64,000 bases of DNA. It comes from Diabrotica undecimpunctata (lineage: Eukaryota; Arthropoda; Insecta; Coleoptera; Chrysomelidae). Below the pieces are notes generated by a model. The model had not been told where the DNA came from, searched no databases, and worked only from the letters and a program-made list of their open reading frames with translations. The position numbers were made by a program, and so were the translations under genes. The stretch is taken from positions 125,501,461 through 125,565,460 of the forward strand of contig NC_092803.1 in NCBI RefSeq assembly GCF_040954645.1, read 5' to 3'. Shown here piece by piece: positions 1-64,000 of the stretch. How positions within the stretch are numbered: position 1 is the stretch's first letter; each line of letters opens with the position of its first letter.

Positions 1-823
1 TACGCGCTCAAAATCAATGTTCAATAAAATTTGTATCAGCTTGACAGAAAAAATTCGATATCTTTTTTTGATCCGAGTGACCTATCGACAAAAATCAAGA
101 TGCATTTTAAAGGTAAAGAGTTTATATTTCTAATGAAGTTTTTGTATTTTGCTGCAAATAAACTTAGATTTTATACAGGTGTTTAAATAAATAAACGTGG
201 CGCGATTTTTGCTAGTTTTTATGTTTCTCGCGAGATCAATAAAATTGGCTGGCCACCATAAAGTTTTGATTACTAGTGCCTAACTTATGTGAGGCATTCC
301 TACCTAAAAAATGCAGAATTCAAACTTTCATACAACAAACGATCTAAAACATGTAAAACTTTTTATTTTAATTATACCAGTACCTTTTTCAAAAGAACTA
401 AACTTTTTCAATAAACTGTATCGAAAATCGTCTTTTTAAATACATTTACCGTGACGTGTGATCGTTTATAATATAAAACATTAAATTCTGCGTTTTTTAT
501 TCATACTTCAAATGCCTTACATTTATTAACACGACTCAAAATTAAAACTTTATTTCATGGGTTTTAAAGACATCTCTAGAAATGGAAATTTTACTACAAC
601 TGGTCAATGAAAGTGATCAGTTTTATTGATCTCACGAGAATCGTAAAAAATGGCAAAAATTGAGTTGATTCTCGGCAAAATACAAAAACTGCGTATGAAA
701 GCTGCACTCTTTGCTTATAAAACGCATCTTAATTTTTGTCGATAGGACGTTTAGATCAAAAGATATCGAATTTTTACCGTCATCCTGAAATTTTATTGAA
801 CAAAGATTTCGCGTAACTGACAT
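1..823. repeat. Foldback element with long imperfect inverted arms
   Basis: Bases 1-265 and 598-823 are imperfect reverse complements. Shared blocks include ttcaataaaattt, attcgatatctttt, cctatcgacaaaaat, gtttttgtattttgc and gagatcaataaaa. About 330 bp of unrelated AT-rich sequence separates the arms. The left arm runs to the window edge, so the true terminus and any target duplication are not visible. No coding frame is recognised inside; the 63-residue minus-strand frame at 632-823 is only the arm itself. It fits a non-autonomous foldback or MITE-like DNA element. Confidence 0.8.
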
Positions 824-1188
824 GCAAAATCGACGGTTGTCGAGCGTTGTTCAAGCGTTGTTTCTAAGAGAACGGTTGATTCGACACAAAAAATGATTAT
901 TAACATATTTGTTTAGAATTATCTCAGCTACATTTTTTATTTGAAATATTTTTTTCTACGGTGTACAGATTCTTGCTAAATCGATTTTTTTGCATTTTTA
1001 CCCACTTCGAGGGGGGTTTTAGGGGGAAGCCCTGGAGGTAAACGTGGTAAACTTTTTTGCATCTTTTTTGGGGTCCCAAAATTAATATTCTCTGCAGAAT
1101 TCAGCTCGTTCGTATAATTTTTAGGGGTCAACTCTCTGACGGCTGGACTAAAAATAATCTCGTATCAAATCTTATTTGATGCAAATAT
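824..1188. other. Intergenic, no gene seen
   Basis: AT-rich sequence with a G-run stretch near 1010-1075. No coding frame, RNA gene or clear terminal repeat was found. It ends in the sequence that became the target site of the LINE at 1203. Confidence 0.6.
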
Positions 1189-1202
1189 GTAAATTTTATT
1201 TT

Positions 1203-2630
1203 GAATAGATATGAAATAGATATAATAGCTCTGCAGGAAATGAGATGAACCGGGAGTGGCACCATTGACAAAAGACACCACATTATATTCTATAGTTGCG
1301 ACGCTAAAGACCACGCACTAGGTACTAGCTTCATTGTTAATAAAAAGGTTAAACACCTCGTACGAGACTTTCGTGCTATAAACCCTAGAATGTGCAAACT
1401 GAGACTAAGGGGAACATTTTTTAATTACAGTATCTTAAATGTGCATGCCCCTACAGAGGAAAAGGGAGACGATGTCAAAGAAAAATTCTATGAAGAACTG
1501 ATGAAGAACTGAAGAACGATGAAGCTGCATACCATTCATCCCCAAAGAATAACATTAAAATTATTTATGGTAATCTCAACGCAAAAATAGGAAAAGAGCT
1601 ACGATACCTACCAACTATAGGTAAGCACAGCCTTCATGAAGTATCCAATGACAATGGCATCAGACTAATAAATCTAGCAACTTCCCTTAACATGGTCATT
1701 GCCAGCACATACTTCCAGCGAAAAAATATTCATAAGGGAACATGGAGATCTCCAGATGGGGTTACAGTAAACATGATCGATCATGTTATTATTGACTCAA
1801 GACATCACTCAGACGTAATAAACGTATGCAGCAGAAGAGGGGCAAATTCAGACTCGGATCACTATCTAGTGGAAAGTAGAATAAGAGTCAGAATCTCAAA
1901 CATTAAAAAAGAAAAGGGATCCAAAATTGAAAAATATGAAATAAAAAACTTAGACAACAGCAAAACGGCAAAATACAAAGAATATATAAAAAGAAGGCTA
2001 GAAAACAGACAAAAGCACGAGGATATAAACAGAGAATGGGAAGCGTGTAAAAACATCATACAAGACGCGGTCAAAGAGACCCTGGGTCTACAAAAAAAGC
2101 CCAAATCAACTGAAGGGCAGTGGTTCAAAGAAGAGTGTCGTAACATAACAGAGAGAAAAAATAATGCATATCAACGATTACAACAACGACATAGAACTCG
2201 AAAGGCAGAGGAGGAATATAGAATGCTAAGAAGGGAAGAGCAGAAAATACATCGCAGAAAGAAAAGAGAACACATAGAAAAAGAACTCCAAGAAATAGAA
2301 GAACTAAATAAACCATCAGAAACCAGAAAATTCTACCAAAAACTTAACAAAAGTAGAAAAGAATTTAAACCAAGAACAATGATGTGTTGAGGCAAAGCAG
2401 GAGATATAGTAACTCAACAGAGTGAAATACTACAAAGATGGACAGAATTCTTCAAAGAAAAGTTTGAAAAAAACGAAGATCCACTATATGATGGAATTAT
2501 ACTGGATCAAACGGATACCAGAGAAACAACCCCCCCCTTCAGTGGCTGAAATGCAAGAAGCAGTTACCAGACAGAAAAACAACAAGTCACCTGGATTAGA
2601 CAATATTAGCGCAGAATTAATAAAGGAAGG
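1203..2630 (+). pseudogene. LINE endonuclease domain and linker, broken
   Basis: The frame starts inside an endonuclease/exonuclease/phosphatase fold. An IIALQEMR-like block lies near 1215-1245 and is followed by a stop. Further on come the NLNAKIG block near 1570-1590 and the IDHVIID...SDHYLV block near 1775-1870, which match the D-x-N and SDH signatures of LINE endonucleases. A charged linker with a WFKEEC motif follows to 2390. A stop at 2388-2390 and a slip in the C-run near 2529-2536 break the frame before the reverse transcriptase. It would nick chromosomal target DNA. Confidence 0.85.
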
Positions 2631-2642
2631 TGGAGACTCCCT

Positions 2643-3149
2643 CGAAAAAATAAAAAAACTGCTTTGTGATTCTCGAATAAAACTCGAAATTCGACTACGT
2701 TTATCAAAATGCTACGTCTGGTCGACTCTTCTATATGCAGTTGAAACGTGGACCCTTAAAACATCAACCGTAAATAAATTTTGCCTTTGAAATGTGGATC
2801 TACCGGAGAATACTCAAAATTTCATGGACATTGCATACCTCAAACGAAGAAGTGCTGCATAGAATAGGCAAGAAAAGAGAACTTTTTAACACAGTAAAAG
2901 TTAGAAAAACATCATACCTAGGCCACATACTGAGAAATAATAAGTACCAATATGCCCAACTTATAGTGAAAGGAAAAATCGAGGGAAAGAGAGGCCTAGG
3001 AAGAAAAAGACTATCGTGGCTCAGAAACATCCGACAATGGACAGGGCTAAATTTTGAACAGCTAATAAGAACAGCTGAAGATAGAGAAGAGTTTAAAATT
3101 GTAGTAGCCAACCTCCATTGAGGAGAGAGCACTTTAAGAAGAAGAAGAA
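2643..3149 (+). mobile_element. Nested 5'-truncated LINE 3' end with 11-bp TSD
   Basis: The repeat ggagactccct occurs at 2632-2642 and 3150-3160, exactly where the host LINE frame (AELIKEGGDSL) breaks and resumes. The insert encodes only the C-terminal tail of another LINE family: a YAVETWTL block, an MWIYRRILKISW block and a YLGHILRN block, ending VANLH. It closes with an (aag)n tail. The same C-terminus recurs at 9306, 26961, 37930, 38098, 40375 and 54757. One frameshift lies near 2790. Confidence 0.9.
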
Positions 3150-3157
3150 GGAGACTC

Positions 3158-4582
3158 CCTATTGAATGAGATACACGAACTAATAGTAAACATATAGAAT
3201 AATAAACAACTGCCACAAGACTGGAATACCGGAGTAATTATTCCACTACATAAAAAGGGAGATCAGCTTCAATGTAAAAACTACCGGGCAATAATGCTAC
3301 TGACTGTGGCATATAAAATACTGTCAAATATTGTGTATGACCGATTGAGACCATATGCGGAATAAATAGTTGGGGGATATCAATGTGGCTTCCGCAGGCA
3401 GAAGTCCACAATAGATCAGATCTTCGTCTTGAGGCAAATCTTGGAAAAGACTAGTGAATTTAATATAGACACACATCATCTTTTCATTGACTTTGAGAGT
3501 GCCTATGATAGCATCCATCGAGAATTTCTGATCCATGCACTGAAAGAGTTTAATATTCCAACTCAACTCATTGATATCATAAAAGAAACACTTAAAATAC
3601 AAAGCAAAATTCGAATTCAAAACAAACTAACAGATACAATTTATGTGAGAACATGCATACGACAGGGAGATGCCCTATCCTGTATTCTATTCAACTTCAC
3701 ATTAGAGAAAATAATTAGGGAGTCAAAAGTCAACACCAGAGGAACAATAATAACAAAAAGTGTACAAATATTGGCATTTGCAGATGATGTTGATATCATA
3801 GCTAGAAGCGAAAGAGAGATGATAGAAGCATTTAATGCGATAGAAACAGCGGCACAAAACAGTGGCCTAAACATTAATGAAATAAAAACCAAATACATGA
3901 AGGCCAGTAAATCGACAGGCCAAAGAACCTACAGAATCTGACAATAGGAGACTATAACATCGAAAGCGTGAAAAATTTTACATCCCTAGGTTCACTAGTT
4001 ACCGCAGATAACAATGTCAGTGAAGAAGTTAAGAGAAGAATACATATCGCTAATAAAACATATAATGGACTAATTAAACATCTAGGATCTAACATCACAA
4101 AAAAAACCAAATGCAAAATATACAAGACCCTGATAAAACCGGTCCTTGTATATGGATCAGAGACATGGACCTGGACACTGTCGAAAAGCGATGAAAACCT
4201 ATTAGGCACATTTGAACGAAAAATCCTTAAACACATATATAAGAGGGTAAAGGAAAATGACATATGGCGAAGAAGATATAACTTTGAACTATACACAGCA
4301 TACAATGAACCCGAGATCATAACATCCATAAAGATCGGACGTCTGCGCTGGATGGGCCATGTTGAACGAATGTTGGAGACTGAAACACCAAAACATATTA
4401 TGAGGCAAACACCAGTAGGAAGAAGGTCAAAGGGAAGACCCAAACTTAAATACAGGGAACAAGTGGAACAAAATCTGAAAACGCTTGAGATTACCAACTG
4501 GAAAAACAAAGCAAGGAACAGAACAGAATGGCGGAAAATCCTAGAACAAGCCAGGACCCAGAAAGGGTTGTCGAGCTACTGA
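3158..4582 (+). pseudogene. LINE reverse transcriptase and C-terminal region
   Basis: This continues the element after the nested insertion. Visible are QDWNTGVIIPLHKKGD, CKNYRAIMLL, the fingers/palm block HLFIDFESAYDSI near 3480-3515, RQGDALSCILFNF near 3660-3700 and the catalytic FADD in LAFADDVDIIARS near 3775-3805. The C-terminal part at 3968-4582 holds the ETWT block, GRLRWMGHVERM and a basic GRRSKGRPK stretch. In-frame stops near 3197 and 3364 and a break near 3941 disable it. The catalytic aspartates themselves remain. Confidence 0.88.
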
Positions 4583-4605
4583 TGATGATGATGTAAATTT
4601 TATTT

Positions 4606-6110
4606 GCATTTTTACCAGTGTTTTACAATTTTATGTCATCGCTATCGTTAAGTATTAATTTGTAAAAATATAATTCTTTAGAAAGGTTGGCAAATTAGGT
4701 CTTTGCACGCGGGCAGCCGACTATCTAGAATGGGCCTTGTTTCTGTTGATCATTTTCTTCACTACAAACCTCCATTCTCTGTTGTTTATTATACTAGGTC
4801 AACAGTTTGTTTTATAGACTTACATTCATTTATTATGTTAATTATTCTATAGTAAGTTATTAGCAATAGTACCCTTATCTTTAAAGTTTACTAAATATTC
4901 TTACATAATTATGTAACTTAAAGCAGTTATACGCAGAAATAATTTAAACTTGTACAACATACGTAGAAGATAAAGACCAAAACCATATTTCAAAACCACA
5001 AAACAAATATAACATAAATAGCTAATATATAATCTTCCCAAATCCTAAAGCATTACATAACGTTATCCCCTAAAATGACTAATTATTTACATTGGCAATA
5101 GAAAGCGAACCGTGCGAATATGAAATTTATTTTCCTTTCAGGTCTATCAGAAGTAAAAGACGGAGTGACGCGTGAGGTATTGATATTTAATTAAACTTGG
5201 AGAACACCTACAGCTCCACTATACCACGATCCACCTACATCATTAGTTATTCATTTCACTTACACCCTTCCTTATTTCCTATTAATTAAATGTCAATAGA
5301 CAATCAAGTTACCTGCGAATCATATCTACTAGCGGATTTAATTGCTATAATTACATCAGAAACTGGAGAAGGTGTAATTGGATGTTACTTCCGGTTATAG
5401 AACCCAATAACAAACGCAAACAAACCGGTGCAAATTATGTTTCGATAAGTGAAGCTTGCACATGCAGGATCGCACGGTGTCTCGAATTTTAAATAAGAAC
5501 GTTATCCAGCAGAAAACATCACAAGCCCTCTGCACAAAGACGAATTTACGCGAAAATTATTATAACCGGATCGTCTACAACGTGATGAAATTTATACGCA
5601 AGGCGATTTTCGTTTATACTTTTGTATGTTTATTTAGGTATACGATTTATATTTAGAGCACCTAGAGTTTATTATTTAAACATCTAGGAAGTACATTCAG
5701 TCTACTAATTAAAATGAACCTGAAAATAATTAAATCTGCTTTATTTAATTAAATCTATTACAATAATAAACATTATTATTTATGTAATAACCAAGCCACG
5801 CTTCGTTGTGGCTTGGTTATTATACGAATATTATTACGTTTAATTATTTCCGAATACTTTAGTAAAATTTATCCGTGTTCAGGTCTCTCAATAGCCAGGT
5901 ATTTGATGAGTTTTCTTGTTAATATATACCTCTAGTTAGCAAGCCTATACGTTGTCTGCAGAAATTTCGGTTTTTTTTTAATTATTAACAATTAATATGA
6001 GTACTTTAGTCCAGGCAGGATGTGTGAAAAAGCAGGCCATAATAATGGACATTTTCCATAGAAGTATTTTTTATTGGAATCAGTTCAGGATGTAGTTGAT
6101 ACACCATATT

Positions 6111-6114
<4 letters not shown>
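4606..6114. other. AT-rich intergenic, one perfect hairpin
   Basis: No supported gene. A 66-codon frame at 5456-5656 has no recognisable features. Pyrimidine-tract plus AG strings near 5142 resemble a splice acceptor but nothing flanking supports an exon. The only structure is the hairpin at 5785-5822. Confidence 0.55.
5785..5822. repeat. Perfect 15-bp stem hairpin
   Basis: The arm at 5785-5799 is the exact reverse complement of 5808-5822, with the 8-nt loop gcttcgtt. It stands alone in AT-rich sequence, with no adjoining gene or matching terminal repeat. It could be a cruciform-forming palindrome or the remnant of a small foldback element. Confidence 0.85.

Positions 6115-6157
<43 letters not shown>
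6115..6157. repeat. (TA)n microsatellite
   Basis: Uninterrupted TA dinucleotides. Confidence 0.99.
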
Positions 6158-6159
<2 letters not shown>

Positions 6160-6216
6160 CACACTCAGTGCAAGACTGCAGTAACTCAAAATTTTATGAA
6201 AATGAAGTAATCATGG

Positions 6217-6392
<176 letters not shown>

Positions 6393-6416
6393 AATATTTA
6401 ATTATATAAATTAATT

Positions 6417-6444
6417 AAGCTTTAAATTAAATAATTTAAAGCTT
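6417..6444. repeat. Perfect palindrome beside the TA tract
   Basis: aagctttaaatt at 6417-6428 and aatttaaagctt at 6433-6444 pair around a 4-nt loop. It is AT-rich and probably a by-product of the neighbouring microsatellite. Confidence 0.7.
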
Positions 6445-7544
6445 TATGTTAGTTTAGATTTAAAACCCTAACGCTATCTGAACAAAGAAATTTTAACTAC
6501 TGATATTTCAACCTATGAGTCATAGCGTTTAACATAGAAATATATGAACATAACCTAGCGTCATCTAGCAGAGAAATCTGAACAGATAAACTAACAGATA
6601 AAATAAATTAAAATTTTCGGACATAAAATATAAAATATTTATCTGTCAAATAGTACTGAATACAAGGTTATCTGGAAAATAAATTGTGTTTAGTGTAGTT
6701 CGTTATTATGTGGTAGGTTATCGCGGAATCAAAAATATAACCTAATTAGAATTAAGAAAATAATGAATAACGGTTGCAGAGAACCTCAGTGGAAAATTGA
6801 CAGGAAAAGAATAATACTTATATTGCCAGCAATAAGTCACTTAGTAAAAAATTATTATACGTGAGACGACGAAACTAGTTACTGAATGTATAGGAATAGT
6901 AATTAATAAGGTTTATGGTAGTGTACATATTAACAAAAAAAAGTTCATAAAAATTATTTCACGCGTTATTATTAACTGAAACAAAAAATATAAAAATAGT
7001 ATGACAAACCAATTTTTCAGCGAATTACATATATTCTACTGGATCAAAATCAATGGGATAATATTCATACAACCCAAATACCCCATAGTTCACCTAACAA
7101 AAGCAGGCAATCAAGTTCATTGTTTAAAAACAGTAGATATGTCCGATATGAATGGAATTTTAATTGAAATAAAATGGTAGATATGGTTTTAATTTTCATC
7201 TGAAACGGTACAATTTTATTTTTCGATAATATTGAAGCCGGGAATGAGTTAATCATGCTAAAAGCATTCTAGGCATTTTCATCGGCGTGATCGGTACGTA
7301 TATGCGGTAGAGAAACATCGAGAAATGTATAACTGCTGTTTGAGCGTTGTACAACTTGGTAGAAAATGTGTAATATTGTGATTGGTAGCTACAGACTTTC
7401 ACGCAACGATTGAAAATGTTATATTCTGAGGAGTCTGTGTAAGTCACACACTGCTGTTTTTTTCCACTCTTGTATTAATCATAATAAATAATAAAATTGA
7501 TTTGTTAATCTCTTTTTCTTAAGTATTTATCAAATTTTATATTG
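6445..7544. other. Intergenic, no gene seen
   Basis: AT-rich sequence. Short frames at 7065-7256 and 7253-7447 show no domain, repeat or composition signal and are not called. Confidence 0.5.
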
Positions 7545-9052
7545 TTTGGGTCAAATTAAAATAACCCACAACATCGAAAACCGCTTTTTAGTATATCAGA
7601 AACCCCTTGACGCTGTTTTATATATTTTTTAGCAAAGGAGCGAAGTCTTCTTTACGCAATCGGTTTGTTTGATTTTCCAGCCAATTTTGAGTGGTCGAAA
7701 TAATGCAATATCAAGCGGCTGTAGTATGTGCATTAGTAAAAAGACTAATTAAAATAATATTAAACTCCATAAACTAATTTTCAAAACCAAATTCAGATTT
7801 TTGTTTTAATCTGTGCCTTCTAAGAATTGCAAGGCAAAACAGACGGTGATAAAGATGTTAATAGAGTCATGGGGAATCTAAAAATTGCATTCCACAACAT
7901 ATCTCCTCAACTAAGCAAAAATCTTTATCAACGTCTGTTTTGTCTTGCAATTCTTAGAAGGCACAGCTTAAAGAAAAAGTCTGAATTTGGTTTCGAAAAT
8001 TAGTCACTATTTGCGTCCATACGAAGCCATGTGAGAGTTGCTTCCTAAGACAGAAGAGATTTATTTTCACGTTCAGAAGAACTGTGAACAGCCGTTCTGG
8101 CCCTTTTAGGGCGAAATACGTATAAACCGATACACAGACGCACTATACGTGAAATCAAATCTTAACTGTCTTTTTTCTAAAATAATATTATTTCTGGGAC
8201 CAAATTCGCTATAAGATAACGTAAGGTGGGAGGACTGTCCATCGATAAATAGTACTATTAGAAAGATTATGCTATTTTTTAGACCAGGAAAGAATAGGTT
8301 AACTATATGTTCATAAATTGACTCTCCCGTCGTCCATCCGGAATCGGAGCGACCAACGGCCCAAGTGGGAGATACTTTGGCAGTTATATACTGAGGCAGC
8401 CTTTTATAAGGAAACATAATCATCATGAGTGGCAATTCTCCAGTAGCATTTGAAATTACGAGAGTGGTGACACACACTTTCTCATCGTTGTTTATAAAGG
8501 AATATATGAGTTTTTTTCCTTTTTAACTAGCCCTTTTTCTTTCTTTGGACTTCTGATTTTTCACAATTATTTACTCGTCTTGAGTCCGTCCATACTTTCG
8601 TTAAGTTATTATGTTTGATATATTTATTGATTTCAGAAATACGTACTCGTACGCTTTGATCTGTTACAGAAGCTTTAGCTTTTGGTAAATTTTGCGGTAC
8701 TCTCAGAGAGACCTCTGGATGAAGTCTTAAAAACAAGTGATACCACTTTCTTCCCGGTTAACCATTCGTTAAAGGTATTTATTTATTTATTTGTTTTAGT
8801 AACAGGCAAAGGAAAACCAGATTTCACAACATGAAACATCCATTTTACGAGCAATGATTCTTCCTTCGCTGACAATACTGTTTCAGGACCAATTTTTCTC
8901 TCTAGTTGCACTCTTCCGGCTATTTCATCAAGCCAGATTGTTCTTGGCACACCAAACTCTTTAGATGTTGTCAATGCTGGTATCCCACATTATTTTACAG
9001 CAACTATTGCACTTTTCATGTTTTCTTCTGTGTACTGTAATTTTCTAGACAT
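7545..9052 (-). pseudogene. pogo/Tigger (jerky-like) transposase pseudogene
   Basis: Read leftwards from the start codon at 9052, the frame opens with MSRKLQYTEENM and a psq-type helix-turn-helix (TSKEFGVPRT). A CENP-B-like region follows, with KEESLLVKWM and then SLRVPQNLPKAKA near 8690. The catalytic core shows NATGELPLM, VGRSDSGW and FIDGQSSHLTL near 8225-8260, with the second catalytic Asp kept. C-terminal remnants including EDFAPLLKN lie near 7600-7640. A hammerhead-bearing repeat is inserted at 7763-8177. Stops near 8990 and 8560 and frameshifts make it non-functional. The family normally cuts and pastes its DNA element at TA targets. Confidence 0.85.
7763..8177 (+). mobile_element. Retrozyme-like repeat, old copy with 13-bp TSD
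   Basis: The perfect direct repeat taaaataatatta at 7750-7762 and 8178-8190 brackets this stretch. It is related to the 398-bp hammerhead units at 44960-46350; shared blocks include the aattcagat start, gatgttaatagag, gcgaaatacgta and gtgaaatcaaatctt. The first part (7775-7900) is inverted relative to the rest, as in the younger array. The hammerhead region near 8085-8150 keeps a stem II and GAAA, but the CUGAUGA core is reduced to CUG, so it should not self-cleave. It interrupts the transposase pseudogene around it. Confidence 0.85.
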
Positions 9053-9305
9053 TTTTAATGTAGAAATAAAACTGAAATTTAAACAAAAATACTAATATAT
9101 TTTTTAAATTAGACAAATGTAGGTTACTAATAATTAGAAAAAACTAGTAAAAGTATTAATGTGTCCATGACCAATTAAAATCTTCTTACTCTTTAATATT
9201 GGCGGCAACTAAAAGAGTGTCAGTAACTTTAAATTTTATTAAAACCGACTTAGTGAACCATTTATCGACACCACTGTGAAACTTACATTGTCATCAAAAC
9301 ATTTT

Positions 9306-9725
9306 AAGCTGTTACTTGATTCTTTTCTTATGGTGCCCTATCCAATTAGTGGATGTTGGCGACAATTCTGGCATACTCTGGCATAATCTCTTGTTTTTAA
9401 GCCATGAGTATTTCTTTCTTCCGATGCCCTGTTTTCCTTCTATCTTTCCTTCCCTAATAAGCTTTAACAACTGGTACTTGGAATTTCCAAATATATGACC
9501 CAGATAAGCAGTTTTTCTTCTTTTTATTATTGGCAGCAATTCTCCTTCTCTGCCCATTCGATTAAATACTTCGACATTTGTTGTGTGATCTGTCCAGGGA
9601 ATTTTAAGTAGTCTTCTAAATACCCACATTTTAAAGGCATCCAATCAGTTGATCACATTGGCCTTTATGGTCCAGGTTTATAGTAGTATGGAGTAAATGT
9701 AACATTTTACAAAGCGATATCGAAG
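9306..9725 (-). pseudogene. LINE C-terminal fragment (aag-tail family)
   Basis: Reads FKMWVFRRLLKIPWTDHTT, GREGELLPIIKRRKTAYLGH and a GKIEGKQGIGRKKYSWLKN stretch, the signature C-terminus of the family also seen at 2643-3149. Upstream sequence to about 9725 still encodes the [16 protein letters not shown] block. The 3' end is the left end and lacks a clean tail. Only this piece of the element is present. Confidence 0.85.
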
Positions 9726-9747
9726 CGTTAAGTTAAGGCTGCTGTTG

Positions 9748-10609
<862 letters not shown>

Positions 10610-10665
10610 TAGAAATTAAAGTTTCGGCAGGAAACCCTTGCCTTTGTCAAGAGTCTAAAATGCAC
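10610..10665 (-). ncRNA. Degenerate hammerhead-like motif beside a Penelope fragment
   Basis: On the minus strand a ggca...tgcc stem is followed directly by GAAAC, as in hammerhead stem II plus GAAA. The CUGANGA core is decayed to CUUGACA. It lies 3' of the Penelope frame at 10917-11345 on the same strand. Penelope-like elements are known to carry hammerheads, so this is read as a dead copy. Confidence 0.4.
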
Positions 10666-10916
10666 GCGATTAAGAACAAACAGTTATTGTAAAATATGTA
10701 TATATATAACTTACCAAAACGTTAAACGGGACACTGACATTAATGCAGTGACAAATAAAAGTTGATATCTGATATCTCATGATTTACTGTCATTAGTGTA
10801 GACTTATTTTTATATGGACGTATCATTGATGTTTTCGAAAAATGTAAAGTGGAGATATGTTATGACTTTAAGAGCTTTTTATGGTGTTATATTTATTATT
10901 ATTTAAATCAGATTGA

Positions 10917-11345
10917 AACATATTTTATTTAGGTTTTGTGTAACTTTTTTGTCATTTATTGCGTTGAAATTTATTTTTATTTCTATTAATTCGTGTAACT
11001 CTCTTTTCTTTTTGTTTTGTTCGGTTTTTAAAATTTTGATGTTTTAGAAGTCAAATTTATGCTTCTTCTCATTTTCATGTTTTGTGAGCGCAGTGATATT
11101 GTTCTTTTCATATTTGTGAGAACGAATTCTGGATTGTAGCAGTTGACTGGTTTGACCGATATAGACACCTTGACAGATAATACATGGTATCTCGTAAACA
11201 ACATGTGATTTTTTGAGGTTTGAAGTTTGTGTTTTTAGTTTAGTAAAATATTTATTTAAAATGTTGTTGCCTTTGTGGACAACTGTTATGTTATGTTTAG
11301 CTAAAAGATTTGTCAATTTTTCGGATACTACTTATAAGGAAAACT
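10917..11345 (-). pseudogene. Penelope-like element C-terminal GIY-YIG fragment
   Basis: The frame 11316-11044 reads EKLTNLLAKHN, then VYEIPCIICQGVYIGQTSQ, then LTKHENEKKHKFDF. This is the GIY-YIG endonuclease of Penelope-like retroelements, with the paired Cys before the catalytic VYIG and the conserved H-x-FDF tail. After one stop the frame continues with NIKILKTEQNKKKRELHELI, the usual end of the protein, to about 10917. Upstream, a frameshift near 11325-11340 separates a PY remnant. The reverse transcriptase part is missing. The domain would nick DNA to prime reverse transcription. Confidence 0.85.
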
Positions 11346-11372
11346 ACTTATACAACTCTTCCATATATAAAA

Positions 11373-11985
11373 GGTTTATCCGACTACTCTCCTACTTTTT
11401 TTTCCTTCCTAACCTATCCGAAACTCAGCCCCTCTCAAACGCATCTCCAACTTATTTGTGTCAATTCGTTTTTTTGGTTTTTCCAAAAATTACCTGATGT
11501 ACTAAACACAACGAACAGTTTACTTAAAAGGACTTGGAATTCTATATTTATGAAAAGAACAAAATAATATGATTCACCAAAAATCCCACTTAATATATCG
11601 GACCGTACACTTCATCGAAATTATTTACAAAATTACTATTGTCCATTTCTCCCCGAAAGCCTCTAAATTAACTATTATTTACTAAATTTAGAAAAACACT
11701 AACTTTCTTTTCCCGTAACTGGTATCTTCTTCTTCGCGTGTCATATCAGAATAATTATCCGGCGTTGGCGATCACCATTGCGAAGGCTTTTCGATCTTCT
11801 GCAATATGGAATAATTGTCCTGCATTTGATATCTATGTCCATTCACGAATGTTTTTAACAAAGAAACTTGGTTTCTTCTTACAGTAACTGGTATATCATT
11901 ACAAATAATATATTTCTCTTTACAGGGTGTTTTCGATTATTTTACTGTCGGTGATATTTGTTTTGTTTAAAATTTGGAATCTTAA
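11373..11985. other. Intergenic, no gene seen
   Basis: A plus-strand frame at 11310-11567 begins with a Penelope-like TTLPYIKGLS stretch, but the rest is unrecognised. Nothing else supported. Confidence 0.45.
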
Positions 11986-11986
11986 A

Positions 11987-11990
<4 letters not shown>

Positions 11991-12030
<40 letters not shown>
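11991..12030. repeat. (TA)n microsatellite
   Basis: TA tract with one TG. Confidence 0.97.
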
Positions 12031-12204
12031 AGAATAAGAAAAAAAAATACTTGTGAGTCGTTTGGAAAAAATATATAACTGTTTTGGATGGGTTGGAGTC
12101 AATAAAAGGGATATTGGCTAACTATTTTTTATCTCGAGCTTTTAATTGTGTTTACAATTATTATCAAGAGCTGCTAAAAAAGACAAAATATCTTACAAAG
12201 TTGA

Positions 12205-12205
12205 A

Positions 12206-12286
<81 letters not shown>
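12205..12286. repeat. (TA)n microsatellite
   Basis: TA tract with one AA slip. Confidence 0.98.
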
Positions 12287-12288
<2 letters not shown>

Positions 12289-12940
12289 GATATTTTTATT
12301 TATTAGACAGTCCAAACTTTCACAAAATAAATGTAAATTCTGTTAAGCCAGTTAAATTCCTAAACTACTATCTCTCGCTTTAGTGACTAAGATGAAATTA
12401 AACAGGACATCGTAAGATGCGGCGATTTGAAGTAAAATCGACTTTAAGTATATTGAATGTAGTTATAGAATCCGATGTGATCAATAGAATTTGCATTGGA
12501 CTGAAGTGTCCTTTCTTGTTAAAGGGATAATCTCAGATTTACGTTGTATGTCTTGCATCAAAGCAATCAATAACGTTTACTCTACTTATAAACTTAGTTT
12601 AATCTAAATCTTTACTAATGGTCCTCGAAGATTACTGGATTTAAATTAGAAGTTTGTGGCGACAGAGTATTTATAAACGTCCATCACGTTTGCCAAAATT
12701 TAATACCAGCCGTCTATCTTGTCTCCAAACATACTCTGAAATGGTTTTACATAAAATAATAGTTTATGCGATGACAGTAATAATAAAACCCTTTAAAAAA
12801 AAACTAAAAAATAGATGATAAAGATCAGTCGTATTTTTAATTGCATACCATAATGTTCCGAATAATAACGTTTATTGCTTTGAGTGTATTTGAGATTAAA
12901 ACATTTTGTTATAATAATACTATTTGTATTGTTTAATATA
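12287..12940. other. Intergenic, no gene seen
   Basis: No coding or structural signal recognised. Confidence 0.5.
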
Positions 12941-13288
12941 CTTTTTCCGTCGACCATCCATTTATGATTAATTTTAACACCCTCAAAATCATTGATTATT
13001 GACCCCTATTAATGAATGATTTTCTATTAATGAACGATTTTAGTATAGGCAACACAACATACATTGCTTGCATAAATTAATTTAACCACATTTAACGCTC
13101 TGTGATTGGCAGTTACCTGTGGTGTAGGCAACCAAACATACCTATGTATATTCTCACTAACAAATTATTTAAAATGAAGTAGCCGCTGTAAGTACTGTCT
13201 GTCATTGTATGTCATTATTTATCGTTAAGTAAATAAAAATTTAAACTAAGATATTTTTATTTCTGAAAAGTATGGTCGACGGAAAAGT
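12941..13288. repeat. Putative MITE with about 16-bp terminal inverted repeats
   Basis: ctttttccgtcgaccat at 12941-12957 is the reverse complement, apart from one T, of atggtcgacggaaaag at 13272-13287. About 310 bp of non-coding AT-rich sequence lies between. A TSD is not evident, so the class is unassigned. Confidence 0.5.
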
Positions 13289-13304
13289 TTTGTTACGAAC
13301 TCGT

Positions 13305-13394
13305 GAATTAAAATGGTGATTAACAATCTCGAACATTAACGCACTCGCTTCGCTCGCGCGTTAATATATCTCAATTGTTAATCGCCCTTATTAA
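13305..13394. repeat. Imperfect palindrome with CG-rich centre
   Basis: gattaacaat (13318-13327) pairs with attgttaatc (13374-13383), and attaacgc pairs with gcgttaat inside, around a ctcgcttcgctcg centre. Outer flanks to 13305 and 13394 also pair imperfectly. It could form a cruciform and resembles a small foldback repeat. Confidence 0.65.
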
Positions 13395-13534
13395 TACACT
13401 TGTTGATTAAATAACTATTAAAACTAAAAATTCATCTTATACTGTTTTTTTAATATTCGAACTAAATGGTAATAATGTTGTAAGAATTTTATGGGGTCAC
13501 ACCAAGTCATAAATATAAAAAAATAATATACATA

Positions 13535-15541
13535 CAGTGAAGCTTCTCCATAACGGACATCAACGGGGAAAGTAATTGTCCGTTGTGTAGAATTATCGCT
13601 CGATTAATTGAAATAAAAAAGATGTTTTAATTTGCTTGATATATACGTTTTCGTACATATTTGCATAAACATATACACAAATAAAACAAATAAAATACTA
13701 ATGTAAAAAAGATTAATTTTAGGTAAGCATCATATAGGTAAATTACTTACAGTTGTAGTAAGTCCTAGTTCATCCTCACTCTCATTGTCGGAAACATTGG
13801 ACACCTATTCGTTTTATTTAAAATCAATAACACTACTAGCTAAGCTTACTTCAGGATTTCCCGTCAGTAGGGCTGCATAATTTCCTAGGTAGTTCAAAAA
13901 ATTTTCAACTCCATGACTTTCAAAAAAGGTTGACAATGGCAAATCATCTTCCAGATCTTGTAGCTCCAGATTTTCCACAATTTCTTCTCCGTTATTGTCG
14001 TTTTTTAAAAACCGTACCTAATGAAACACTTTTCTATTGTTTTTGTTAAAACGTGTCTCCATACTTCCACAATCCAAATTAAGGTGTTCCCTAGTTAAGC
14101 CATTGATAAAGAACATTCTATACATGATAACATTCTTCTCATCAAAAATTTTTTATACAGGGATATAAAGTTTTTAATTGTTCTTTGGTGTAACGGTTAA
14201 CAATGTGCTGTAGTATTAGGTGGCAAAAATATTATCGATATGTTAGATAACTGAATATCCAGATGGGATGTTACGTTGTCTAGGAATAAGAGAATTTTTC
14301 TATTTTGAAGTTGAATTTTTTTGTCAAATTTGTAAAGCCAATCTGTCATGATATCTTTGGTTATCCAGGCTTTCTTCTTGTAGTACCAGTCGACTTGGAG
14401 TTTATCAACATGAAAATTTCTAAAACATCGGGGAATTTTTAGTTTTACCAATCACCAAAGGTTTTTTTTATCCACATTTCAATTTGCACACAATAATACG
14501 GTCAGCCTTTTCTTAGCAGATTTACCCCCACTGCAGCTTTCATTACAATATATAAAAGTTTTACCTAGCAAGGCTTAATAATTTAGACCAGTCTGGTCAG
14601 CGTTATAAATATCTTCAGGTAAATAGCCACTTAATAAATTTGGCAGTTTTATTTGCTACTCTGAAAAGTCGTTAAGGTTAACATTTGCAGCTTTTAGAGA
14701 TATTGCTATAAATTTAATATTATGTCTTAAGCAAAACTTGTTAAGCCGACCATTAGAAGCTTTAAAGTTCAAATTGAGTTTTTTCGCCGCTTCTAAAGCT
14801 CTTTTTTTTATTATCGGTCTAGATAATGGAATGTTTATACTTCTCACTTTACAAAACCAATCGTACACTATAGTATCGATGGCAACATCTTTAGTTTTAA
14901 TTCTCTTTTTTTTTTGTTGAACATTCTCACTTTCACTATACCACTTTTTAAATCGGTCGTGTTCTTAAAATGTCACTAACATGAGTTTTTCCCATTTGAA
15001 CTTTCTGGGCCAAAACTCGAGCACTATAATTATTTTTTTCAGATCCTTTTATCACCGATATTTTTTCTTCCAAACTTAAAAACTTTCTTTTAGTCGAAGA
15101 CACTTTTACCCTTAGATTAGAATATTGCATCTAAATTAAAACTGTAAACAAAGGGTGAATCAATTCTAAAATCAGTTTTTCCAAATCAAACTCTATGTAC
15201 TTAAAGCACTTAGTGTTATACCATAAATAACTACTTATATAATTAGTTTATGGAAACAATAAGATATGTACATAAATGGATTTCCGCAGGCTCAATTTTA
15301 ATCTTATAATCACTACTTGACTGTCCATTGTTGACAGGTGAAATTACAATAATTCTTAACTAAAATAATGTCTTCAAACTTTCAAAGGCAAAAAATGTTA
15401 TCCCGAGTCGTTGTAAGAAGGGTCCGTTGTTTGAAGGTCTCTTCCTATTAAGCTACATATGAAATTTTCGTAGACCTAAAAACTGTCTGTTCAGCAGAGG
15501 TTTTAGTTGAGGAGAGTTGTCGTTTAACAGAAGTTTTACTG
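13535..15541 (-). mobile_element. Complete Tigger-type (pogo) DNA transposon with TA TSD
   Basis: Terminal inverted repeats begin cagtgaagcttct at 13535 and, on the other strand, cagtaaaacttct at 15541, both running into an aacgg/aacga block as in Tigger elements. TA dinucleotides flank both ends (13533-13534, 15542-15543), the expected duplication for Tc1/mariner-superfamily elements. The 2007-bp body carries one transposase pseudogene on the minus strand. Confidence 0.9.
13760..15130 (-). pseudogene. Tigger transposase, decayed
   Basis: The N-terminus (15130-14948) reads KRKFLSLEEKISVIKGSEKN followed by ARVLAQKVQMGKTHVSDIL, the CENP-B N-terminal helix-turn-helix. The second DNA-binding part (14868-14656) includes FKASNGRLNKFCLRHN. 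The catalytic core follows, with NADQTGLNY near 14600, LFLDNVTSHLD near 14265-14295 and FLPPNTTAHC near 14200, so the first two Asp positions are visible. The C-terminus continues brokenly to about 13760. At least ten stops or frameshifts are present. It lies inside matched terminal repeats, so it is this element's own former transposase. Confidence 0.88.
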
Positions 15542-15543
15542 TA

Positions 15544-18500
15544 ATCTAAACAATATCATTACTAATGACAAAAATCTGAAAAAAATGGGAGAATTTTTAA
15601 GAATTAAAATGTATGTTTATAAACTTTTTTCAGATTTTTGAAAGCAAAAGATCGCTTAGAATAAAAATTTTTTTAAACACATTTTTACGATAGGGGACTC
15701 CAGGGACCATTTAGGGAGCTAAAATTTTGGCTAAAGTGGTTTTTTAATATATATTTTAAAGAGAATAACTCTAAATAAAAATCTAGCTAATTGCAGATTT
15801 TACTTTGTTACTTTGCTCGGATTTTTTTAATTTTCTCTTCGATATGCCATTTCTTATTGCTGATTTTTAAAATGTCATTATGCAACATTAATGTCAACAT
15901 CCTTCGTTTATTTTAATAATATACCCTTTCATTATTTTCTTTTAATTTAATGTTCAACTGAGATTTTTCGCAAATTTCTAGCTAGACTCCATTTTTTACA
16001 GTTATTATTCGATAACATTTATGTTGTTGATTTTGCTACTATTGTTTGTTTTGTACTTGCTTTTGTACCTTTTTTTACAATAGCGTATTTAAAATTTTCT
16101 AGCTCCTATCAATAAAGACATAAGTCAGCAAATTTTCAAAAGTGAGATATTTATGTCCTTAATAATAAAATGCAAACAAGCCTTTGTATAAGCAAGTAAG
16201 TTAAATATCTTTAAATTTAGCAAATGATGAGCATGATTGTGTATATTCAAATATCTCAAAAATTATGAAATTTAAAAAAATAACCAGTGTTATACTATTT
16301 CAATCAATTTCTGTGGTTTGGCAATGAGCAGATAATTTATTTTATTTGCTTATCCACAATGCGATTTGGCCGACTGTGTCCACTTAAAACTTAAATAGTA
16401 GAATCTTCTCACCATATACGTCATAGATAATTATAGTGCCATAAGCCATAAAAAATATCGAATTTAATATCGGATGAGTCGAAATTAAGACTTATTTGAA
16501 TCTTAGTGATAATAGATGATACAAACTTTACCTGCATTTCGAATTTAAATAACGGTATAAAAAGAGATAAAGAAACAACAACAGTTCCAAACAAAAAGAA
16601 TAAAGACATTCCTACTACCTAAGCTAAACGTAGAGGTAAGAAAAAAACGTCGATCCAGGAAACAGATAAAACTAGTTAAAGTATTAAGAAACACACGAAA
16701 GTCATACATAACACAAAAGAGAAAAACAATAGCAGAAAGAACCATGAACTCACTAAACGACTGTCGCCTTAAGTGTTAAATAAGGTTTTGCGGATGATAA
16801 AAGAGGTTTACTTTTTGATAAATACTGAAAACTTGATGACCACAATAAAAGGGCAAATTTTATATCCTCTTTAATTTGCCTAGCGGATAAAAAATTCTAT
16901 GAGTGCAAAATAATTCTGACAGAGCACGAAAATTTTTCTGTAAATATGAAGTTTGTGTTAGTAAAAAACAGGAACCAGTATACTAGAAGTGTCTCATTAC
17001 TACATTTGAAGAAAGCAATGCCTTCATAAATCAGATTATATTAAACAGGCATTTGTCGACGTATACGACAATTATAGCAAATCAAAAAGGTCTGAGTTAA
17101 CCCAAAAATAAATGGTCGTAAAAAGTTTTAAATCGTGTTGTCCCATAAGCTTTCCTGCATATGCGAGTCATTATTGTACAGTCCATCTAATTTAGATAAC
17201 GATTTACGTCATTATATACGTCAGAGATTGAAGTTGACATAGTTGCCAAAGTATAAAAAAATCCTGAATCCATTTTAAATCAAATAGGTCACATAATTAT
17301 TAATATACTCTTTACAACGACTATTTAAATTCTTACATGACATTTTTGAAATAAAATACACTAATTTTGTTCTAAAAAGAACAGATTTTATTAAATAGTT
17401 AAAAATATAAAACAAGAGGTATTCACTTTAAGATTTAAAATAATAATGTACAAAAAGTGTCAACACCGCAACTGTCAAATAGGTGTTACCAATTTATGCC
17501 AAAATTTTACCTTCGTTCAATTACAGTTACAGTGTGTTCCGAACAAATGTTCTTGATAAAAACGCTTTATAATGCATTTATACAAATTAAATGAAACATA
17601 TTATTGTGTATTTCTTTAAGTTAACATTAATAGAAACTTTTAAATATTAGTTCTAAGCGTATATAATAAAATATGTCTAGTGGCTGTAATGCCAGTGTAC
17701 TCGGTAAAGTGATTCTAAAAAAGAACACACCTACACCCTAAATATTTCGTGTTGGTATCATGTGACGTCACACGCTATGACGCCAATGACGTACATCGTT
17801 AACTAAATTAGATGAAGTGTAGATAAATACAATCTAAATTATACTTACAATCAGATTTAACTCTTGCTAAAATGTATGGCCTTTATAAAGAAAACACCAA
17901 AATAAAAAATTGTGTTTCAATGAGAATTTACTATGCAAAATTTCATGAACTAGAATTATAATTAAAAAAAAAAACCAAAGAGATACTTACGTGTTCTACA
18001 TACTATAGTTTGAAAAATAGAATAGCATACGCAGAAGAAAACAAAAAGCAAAAATTAATCCTAGAGCAGAAAATGCATCACCTTGCAGCTCAAGAAAACA
18101 TATAACGCAAAATCAAGTGATAAAACTTTAACTAGACAAAATACGTCAACGCTCCTTTATTTTAAGTCGTCACCTAATATTGACAAAGAATTTAAGTCAT
18201 TTAATTGCTGAAGAAGGGAAAAGCAAGTAGCCAAATGGAATCGATAGTATCGATATTAATAATATTGATATTGATTTTACTGGATATCGATTCTATTGGA
18301 TATTGACTATTGATTAGAAAAACTGAAAACCGTTTTTTGAAATAACTGGTTTTTAAAATGACTGGTTAAGTGTATTGCGTTCATATCGAAAGGCAATAAA
18401 ATTCTTACAATTTCATTGATCAATTCTGTCTGCACCAGAAATCATTCGCGGTGCTTTTTTAATTAAGGGATCTGCCAACATTGCAGCTATGTAAGGCTAC

Positions 18501-18900
18501 ACTAGTCAAACCGTTGAGCGCCCTGCTTGCGCGGTGGCAAAATTTTGCCAATTTTTATCTGTGACAAAAAAAAACTGGAAAAACTGATTATTGCAGGGCG
18601 AAAGACCGGTTTTTGGTTATAACCGGTAGGTTTTTCCCACCTATAATAAAGGCTGTTTAAAATACTTTCTTGTTAGATTAAAACCTACAGAGAAACGTCA
18701 CACATAAATGTAAAATATAATTCTCATTACAATCAATTGTGGTTTAATGCCATATAAATACAATATTTAACTTAAACATGCCACACAAGAAAACTGTTTT
18801 AGATATAGACATAATTGGTTGTGTTTTTGTCCGGCGAATCCACCAAAAAGTTGAAATTAACAATATAAATACTGGGATACACATTTTAGTGTAAAAAACA
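15544..18900. other. Long AT-rich intergenic stretch
   Basis: No supported gene in about 3.3 kb. Minus-strand frames at 16421-16745 are low-complexity. A tgtgacgtcaca palindrome (CRE-like) sits at 17761-17772 without a nearby gene. At 18235-18320 there is an ATCGATA/ATTGATA-rich stretch. Near 17990-18105 a lysine-rich coiled-coil-like reading frame appears, too short and broken to name. Confidence 0.5.
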
Positions 18901-19288
18901 CAAGAGCGTAAGCGCAAAATTTCGAGCCAATGCTTTTTAAATGCATTAATTTTTTTCGAATCCTGTGAAAACTAACAAATATTTTTGAAAACTTTAAACG
19001 CAGAATGAAAGATTATATTAGCAAGAAGCGAAAGTCCCTTAGAATAAACAAAAAGTTTTTTTGAATGAGATATTTGAAATTACAAATCACACTAAGTTTT
19101 CTCTTCTTTTTCACTTATGTTACTTATAAACATTATAGAAGTTTTCAGGGACTTTCGGTCCTCAGTAATAATGTATTCTTTCATTCTGCGTTTAAATTTT
19201 TCAAAAATACTTATCAGTTTTCTCAGGATTCGAAAAAAATGAATGCATTTAAAAAGCATTTGCCCGAAATTTTGCGCCTACGCTCTTG
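18901..19288. repeat. Foldback MITE with about 140-bp arms
   Basis: 18901-19040 and 19147-19288 are reverse complements at high identity; shared blocks include caagagcgta, gcgcaaaatttcg, tgctttttaaatgcatt, ttttttcgaatcctg and aaacgcagaatgaaag. About 105 bp separates the arms. The identity is higher than in the element at 1-823, suggesting a younger insertion. The frame at 19065-19292 is the arm read through. No TSD is clear. Confidence 0.9.
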
Positions 19289-20023
<735 letters not shown>

Positions 20024-20102
20024 GCACTCGTAAGTGAATGGGATGTTTTCGGTCAATTTAAAGATAAAAAAGACAAGAGTTGTGCTACTTTATCTATTTA
20101 AT

Positions 20103-20145
20103 AAAGATGTTTCGCCCACTGTTTATTGAGCATCATCTGTTCATC
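20103..20145 (-). ncRNA. Hammerhead-like motif, probably decayed
   Basis: On the minus strand CAGAUGA (20133-20139, one change from CUGAUGA) is followed by a gcuca/ugggc stem II and GAAA (20110-20113). The stem III position reads CAUC where paired bases are expected. It sits between the TA tract and a Penelope fragment and probably belongs to a Penelope-type terminal repeat. Confidence 0.45.
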
Positions 20146-20329
20146 CAAAAGAGTGTTATTAGCGATACATCTAATAAGAGAAACAATTAAGTAAATGATC
20201 TTACCTTTAAAAGATCTGTAGCGTTAAAATGGTATTAGTGTGAAGAAACATCAAAAAGGCAAACATCAAAAAATAATATATTAAATACATCAGCAAAAAA
20301 AAACACAGAATTTTAGAAATTTAATTTTA

Positions 20330-20551
20330 GAAAACAAGTTCCTAACCGTCTTAGCATTATTGATAGCAATCTTAACCGAGATATTGTTCTGTTTGTATAA
20401 TTTAAAACACCTCTATCCTTTTTGGAACAAGTGAGTGTAGTCTATCACATACCCTGTTCTGAATGTGATGCATGTTATATTGGTCAGACGGGCCGTTCCC
20501 TTAAAGGACGCCTTACTTCACATCGTAGTGACATTAAACTTTCTAAACATA
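20330..20551 (+). pseudogene. Penelope-like GIY-YIG fragment
   Basis: From about 20430 the plus strand encodes EQVSVVYHIPCSECDACYIG followed by QTGRSLKGRLTSH. This is the Cys-paired GIY-YIG endonuclease core of Penelope-like elements, with the conserved VYHIPC, CYIGQTGR and R-x3-H features. The frame before it is shifted. It is cut off at 20551, where the mariner element inserted. Confidence 0.85.
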
Positions 20552-20840
20552 CCTGCACAGAAAAAATTTAAGGTGGGTGTGTAGCCCTAAATCGCCCCAA
20601 TTTTTTGAGTACGTTCAAATAAAATGAATTTTGTGGCATCATTAGTTTAACACATTATTTTTAAAACTTTTTTGCTCTTATTACTTTTTCGAAAAACTAG
20701 TTTTTTCCTAGTTGGCCATAAAATTACAATTAGTTTATACGAATACAATAATTACAAACAGTCCCATTAATAATAGTCAATAATTTAAAGCTATTATTTA
20801 TTGTGTGAATAAGATTAATATTAAAAATTTTGATATTACA

Positions 20841-21784
20841 ATGGCCCACACATTTCAGGAAATGGCAGATATGCATTCAACTTTGGGTAAGTTGGATCAG
20901 ATTAAATTATGATTTCAATAAACTATCAGGAATATCGTAGGTGAATGTCAAGGAAATAGTGCAGCAGCCGCAAGGTGTTATGCAGTAAAATACCCCAATC
21001 GAAATACACCCGATAGACGATTATTTCTGACCATTAATCGTCGTTTACGTGAAACGGGTACATTCCAACCGCAAGTTGCTGGCAATAGTGGTCGTCCAAT
21101 AATGGATGCAACTGATAAAGACATTTTAGAAATCATTGAAGAAGTCCCTGGAACAAGTACGAGGGTAATAGGTACTCAACTAAATGTTCCTCACGTAAGG
21201 GTTTGGAAGGATCAGCTGCTTAAACCCTATCACTTAACAACGGTTCAAGAGTTATTGATTGAAGATTATCCTAAAAGGATTAGATTTTGCGATTGGTTGT
21301 TAATGGAAAACACTTGAAATGTTAATTTTATTAGAAATATTTTGTTTACCGACGAGGTTACCTTCAGTAGAAATGGAATAACAAACTATCATAATGAGCA
21401 CATTTGGGCCGATGAAAATCCTCACGCCAACAAAACGACTCATCACCAAAGAACTTTCAAAGTTAATGTTTGGGCAGAAATTGTGGATAACAATCTAATA
21501 GGCCCAGTATTTCTTCTCAACAATTTAAATGGTGATAATTATTTGCAGTTCTTGGCAAACGATTTATAAGAGTATTTGGAAGAAGTGAATATTGCAATAA
21601 GGCAAAATATGTGGTTTCTACAAGATGGCGCTCCACCGCAATACAGTAATGAAATCCGGGAATACCTTTGCAGGCAGTATCCTGGTCGGTGGATTGGAAG
21701 GATCGTGACACACCTATTTCTTGGTTACCCAGAAGTCCAGGTCTTAACCCCATGGACTTTTGCTTTTGGGGGTTTATGAAAGAG
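20841..21784 (+). pseudogene. mariner-family transposase with small intron, interrupted
   Basis: Exon 1 (20841-20886) starts MAHTFQEMADMHSTL. A GT...AG intron of 54 nt at 20887-20940 restores the frame into ECQGNSAAAARCYAVKYPNR, the helix-turn-helix of this mariner group. The catalytic core has ILFTDEVTFSRNG (first Asp, near 21345), HIWADENPHA, WFLQDGAPPQYS (second Asp, near 21615) and, after a frameshift near 21700, NPMDFCFWG (third Asp). Stops at 21315 and 21567 break it. The last 50-60 residues lie beyond the LINE, from 24675, including a GVILNI block matching the usual NGGHFEHLL end. Confidence 0.88.
20887..20940 (+). other. 54-nt spliceosomal intron in mariner transposase
   Basis: gtaagt at 20887 and tag at 20940 bound the segment. 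Removing it joins codon 16 (G|GT) and gives the expected LGECQGN transition. Without removal the frame hits stops. Confidence 0.75.
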
Positions 21785-21915
21785 AAAGTGTATTCTGTAG
21801 TGTGTAATTCGTGTGTGTATAGTGTGTGTATAATGTGTGTGTCTAGTGTGTGTGTGTAGAAAGTGTATTCTTTATGCTCTTAAATCATTAAGAGCAAAAA
21901 TCATTAAGAGCAAAA

Positions 21916-22985
21916 AGAGGTGTGTCTATAGCCGTGCATACAAAACTCAAAAACAATATCAAGAGTTGGGAAGAGATAGACGAGCAGATCATTATGATGG
22001 ATCTTGAGAAACATGGGGAGACGATAGTTATAATAGGAGTATATGCTCCTAGTGACGACTCTGATACAAAAGTTAAGGATGAATTCTATGACAAATTGCT
22101 TGACGTGTTGACCCATGTAAACCGATCCAAAGAAATATGCCTATTAGGAGATTTCAATGCTCGGGTAGGCAAACAATTACAAGACAATGTGGTAGGAAGA
22201 TATGGATGAAGACAAAATAAACAACAACGGAGAGCGACTCATTGATCTTTGTGAAACATTACAGCTTAAAATAATGAATGGATTTTATCAGCACAAAGAT
22301 ATACATAAATTTACCTGGGAACAACCAAAGAAAAAGATAAAATCTATAATCGACTATCTCATCCAACCAGAAAACAAAAGGCTCCAAACAAATGACGTAA
22401 GGGTGTATCGTGGTGCCAAATGCGGATCTGACCACTATATGGTGGTCGCAAAATAGCCATACACTACAGGAAAGTAAACAAGAACAAAATTGAACAGGAG
22501 AAGGTAGCAGCTTCCACAAAGATAAGATATAATATTGATAGCCTCAAACAAGAATCAGTACAATTCCTCTACAAACTTAGACTAGCCTCAAAACTAACTC
22601 ACTTAACTCGAAGAGAAACAGCCGAAAAAAAATATCAAGATATAAAAAATTGCATTCATCAGGCGGCCAAAGAGGCATTGGGGTACGAAGAAGCTGACAA
22701 AAGAAAAAATCCTGAGTGGTGGAACGAAGAAGTAGGAAAATTAATTAAAGACAAAAAAAAAGCTTATCAAACATGGCTATCCACGAAAGACTCAGAAGAC
22801 CGCAGAATTTACAGCAGACTCAACAGGGAAGCAAAGAAGGAAGTCACTAAAAGAAAAAACGAAATGTGGGAAGAGAAATGCGAAGAAATGGACCGATGCT
22901 TAGGAGGGACCAAAGTGACACAAGCTTGGAAATTCATAAAAAGTATTAGAAAAGAAAGAAAAGATGAGGGAAATATAAAAACCTG
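21916..22985 (+). pseudogene. LINE endonuclease and linker, broken
   Basis: The frame begins GVSIAVHTKLKNNI and carries ETIVIIGVYAPSDD (near 22020), EICLLGDFNARVG (22130-22170) and, after a one-base slip at 22203, a TWEQ block, a SIIDYLI block and CGSDHYMVVA (22420-22450). The D-x-N and SDH catalytic blocks are intact. A stop at 22454-22456 and another at 22984-22986 separate it from the reverse transcriptase. The linker has PEWWNEEVGKLI (22710-22745). The first part of the endonuclease is missing through 5' truncation. Confidence 0.87.
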
Positions 22986-23048
22986 ATTCAAAATAAAAAG
23001 TGGGAAAAATATTACGAAACGCTATTAACAGAAAGTAGGCACGAATTT

Positions 23049-24579
23049 ATGGAAAGACCTGACCATATTTCAATGACAGAAAACTCAGAGGTGCATAAGA
23101 TAAACAAAGAAGAACTGAAAAAAGAATTGAAACAAATGAAAAATAAAAAAGCACCCGGGCCTGGAGACATTCCCATCGAGTTGGTGAAACATGGACTGGA
23201 TGCTCTTTTGGAAAGCATAGTGAATATTTTCAATAAATGCTTAATTGAAGGCCAAACGATTCCAGACGACTGGAATTTGGCCCACATTAGCCCCATTTAT
23301 AAAAAGGGAGACAGAAAAGAATGCGGAAATTATAGAGCCATTAGCGTAACTAGCTCGCTGGGAAGGTTATATGGTCGTATATTGAAAAGAAGAATAGAAG
23401 AGGAGTATAAAGAAATTGAAGAACAAAGCGGCTTCAGAGCAGGAAGATCGTGCGTGGACAACACATTTACCCTTCAACAAGTAATTGAAAAACGAACAGC
23501 TCGAAACCTCCCTACGCATCTGGTATTTATAGATCTGGAGAAGGCTTATGATATAGTTCTTTTAAAACTCTTATTTAGTGTCTTGACGAAAACGGACCTT
23601 AGTAAAACATATCTAAAAGCAATACTGAACATCTATAAATGTCCTCAAAGCACTGTAAAAACAGGAAATACTTTCTCAAGGGTATTTACAGTAACGAAAG
23701 GCTTAAGACAAGGGTGTTGTCTTTCCCCCACCCTATTCAAAATATATATCCAAGAAGCACTGCACCAATGGAGACAAAAATGTGCGGGAATGGGGTTGAA
23801 GCTTAACAACCATTATCTGACAACGCTGTTCTTTGCAGATGATCCAGTACTAATTGCAAGCTGTGAAGAAGATGCAGATTATATGCTTAGAAAGCTGAAA
23901 GATGAATACGAAAAATGGGGGATGAGTATGAATATGTCTACAACAGAATATATGCGAATAGGCAGTGAAGACGAAGACCCGGATTTGGAAATTAGACAAA
24001 TAAAAAGGTGCTACGAATACAAATATTTGGGAAGTATTATCTGCAGTAAAGGAACAACGGAACGAGATATAGACTATAGAGTGCAACAAGGCAGGAAGAG
24101 TGTTCAAATTCTGAATTCAATACTTTGGTCCAACAAAGCTACTATGAGAACTAAAATGACTATCTACAAAGTAATTGTAGAGCCCATTCTTACATATGGA
24201 GCAGAATGTTGGCAAATGACAGTAAAAGGAAAGAAAAAAGTTGACACGGTTGAAATGGACTACCTAAGAAGAGCTTGCCGTATATCAAGAGTAGAACGTA
24301 TACCTAATTCTGAAATTAGAAGAAAAACAGATAGAGTACATACAACTTCTGAAAGAATAGAAACTAGACAGTTAATATGGTATGGACACGTACAGAGGAT
24401 GGACGACAACAGATGGCCAAAAAGAGCTATGGAATACAATCCAAGTAATAGAAGGAAACGAGGAAGACCAGCCAAGTCTTGGATACAAGGTGTTATGGAA
24501 ACCATGAAAGATAGAGCCATTGATGAAGACACCTGGAGAGATCGAAATGCGGGAAGCGGCAGAAGCTGTAGGATCCCCG

Positions 24580-24662
<83 letters not shown>
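23049..24662 (+). CDS. Reverse transcriptase part of a LINE polyprotein, long open frame
   Basis: 537 codons are open. In order: KAPGPGDIPIELVKHGLDAL (about residues 37-56), WNLAHISPIYKKGD, NYRAISVTSSLGR, EEQSGFRAGRSCVDNTF, the first catalytic Asp in VFIDLEKAYD (near 160-168), TKGLRQGCCLSPTLFKIY and the catalytic FADD at residues 262-265 (23832-23843). The C-terminal part has YKYLGSIICSKG, ILTYGAECWQ, LIWYGHVQRMDD and RKRGRPAKSW. The first ATG shown is not the native start, since the frame belongs to a longer polyprotein. The last 25 or so residues are read-through of the TA tail. All catalytic residues are present, so the copy is young, but it lacks an intact endonuclease. Confidence 0.88.
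24582..24660. repeat. (TA)n tract, 3' tail of the LINE
   Basis: It lies between the end of the LINE coding region and the second TSD copy, so it is the element's 3' tail, possibly expanded after insertion. Confidence 0.9.
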
Positions 24663-24663
<1 letters not shown>

Positions 24664-25100
24664 TGTATTCTGTAACAATAGGGAACAAACAACAATTGAG
24701 GATTAGAATAATTAAAGCTGCAAATCAACTTTGTCAGAAATATATGATTTTCAGCGCATTGGGTTTTTCTTATTAAAACGATACCGAATGTGTATTGAAG
24801 AAAATGGGGGTCATTTTGAACATTTATTGTAGTATCATATTTTTAGAGGTTATTGACATTTTTTGTACTTGTTAATTCATTTAAGCCATTAATTTAGTTG
24901 CACGTAATTTTTTAAAGGTTAATGAAAAGGGCCGTAACTCAATAAAAACTGTTTTTTGAAAAAATGAATAAGAGGCAAAAAAATTTTAAAAATAATTTGT
25001 TAAACTAATGATGCTACAAAATTCATTTGATTCAAACGTACTCAAAAGTTTGGGGGGATTTAGGGTTGCACACACCCCTTAAAATTTTTCTGTGCGCTTA

Positions 25101-25348
25101 GATTTTGTTGTTTCTTTTTTATAAGAAATGCTTTCAGAACAAGAAAGTAACGTGTTCATTTTTATTACAAAGTGACAAGTAGTTTAGGAGATAATGCAAA
25201 AAAAAACAATTTTTATGATGTAACTTCAAAGGGCTGTAACTTTTTTAGTGTACACTTTTGTACTAAGGTAAGTTAGATTCAATCAATTTATTTCTGTCCC
25301 CGAAATACGTGATTTAATTTATGACATACCTTTTTGAAACACCCAGTA
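25101..25348. repeat. Probable second mariner-derived repeat end
   Basis: The right edge (25320-25345) reads, on the minus strand, atactgggtgtttcaaaaag, a typical mariner-type terminus. The rest is non-coding. The other end was not located, so this is a fragment at best. Confidence 0.4.
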
Positions 25349-25359
25349 TAATATAGCAA

Positions 25360-25787
25360 ATGATGATAAAATGTCGCAAATCGACTTGAGATCTTACTTA
25401 GCTTTGCGACTTTTTAAATTCAAAAATACCTGAGAATCTCAAGCGGCTCCAGTGAATGTACCAAATGAACTTCGCACAGATCATCTGGATCACGTTATTT
25501 TTAAGCAAGAAAATGGTAGACGTTGCAGAGTATGCCATAATCATACAGAGTATACTTGCCAAAAGTGCAAAGTACATTTACACCAATATTTACGCCAATA
25601 ATTGTTTTTCGCAATACCATTCTTAACAGATTTAGCCAGTGGTGCGTATACGCACCAGTGTTTTTCTCTTAAGTTATGTGCATGAAAAAATTTTTTGTTT
25701 TAGTTTTTCCTTGATTAGGCTTTACTAATGAATAAAACTTATTTTGTGAAATTATATTAATTTTTATTACCCTTGGTATAAGATGGG
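25360..25787 (+). pseudogene. piggyBac transposase C-terminal fragment and element end
   Basis: Around 25455-25600 the frame reads VPNELRTDHLDHVIFKQENG and then RCRVCHNHTEYTCQKCKVHLH. This is the C-terminal cysteine-rich domain of piggyBac transposases, which binds the terminal repeat. The non-coding tail ends gatggg|ttaa at 25782-25791, the expected piggyBac terminus (ggg then TTAA). The catalytic part is missing. A different piggyBac copy lies at 48403-50634. Confidence 0.82.
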
Positions 25788-25791
25788 TTAA

Positions 25792-26951
25792 AGTAATTTT
25801 TCTAATAACTCCTTTGTATAAGCTGTCGATATACTGTTAACTAGATATCCGCATTGCTGACTGCTTCTTTTATAATTATCGACATTTCGCCACAAATCTC
25901 ATCCCGCATGGAATACCTCCCGTCAGAAATGCTGACAACAGGACCATTACAATTATCCGCGGCAATGACCCACATCTAATGTCACCTTTCCTCGTTCACA
26001 TTATCTTGATTTCCGGTGACAGATTGTGCTTTAATAATACAGGTATTTTGCATCACCCTCTGGCTAACTTTACGCCCCATGAGACAGTAACGAAAATGTT
26101 TTATTGTCTCTGTATTCAAGAGGTAACTCAACAAGAGATTCTTTCTAATTGTATTATTTATAAATGGCGTATTTTAATGTTTTGTTTAGTTAGGAATTGT
26201 AAAAAAAATACAAAGAATTTAACAGCATCATCTATCTCACCTTTATTAAGATAACTTGTCTTAAATAGTGTATGATATTAGCAATAACTTTGTAGAAACT
26301 GATTTTAACTTTTTTAATTTATCTAAACTAAATCGTGTAGCAGTTTCGATAAAGACTTAGTCACAGCGTATTTTTAAAGTTTTTTCAGAAAATTATCTCT
26401 GCGTTCAGTAATACGTTTTTTAAAATCTTTTACCACTTTGAATTTTACACATTTTTGTATCTATAGTCGCGGTAATTTATATTTAAGAATGGTTTAAATG
26501 CGGCGATGCTTGATCACAACCCACCGGATGTCGTTTTAGTAAGATGAGCGTTTTAGTTGGGAATCAGTTCGTTAGTGGAGTGTAGAGTGTTGTTTGCTGT
26601 AATTTAATTACTTTCAATATTGATGTGGCATCCGTGGGACAATGTGGTTGAAAATATTGCATAAGATAACAACACTTATTTTGTAGAAAGTTCCAGTGCC
26701 AGAGCCAGTGTAAATATAGTTCATAAAAAAATACTTGTAAAGAAGATTAGAATATATTTAATTACTGAAACATATGAAGTATGTTTTAGTGTGTACAAAA
26801 TCTACATAAGAAATTCGGCTTCGCTAAAAAACTGTTGATACAAGCAACTTCTGATTTAACAGAAATTTCATTTTAAACTATACATAAAATAGTTAAAAAT
26901 GAACCCCACTATCTATAGTGCTATAAATGTTTAAGACTTACAGATACTTCT
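25792..26951. other. Intergenic, no gene seen
   Basis: Includes a less AT-rich stretch at 25820-26100 with a 91-codon frame (25979-26254) that matches nothing I know. No splice or domain evidence. Confidence 0.45.
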
Positions 26952-26960
26952 AACAGACTT

Positions 26961-27973
26961 AACTGTTAATCGAGATCTTTATGTATGCTGTATAGACTAC
27001 AACAAGGCATTCTATAAGGTATTCAAATAAGTACTCAAAAACAAGAATCTGGATGTGAGGGATGTAACATTGATATCAAATTTATACTACAGCCAACGAT
27101 CAAATATAAAAATTGAAAGAGAAGTGTCAGAAGAAGTGGAGATAAGGAGAGGGGTCAGGCAAGGTTGTATACTGTCGCCGTTATTGTTTAATGCTAATTC
27201 TGAAGAAATCATACAAGAAGCTTTGGTAAACGAGACAATCGGCATAAAAGTGAACTGAAGTTTAATTAAAAACATTAGGTATGCCGACGATACAGTCATA
27301 ATAGCCGACAACTTGGAAGACTTAGCAAGAACAACAATAAACGAAATATTAACGGTAGGCGGCCAGCAAATTGAGAGAGTAAAAAGATATACTTACTTGG
27401 AACGATAATCACAGAAAATAACGATTATACTGCAGAAATAAGAGTCAGAATTGAAAAATCACGTGCCAACTTCGTGAAAATGAAAAAGATTTTATGCAGC
27501 AAAGATCTGACATTAGCCCTCAGACTAAGGCTAGTTAAATGCTATGTACACAGTGTACTCTACTATGGAGCTGAATCATGGACATTAAACCGGAATACAA
27601 TAAATCGACTTAAAGCGTTTGAAATGTAGACATTTAGAAGATTGTTAAGGATTCCATGGGTAGATAGAATCACGAATACAGAAGTGTTAAGGAGAATAGG
27701 CAGAGAGAGGGAAATGGAAAATACAATAAAAGAAAGGAAATTGCAATATCTCGGACATGTGATAAGAGGCAAAAGATACAAAATCTTGAGACTCATAATT
27801 CAAGGAAAAGTAGAGGGTAGGAGGAGCGTAGGAAGAAGACGCGTTTCCTGGTTGAAGAACCTGAGAGAGTGGTTTGGTTGCAGCTCAAGGCAATTGTTCA
27901 GAGCTGCCTCGAAGGTCAGAATAGCCATAATAATTGCCAACCTTCGTCGCGGAGATGGCACTTAAAGAAGAAG
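26961..27973 (+). pseudogene. LINE reverse transcriptase and C-terminus, 9-bp TSD
   Basis: aacagactt at 26952-26960 and 27974-27982 flanks the piece, and an (aag)n tail precedes the right copy. It encodes DYNKAFYKVF (first Asp), VEIRRGVRQGCILSPLLFN (27140-27190) and NIRYADDTVIIADN with the catalytic YADD (27270-27310). The family C-terminus follows: YYGAESWTL, a TFRRLLRIPWVDRI block and LQYLGHVIRGKRY, ending IIIANLRRGDGT. Stops near 27257, 27407 and 27628 and frameshifts are present. 5'-truncated within the palm. Confidence 0.87.
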
Positions 27974-27982
27974 AACAGACTT

Positions 27983-28739
27983 TTAAAACTATCGAAAACC
28001 ACTACTTATGACTGATATAGAAGCAATAAAATACTTACCATAGAAATATTACCAAAAAAAATGGAAATAGTCGGCCATAACTTAAAATACTGTGAGAAAA
28101 CTCTTTAAAACAATCAATAAATGTTAAGCAGTTATGGAAAGCCAAAGAATAGTTAGCAGACGTAAACAAAGAACAAATTACTAAATATAGACAAGAAAGT
28201 AATGAATGACAACGTTATTATACCTCGTTTAGGCAGAGCGCCTCTTCAAGGTGTGAAAGCTTCCTTGCCAGGGAGAGAGTTGGGCCAAGAGCAGACATCA
28301 GTCTACGAATTTAATTAGTATTCAGAGATTAGGAAGACAATTGGGTTGCTAAGAAGCAGTAGTCAAAATTGTTTGTTGAGGAAGATTTTTAGCGATGCCG
28401 TCGTGAGGGGTACCTTCGCATATTACCAGCTATACATGTGGAAACGGCTCTTTCAATTGAGAATTTTGGCTTGCATCTTGTAACCATCTACGATATGTTA
28501 GGGACGTTGCTTCTAAGGTGTCGAATTACTCATCAGGAAGTTCGTTTGTAGCCAAGTTGAGAAGTTTGGTCGAGAGAAGAACAAAAAAAAATGAATAGGA
28601 AAATCTCAGTAGTTGGATGTATACCATAGTTAAAATGGAACTTTTTTTTGAGGGCATATGGTGAGTATATGCCCTAGGCGATTGCAAGATAATTAAAGGA
28701 ACTATTTTTCTCCTATGTTGGAGCTTGTTATTATGCGTA
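27983..28739. other. Intergenic, no gene seen
   Basis: A moderately GC-balanced stretch at 28210-28560 has no open frame or known repeat signature. Confidence 0.45.
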
Positions 28740-29330
28740 AAATGTATCTCTTTTCTTTTATTTCGGTTTACTCTTTATCAGTAAAAGAAACCAGTTCACC
28801 CATAATTTTTGCTTAGACGAAGAGATATCGCGTGGAATGCATATTTTAGATTTCCTATGTCTCTCTTACACCTTTTGTATCGTCTGTTTTGCCTTGCAAT
28901 TTATAAAAGGCACAGATTAAAGCAAAAATTTTGGTTTCGTCAAAGAAATCTTTGCATTTCTACTTTAGTGATTTATTCTCAGATTTCGCTATAGCAGCGT
29001 TTATATTGAAGACATTTTGAATCCTGGTAGGATTAAATACCCATAAGCAAATATACAGAGGCGCTATAAGTGAAATCAAATCTTAAATGTCTTTTCTTTT
29101 ATTTCGGTTTATTCTTTATGAAAACAAGAAACCAGTTCACCAAGGATTTTTGGTTAGATGAGGAGATATGTTGTAAAATGCAATTTTTAGATTCATTATA
29201 CCTTTCTTACGCTCTTTTCATCGTCTGTTTTAACTTGCAATTTGCAAAAGAGACAAATTAAAGCAAAAATCTAAATTTTGGTTTCGTCAAAAAAATCTTC
29301 GCATTTTTACTTTGGTGATTTAAATGCGAA
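28740..29330 (+). repeat. Retrozyme-like repeat, two decayed tandem units
   Basis: Two direct units with a spacing of about 339 bp share cttttcttttatttcggttta, aagaaaccagttcac and the cgtctgtttt...aaagcaaaaat block, all related to the units at 44960-46350. The hammerhead position between them (28995-29075) keeps a stem II-like aatcctggtaggatt but has TAAA for GAAA and has lost CUGAUGA, so it should be inactive. Confidence 0.75.
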
Positions 29331-29339
29331 GAGCTTAAC

Positions 29340-30290
29340 AACTATATAGGGTTAAAGGATAAATATCAAGAGAAGCATGGAAAATGGAAAAAACCTGAGA
29401 ACAAACAAGAAAGAAGTGAGTAAGATAGATTTAATAGAAGAAAGATCTTGGATCGAATATTACTTACAAACTGAAATAAGACTGAAATTTATAAACACAA
29501 CATAGAAGTGGAAGACAATAAAAACGATGAAATAACACAACAGGAAGGCGAAGATACAATACGAAATCTATAAAATCAAAAAGCATGCGGCCACAAGGTG
29601 TTCCCGCTGAATTACTAAAACAGAGCTCACCAGCATTTCGTGAATTACTGGCGTATGTTTTTATCTTATTTTGTAAAGGACATGATTTACCACCGGAGTG
29701 GATGAAACCACATATTACCATTCTCCACCAAAAAGGAAAAATAATTGTTTATACTACAGGAGGCTAAATGTTATAATATCACTCTCAAGACTTTATAAAA
29801 AAATATTTAATATTTATTATTAAAAATATTAAATATTTAAATAAAATTGAAAAAGTAATGGCTTTTGTGCAGGCGGATCCTATGTAGATAGCATGGAAGA
29901 ATTTAAGACGCCGAACTCTGGGAAATAAATCAAACAAACAAATCAAAAATTATTGGAAATGGATTACTGGAGAAAATGTTGCCGGCCCACTAGACTTGAT
30001 AGGGTGAGAAACGTAGATATTAGGAGAGAAATGTAAATCAACCTAGACATAATAGACACTAGTAAAGCTAAAAGACTAAACTAGTATGGACAAGTGCAGA
30101 GAACTTCTGCAAACAGATAGCCAAAGAAGTTATAAAAATGCTTTCTCCAATAGAAGAAAACGACTTAGACCAAAACGGTCACGAAGCAAAGATGTCAAAG
30201 ATGTAATGACCACGCTTCAACAAAAAACGCTGGAAATTAGGATGCGAGAATCGGTGCTAACAGTAAATGCACTTTATATATTTATATATT
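29340..30290 (+). pseudogene. Degraded LINE with internal deletion
   Basis: 29500-29760 encodes ITQQEGEDTIRNL and, in another frame, GVPAELLKQSSPAFRELLAY and LPPEWMKPHITILHQKGK, the start of a LINE reverse transcriptase. 29950-30280 encodes a C-terminal piece: RPTRLDRVRNVDIRREM, YGQVQRTSANRQPK, NRRKRLRPKRS. The palm with the catalytic Asp residues is deleted between about 29770 and 29930. The basic end resembles the family at 21800-24660. Confidence 0.8.
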
Positions 30291-30344
30291 ATTTGCACGC
30301 TTTGTTTTATGCCTATAAACTACAACATAAACTAAGTATATAAT

Positions 30345-31377
30345 TTTGGTTATGCCTGTAGAAATAAATATCCAAACAATACATCTTTACAAAGGCGTTT
30401 AGAAGAACTTTTAAACGAGGTGTCCTGTGACCTAGGCTTGTATTTAAAAAAGGTCGATTACCTCATTTTGCCAACACTGATGACGTCATGTCCAACACAT
30501 ATGTAGCAATTAATTTCCATTCAAAAATTAAAATTAACGTGCTTTAAGATTTTTTTACCGTCGTCTCTTTCCATATTTTTGCATCTTACTGTGTAAATGT
30601 ATAAAATATTACAACGAATAAAAGAAAATAAACTCATGAAACAGAATAAATGATCTCAAAGCTTTGAAACAATGTTAACGCTTTTTGTTTTACCTTTATA
30701 AATCTAGTAGTTTTTATTCTCATATATACTTAGTTTATGAGACATATTAATTTGAACTTTACGGATAAATAAAAAAGGAAACTTTTATAGAATGTAATCA
30801 CAACGACGATCCCTTAAAAAATCATAAAAGTTCCGACATTGCCTTTTGCCTGGTCTCTCCACCGAAGACCGTAAAACGTTGCAGAGTTTCTTAATTATCC
30901 TTCATTAGTAGACTTACTTATCTACGGCCGCGGTATTTACGGCATTTTAGCGCTAATGTTTTCCTACTACTTGTTGGAGGATCATTTCGTTTTTAAGAGT
31001 AATACTCAGCTCCGTAGCCTGTCAAAAGAGTAGTCCGTGTAACGGTATTACTCGTATAATTAGGAAATTAAAAAAGAAACGGTACAACTTGAAACATTGT
31101 AGAAAGATTTAGGTACAAAAGAGCTATTAGCGGCTATCATCTTACTTCAGTGGAGCTGCATGAACTACTTAAGTATATCTGGAGTTTTTAGTTCTGTTGA
31201 ATTAAAATCTATCAATGACGTATCATTAAAAATTGTATTTTTTCCAAATATTTATATAATTAAATTAAACATTTAGTTTTTTTTTTAATTATGTTTTATT
31301 ATTTAAAACATACAATTCACATTAACCACTCAGGGTTACAACTTCAGTAACTTACACAAGGATTTGATTTATTTACA
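30345..31377. other. Intergenic, no gene seen
   Basis: Contains a mixed-composition block at 30790-31060 without an open frame. Nothing recognised. Confidence 0.45.
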
Positions 31378-31560
31378 TTAAATATCATATACTTTTAAAT
31401 CATCTAATACATGTTCACTGTTTGTAGTCAAGGTGGTTTTGAGGTCATCTGAGACTCCATATTTTCGTGTTTTTTCTTCGTAATACCGGCAATCAGTCAG
31501 AATATGCTTGACCGTCAACGGAACGGAATAGTTTCTGCAGGTTGACGTCTTTGGATTCTT
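31378..31560 (-). pseudogene. LINE C-terminal tail with Cys/His motif
   Basis: The minus frame reads STCRNYSVPLTVKHILTDC, then RYYEEKTRKYGVSDDL, and ends in a stop at 31378-31380. The C...LTVxHIL..C..Y pattern is the C-terminal zinc-finger-like segment seen after the RNase H or reverse transcriptase of R1/Jockey/I-type LINEs. Nothing of the catalytic domains remains nearby. Confidence 0.7.
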
Positions 31561-33973
31561 TTTTTTAAGTGTTTATAATATGCATAAAACCCATTGAGCT
31601 ATAAACGAAGTGGCCTGTCGTAATTATAATTCAACTTGTGAAAATGGTTCACCTGTTTTACCAGCTGAAGAATGGTTGTGGTTTTTGTTTCTCACTTGAT
31701 AATATTATTTTTTAGTGTAGAATTTTGGGTATAATAATAAACAAAATTTAGGATCTTAATGAGAGTATAAAGGAGTTTACAGAAAATCACATATTTTATT
31801 ATAATGTGTTAGAAACGAAGGTGATCTATTTTCGATTTTGTCTTTGATGGTTTCTAAAGAGTGAACGAGATCTTCTCGGAAGGTTTTGGATAAAGTTTTG
31901 AGCTTCTTTAAATCTAGATTTCTTACAGATGAAGATGCGTAAGACGGTTTTTTAATTATCTCCGTTAGTTTTAGGAGACGATGTAGAATGTCTTCTCACC
32001 AGTTTGGAATTATGTACATTATTTGAGTATATTGATGTTTTTGGTGTCATAGTATTGTTATCTACATATACTTTATCCACAGCTGGTAATACTGTAAATG
32101 CATATTATCATTAGGTTCATTAGGTATATGCATATCCTGTTATTAGAATCTCTAGAGGTGAAAATCACTTTATTTGGAGTAACTAGTGATCCAACAGGTA
32201 CAATAAAATCATAAACTATTGTACCCTCAATTCTGGAACTGATTATAGCTTGTTATTTCGAAGGATGTTAAAAATAATTTACTCAACAATTGATTTTATT
32301 AATTTCCTTGATCAGAACCGGCTCTACCGATCGCTCAAAAACTGGTTAAGGGTATTTTTGGTAAGTTATTTTTGTCGTAGTTCTAAAAATTTACGAAATT
32401 AAATGAAACTGTCAGGATGAATTTATCAACACTATATTTGTAGTAAAAATATAAAATGTAAAATTATATTTCTATCTTGTTTTTACCATCTAAATGACAA
32501 TATTTCAGAACAGCTGATAACGTGGTATAATTTATCAGGATGGCCGAACTCTATTTTATTATGAGAATATAAATCGGAAATTGAATTCAGGATTTCACGT
32601 TAAATTTGCGTTTTCTAACGTTGCTAAACAAGCAGACGACAAATGTACTGGCATGTGGATTTATAATTGTATCCACGCTATGAAAATTCGTCTAGACAAA
32701 AATCGCTTCATGAAAACGATCTCCTAATACTCCATACTAGAGTAAAAAACATACAAAAAAAAGTAGACGGTTTAGGGTTGATTTCGTTGCAGTGTACCAC
32801 CATTCGCTGATATGTATATTTCTGCCTCTTGGCTTCATCAGAGCGAACTCATGGCAAGCTGTGATGAAGCTACATGACGAGGTTTTGGTAGCATATTTTT
32901 ATCTTTCTTACGCCTTTTTTGCACACAAAAACAAATTTGGTTATTCTGTCTGTCTTTCCGTAATGAAAACCCCAGCGCCACCTATCGACAAAAACTACTA
33001 TTAATTGTAATATTGTACATCATATATCATTATGTATTATATATGTTTTATTGAAACAGATTTTAAAAAAATATTTCTTAAATAAATAGAGAAAGAAATC
33101 AAGTAGAGAAAGGCATGCTGTCGAAACAGGCGTAGTAATAAGAATTTATAATAAATTTTGTGGAACTTTTGAAAATAAAAGTTTTCAGTGTTTTCTTGTT
33201 ATATAAAATGAATATCCATTAAGTAACGGACGAAACCATCTCTTATTTTTATTAATTGGTTGATATAATTTATTTTTGTTGAACAACTGAAATTTTTTGT
33301 AATAATATTAGTTATATTTCTATTTAATGTAAAACAATGCGTCCACGTATTATTAAAACAAAGTATTAATATGTTTTCACTTACCATAGCTTTTAATAAA
33401 CATTTATAATTCGTATAAACCCACATAACTTGCAAAAAAAAGTTCATAATTTACAAATTTTGCAGACAGGTGTTGACTTACGAGGTTTTGTGTACAGCAT
33501 GCGAGGTTTCTAAATTCAAGTGGCGTAGGTGAAATTTCACACGCTTTAAGATAATAGGTTTTGCAATCGATGCAACTTGAAGTCCTAATGTAGGCAACAC
33601 AAGAATAAAAAAAAACATCGAAAATTGAGAAACGAGGTTTTAACATCGTAACGACATTTTTTTATTTATTTATCAAAAATTATTATTAAATTTTTCTGGT
33701 TACCGCCTGAAATTTACACATTTTTATAACTACTTTTAGGTAGGAAGTTTAGGTCTACTTCTTATACCCAGATTTATTTTATAAATTTAGGTGACCACTA
33801 TAAGAGGTACCGAATTAACAAAAAAAAACAATTATATTAAACACTAAAAAGCCCCATTATTGAAATTTATAAGGTTAACTAAGGGCGTTTCTTTTTACTC
33901 TTTAACCCAACATTGGAAATTTCTTTCATTCGAGCCTTGAATGAGGTTAATTTCTTACTAAGAGTGGTCAAAG
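31561..33973. other. Long intergenic stretch, no gene seen
   Basis: AT-rich. Small frames at 32792-33004, 33199-33447 and 33404-33646 lack domains. Nothing further supported. Confidence 0.5.
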
Positions 33974-33977
33974 ATAT

Positions 33978-34254
33978 TGTTACGAGCATGCATTCGGCGT
34001 GGCCCGTGTAATGGTTGCATCTCGAAAGCGACTAGAAGTTTCCGGCGATGTCTCGAGCGCGAGAGAGATCAACCCGTCAAATAGGCGAATTAGAGGTGGG
34101 ATACTCCAGAATGTTCTAGTACATAATTACTTTTATATATAAACATACCTTCTATGAGTTAAATTAGTTGCTAAGATATTTTCGTGCTGTAAACTTATAA
34201 ATAAATATATATTTATATAAATTCGAACTGCTCGTTTTATTTTAAAACGTTACA
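33978..34254 (+). mobile_element. Solo LTR of a Ty3/gypsy element, 4-bp TSD
   Basis: The 277-bp unit begins tgttacgagc and ends cgttaca, flanked by atat at 33974-33977 and 34255-34258, the 4-bp duplication usual for gypsy integrases. Blocks such as taggcgaattaga, ccagaatgttct and tttatataaattcgaac match the 3' LTR at 62466-62800 (minus). It is therefore the recombined remnant of a second copy of that element. Confidence 0.85.
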
Positions 34255-34258
34255 ATAT

Positions 34259-35184
34259 CTTCTATTAACAAGAACCTCGTCATATCTTTCCCTATAAATA
34301 TACCCGCAACAAATATCTTTTTTCTTCCAATATTTTTGGTCTATGAAATTACTAGCTTTTATTTTCTTCGAAAATATAAAATCATCGTCTTAGATTCCAC
34401 ATATATATCTTGGGTTGCAGTCGTTTAGACCTGAATTTATTATAGAAGGTACCCATTGTAAAGGTTTTCGGGTCAGAAAAAATGCTTTTCGTTTACTTGC
34501 CATAGTTATTTTTATGCAATTTTAATACATTTGATACATTTCAAATAATTACTGTTTTAATTTTAAGTAATTTTAAAATGTGTCAAAAACATTGGAAATT
34601 GTAAATAAAGGATGAAGTGTAAAATTAAAAAAAAAATTTAAAAGATGTATCCGTATCCCGTAGGTATACACACTTTATAGTGTTTTTTAAAACTAAATCT
34701 CGGATTAGAGTCAAAATGCCTTTTTTGTAGATTTTTCAGATCTTAGGTGTTTTTTTTTTCACATTTTGCATTTTTCGTAAATTCCACCTGTTTGTGTTAT
34801 TTTTTTAAACTGTATGCTACGATATTATTCATTCTACTAGTACTTAGTTTTTCTATAATAAAATTTTAGGTTAATAATTATTATCAACCGTTTATTTATA
34901 ATAGATTTCTATTAAAATCTACCTGAATGAGACTTGATACCTAAATATTAGAAATTCCCTAACCTTTTTTCCTTGTTTAATGAACAAGTATCAGTTGTAC
35001 AATCGGTCACTGTATCAGAGTTTATTTTTGTTGTGCATGTTGAAAAGCTAAAAACCATACACTTTAAAAAGTTGTAGACGTTTGTTTAGAAAGATGACTT
35101 ATGAGTTAAGTGAATGGACAGGAACATATAGAAAACTTTCTCTAGAAGAAGATGAAGCATTTTGTAAGCATTCAAATCATCTCA
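34259..35184. other. Intergenic, no gene seen
   Basis: AT-rich; nothing recognised. Confidence 0.5.
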
Positions 35185-35890
35185 GCAAAAATCTTTGATA
35201 ACTTGATTTCTTGTACTCATGAAGAGTAAACCGGAATAAAATAAAGGGCAGTTAAGATTTGATTTCACGTATAGTGCCTTTGTATATTTGCTTATACTTC
35301 TTTTATCCTAGCAGTAATCATTTATTGCGGTTTGGTCTTTATGAGTTGCTTATATGAGGAGATATGTTATAGAATGCAACATTTAGGTTCCCCATATCTC
35401 TTCTACATCTTCAGCATCGTCTGTTTTGCCTTGCAAGTTTATAGAAGACACAGATTAAAGCAAAAATCTAAATTTTGATTTCGTCCATAGAAATCTTCGG
35501 ATTTCTACTTTCGAAATTTATTATCAGATGTCGCTTTAGCTTCCAAATTGATTGTCATTTTATTGTTGCTTCTTTTGACAAAAAATATTTGTTTTTACGA
35601 AAAGAGCTTCCACACCAGTCGCTTTGATGATTCCTGTTAGGATTAAATATGTATAAGCAAATATACAGACGCACTATACGTGAAATCAAATCTTAACTGT
35701 CCTTTCTTTCATTACGGTTTACTCTTTATGAGTACAAGAAACCAATTCGCCAAAGATTTTGGATTCTCCATATCCTCTTGCATCTTTAACAACATCTGTA
35801 TTACCTTGCAAATTTATAGAAGGTACATATTAAAGCAAAAATTTAAATTTTGGTTTCTTCAATAGAAATCTTCGGTTTTATACTTTCGAG
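35185..35890. repeat. Retrozyme-like repeat relics, inverted then tandem
   Basis: 35185-35300 is one unit part in reverse orientation; 35340-35640 and 35650-35890 are forward. Shared blocks with the 44960-46350 units include gtgaaatcaaatctta, tactctttatgagtacaag and agatgtcgct. The hammerhead region near 35622-35690 reads UUGAUGA and UAAA in place of CUGAUGA and GAAA, so it is inactive. The inverted 5' part repeats the pattern of the other copies. Confidence 0.75.
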
Positions 35891-35899
35891 ATTTATTTT

Positions 35900-36930
35900 T
35901 TTAAATCTTTACCGGAGGAGATTGCATTGAGAAAACAAACTACGGAAAAATGCTTTATGGAATGTATTTCAAAAACTGGTAGTTAGATGGCAATTTTTTG
36001 TACATTATTGTAGACAAAACGACAGATGTATACGGTAGGTATATAGCTAATTTAATTATTTCAATTTTAAACAAAAACTTTGCGATAAAACCGATATTTG
36101 TTAAGTTAAAAAATTGTAAACAAGCAAAAAAAACAAACAATTTAACCATAAGTAGATTTATACAAGAAAGTTTATTAAACCTCTTTTTATCTAACCCTAT
36201 ACTAGTGAATAAAAGAAGTTTAATGTTTTCATATGCTGCTGCGGCTAATTTGAAGATTTTTTATTCTAACTTAATTCGTCTCGTAGCACACGGAATAAAT
36301 GAAATTGCAGAAGAAATAAGAAATATGTTTCCGCTGGTTAATGATTTTATAAATTTTATGAAAAAAGTTTTTGTAGAGGCTCTGCTCAGGGTGCAAATAT
36401 ATAAAGAAAAACTTTTCGGTGTCATCTTGCCACCAAAACCAATAATTACAAGGTGGGGACATGACTCGAAGCAGTTTTTTTCTTTAAACACTGCAATGAA
36501 ATAGATCTAATAATGTTAGTATCTGATGATGATATATCTAAAGCCATTCGGGAACAAACAAAATATTTAAAAAATCCGAAATTAAAACAGCAACTTGCAT
36601 ATATTATGTAGCAATTATAAATTAATTGTTGCGAGAATTACTTTATTAGGAAGACAAAAGGTAAATATATGTGAATCAGAAAAATTAAAAGTCAAAAAAT
36701 AAATCGGCGTCTGTAAAAAATGGTCAATTAATATTTAAAAAAAAAATTAAAAACGTTTTTTAGTTTTTGGTGTTTATATAATGTGACTAAAGTACTAAAG
36801 TTTTGAATAGTGCATTTTCAGAGGAAATACAAATTGAGGCAGATTTATCACCACCCTCCCAATATGCTCCAATTACATTTGTCGATGAAAAAGCTTTTAG
36901 TTGTAGCTAGTAATAATAAAATTTCAAGTA
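35900..36930 (+). pseudogene. hAT-family transposase pseudogene
   Basis: The frame at 35998-36504 reads YIIVDKTTDVYGRYIANLII (the DETTD-type first catalytic Asp region) and continues with LVAHGINEIAEEIRNMFPLV and PPKPIITRWGHDSK, all typical of the hAT core. After a stop, DDDISKAIREQTKYL continues near 36520-36580. Near 36850-36905 the frame reads SQYAPITFVDEKAFS, the start of the C-terminal dimerisation region. No terminal repeats or 8-bp duplication were identified. Confidence 0.82.
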
Positions 36931-37131
36931 TTAATATTAATTAACAATTATTTAGTTATTAATTTATTATGTTATCTTGTGAAAATATAGCTGTTATAAG
37001 TTAATATTGGGTTAATTTACTTTGTATAATAAATATATTTCTCCCTTTTTTAATAAAAATATTTGCTTATAGAGACGCCTTCTTTTTCAAGTCTACTTCT
37101 TTCTCAAAGCCTTCTTTGCCAAATTTGTTGC

Positions 37132-37232
37132 CTATTCTTCTTCTTCTTTTGGCATCATAACCCTGGATGGGTCTTTGCCTGTCTGGCTATGTCCTTTCAT
37201 TCAGATCTTTCTTGTGCCCTTCTTCTCCATTG
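37132..37232 (-). mobile_element. 101-bp LINE 3' fragment with 19-bp TSD
   Basis: tctttgccaaatttgttgc occurs at 37113-37131 and 37233-37251. The short insert between begins, on the plus strand, with the (ctt)n complement of a LINE tail and encodes only the last residues (RSE..R..PDRQRPI). It is the same family as 47523-47757. A very short, perfectly bounded retrotransposition. Confidence 0.88.
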
Positions 37233-37264
37233 TCTTTGCCAAATTTGTTGCATATGGATCCCAA

Positions 37265-37929
37265 ATTAAGCTAAGATTATTACGTTACAAATAAATTAAT
37301 ATTATTTATGTGACTATACTGTGTATTAATATATTAAGATAATAACTAACAGACAAGAGAGACTCTATTGATCGTTATTTACAAAAGAAACATATTTATT
37401 TCATTTATTGCCCGTTTTTATTAGACGATACTCAACTTAACCTACAAAAAAGTCATGTTAATTTTGTATGTGTTTTCCTTACAAAAACAAGCACTGAGTA
37501 CAAAATTAACCCACGTGTCAATGAAATCAATATAATAATATTTTCCCACACTTACAACAGAGAGTCCATTATCTAAATTTATATGTTGCTTATCAGAATA
37601 GGGGAAAGTTAGGACGTGAACCATTATTGGGTAGAGTCGATTTTTTTATTTGAGAATTCTTTTAATAAATATACTATATATATCTAAAGCTTAGTAGCCA
37701 ATAATATGTATGTCATGCAAGAAATTGTTGATGATGTAATAATATTAATAAATTTACGCTAGAAATCGTGACATATTACATTAGTTATAAAAAATATTAT
37801 TTTCTATGGGGTAAACCACAATTGATTGTAATGAGAATTACATTTGAGATTTGTTTTGTCCAATAGGGAAATCGTTTTAAAAATTCTAAAAGAAAATGAT
37901 GAATCATCTTTTAATAAACCTTTAAGGCA
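37265..37929. other. Intergenic, no gene seen
   Basis: AT-rich; the frame at 37442-37624 is unsupported. Confidence 0.5.
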
Positions 37930-38097
37930 CCAATCTAGCATAAATTTTCTTCTCCTATAAGTACCGTTACTAATGGAGGTTGGCGATGATCTCTTTAAAT
38001 TCGTGTCTAACGGTGCTTTTCTTATTAGGGCTTGAACGTCTAGTCCTGTCCAATTCTTGATGTTACGCAGCCATTTGTTGTCTACCTTCTTCTTCTT
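37930..38097 (-). pseudogene. LINE 3'-end fragment (aag-tail family)
   Basis: Encodes NKWLRNIKNWTGLDVQALIR and a shifted IANLH end, close to the nested copy at 2643-3149. It abuts the tail of the longer LINE at 38098, so one inserted next to or into the other. Confidence 0.75.
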
Positions 38098-40330
38098 GAT
38101 GTACTTATCTGTCACGAATGTTGGCGATCATCATGGCAATCTTTATCTGATCTGCAGTAGCGCGGAAAAGCTGCACAGGTGTTGTATTGAACCAAATTCT
38201 AAGGTTCTTTAACCAAGATGTTCTTTTTCTTCCTGGATCTCGTTTACCAAATATTTTTTCTTGCAGGATGGCTTGAAGGAGAGCATATCTGGATTCATTT
38301 TGCATAATATGTCCGAAGAATTGTAACTTTCGAGATTTAATGGTGGTCAGTACCTCTCGGTTCTTATTTATTCTTCTGAGGACCTTCTCATTTGTGACTC
38401 GGTCAGTCCACGGGATCTTAAGTATTCTCCGATATAGCCATATCTTAAATACTTTCCGTTTTCTGCACATATCTTCGTTCAACGTCTCACCATTCTTACT
38501 TTTGTATCAAAAAGAGAACTTGTGACTCTTAAAGAAGGCCGAATAAAGATGGATTTAGCTTTTCCGATGCGTGCTCTAATCTTCTGGTTGTTGGTCCATT
38601 TTTCATTTATTATGGTGCCGAGGTAGTTGTAGTACGTCACTCTTTCTACAGGGGATTGGTTGACATAGAGTTGACCTTCTGTTATACTTTTCTTGCTTAT
38701 TATCATAAGCTTGGTCTTCTTAACGTTTATATTGAGTCCCTATTGTTGACTGTAATACGTGATTTCGTTCATAAGAACTTGTAGGTCTTTTAAGTTGTTC
38801 GCAGATACCATGGTGTCATCTGCATATTTGATGTTGTTTAGCGGGTAACTATTTAGTAGAATACCTTTTTCAGTTTCGTGCAAAGCTTCGATAAATATTC
38901 TTTCAGAGTGCAGATTAAAGATTAGAGGAGACAAAATACAGCCTTATCTCACTCCACGTATGATTTTCACATAGCTAGTATGTTCACCTGAGATTTACTC
39001 TTTGATTCTAGTAAATATTTCTAATTATTTTCAGATCTTGGTTGTTAATTCCTGCTTATTTTAGTATTTACATCATCTTGGCGTGCTGTACTCGATCAAA
39101 CGCTTTCTCGTAATCAACCAGACATGCGCATACGTCGCAGTTGACGTCTCTGCATCTTTGGAAAAAGACTTGAGAACAAAGCCTCTTTAGTACCAACATC
39201 ATTTGTGAATCAGAACTGGTTGGGGGAAATTTGACTTTCCCACAGCTTGTAGATTCTCTTATGAATTATCTTCAGGAACAATTTTAGGAGATGACTCATA
39301 AGGCTTATTGTACGGTAATCTTCACATTTTCTGGCTCCTGATTTTTTTGAAAGTGCAATAAACTCAGATTTCAGCCATTCTGTTGGTATTTCTCTAGAGC
39401 TGTATATATTTTTGAATATCTTTGTGATTATTGCTATTAATTCGTTGTCCATTAGTTTGAGTAGTTCTGCTTGTATATTATCAGGGCTTGCCGCTTTGCC
39501 ATCCTTTAACTGTGTTATTGCGGAATAAACTTCCTGCTGTAATATTCTTGGTCCATCTTCCATCTCTTCTTCTAGCTCAAAGGTGTTATCTCTTTGGTCT
39601 TCAAACAGTTTTTCTAGATATTCTTTCCATGTTCTTATTTTACTCTGTTTCTCCAAGATGACGTTTCCGTCAGAATCCGTTATATTTGCTTTCTGCCTTC
39701 GTCTTAGTCCCCCTGTGACTTTTTTAACTTTTCTATGTACATTGTGACTATTGTACTTTGACTGCAGAGTCTCAATTTCTTCGCATGTTTCCCTTGCTTC
39801 TTTTTCTTTTGCTTCTCTGATTTTCGTTCTTATTAATATATTTATGGTTGTATATTCGTTGGGGTCATTTTTGGCTTCTCTTCTCACGTCCATTAGTTTT
39901 AGGATCTCATTTGTCATCCATGATTTTTCTTCATTAATCTATCTGCTTTTAAGTGTTTATCCCTTACATTTTGCACTATTTCTGTAATATGTTTGATCGT
40001 TTGTTCTTCGTTCGATTCGTTTCTAATTGCAGTCAGTTGCTCGTTTAACGTGCCTTGGACTCCCATAATCGTGTCAAGGTCTTTTAGCAGACGTAGGTCG
40101 TATGATTTTGCTTTTATTTTCTGCACTGTTTTGAGTTTGACTCGAAATACTTCCACCAGTGGAACGTGGTCTGTCTCTAAGTCTGTCTCTAAGTCTTGAC
40201 AGATGTAAAGCTGTTTCGGAATCTTTTATTTACTAAAATGTAGTCTATTTGATTTCTAATAATTTTCCCGGGTCTGTCTTGAGGGGATTTCCACGTGTAC
40301 AGCTTGCGAGGTGTACACTTTTGTACACAC
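38098..40330 (-). pseudogene. Longest copy of the aag-tail LINE family
   Basis: Reading leftward: an endonuclease end (LYTWKSPQDRPGKIIRNQID near 40300-40240), a linker (40156-39914), the reverse transcriptase start (39917-39210, with ITQLKDGKAASPDNIQAELL and WLKSEFIALSKKSGARKCED), a broken CLVDYEKAFDRV block near 39120, and LNNIKYADDTMVSANNL with the catalytic YADD near 38830. Then come YNYLGTIINEKW and the family C-terminus (38482-38105): a WLYRRILKIPWTDRV block, LQFFGHIMQNESRY and MMIANI. An (aag)n tail lies at 38098. About six frameshifts. The endonuclease start is missing. Confidence 0.87.
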
Positions 40331-40374
40331 TGTACACTGTTGTCTGCCAGAAGCACGTTTTTTTATTTTTCTTC

Positions 40375-40610
40375 CATTATTAGTTGAAGGAAGTTGTATC
40401 TCTATTGTCTGAATATATGTCCAAGATAAGATGTTTTCGGTTTTCTAATAAGTTCTACAAGTTCACGATCTCTATTGGTACGTCTTAAAACTTCTTCATT
40501 TTTAATATGGTCAGTCCATGGAATTTGTAGAATGCGGCTGAATATCCACATCTCAAAGTTTTCCAGGCGTCACAATGAGCTAATTGTCAGCATCAAGGCT
40601 TTCATACGAT
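40375..40610 (-). pseudogene. LINE C-terminal fragment
   Basis: Encodes FEMWIFSRILQIPWTDHIKN, then EEVLRR and KTSYLGHIFRQ, the aag-tail family again, truncated before its 3' end where the longer copy begins. Confidence 0.75.
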
Positions 40611-40643
40611 GTAGTAGGATATTGCTTGGGATGCACACGGGAT

Positions 40644-40748
40644 GTCTCGTCCCGCACCGTCCCCGATCGGTCCCGAGGGATAGGACAAGACATTTTTGGT
40701 GCAAGATGGGACGAAGGACGGAACAGCAATTTTTCTGCGGGACGAGAC
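40644..40748. repeat. GC-rich inverted repeat, possible hAT element end
   Basis: gtctcgtcccgc at 40644-40655 is the exact reverse complement of gcgggacgagac at 40737-40748. The stretch is rich in ggacg/cgtcc motifs, in contrast to the surrounding AT-rich DNA. It lies upstream of a hAT-like fragment (41100-41375) and may be a terminal or subterminal region. Confidence 0.55.
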
Positions 40749-41099
40749 AGGGGAAGGAACTAGCGCTTTGTCACGCATGTCCCGCAAAAACTGCACTTTT
40801 ATTATTTTTAGAATGATTTGGTAACTAAATATATATATATATAAGTATCTATAACTATCTGCACTATGTTTGCAACGTAAAAGAATTTATAGAAATTAAA
40901 CTGTTTCTGTTTAAATAGTTCTTATTGCTAAAACATAATTAATACATTTAGAATAACACAAAATTTTAAAATGTTTTTGACAATTTATTTTGATTTATTG
41001 CGATGCACACCTGGTATGCAAAAAATTGTTTTGGTCTATGTCCTCCTATGGTCTATTTTTCTTTGGGTACTCTACTGGCAAGGACGATCTTAAAATTTT

Positions 41100-41372
41100 G
41101 TGAATTTACAAGAAAATGCTGTGTCTTTCGACAAACTGGATCAATGTCTAGAAGAAGAAAAAGAAGACATAAAAGTTCACATCTTATCTTGCTATAAAGA
41201 CAACCAGAATAAATTTCGTATCATGGCTCATGTGATCCGGGATATCCTATCAATTCCAGCTACGTCTATCCCAGAAGTATCTTTTCCAGAGTCGGCTTAC
41301 CAGCTGCCATTCGTTGTGTCCAGTCATAAACATATAGAAGATAAAATACTTTTTAATTTAATTAAAGAATAC

Positions 41373-41375
<3 letters not shown>
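41100..41375 (+). pseudogene. hAT transposase dimerisation-domain fragment
   Basis: The frame includes DKLDQCLEEEKEDIKVHILS and IRDILSIPATSIPEVSF. The IPATS block followed by a Phe-rich stretch is the usual core of the C-terminal hAT dimerisation region, although the SERxFS motif is changed. It runs into the TA tract at 41376. The catalytic core is absent. Confidence 0.6.

Positions 41376-41464
<89 letters not shown>
41376..41464. repeat. (TA)n microsatellite
   Basis: TA tract with two TG steps near its right end. Confidence 0.98.
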
Positions 41465-41465
<1 letters not shown>

Positions 41466-41700
41466 GTTCGGATAAATTTTCGCGGTCATATAAATGAAAA
41501 TTACTAAGTTCTCGGGAAGAACCCAGTTGAGAATTTAAACCTCGACGTTTCGGCACCCATTTTGAAACCATTTTCAAGAAGGATACGGTTCCGTTGCCTA
41601 CTCCCCTCACTCGTGACGCACTGGTATCTTGTTCTGTATAAATACAAGAACCGTCAAACGGCACTGAGGTCTCAATCTGCCTACTTCTCACTCGACACTG
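41465..41700 (-). repeat. Penelope-type repeat end with decayed hammerhead motif
   Basis: On the minus strand GUGCC-GAAACGUC (41554 to 41543) keeps the GAAA core, a two-base palindromic stem III and the UC cleavage dinucleotide. The CUGANGA position (near 41575) reads CUUGAAAA. It follows the TA tract directly, as other hammerhead pieces here do. No protein fragment is attached. Confidence 0.45.
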
Positions 41701-41709
41701 AAAGTATCG

Positions 41710-44700
41710 AAAGTATGTTAAAAAAATTAGCTATTTATCTATATAATTCGTCACAGTCGTTTTACCGACATTTTCAGGTCTCCAGACGCATTGAATGAAC
41801 TTTACTTATCATTAGACAGTTTTTTTTCGTGTATATTTTTAATTTTAAAGCTATTTAAAAAAAATAGTAGTATCTATAAATTTTCGGTAGACGGTGTTTA
41901 TTTGAGGTGCTGTAACAAAAATCTGCTAAGGAGTCTGGGTGACTCTATCCAGTGTAGCAAAAGGGTGAACTCTAAAATGTACCTTGATACACCAACGAAC
42001 TAATATGTGGAATAACGGAAGATGAAAGGGATTAGATAGAAATAAATTATGTAAAAGAAATAAATAAAGGGTAATTATGAATTTTAAAATATAGCAGAAT
42101 TAAGTGTTGGTTAGAGACTATGCAGGAGAATGACCACTTGACACTCAAAGAAGGATTCGGCCAATTTACATGCCCTACAGAGACCGTAAGATATAAGAAC
42201 TAATGACAAGAAAACCACCAAGAAATAAACAGATGAAAGATAAAAGTTGCTCTAATGAATGCTTGGGCGCCAGGAAGTTAAATATTTTCTTCCGAGATAT
42301 CTTGTATTGCTGAAATATGAAAGATAGGTACTAATTGAAATATTAAATTTTAACCACAACTTTAATAATTACCAAACTTAGGTACAGACTATTTTAAATG
42401 CTTATATACTACCCACCACCTCTTATGTACAGTTAACTTAGCTATATTTACAGTAAAATCCCTGAATATAATTATAAAACAATTTACCCCTGATATACCC
42501 GTTAATTTCAAATCGTGACAAAAGTTATACCCAATAATAATGTATAAATAATAAATATAATTATATACTACTCATTAATAGTTTAGTTTTCGTTCAAGAA
42601 TTGTTTAGGTTTTCAAGTGAAAACTCTCTGGATATGTGTGCACATGATAACCTAACAAAGAGAAATTCAAGGGAGAGTTATAACCTCATCCCTTGGTAGA
42701 CAATAAATAATTAAATTAAGTTACAATGATTAATGTTTTAAGAAAATTGAAGGTATTTATTATTAAGGATATATATTTTAATTAAAATTGGAACCAAAAG
42801 TTAAAACCTTGAAGATGACGTAGCAAAAGTTATTTAAAATAATTGAATGAGAAACAAAAATAAAAGTAAGTTCTTCCTGCCGGTTTCCGTAGGTTGCCCT
42901 TGAAGATGATCCGGTGGAGAACTAGACTCAGGTGGTAAAAGGTACACCAAACCTGGATTCCCTGGATCAAGTACTCTTAGACAGATAAGTCAACTTAAAA
43001 TTCTTTTTAAATTGCCAATAAAAACCAGTGAACTTAAAACTTCTTCCCCTTGTCCTTAGTAAGTACAACCCAAAAAAACTAAAAAGATTTATTCCCGTAA
43101 CTTGCAACTGGATTCTGGGAGTAGGCTAAAAAGGAACAATTGTGTTACTTCATGTTCTTTGTACGTACAAAAGGTAAGGAAAAACACAAGGTTTATCAAC
43201 CTTGAAAGGCGATACAAGAAATGTCAACAAGTGACCTTAAATTGAAATAAACACCTTAATGGTTTTCGGTAAATAGTGACCTTCGAATGGTGTGACAATG
43301 TTTTTATAATGTATGGATATATTAAATAGGTAGTTTTAACGGAAAGCATGATCTTTATATATTATAGAATAGGAAAAAAAAGAAATATTAGCCGGTTTAA
43401 ACGGTATGAAATTAAAATAAATAATTGTTTGCTTTCACTCTTGAAAGAAAATAAAAATTTGAGATAGAAATAGAATCTAATACTTATAATTTATTTAGGT
43501 ATAAAACATTTTCCTTAATGGAATAAGGTGAAATATGACATGTATAAAATATATGAAATACCTATCAAAGAAGAAATTAAAATAGATCTGAATTTTACTA
43601 ACAATGGCGGATGATATGAAGGATTTTTTCTTATAATTTATTTGTAATTTCATCTTACCGGTTAGGGTGACCCAACTGAAAGTATCCTCGTACAAACAAC
43701 AAAATAACTCAAATGATTTCTTCCAAAACGAACAGCTCTTGACAATAAAATAAACTTAAACTCAATTCGGGAAAAATGGCACTTCCCAGCCGCTACTATT
43801 CTAATCGAAGCGATCTTTCACATCCAGTTGACAAGTAACCCTGTTAAGGTTCTACAAGTCGTCGGATGGATGTACTTTCAGAATCTTACCACTGGTGGCG
43901 CGGTTTAATGCCAACCTTAGAAAATAAGATTTACTGGGAGTTATTTAAATATTTAGTTTAAGAATATTTCAATATGAATTTAATTTAGAATTAAATTAAA
44001 AGATTCCAGTCACAAAAAAAAGGTAAACGATTATGTAAGTAACGGACTCGTTACAATGCCTTTTTAATTATTTATATTTTATGGCCCATCGAATTTGCTA
44101 ATGTACATTTAAAAATACGATGTAAACATTTATTACGACAATTTAATTTAAAAAATTTCAAATACTGTTATTTAAAATACCCCTTGCCACTTACGAAAAA
44201 TATTAATTTAATTAATTATTTAAATTAATTAATTAATTAAATTTTAATTTCTTTTATTTATTTTTTCACCTTCTTGCAGCGATATCGCTATTGCTTATAA
44301 TTTAACCGAGATCATTTTATGTCTTTTAAAGAAAACAACGAAAGAGTGTAAAAGGGATTTTAAATTGTTCTATTAACTATTTAAGCATAAAACTGTTTTT
44401 GCATATATATGACATTATATATTATGCTATTAGAAGCTGGAGCTGGTTCATTTTCCCACAGTTAGTGCTCCATGTGCTTAGAAATGTGCAGTAATGTTGG
44501 AAAGCATCTTATTATTATATCACTTCCACCAAATATTCATTTCGTTCGCATAAATAAAACGTTATGTAAATGCATGTGATGTTACGAAAATGCTTTCCTT
44601 TATGTGCCTTAGTGATGTTATCTTTCATTGGCTGTAACTCGATTTACATTGTAATTTGCGAAAATCAAAGTGGTATAATTTAGAATTTATTAAATATATC

Positions 44701-44770
44701 AGTTTAATGTATTCCTGAACCATTAAGTCAACTACCTACTTTAGATTGACCCTTGGGATTTCTTTTATAC
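41710..44770. other. Long intergenic stretch, no gene seen
   Basis: About 3 kb, AT-rich, with mixed-composition blocks at 42860-43260 and 43640-43930. On the minus strand it ends at 44055 with tgtaacgag, like a gypsy LTR start, but no second LTR boundary or duplication could be fixed. AT palindromes lie at 44200-44245. No coding frame supported. Confidence 0.45.
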
Positions 44771-45192
44771 CACGTCAATTAATGTTAAAAGAAAATACTA
44801 AATTTTTTTTTAATACACTTTTCCTCACAAAAATCGAGTAAGAAACCATCAATACTATCCACTTTGAAAAAGGAAAAAATCCAAATCTAGAAAAAGGAAA
44901 CGTTTTTAGTAAGCAATTAAAAACGAGAGAGCTCAGAAATCGCGAAGAGAATATAAACATCGGTAAGATAGTTTCGAAACAAATTCAGATTTCTGCTTTA
45001 ATCTGAACCTTCTAAAAATGCAAGGTATAACAGACGTTGATAAAGATGTTAATAGAGACATGGGAAATCTAAAATTTGCATTCCACGACATGTCTATCAA
45101 CTAAGCAGAAATCCTTAACAAATTTGTTTCTTGTACTCATACAGAGTAGATCCGAATAAAATGAAAAAGACAGCAAAGATTTGATTTCACGT

Positions 45193-45269
45193 ACAAAGCG
45201 TCTATGTATCTGTTGATACGTATTTCGACTTAATAAGTCTCATCAGAACAGTTATTCGTAGGCGTTTTC
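45193..45269 (-). ncRNA. Hammerhead ribozyme, type I (copy A)
   Basis: On the minus strand CUGAUGA (45246-45240) is followed by stem II gacuu-auu-aaguc, GAAA (45226-45223), a palindromic stem III UAC/GUA and UC. Predicted cleavage lies between 45215 and 45214. Stem I pairs CUGUU with AACAG; the outer CUACG/CAUAG helix carries one mismatch. Confidence 0.88.
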
Positions 45270-45841
45270 AACGTGAAAAATGAATCTTTTCTGTCTTTTA
45301 AGAAGCAACAATAAAATGGCTTCGTTATGGACGCAATAGCGACATCTGATAGAAAAATCGTTAAGATGGTTTTGAAACAAATTCAGATTTCTGCTTTAAT
45401 CTGAACCTTCTAAAAATGCAAGGTATAACAGACGTTGATAAAGATGTTAATAGAGACAAAGGGAATCTAAAATTTGCATTCCACGACATGTCTTACAGAC
45501 AGCAGAATAGACTCTTTGTACGTGAAATCAAATCTTTGCTGTCTTTTTCATTTTATTCGGATCTACTCTGTATGAGTACAAGAAACAAATTCGTTAAGTA
45601 TTGCTGCTTAGTTGATAGACATGTCGTGGAATGCGAATTTTAGATTCCCCATGTCTCTATTAACATCTTTATCAACGACTGTTATACCTTGCATTTTTAG
45701 AAGGTTCAGATTAAAGCAGAAATCTGAATTTGTTTCGAAACTATCTTACCGATTTTTCTATCAGATGTCGCTATTGCGTCCAAAACGAAGCCATTTTATT
45801 GTTGCTTCTTAAAAGACAGAAAAGATTCATTTTTCTCGTTG

Positions 45842-45917
45842 AAAACGCCTATGAATAACTGTTCTGATGAGACTTATTACGTCGAAATACGTATCAACAG
45901 ATACATAGACGCTTTGT
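45842..45917 (+). ncRNA. Hammerhead ribozyme, type I (copy B)
   Basis: CUGAUGA at 45864-45870, GAAA at 45884-45887, stem III UAC/GUA at 45888-45893, cleavage after C45895. Stem I: CUGUU/AACAG, a 5x3 internal loop, then CUAUG/CAUAG and further weak pairs. Stem II (gacuu-auu-acguc) has lost one pair. Confidence 0.88.
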
Positions 45918-46239
45918 ACGTGAAATCAAATCTTTGCTGTCTTTTTCATTTTATTCGGATCTACTCTGTATGAGTACAAGAAACAAATTCGTTAAGGATT
46001 TCTGCTTAGTTGATAGACATGTCGTGGAATGCAAATTTTAGATTCCCCATGTCTCTATTAACATCTTTATCAACGTCTGTTATACCTTGCATTTTTAGAA
46101 GTTTCAGATTAAAGCAGAAATCTGAATTTGTTTCGAAACTATCTTACCAATTTTTCTATCAGATGTCGCTATTGCGTCCATAACGAAGCCATTTTACTGT
46201 TGCTTCTTAAAAGACAAAAAAGATTCATTTTTCACGTTG

Positions 46240-46315
46240 AAAACGCCTATGAATACCTGTTCTGATGAGATTTATTAAGTCGAAATACGTATCAACAGAT
46301 ACATAGACGCTTTGT
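46240..46315 (+). ncRNA. Hammerhead ribozyme, type I (copy C)
   Basis: CUGAUGA at 46262-46268, stem II gauuu-auu-aaguc with a U-G pair, GAAA at 46282-46285, stem III UAC/GUA, cleavage after C46293. Both stem I helices (CUGUU/AACAG and CUAUG/CAUAG) are intact. Its cleavage site is exactly 398 nt from that of copy B. Confidence 0.9.
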
Positions 46316-47101
46316 ACGTGAAATCAAATCCTTGCTGTCTTTTTCATTTCAGAATATAAACAATATAGAGGTAAGGGAAATATTGTTTATTCAAAAACAC
46401 AAGATCCACTGTGTAGTTACCCCAATAAATGCTATGAGTTATTTGCATCTCATGCAGAACTGCAGACAATTTATGTTAATTTTTGGGGCATGAACAGTTT
46501 TGATACACAAAATTCTTACTAACAAGATTGTATGAGATCTAAAAATGTAACTAGGAGGAAAACTAAAGCACTAGTGTCAAAAAGATCTTAAATTATTGAA
46601 TATAAATTAAAATCACAAGAAAAAGTGATGTTAAGGTATGCAAAATTTCTTTCCTAAGTATCCATGGCTTACAGAAAAATCTAGGTCGGGTTGAAAATCT
46701 AGTAATACAATTAAAAACTGGATCAAATACTCCAAAATCAGATCTAAGAGGTCGACATTCAAATCATCCTAAAAAATATTTCAATTCTAATATAGATTTT
46801 CTGAAATCTTTTATTGAAAGCTTACCTAAGTACGAAAGCCATTACACCTGTGCTACAGAAATAGACAATATATGAGTATGGAGTACTCTATTCAGACTTG
46901 TTATGAGAAATATGTAGGAGAATGCATTTTGCAAAAGAAAACCTCAGTTTCTGCAGATGAATTTAGAAGAATATTTACTTAAGAATATAATATAAGTTTC
47001 AAAACTCCAAAAATGGATAAATTTCAAGCGTGCGATAAGTTTTTAGTAGCTTTAGAAAATGCCAAGTTACACCATAATGAAACTAAGGTTGAAAAAATTA
47101 A

Positions 47102-47418
47102 GGACCAGCTGAAGTCCGTTTGAAGAGGTTTACTCTCCGGGCACTGGAACTCACTTAAAGCATGGGTGTATGTTACCTGAAATAAAATTTAATTAAAATA
47201 TTAAACATCAAATAATATTAACAACATCATGTACAATCTTTGGTAACATAATATATTTTAAAGGGTTTTTACCCAAATATTTTGGTGGCTCAGGCATGGT
47301 AACCTGTATTTTTAATCTGATGATGGAACTGTTGTTCCGAAAACGTTCGTGTTTTTAATTTAGCCCTTTTAAGGGTTTTTATAAAATATACCCATTTACA
47401 AAGATTAACCTCTTTTTA
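47102..47418 (+). mobile_element. 317-bp repeat with hammerhead-like motif, 10-bp TSD
   Basis: aaaaaattaa at 47092-47101 and 47419-47428 flanks the insert, and the host frame reads VEKIK before it and IKTEQELHH after. The insert has no coding frame. CUGAUGA (47317-47323), stem II ggaac-uguu-guucc, GAAA (47339-47342), stem III AC/GU and UC (cleavage after 47348) are all present, but stem I does not pair. Probably a decayed Penelope-related or retrozyme monomer. Confidence 0.72.
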
Positions 47419-47522
47419 AAAAAATTAAAACTGAACAAGAATTACATCATAGAAAAGCTGAAGCAGATCAACAGGCTGTCAGAGACGTAGTAGAGGAATC
47501 AAGCTTAATCTTTCTTCTGCTA

Positions 47523-47757
47523 ACTTATCTTCTTCTTCTTCTTCTTTTAGCATCATAAACCTGGACGGGTCTTTGCCTGTCTGGGTATGTTCTTCCATTC
47601 AGATCTCTCTTCTCCTCCATTGACTTGTATTCATGGTTTTCAGGTCGTCTTCCACGTCAACCATTTATCTTGTCCTGGGCCTTTCTTTTTTCCGCCTTCC
47701 TACCGGCTTCCACTGTAACAGCTTCTTTGTCGTTTTCGTGTCTCGGACGAAATCGTC
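47523..47757 (-). pseudogene. LINE 3'-end fragment with (aag)n tail
   Basis: Encodes a broken C-terminus (RRFRPRHENDKEAVTV, then DLNGRTYPDRQRPVQVYDAK) ending in an (aag)n tail, seen as (ctt)n at 47529-47545 on the plus strand. Same family as 37132-37232. It interrupts the transposase-like gene in reverse orientation. Confidence 0.75.
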
Positions 47758-48845
47758 TTAAAATGTACTTTGAGAAAAATAATATTCGTGGTAGAAAACT
47801 AATAGCTATTTCAGACAATTGCTGCGGACATAATAAAAACTGAACCATCATTGGCCTTTGTCTTTATCTTTTACAAAATGATCATTTTAACGAAATAGTT
47901 CATATATTTCTTCAGGTAGGACACACAATGTTGCCAAGCGACAGAGACTTTTTTGTTGTAGAAAATTATGTCAAGAAAAACTCTGAAATAGTCTATTTGC
48001 CCAATCACTGGGAAGATATTTTGAAGAAGTTTCAGAACAAAAACCTTTTTCTAGTAACTAGGGTTCAGCAATGGGATATACATGAATGCTTAGTACTGAA
48101 AAGCTATTTAATTCAACCAGTAGGTATTTTACAAAGTAGTGTAAAATTATACCTTTCTTTAGAAGTTGCCAAAAATATAAAATATTCAGCATCATACAAT
48201 GGAATATTTCATTCCATGTCCTTGAATAAAAGAAGAAATTCCACTTACTCAAAAATATAATCATCCCCTTAGTACTCATCCAGAACAACTGAAATATGTA
48301 AAATCAGTCTTGGAATGGATTTCAGCTGTTTATCACGAATGGTATATAAATTTAAATAAACTCCTAGTATCTACCAAATTATGTTAAGTCAACAGCACTT
48401 AACCCATCAAAGCCTTGTGTGACCACTTGGTTACGAAAACACAACATCATTTAATGTTAATTGTAACTCAAGTTAACGCTAGAAATCTATCCGCAGTTTA
48501 ACTTTTCGTTACTAGATGTCAGTGTATTCAATTTGTTACAGTGTTACATTCCACAGTTTGGAGCGAAAGAATAGTATAGTTGCATGAATTCATGCGTATT
48601 AACGAAAGTGCAAATTATGGAACCAAGATTTGAGTAAGTAGTTGTATTAGTTTACTATTAAGACTTTCCGGCAATATAAATAATTATTGATATAGTTAAG
48701 GAAGTAGGTTATAACATAAAAAATATTGCAGGCAACCTGCCAAATGGTCACACTAGGTTAATGAGAGATCTGATTATTTGTTTATTTACAGGAGAAGTTT
48801 GAGGAAGTCCTGGATATGGTTTATAACGATGACAATGATGCAACA

Positions 48846-49012
<167 letters not shown>

Positions 49013-49065
49013 AACTCTTAAATATTGGGGAAATCTGCAAGAAATACTCTAATGTGTATCAAATG

Positions 49066-49117
49066 TTTCGCCGAACGTTTTCGCCAAAGAGAATTAATTT
49101 GGCTTCTTCAGGGCTGA
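49066..49117 (-). ncRNA. Hammerhead ribozyme motif, all stems paired
   Basis: On the minus strand, stem I is UUUC-A-GCC with GGC-GAAA (one bulged A). CUGAAGA lies at 49111-49105, stem II is gccaaa/uuuggc, GAAA at 49082-49079, stem III AC/GU, then UC with cleavage between 49073 and 49072. Every conserved core base fits the CUGANGA...GAAA consensus. It differs from the 398-bp units and probably comes from a Penelope-type element. Confidence 0.8.
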
Positions 49118-49359
49118 AAGAGAATAAATTATAATTAGCTACCATATATTATCTATTAAAACATTATTGATCTTACCGTAACTTAGAATTGTAGAGTTAG
49201 AATATTAAAAAACTTTGCTAGTAACATAGTGGTGTTTTTTGTTACTATGTGCAAAAAAAAAGTTTTTTATAAGGATTGAAATGTATGATAGCTTCGAACT
49301 TGACACGTAAAGGCTTACCCAAGGTTAATCGAAAAACCCAATGCAACTACATTACATGC

Positions 49360-49361
<2 letters not shown>

Positions 49362-49413
<52 letters not shown>
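49362..49413. repeat. (TA)n microsatellite
   Basis: Second TA tract inside the piggyBac transposase; the hammerhead-bearing segment lies between the two. Confidence 0.99.
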
Positions 49414-49415
<2 letters not shown>

Positions 49416-50638
49416 TGATCCGAAGATTACTTTGGACGAGCTCAAATGTTTTTTGGGTATTTTGATTGTGTCTGGATATAATTGTCTTCCTGGAAAAAGG
49501 TTTTATTGGGACATTGGAGCAGACATTTTAAATAAAATGGTGAAGGATGCAATGCGTCGCGACAAGTTCCAGTATCCAGTATCCAGAAAATGCGTTTCAT
49601 GCACTATGCTGATAATACGCAAATGGATTTAAATGATAAAATGTGGTAATTGAGACCAGTAGTCAAAAAAAATTACAGAGTACTTTTCTCAAATATTATC
49701 AACCAACTGAAAATATGAATTATAATGAGTCGATGGTGAAATATTACGGCCGCCACAGTGTATTTAAAAGAAAAAGGGTATGGTGTCAGAGGAACAATAA
49801 GAGAGAACAGAATAAATACCACAAGAGGTTATTGGGTTTCAAAAATTGACAAATAAGATGGTATTATGTTGACAAGATGGATGGATAATGCCGTCGTAAC
49901 AATGGCATTAACTTCATATGTTGTGCATCATATTTAACAAGTGAAACGTTATTCACATTCTGAAAAAAAAGTCGTCCAAGTTCCACGTCCACATGTTGTT
50001 GAAATGTATAAAAAGTTTATGGTAGCCACTGATAGAATGGATGAGGATTTAACGAGATACCGTATAAGTATTCGTAGTAAGAAATGGTATTGGTCTATAC
50101 TTACATGGTTAATTGATGCTGCAGTGTAAAATGCGTGGATACTTTATAAGTGTTCAGAAAGACCGACAACTAATTTGATTTTTCGACGTGAAATCGCTAC
50201 TACTTACATTATCAAATTAAAAAACCTTCCCATTAGACCTGGTAGACCAACAATAAGTAGAAAAAGTTATCTCTTAACAGAATCTCTGACAACATTAGGT
50301 ACGATGCTATTAACCATCTCATTGTACATGTTCCTAACAAAAAACAAAGGCGGTGCGCAGGAGAAGGGTGCTGCTCAGTAGGACGTACGCAGTGTGAGAA
50401 ATGCGATATTTGACTCTGCATTGAATGCTTTGCCATATTTCATAAAGAGTAAATCTTATAATATTTTTATAGTATTTTGACCTAGTGTTACCATATGGTT
50501 ACAGTTTGTAATGTCATATGTTCGATAAACAAATAAAATTTAATACGTTTTTCTGCTTATTTGTATTTTTCCTAAACTAAACTTAGCAAAAAACCACCAG
50601 TTTTACAAAAAAAATTAATTCAGGCTTTGATGGGCATG

Positions 50639-52290
<1,652 letters not shown>

Positions 52291-53008
52291 TACTCGCAAT
52301 CTGGTATATTATGTGATACTGTATGGTTTGTGAGCACAGTGCGATCCCACAATAGCTTTTAGTTGTCATTAAACGTATTGATAATATGAAAGATGGTTTG
52401 TTTGCAGAAGTCCCAATTTAAAAGCTATCTCTTAATAAAGGATCTTTTCTACCGAGTCATGCCGTTTCTTATATTTAGTTGTAGAACATTTCTGGCAGCC
52501 ACCGGTAAGATGATCGTTTCTTGGGCTTGACATTCATATTGGAATTTGTAGTTTTGGACCTGAGGGTCTTTGACAATATATTTGAGGTAATTTTTTGTTG
52601 ATAACCAAATTCTAAATGACAAATAATGAACCTTCTGTTCCAGGGAACATCTTTCTTGATGTCAATCAATAGTTCGACGTAATATTGTCGACATAGTCTT
52701 GACTGACTTCATTGGGACGTCACCCGTATAGAGGTTTACCCATCCAGGTGCGCATTTTTTCGTCCTTAGTAAGATGGTTTATGCGCATATCTGGTTCCCT
52801 CAGTTTAATCGGTGTTGCGCAAATCGCGCAGTAGATTAGGAGTAGATGTCTCAGCTTACACCTAAAAATAAGGTCTTAAATTAGTAATCTGTTATTCTAA
52901 TTGCTCACTTACATCCATAAGTCCTCGTCCTCCTAAATACCGCGGTAATGTCGTTCTTTCTACTGCACTTCGAGAATGACATTTTTGTGCCTTTGTAAGG
53001 TGTGTTCG
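52291..53008. other. Intergenic, no gene seen
   Basis: No supported coding frame or repeat end. Confidence 0.5.
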
Positions 53009-53019
53009 TACTTTAGTAT

Positions 53020-53995
53020 CTTCTTCTTCTTCCTCTTTATAATCAATTCTGCTTGTTCATTGGCGGATTAATACCTCTATTGTCACTCCATCTTTTGCGC
53101 GGTCGTTCGATACTTCTTCTGCCGATTGGTGACTTATCTCTTGCTATTTTAACGACACGGGTCTTCTTCATTCTGCTTATGTGGTTATTCCATTCTTTTT
53201 TTCTATTTTGTATCCATTCATTTATACACTGTACGTTACCTTTTCTTGTAATGTCTTCACTTCTCTTTCGATCTCTCAACGTAATTCCTTTCAGTACTCT
53301 CATCTCTGCCGTTTTCAGTAGCCTTTGCATTGTGGCTGTGTCGGGTCTTGTTTCTGAGGCATATGTCATTATTGGTCTTACAGTGGCTTTATAAATTCCT
53401 GACTTGATCTCAGTGTCAATGTGTCTGTTTCGCCATATAGTGTTATTAAGGGATCCTGTCAGTCTATTTGCTTTTTATACTTGATCTCTCACTTCTTTGT
53501 CCAGGTCTCCATAGCTAGACAGTGTAATTCCCAGGTATTTTATTTTCATTACTTGTTCAATACTGATGCCATCAATTTCTATTTTACATCTAATTGGTTC
53601 TTTGCTGACTACTATTGTTTTAGTTTTCTGAGATGAGATTGTCATATTAAATTCTTTTGCTCTTATGTTAAATGTGTGGACCAGTCTTTGCAGACTATCT
53701 TCGTCTTGGGCTATCAATATTGCGTCGTCTGCGTAACAGAGTATTTTTACCTCTTTGTTTCCCATTCTGTATCCTCTTCCTTTGTTAATGGTTTTGATGA
53801 TTTCAGCCATGATCAAATTGAAGAGCATGGGGCTCAATGAATCCCCTTGTCTTATTCCGCTGCCTATTTCCATAGGTTTTATAAGTTGTCTATCTATTTT
53901 GACTTCCATTTTGTTGTTTTGGTAGATGTTATCGATAGTTTTATAATATTTTATAAAATTTAACTTCTCTATTACTACTTTAGGGTACTCTAGGG
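53020..53995 (-). pseudogene. 5'-truncated LINE reverse transcriptase, 11-bp TSD
   Basis: tactttagtat at 53009-53019 and 53996-54006 flanks the piece. The minus frame 53909-53475 reads EIGSGIRQGDSLSPMLFNLI and VKILCYADDAILIA with the catalytic YADD, then IKYLGITLSSYGDL. After a stop at 53475-53477 it resumes with RPIMTYASETRPD, WIQNRKKEWNNHISRM and a basic end (GRRSIERPRKRWSDN). The (gaa)n tail is at its left end. Only two or three breaks are present, so it is fairly young. The endonuclease and first part of the palm are missing. Confidence 0.9.
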
Positions 53996-54006
53996 TACTT
54001 TAGTAT

Positions 54007-54756
54007 GATAATTTAAATATAAAAGTGGAGTACAAATACTTTTTTCTATAATTGGTATATCATTGAAATTGACTAAATTGGTTTTTGTGGATGTAACTAC
54101 TTTAAACCTCAATATTTAACAATACGAGTAATATGCCCTTTTAATTTAAATAACTAAATGTAAGTTTTAGTATTAGTTTAAACAACGCACTTTATTATTT
54201 GCGTTTTAAAATTTAAGCGTGAGCATATAATTCCTAAAAGCATATTTCGTAATAGAGAATAGTTTTTAAAACATTTAAATTTTTCTGTAAAAAGAGACTT
54301 TAACTTTAACCTCGTTTTGTTAAAAACATATAACTTTTTCATTACCAATTAACAATATACACTTAAAAGTATATTTTAAAATTTATTTAATTCCTTTTTC
54401 GTCATACAATACCTAAATATAGCCTTTAAAACAAGTGTTGTGATCATTTTGTTCAGCAGTCATTTTTTTTTAATTTAGAAAATTCAGCCGCATCCACCAT
54501 AATGGTTATTAGCGGCGCCGGCGACTACAGAATGAAAAATGAAATTTTATAAAATATTCTGATGGATTATTCAATAATTAACAAAACGAGGGTATACAAT
54601 TAACAAATGATTAACCGAAACTTGTATAATTACATTATTGTGTTTATATTGAATTAAGACTCAATGCAATTTTTTTTATTTATTTTTCAAGTAAAGATTT
54701 GCAATCTGTCCTACTTGGACAATAATCAAATTTAATAATTCAATAAGAGAAATAAA
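54007..54756. other. Intergenic, no gene seen
   Basis: AT-rich; nothing recognised. Confidence 0.5.
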
Positions 54757-55628
54757 CATGAGCGAAAATTACCTGCCAGTGGTGGTACTTTCTTTATCAA
54801 ATTTAACTAAAAGTAATATACACTCAGAAGAAATGAAGATTTGTAGAGGAGTTAGACAGGGATATGTTTTATGGCCACTTTTGTTTAACTTATATTCTGA
54901 AGAAATTTTCCAAAAGACGCTCAATAATATCAAAGCGAGAGTTACCGTTACCGGAAAATTAATTAACACCAAATTAATTAATTAATTATCACCTATTGAC
55001 AATCAATGGTAACGTGGTAGAACATGTAAAAAAATATCAGTACTTGAGAACTTTGATTAATGAAACCAATGATCATACTGCAGAAATAAACAGGCGAATA
55101 GAGATTGCCAGATCAGAATTTATACGAATGAAGCCACTCCTAACTTGCAAAAATCTAAATTTGGAAATCAGACTACGTACCATTCGCTGTTATATATTTT
55201 CAATATTATTATATGGAGCTGAGACTTGGACATTAAAAAAATGCAATTTAAAAAGAATCGAGGCTTTCGAACTCTCTTTATACCGCAGAGTATTAAAAAT
55301 ATCAAGGACTGATAGAATTACAAATAAAGAAGTAATGGAGAGGGTTGGTAAAGAAATAGAACTTATCACCACTATACAAACCAGAAAACTAGAATACTTA
55401 AGCCACGTGATGTGGGGACCAAAATATGAAATTTTGAGACTCATAATACAGGGAAAGATTCAAGGAAGAAGATCTGTTGATCGAAGGCAGAACTTATGGT
55501 TGAAGAATCTACGTGATTGGTATCAATGCAGATCGATTGATTTGTTTAGAGCAGCAAGTTCAAAAATAAAAATAGCCGTTCTGATTGCCAACCTCCGTTG
55601 GGATACGGCACTCTAAGAAGAACATTAA
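54757..55628 (+). pseudogene. LINE reverse transcriptase fragment lacking the YADD box
   Basis: 54758-54985 encodes EEMKICRGVRQGYVLWPLLF and NLYSEEIFQ; 54996-55616 encodes VKKYQYLRTLINET, LLYGAETWTLK, a SLYRRVLKISRTDRI block, LEYLSHVMWGPKY and VLIANLRWDTAL, then an (aag)n end. The catalytic YADD segment between the two frames has been deleted (about 50-60 residues). It belongs to the same family as 26961-27973. Confidence 0.85.
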
Positions 55629-55639
55629 AAAAATTTCTT

Positions 55640-57090
55640 ATGTTCTACACAATTTACTTAACTATCTGGTAAGTCCAAAAATTTGTGTCTCTTAAGTCTT
55701 CTTATTGTCCGGCTATTGTCCAGTAGGTTTACCGCACGAGAATTTGGGATAACTTTTTAATTTATTTGCGCACACATTAAAAGATTACGATGTAGGACTT
55801 CGTTATGGACGTAGTATGGTGCATTAGCAATCTGCCTAAGGACTTTCGATTGAAACCTTTGCAGGATTTCAATATTGGATTCACTTGCACACCCCCACAA
55901 TTAAAAGCCATAGGTTCAGATGGGTTTTAGAAAACTTTATTCACTAATAAATTTATTTTTTAGTAATAGTTTAGATCTTCTTTCAAGTAGCCAGTAAAGT
56001 AAGTCGTCTATAAAGATGAATGCTGAGGTATTTTGCACTATCAAATTGCGATCTATCTTGATTGTTTAGTTGTACAGGTATTCATGTCAGACGACTAGTT
56101 GTAATAGTTACATGGTTTGATTTACATTCATTAACCCCGATTTGTCATTTTCTTAACCACATCTGAATGGTGTTTAAGTGGACTTGTAACCTTTTAGATG
56201 CTTGGATAGAATTTGTGTGGGACGTGAGAATGACGGTGTCATCACCAAATCTTGCTAAAGGGCACTTTTTAGAAGTGGGTAGATCAGCCGTGTATAAAAG
56301 GTATAAGAATGGATCAAGCACTACAGTTACGATGGTACGATGGAGTTTACAGGTTTCAATGCTGTTTTCTGAAAATATCTGTCTGTTATGCAGGATTTAA
56401 ATATCCTATAGTATTCATATAGTAGATGTTGTTTAATTTTATACAGTTAACCTGGATGCCATAATTTATTAGAAGCTTGTGTGATTTCCATGAAGACTGC
56501 AGAACAACAGCGCTCTCCTTCAGATCCTGATTTGTGATATTAAAAGTTTTAGTCAACTGCAGCGTATTTTTGTCGGAATCCAAATTGGTAGTCAGCAACT
56601 AAGCAGTTTTCTTTTAGTAAAGAACTTACTTTACTATTAGCTTCTCAATAATTTTAGCCAAAATTGGTAATAAACTAATAGGTGTACATGATAATAGAGA
56701 TTCTAAAGGTTTGCCTATTTTATGGATTTAAATAACTTAAATGAATTTAAATAACTTGAGCCACTTTCCATTCTGAAGGAAAAGATCCTAATCTTAATAC
56801 CGCATTGTAGATTTGTGTTAAACAAGAGGATTGCATTTTGTAGTAATTGACACAAGACAAATCTACTAACCCGCTCATAAAAAAAGGTTTCTATTTAATA
56901 GTATTGAGTATAGCGTCAATAATTTTGGTTTTTCTAAAAGGTTTAACAGGCAGAGACATCTGATAACAGCAGTCCAAATATTTATGCATATTTTTTACTT
57001 TTTCTGGATTTATCTTACAGGCTAGTTTCCAGGCGTTGGAGAAATATATTTGTCTTTTCGTCATCAGTGCATGCCTTATACTTAATAATG
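55640..57090 (-). pseudogene. Jockey-like LINE reverse transcriptase, heavily decayed
   Basis: Leftwards from about 57000: INPEKVKNMHKYLDC, KPFRKTKIIDAIL, LTQIYNAVLRLGSFPSEWKV (near 56790), PISLLPILAKIIEKL (near 56650), a deleted and scrambled palm, ARFGDDTVILTSHTNSIQAS with FGDD for the usual FADD (near 56240), LQVHLNTIQMWLRK, and a C-terminus resembling the W.CA..SNI..LQR block near 55880. Gaps and more than a dozen stops show an old copy. The family is recognised from YNA.LRL.yFP..WK and PISLLP.l.Ki.EKL. Confidence 0.82.
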
Positions 57091-57440
57091 TCCATTAGAC
57101 ATTATTAATTAATTAATATTAATTAATATTAGTTGCCTGAAGTAATTATCTACCACGTGGGTTCATCAATCAAGAGTCTAGAGCTTTAAAAAAATGTGAT
57201 GAGCTATACTATTTACACTCCGTATTGCCAGTTTAAGTATAATAACCATTTAAATAATTCTAATCTAGTACATTTAGACAATAGTAGTAGTGGATTTAGT
57301 ATTTAGACATTATCAGTTATATTCAAAGATGTCAATATTTCTTTTAAGTTTGATGAAAAATTGAATTACTACTAACTAGTACTAGAACTAATTAGTAATG
57401 CATTGGTTAGTGATCAGTGTAGTAGTGTCTGGGGGCTCGG
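57091..57440. other. Intergenic, no gene seen
   Basis: AT-rich; a ttaattaatta run lies near 57110-57135. Confidence 0.5.
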
Positions 57441-57445
57441 GCGAC

Positions 57446-57510
57446 AAAGACCTCGGAAGCCCTGAAGAAGACATCAAAGAAAATGTCGAAAGCTCGGCGC
57501 AATGATAATC
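57446..57510 (+). ncRNA. Hammerhead-like motif
   Basis: CUGAAGA (57462-57468), stem II gacau/auguc (57470-57474 with 57483-57487), GAAA (57488-57491), a minimal stem III (G/C) and UC, with cleavage predicted after 57495. Stem I pairs GCC with GGC (3 bp); extension is doubtful. Probably a Penelope-type terminal motif; no protein fragment is attached. Confidence 0.6.
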
Positions 57511-57629
57511 GACGCAGTTTAACCTGGAAGATTATCGAGTTTAATATTAATAGTAATAGTATTAATCTTAGCTCTAGGTTTAATTATACTAAACGAGGAA
57601 ATTTTTGGGAACAACTCAAACGCGGAAAC

Positions 57630-58835
57630 ACACCAACGTAGGTGGCGCTTTTTGCAGCATTACACTAGAATAGTGGAAATAGTAGGACACATTCGCAGTC
57701 TTTCCATGTTTGAGGTGGTATCCTCCCGACTGTCTAAAGACGTATCTCCGTTCGGCTCGCGGAGATAAGAATACGGGCGAGGCAAGAAGGCCCTGCCTGT
57801 CGTAAGAGGCGACTTATGGTTAGGAATCGAGAGGTGGAGAGCCTTCGCTTGAGGTGTGGGGTTTGTAGAAACGCACACGGACGTTTAGGCGTCACGGTCA
57901 CCGGTCTACACTCCTAGTATCCGAGACGAGACTCTCGGGGACCACTCTACTCTCATTCCAAGAGAACCGCGAGGTTGAACGAGCTGGGCCCGTACACACC
58001 TCTTATGGCCTTGTGCCAATCGTGGTGTTGGTGTCCCGGTACGTACCAGTCAGGGGATTTAAGAGTGGTAGAGGAGAGATCCTCGGCGGCGACCTGTCTA
58101 CGTGCGAGGTGGAAATTCCTCTACCTGCGTCACATATCCGCCTGTGGGAGAGGATAACGGGTAGGTGAGGTAATCGCAACACAGGTACTACGGGGAAGGT
58201 GAAGCCCCACGAAACGTGCCTGGTGTACATAACGTGGCACCTTCATTTTGGTGTCGGATTAGGGGCAGTGGAGGCGCTAACGGTCGTACAGCCGAAAGGC
58301 CAGGTAGACCAGGGTCCTGCCAAATTTTATTTGGAGGGCACAAAGCATTGCAATGTTTGAAGACGTAGGGCATACAGAAATAACGTTATAACAGTCTATT
58401 AATACCAATTTATACACGGAAAGTTTGACGTGTTCCTTTTGCCGTTTATTTTTATATATTCGGCGTCTCAATTCATCAAAGCTGTAGCAAAGCTGTTACT
58501 GAAATTTGTAAATCTTCTACACATTTCATATAGCTCAAACAGTCAAAAAACGATAATCGTTTTCGTTTAAGGCTACCAAAATAGGTGGCGCTTTTGTAGC
58601 ATTACACTAGAATATTGGAAATAGCAGGACACATTCGCTGGCTTTCCGTGTTTGAGTTTGAATCTATCGACTACCTCAAGACGTAGGGCATACAGAAATA
58701 ACGTTATAACAGTCTATTAATACCAATTTCTAGACGGAAAGTTTGACGTGTTCCTGTCGCCGTTTATTTTTAAATATTCGGCGTATCAATTCATAAAAGC
58801 CGTTGCAAAGCTCTTTACAACAACTTTGGACAAAA
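57630..58835. repeat. Tandem repeat of about 311 bp, first unit split by an insertion
   Basis: Unit 2 (58575-58835) shares ggtggcgctttt, gcattacactagaata and gtttgacgtgttcct blocks with unit 1. Unit 1 runs 57641-57744 and resumes at 58360-58515 after a 615-bp insertion. Corrected for the insertion the spacing is about 311 bp. No coding frame. Confidence 0.75.
57745..58359. mobile_element. GC-rich 615-bp insertion with 8-bp TSD, class unknown
   Basis: aagacgta at 57737-57744 and 58360-58367 brackets it, and the empty site is visible in the second tandem unit near 58675-58685. Its base composition is clearly higher in GC than anything nearby. It contains ctgtcgtaagaggcgactta and many short gagg/cctc blocks, but no long open frame and no terminal inverted repeat. 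It could be a SINE or a 5'-truncated LINE end; I cannot assign it. Confidence 0.7.
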
Positions 58836-59999
58836 TTTGCCTTTAGTTTTTTTATAAACTATTGTAATTTTAGCTGTCAACAATAGACAGTCAGGTAAAG
58901 GCGATTAAAAGATTAAAATTGGGGCTGCGAAAATCCAAATAGGTACATAACTTATTGTAGCCACAAAACTAATTACTATATAAGTAGGTACTTATGGTTA
59001 CAAAACTAGGTACTTTAGGTACATCCAGTCTAGTTTGGCAAAACCAATTTTAGAATATTGATCCATCCTTTGTAAACGTTTCTAATTTAGTTGCGATATT
59101 CTCATCTAAGGGTAACAATGTCTTCGACTAAAAGTTTTGCGACTAAAAGAGTTTTGCCCAAAAAGTTCATATGGAAAAAACTAAAATTATTGATATTTTA
59201 AAGAGAAAGGCCGATTTTAAAAAGTAGTATAGTGAAAGTGAAAATGTTCAACAAAAAATAGAAATAAAATTGAAGCTGTTAGATTTAGGGATAGATTTCC
59301 GAGACTATAGCAATTTCCCAGATTCTTTTCCTCCCCTCAACTGACCACCTAAACCAATTTATCACAGTCTTCAATTCGATCGTCGTTGGACACGTTACTT
59401 GGTAGGCCACCGCACCGTAGGCCCTCCACTTTCCGTCCGTCGATCGCGATCGTTTCTCCATCAACAGACCGTAGAAAATTACACTCGTTTGGAGTAATGT
59501 TGCCGGCGTTAGATTGAAAGTAAACATCGCTTCGTATAGAAACACGCTAGATCAGCTTCTAAGTTCAATAGCGCATCACGGAAATAACGGTGGGAACTGT
59601 GTGCGAAAATAGAAAAAAGAAAAGATTCGTTTGTGTTATTTCAAAGGTGTGTGTGCTCCAAATCAAAGCGAGAAAAGATGGGTGCTTTTTATCAAACGAT
59701 GGAGTGTTTATCGGAAGCTGGGAAATAAATTTTATGGGAGTAATATCGAGCGAGAGGAGATTTGGATTTGAAAATGAATCAAGAAAAAGGATAAAATAGA
59801 CAGAGTGATCCATTTAGGATTAAATCATAGATGAGAGTTTTAATTTAAAGAACATACATCAGTTTACAAAGTAAAATATAAATTTTTTTTTTTCCTTGTA
59901 AGTTTTTTAATTAATATTCATCTTTTTACTTAAAATTTTAATATTTAGTGTTATAAGATGTGTAAAGGGGAAAGATTATTGATCTTGTAAAGCAAGGAA
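58836..59999. other. Intergenic, two unsupported frames
   Basis: Frames at 59285-59545 (minus) and 59590-59799 (plus) lie in a less AT-rich block and show no known domain. They could be exons of an unknown gene, but nothing in the flanks supports it. Confidence 0.4.
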
Positions 60000-60300
60000 T
60001 GCCTCAGAGGGACAAAACTGCAGTGATAGGTGTAGCATAGTATTAAAAACTTATGCTAGGTATCAGGAATTAGAAACGCTTAATAATAGAGTAAGACAGA
60101 GTCGCCAAAAAATAACAACGGCTCGTCACTATCGTTTCATTGTCCAAGTAACTACGAGAGGTCGAGGGACCCAACAATTTCTCATCGACAACTTTTAAAA
60201 GCCACAGATGTACCTGCTCAGTTAAAATAGTTTCACGAAGCACGATTGATCGTCTAAATTGGTGTCTTTAACACCAAAACTAACACATTAGAAAAGTGGA
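60000..60300 (+). pseudogene. Tc1-like transposase N-terminal fragment
   Basis: Reads VLKTYARYQELETLNNRVRQ and SRQKITTARHYRFIVQVTTR, the second helix-turn-helix and linker of Tc1 transposases (consensus RY.ETG...R..GR.R.TT..DDRFI). The catalytic part is absent. Confidence 0.7.
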
Positions 60301-60920
60301 CGAAACAAGGCTTGGTCTAAAATTAGATGACCGACGAATTCGTGTACTTTAGGGTAAGGAACTACTTAATTACTACTTAAAGGGTAAGGAAGACAAGCAA
60401 GAAGAGAAACTGTCTGAAATCGAAGAAGTATTATGAATTTGGGTACTAAATAACAATGCTGACATAAAAAACAAATGCAAATATTTTTGGCACATTGCCA
60501 TTATTAGTAAAAAATTAAAAAATACCATTAAATAAAGTTATAATGACGACAAAGTCATTTATACATTGATCAATCTATTTCTACTAAACAATCCTAAGGT
60601 CTTTAGTTATACTTTGTTGTTGTTATTTATCTGTATTAATAGTTAATTTATTGTTTGAGAATCTTTTGTATAAGAGTGAGTATAATATTAAATAGATTAA
60701 GATTATAGTTAAATGTGGTAGAAAAATGCTTATTAGACAAGTGCGAAGAACAACTACAAAGAGCGAAAAAATCGACTTCTTTTTCTCATTGAATGGCTTT
60801 GCATCTCGGGGTGAGTCTTCACCGCATCCACTACAGCTCTCCATCTTCTACAATCTTGCGCTTTCATTAAAAAAAAATCAAATAAAAAAAAGAAACAAAA
60901 TTAAAACTAAGTATTTCCTC
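60301..60920. other. Intergenic, no gene seen
   Basis: AT-rich; short frames at 60623-60926 are unsupported. Confidence 0.5.
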
Positions 60921-60924
60921 CGTT

Positions 60925-61960
60925 GAGGTTTATTACACTTTTCATACAGTCTCTTAAGGTCTTTATTAAATTTTTGACTGATTCCTAAGGAATCGCTTTT
61001 CACTCTTCATCTAATGCAGTTTTTAGCTCCGATATTATTGTTGGTGTTGGATTACGGACACAAACCCTGCATTTAAGTTTATTCCATAGGTGCTCGATAG
61101 GATTCATATCCGGACTCAGTGGAGGTCAGTCCATTATTGTTATATTGGTGTTGGTCAGGTAATCTTTCCTAATCCGCGATGTGTGACATCAATCTTAATC
61201 ATGCATTAGCATGAAACCATCGCCTATGTGGCCAACGTAAGGAACAACATGGAGAATATCCGTAATATAAAAATCCGCTAATAAACCCCTTCCACGACCA
61301 CCACCGAGCACGAGCACAAGCTTTGTTTTTCCTTTTAAAGATATACCACCCCAAAACATACACGAACCACCTCCATAGCTCGCTGTTTCGACACTGCAGC
61401 ACCGGGCAAATCGTTTTCCAATCCTCTGATAGAGCCGTCGTCTTCTGTCATTGTCATACAAGCTCATTTGACTCTCATTGGAGAATAAAACTCTGCACCA
61501 TTGGCCAAGGTCCTAATTGACGTGTTTTCCGAAAAACTGAAGGCGAGCTTGTTTCTGCATGAGGTATATTCAAGTTCTGTCCTGTGTTAGATAGCCTGGG
61601 AGTCAAAGTGGCAGCCTTAAGTCTTCTCCTAACTGTCCACCTAGTGACGGTGACACCTTGTACATTTTTCAAGGACTGTTAAAGCTTAACTCCTGTCACG
61701 TACCGATTCCGCAAGGTACTCAGGACAATGAATCGATCGCCCTATCTGTCGTTATACGTTGCGTCGCCGACCCGAACCTGATCGTCGACTGTAGTAGCTA
61801 CCGGTCTCCTGGTAACGACGGTACGCCCTTGAGACTCCAGACTGCGTCATAAGTGGCGACCGGCGACAGTCCTCTAACTATAGCTCTCTCTTAATAATGC
61901 GATTACGTAAGCCGCCTTCACTGGTGAAGTATCTATTTGTAAAATTATTCACTTACTGCC
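60925..61960 (-). pseudogene. Tc1-like transposase pseudogene, nearly full length
   Basis: Leftwards: VIALLRES remnant and VSRAYRRYQETGSY (near 61850), then KNVQGVTVTRWTVRRRLKAA (61672-61600). Next come FSNESQMSLYDNDRRRRLYQ near 61490-61440, where the first catalytic Asp reads Asn, and GGGSCMFWGGISLKGKTKLV and a GDGFMLMHD block (61210) with the second Asp kept. Finally PPLSPDMNPIEHLWNKLKCR carries the catalytic Glu near 61115, followed by the C-terminus NLNGGNT (60925). Stops occur near 61200 and 60990 and frameshifts near 61700. Terminal repeats were not located. Confidence 0.85.
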
Positions 61961-62465
61961 CTTCAAAGTGTATTTTTAAAACACGTTGCTCAAAACTTTT
62001 TTAAATGTCTTACAAATCCTTACCCGCTTAAAATGACCATTGGTAAAAAGATATGCATAAAATATGCAAGAAAGTAACAAACTCACATTCACCAAAACCA
62101 CGTTGGTTGAAACTATTCGTTGTTCATATACAATTTTATTTACTTCATTTATATACAAGCATTACATTCTAGAAATTTAACTGATTTAAAAAGTTTATTT
62201 TTAAAAAAATCCAAATTTACAGTGAAGATAGGCATTATTTTCGGAATACCTCAAAAAATATCCTTCTTTCAAATTAACGCAACAGCCAAAAAGGATACAG
62301 AAAAACTGCTACAGTACAAAAAACAGCTTTTCTTATTAAAGATTTTAATGTTTTTTATTTTTATAGACTACAACTTAAACGAGATATGATTGTTTAAAGG
62401 TTTATTTGCATGCGTTTAGTACCATCTTGTAACGATAAGACTACCAAAGAGAATTTAAATACTAT
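61961..62465. other. Intergenic, no gene seen
   Basis: AT-rich; the frame at 62120-62389 is unsupported. Confidence 0.5.
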
Positions 62466-62588
62466 TGTAGCGAGATTAAATAAAATGGGCGGTTCGAATT
62501 TATATAAATATATTTAATTAGTTAGTTAAGTTAGTTAAGTTTACAGTTTGGTACTCTCTTATCAACTCAACTAAACTCATAACATCGT

Positions 62589-62680
<92 letters not shown>

Positions 62681-62800
62681 TACTAAAGTTACTATGTTTA
62701 AGAACATTCTGGCGTAGTCCCAAATCTAATTCGCCTACGTGACGTGTTGCTCTACCTCGCACTCGATACATCGCGAATGTTCTTAATCTGCTCGTAAACT
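62466..62800 (-). mobile_element. 3' LTR of a Ty3/gypsy element
   Basis: Read on the minus strand it runs from ttacgagcag (about 62797) to ctcgctaca (62466). Blocks shared with the solo LTR at 33978-34254 include aggcgaattaga, ccagaatgttct and tttatataaattcgaac. A 91-bp TA tract expands its middle. It directly follows the polypurine tract at 62803-62812. Confidence 0.82.
62592..62682. repeat. (TA)n tract inside the LTR
   Basis: TA tract with one TG; absent from the solo LTR, which has only a short tatata at the same place. Confidence 0.97.
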
Positions 62801-62802
62801 GC

Positions 62803-62812
62803 TCTCCTCTTA
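62803..62812 (-). promoter_or_regulatory. Polypurine tract for plus-strand priming
   Basis: On the minus strand taagaggaga lies just upstream of the LTR start, the position and composition of the plus-strand primer in LTR retroelements. The zinc-finger reading frame ends at 62810, inside it. Confidence 0.65.
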
Positions 62813-64000
62813 GATATGAGCGTCCCGATCAGCAACTCTAAATGTAGGCCCAGGATGGCGGAATCTACAAGACTCTCTCCAGCTCTGCATGAACCCCTCA
62901 GAAAGAAATAACAGTCTACTGTCTTAGAAGGACACGATCTCTTCGGGTTAATACAACACACAGTAATTCGTACGCCGGTTTCTCGGAAGATCACTTCAAG
63001 CATGCTTCTGATAATCTTCCAATCCAGATTTTCTAGTGCATGGCCTATCTTGGGTAAGACCAAATTCTTGATGTCATAATTGCACACGATTTTCTTCAAA
63101 TTAGTTAGAACACGCCATATATCCTCGTAGCTTGCCCTGCCTGTTTACGACTTCCTGGTCACCATATACAGCAAAGATCGAAGACCATCTTCTAATCTCA
63201 GTACTCTTCCAACTTTAGGCTGCTGGTTTTTTAACTCGTCCAAACGACCGAAATTTCTATAGAATACAGATGAAATTCCTTTAATCATCTCAAGATCTTG
63301 GGCAACACAGTGGGCTAGAGAGACGTTATGCGGAACACTAAAAAGATCCTGCTGAACTTCTGTCGTCACGCCAAATCTAGCACTCTTTCTGTCTGCGTAA
63401 TTTGACATAAATTCATTAAAACTTGGTCGCCGGTCATCGTTGATCTCATGTTGAAGGGTTCGTGCTTCTTTTGTTTCATTTGAGCCAGCATATGGTGCAA
63501 GACGATTTATGTGAACTACTCTTGGTTTACCTTTCGGCAACTTCTTAATTCGGTATATTACGTCATTTATTCTTTTTTTAATTTCATACGGACCTTTCCA
63601 TTGTCTTTGCAGTTTGGGAGACAAGCCTCGACGACGTTGTGGATTATAAAGCCAAACAAGATCATATACTTCATAGCTTTCATTCTTGCGTCGAGAATCA
63701 TATTGATCTTTCATTCTGTCACTTGCTAACTGGATGTGCTGTCGGGCAAGTTCATGAATGTTATTCATTCGTAACTTTAGGAGGTCGAACATAATCTTAG
63801 CTTGCAACATGTTCTTCGGAAAATCTGCAGCCAAACTCTAGGTCGCAGGGCAAACGAACTTCACGACCTAACATCAGGCAGGCTGGAGTCTGGCCTGTAG
63901 TTTCATTCATGGCCGAGCGGTAGGCCATTAAGAATAAATGAATGTGCTGGTCCCAATCTCTTTGATGTTCTGATACAACTTTGGACAGGTGTTTACCTAT
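62810..64000 (-). pseudogene. Ty3/gypsy integrase C-terminus followed by macro domain and CCCH finger
   Basis: The frame enters the window at 64000 with a gypsy integrase core end (HLSKVVSEHQRDWD, GQTPACLMLGRE) and shifts near 63835. In the 63834-63145 frame come the integrase tail with W-K-GPY (residues 80-83) and VVHINRLAPY (106-115). A macro domain of the TARG1/OARD1 type starts near residue 160: DLFS, SLAHCV (172-177), GIS (186-188). After an in-frame stop at 63147-63145 it continues in the same frame with SYEDIW and IGHALENLDW to about 62950. A C-X7-C-X5-C-X3-H zinc finger follows (Cys codons 62911-62913, 62887-62889, 62867-62869; His 62855-62857), broken by a 2-nt duplication between its second and third Cys. 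By alignment from memory the two catalytic TARG1 positions (Lys84, Asp125) read Arg and Glu. The breaks make this copy non-functional. Confidence 0.8.

Follow-up and report, generated by a model that had tools for sequence, protein, structure and literature searches.

Non-LTR retrozymes with type I hammerheads are a known class of elements in animals, with insects among the hosts (Cervera and de la Pena, 2020; PMC7229834). In that account, they are non-coding, low-GC units of about 170-400 nt, each with a type I hammerhead, that occur as tandem copies, number in the thousands per genome and are flanked, when duplications are present, by target duplications longer than 4 bp. Penelope-like elements are named there as a strong helper candidate, and the return of the RNA to DNA, with the circle as the template, is only proposed in the discussion (PMC7229834). 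Plant LTR retrozymes are likewise hammerhead-bearing, non-autonomous retroelements with a circular RNA (PMC4918200), but their hammerheads are of type III, and they have LTRs and duplications of 4 bp (as given in PMC7229834). The Penelope elements of the rotifer Adineta vaga have inverted, mostly head-to-head ends, duplications of 8-10 bp and an optional tail at one of the two inverted ends; how the inverted ends originate is left open in the discussion of that study (PMC3846280). In vitro, the protein of the Penelope-like element Poseidon of Anolis, an element with a hammerhead motif, cuts and extends both target strands with a preference for AT-rich targets, and starts synthesis inside the RNA at two sites that are alike on the top and bottom strand (PMC11167929). 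It uses unprocessed RNA, hammerhead cleavage being dispensable in the assay (PMC11167929).

The element that we describe here lies in a 64,000-nt stretch of the Diabrotica undecimpunctata genome (the window, meaning the whole of that stretch). It resembles the animal retrozymes in the features listed above, with units of 398 and 400 nt in two subfamilies, and by the features tested is best read as a member of that class. Like the rotifer Penelope, it has inverted, head-to-head ends and, like Poseidon, it combines a hammerhead motif and AT-rich targets with, as proposed below, two internal starts and extension of both strands. It is unlike the account in PMC7229834 in its head-to-head composites, in having two fixed positions for the outer ends and in pairing one of each, none of which is described there; the word "inverted" is absent from the main text. 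Inverted retrozymes are not described in the pertinent passages of PMC7761336, PMC8490949 and PMC8781251 either. The open-licence literature, covered mostly as titles and abstracts, yielded no description of a fixed two-site, one-of-each, head-to-head architecture, and no account of retrozymes in Coleoptera was found in it. The retrozyme class is known; this architecture was not found in print.

A sequence-only reading of the window had proposed a single tandem array of hammerhead units, inserted as one piece. The 12-bp direct repeat on which that view was based (AGAATATAAACA) is exact and has no other copy in the window on either strand. The 398-nt unit also stood, both as the spacing between the predicted cuts of hammerheads B and C and as the period found by a tandem repeat finder over 2.1 copies (Table 1). 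The insert (44960-46350) is not one array, however. A repeat search identified inverted repeats at 44951-45493 and 45617-46159 (543 nt, 97% complementary), and mapping on the unit, numbered from the first base 3' of a predicted cut (45896), separated a minus arm of about 1.3 units from a plus arm of about 2.1 units, placed head-to-head between the target duplications. The minus arm maps from unit position 264 (255 without the duplication) down to 120, and the plus arm from 10 to 56. The main point, missed by the earlier reading, is that the arms are inverted and their outer ends are two fixed internal positions of the unit, not the ribozyme cut.

Table 1. Features of the inverted composite insert in the window.
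Feature	Positions	Strand	Basis
Left copy of the 12-bp target-site duplication, AGAATATAAACA	44948..44959	+	exact repeat and duplication test
Minus arm: unit ~255 (site B, outer end) via 1/398 to 120 (inner end)	44960..45493	-	unit mapping
Type I hammerhead motif A (limits of the sequence-only reading), predicted cleavage after 45215	45193..45269	-	descriptor and comparison
Arm junction, 13 nt left over by local alignment	45494..45506	.	unit mapping
Plus arm: unit 10 (inner end) to 56 (site A, outer end), ~2.1 units	45507..46349	+	tandem repeat, mapping
Type I hammerhead motif B (limits of the sequence-only reading), predicted cleavage after C45895; a broken pair in stem II	45842..45917	+	descriptor and comparison
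398-nt reference unit, position 1 = base after predicted cleavage	45896..46293	+	
Type I hammerhead motif C (limits of the sequence-only reading), predicted cleavage after C46293	46240..46315	+	descriptor and comparison
Single base between plus arm and right duplication, mismatching the unit	46350..46350	+	
Right copy of the 12-bp target-site duplication	46351..46362	+	exact repeat and duplication test

The longest stop-to-stop frame within the insert is 92 amino acids, and an open reading frame with reverse transcriptase and GIY-YIG endonuclease is lacking from it. Penelope-like elements differ in encoding both activities, and in relation to them the insert would be a dependent element. The proposal that it had landed in a transposase-like gene found no backing in Pfam, which gave no match above the cut-off in three flanking pieces. 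Elsewhere in the window, positions 22968-24662 are by homology a piece of a reverse transcriptase, with a LINE open reading frame (22968-24584) whose named relatives are in beetles plus one fish further down the list. A second reverse-transcriptase piece (RVT_1) is at 53475-53999 and the C-terminal piece of an LTR-element integrase (Integrase_p58_C) at 63145-63837; by eye only, 3366-4582 resembles another such piece.

The three hammerheads of the sequence-only reading were the only cores matched in the window by a type I descriptor, which we wrote by hand from the type I consensus and which gave one match in 100 simulated 64-kb single strands. Each core admitted two alternative placements of stem III, and the placement with the longer stem leads to the predicted cleavage sites in Table 1. 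Stock covariance models, suggested as a check on these motifs, went the other way: no Rfam family reached its gathering score anywhere in the window. RAGATH-1-hammerhead, the sole hammerhead model matching at E<=10, stayed at 19.4-21.9 bits, where the cut-off is 56.3 (E 1.1-3.8). Unrelated Rfam models did equally well at these sites in the sub-threshold search. Nor was there support for the three hammerheads from plain local folding energy (z 0.10, -0.83 and -1.18). Comparison of copies did support them. The second subfamily (400 nt, represented by L069) is about 90% identical to the window unit and reads GCTTT/AAAGC in stem II (GACTT/AAGTC in the window unit) and CTATT/AATAG in stem I (CTGTT/AACAG in the window unit). 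Across 12 sequences (9 distinct), 98.7% of the cells pair, against at most 45.4% for slid versions of the structure, and 3 pairs are changed on both sides, as many as were reached by 3 of 500 shuffles. The structure was drawn from the very sequences tested, and L069 supplies all three double changes, so the support amounts to that of a single lineage. In motif B, one pair of stem II is broken. All core and stem III letters were intact in 78 of 105 hammerheads. No purifying selection was detected on the core, which varied by 2.07% vs. 1.93% elsewhere, as expected of neutrally decaying copies. These comparisons indicate that the hammerhead structure is conserved between the two subfamilies, with the cleavage itself predicted.

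A 26-nt piece of the unit occurs at 3978 places (units, not insertions) in the 1.74-Gb genome, compared to 0 for the reversed pattern, and copies are dispersed over contigs C1 to C10. A position-ordered sample, consisting of the first 100 of these places on one contig clustered at <1.6 kb, resolved into 56 clusters of 1 to 7 motif places. Both strands were represented in 15 of the 56, always in the order minus-then-plus (15/15), and this fraction is a lower bound, because two-armed copies whose short arm is without the 26-nt piece are missed. The same order was found in 15 of 15 mixed loci among the 400-nt-subfamily matches listed. Full units of this subfamily are 99-100% identical on C1 to C10 (among the matches listed), and we regard it as young. 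The window copy belongs to the older 398-nt subfamily, with a mean divergence of 3.4% between loci (segments <50 nt and the outer fragments of one locus, L040, omitted). The mapped set comprised 38 loci plus the window, drawn from the best 40 of 1400 candidates scored, and the young set 7 of the 15 listed mixed loci (L069-L075), drawn from the best 38 of 383 scored; neither is a random sample. The maps of the 39 loci and the young loci contain no LTR. One place on C4 (52161472-52171609) is a palindrome of about 10 kb with 11 minus and 14 plus full units at 100% identity among the matches listed, for which extreme rolling reverse transcription, later expansion and an assembly effect are alternative explanations. 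At L015 (1580-4175), the whole composite is present three times at an 828-bp period, apparently from a DNA-level duplication after insertion.

The outer ends of the 39 mapped loci, 29 of them composites and 10 single-arm copies, fall at two unit positions, A (~55) and B (~257). A script count gave one A and one B in 28 of the 29 composites. The exception, L040 (scored 226/259), is in fragments, and the outermost of these ends at site A (54); the outer fragments of this locus (positions <1200) were omitted from the A/B count and from the end-position, duplication, flank, divergence and junction-list analyses. If the arms chose independently at even odds, the chance of all 29 composites being A/B would be about 2e-9. 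The rule also holds in 7 of 7 young loci and in both of two further composites among the matches listed. When tallied for the 26 loci with strong duplications, loci without one being omitted, the A ends map to 49-71, with 21 of 26 at 53-57, and the 23 B ends to 253-264. Single-arm copies have their outer end at A (8 copies) or B (2 copies). The ribozyme cut site was the outer end in none of the 39 loci. Unit junctions across the cut site were scarless in 111 of 116 and 37 of 37 cases; the template had thus been either ligated or left uncut. At least one arm was longer than a unit in every one of the 29 composites.

Against 234 displaced controls, the best duplication flanking a copy lay beyond the 99th percentile at 26 of the 39 loci and beyond the control maximum at 22. 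Among the 26 strong duplications, 22 are 12-14 nt long, three of these with one mismatch. The other 13 loci gave no convincing duplication, and that of L013 is uninformative, as the locus lies within an (AT)n run. Young loci have exact 12-mers (four loci), a 10-mer (one) or an imperfect repeat (one), the left flank of L069 being barely covered. Except for one short similarity between L036 and L045, the flanks of the 39 loci are unrelated and, together with the differing inner junctions, this indicates independent insertions. The sequence-only reading had proposed a genome search for duplication-flanked copies, which these 26 loci now provide, and had named long centromeric satellite arrays lacking duplications as the outcome that would speak against it; in the position-ordered sample the clusters hold 1 to 7 places, which does not resemble such a satellite. 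Along with the conserved hammerhead and the dispersal over contigs C1 to C10, these results support its retrozyme-like interpretation.

The two arms of a locus also share private variants. Opposite arms of the same locus had 44 of 345 non-consensus alleles in common (27 loci, L015 omitted), whereas arms of different loci shared 3.8% (maximum 6.6% in 300 pairings, with 0 of 300 reaching the same-locus level). In the young set, position 83 is A in both arms of the readable L069 units and G in both arms of the other six loci. In L010 (1501-4027), the variants that the tandem units carry at 129, 195 and 369 do not nest. This requires either a mixed template or sequence exchange among the units afterwards; a single unchanging circle does not predict it, and the pattern counts against one. 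Folding of the window unit gave -93.0 as a circle (z -6.7 vs. 60 shuffles) and -97.2 as a linear molecule (z -5.0). In the predicted circular fold, A and B are on opposite strands of one large loop (51-66, 82-84, 240-267, 287-289 and 312-313). They share a loop in 36 of 39 units by a lenient measure (any unpaired base of each in a common loop), units so closely related that they amount to nearly one observation; equally spaced pairs lie in a common loop for 62 of the 398 starts. For openness, A ranks 10th of 389 and B 80th, and B positions 254-255 are mostly paired in the folds.

From the architecture, fixed ends, target duplications, shared variants and scarless unit junctions established above, we infer a retrozyme model in its cleavage, circle, helper and order of steps. 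As in the published class, a multimeric transcript would cleave itself at the type I hammerheads, and the 398- or 400-nt monomers would be ligated into circles. A helper endonuclease/reverse transcriptase, most likely Penelope-like, would make a staggered cut, offset by about 12-14 nt, in an AT-rich target. The two target 3' ends would then prime on the same circle, one at A (~55) and the other at B (~257), two sites that the fold predicts to lie opposite one another within a loop. Each enzyme may travel around the template more than once to produce tandem units; at the C4 locus, this may account for arms of at least 11 and 14 full units. Joining of the two arms on the inside would leave a head-to-head composite between the duplicated target bases. 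We consider it likely that the insert is a non-autonomous, non-coding animal non-LTR retrozyme whose circle was reverse-transcribed from the two ends of the target break, with a Penelope-like element as the probable helper. With evenly balanced confidence, we further propose that the composites record, in the genome, the action of two reverse transcriptases on a single small RNA circle, with the break ends annealing to opposite strands of the loop. Under this two-enzyme proposal, the one-A-one-B rule would follow from the single site of each kind on a monomeric circle, and "one A, one B" can be tested as the mark of a circle shared by two primers. If correct, the tail that Penelope-like elements carry on one inverted end only would reflect this rule at work in the helper. 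The family offers recent, near-identical insertions with fixed starts, both arms kept and sharp target duplications, and its A and B sites are directly usable in the published Penelope in vitro assay.

The genome contains candidates for such a helper, with at least 73 GIY-YIG matches (best 150 of 6686 candidates scored). L067 codes for 605 amino acids matching RVT_1 (29.0 bits, just below the cut-off of 29.6) and GIY-YIG (27.6 bits, above the cut-off of 22.6). This copy and L068 are Penelope-like elements with hammerhead-like motifs and inverted ends; both sit in (TA)n runs, a setting unlike that of most retrozyme copies and one that counts against the link. Head-to-head inverted ends are present among the genome's Penelope-like copies in L067, L068 and three further loci. 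A query with the L067 end identified four inverted loci among the best 40 candidates scored, three of which have one arm running through the query end (384) and the other stopping at 346, that is, a one-arm tail; the tail is on one arm only in L068 and on both arms in L067. These one-arm tails and the in vitro behavior of the Penelope-like protein make a Penelope-like element the best candidate, and probably the helper. The start sites differ in spacing: they are adjacent in Penelope-like elements (tail of 30-40 nt; PMC3846280; PMC11167929) and about 200 nt apart for A and B of the retrozyme. The likeness of the in vitro starts on the two strands (PMC11167929) counts against our reading. We found no end sequence shared between the unit and 22 Penelope-like loci.

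A LINE is a doubtful but possible helper. In L1 twin priming, one RNA is primed from both target ends, with inversion of the 5' part as the result; this RNA is linear and polyadenylated, and only one arm has a fixed start. LINEs would also be compatible with 12-14-nt duplications and with a U-rich RNA as the priming site. LINE-type reverse-transcriptase pieces are present within the window, and microhomology was above chance at A (1.65 vs. 0.97, 17 of 3000, chance-corrected), although not at B (1.22 vs. 0.93, 444 of 3000). Yet internal starts, at two sites and on both strands, are the behavior of the Penelope-like protein in vitro (PMC11167929), and Penelope-like copies of this genome have inverted ends, with the one-arm tail in three of four inverted loci plus L068.

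It is unlikely that the template was a linear multimer, that is, an uncut transcript, with the A/B pairing imposed by an asymmetric enzyme dimer with two sites. The use of unprocessed RNA in vitro, where hammerhead cleavage is not needed (PMC11167929), would agree with such a template, as would the non-identical units of L010. A multimer, however, has several A and B sites on offer, and A/A and B/B pairings were not seen among the mapped composites apart from the L040 artifact; moreover, the RNA of animal retrozymes is reported as partly to mostly circular (PMC7229834).

We consider it improbable that tandem cDNA was inserted as in an ordinary retrozyme and that the inverted arm arose by snap-back self-priming of the first cDNA. 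For Penelope, the rotifer study favors self-priming, with an antisense template, while leaving other routes possible (PMC3846280). Some young composites do have near-palindromic inner junctions (L072, 87/87; L073, 214/214; L071, 63/57), and the arms' inner ends sit nearer to one another on the unit than expected at random (median distance 70 nt against 99 nt, 452 of 20000), lying within 10 nt of each other in 6 of 36 composites where 2.2 are expected (365 of 20000). A fold-back, however, would lead the copy of the first arm back to where that arm began, and both outer ends should then be the same site. A/A was scored in 0 of 29 composites and the sole B/B score is the fragmented L040, with its outermost piece at A; in addition, the inner ends are more than 30 nt apart in 26 of the 36. 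The closeness of the inner ends is not predicted by twin priming alone and counts against our preferred reading of a circle copied from both target ends. It would be accounted for if the two arms ended at a common point, such as a break in the circle at which both enzymes halt, or if a minority of copies arose by fold-back. Finally, a satellite or a DNA-level inverted duplication involving no retroelement can be dismissed almost entirely, for the tandem units and the triplicated L015 composite would suit it, but the target duplications, unrelated flanks, locus-specific inner junctions, fixed outer ends, clusters of 1-7 places and dispersion from C1 to C10 would not, with one long array seen at C4:52.16-52.17 Mb.

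Two further sequence matches were recorded during the helper search. Between the unit and the 22 Penelope-like loci, the only significant match is a 26-nt stretch on the minus strand of L047 (584-609) and L048 (632-657), where 24 of 26 nt agree with unit positions 133-158. The closing stem of the hairpin that holds it shows matched substitutions (GACATG/CATGTC vs. GACAAG/CTTGTC). The element in these two loci is uncertain, and we set the match aside as helper evidence. A different hammerhead-like motif, CTGAGGATGCTCTAGTGAGCGAAAG, occurs at about 2290-2540 of L054 as two copies on opposite strands, and possibly represents another retrozyme or Penelope family.
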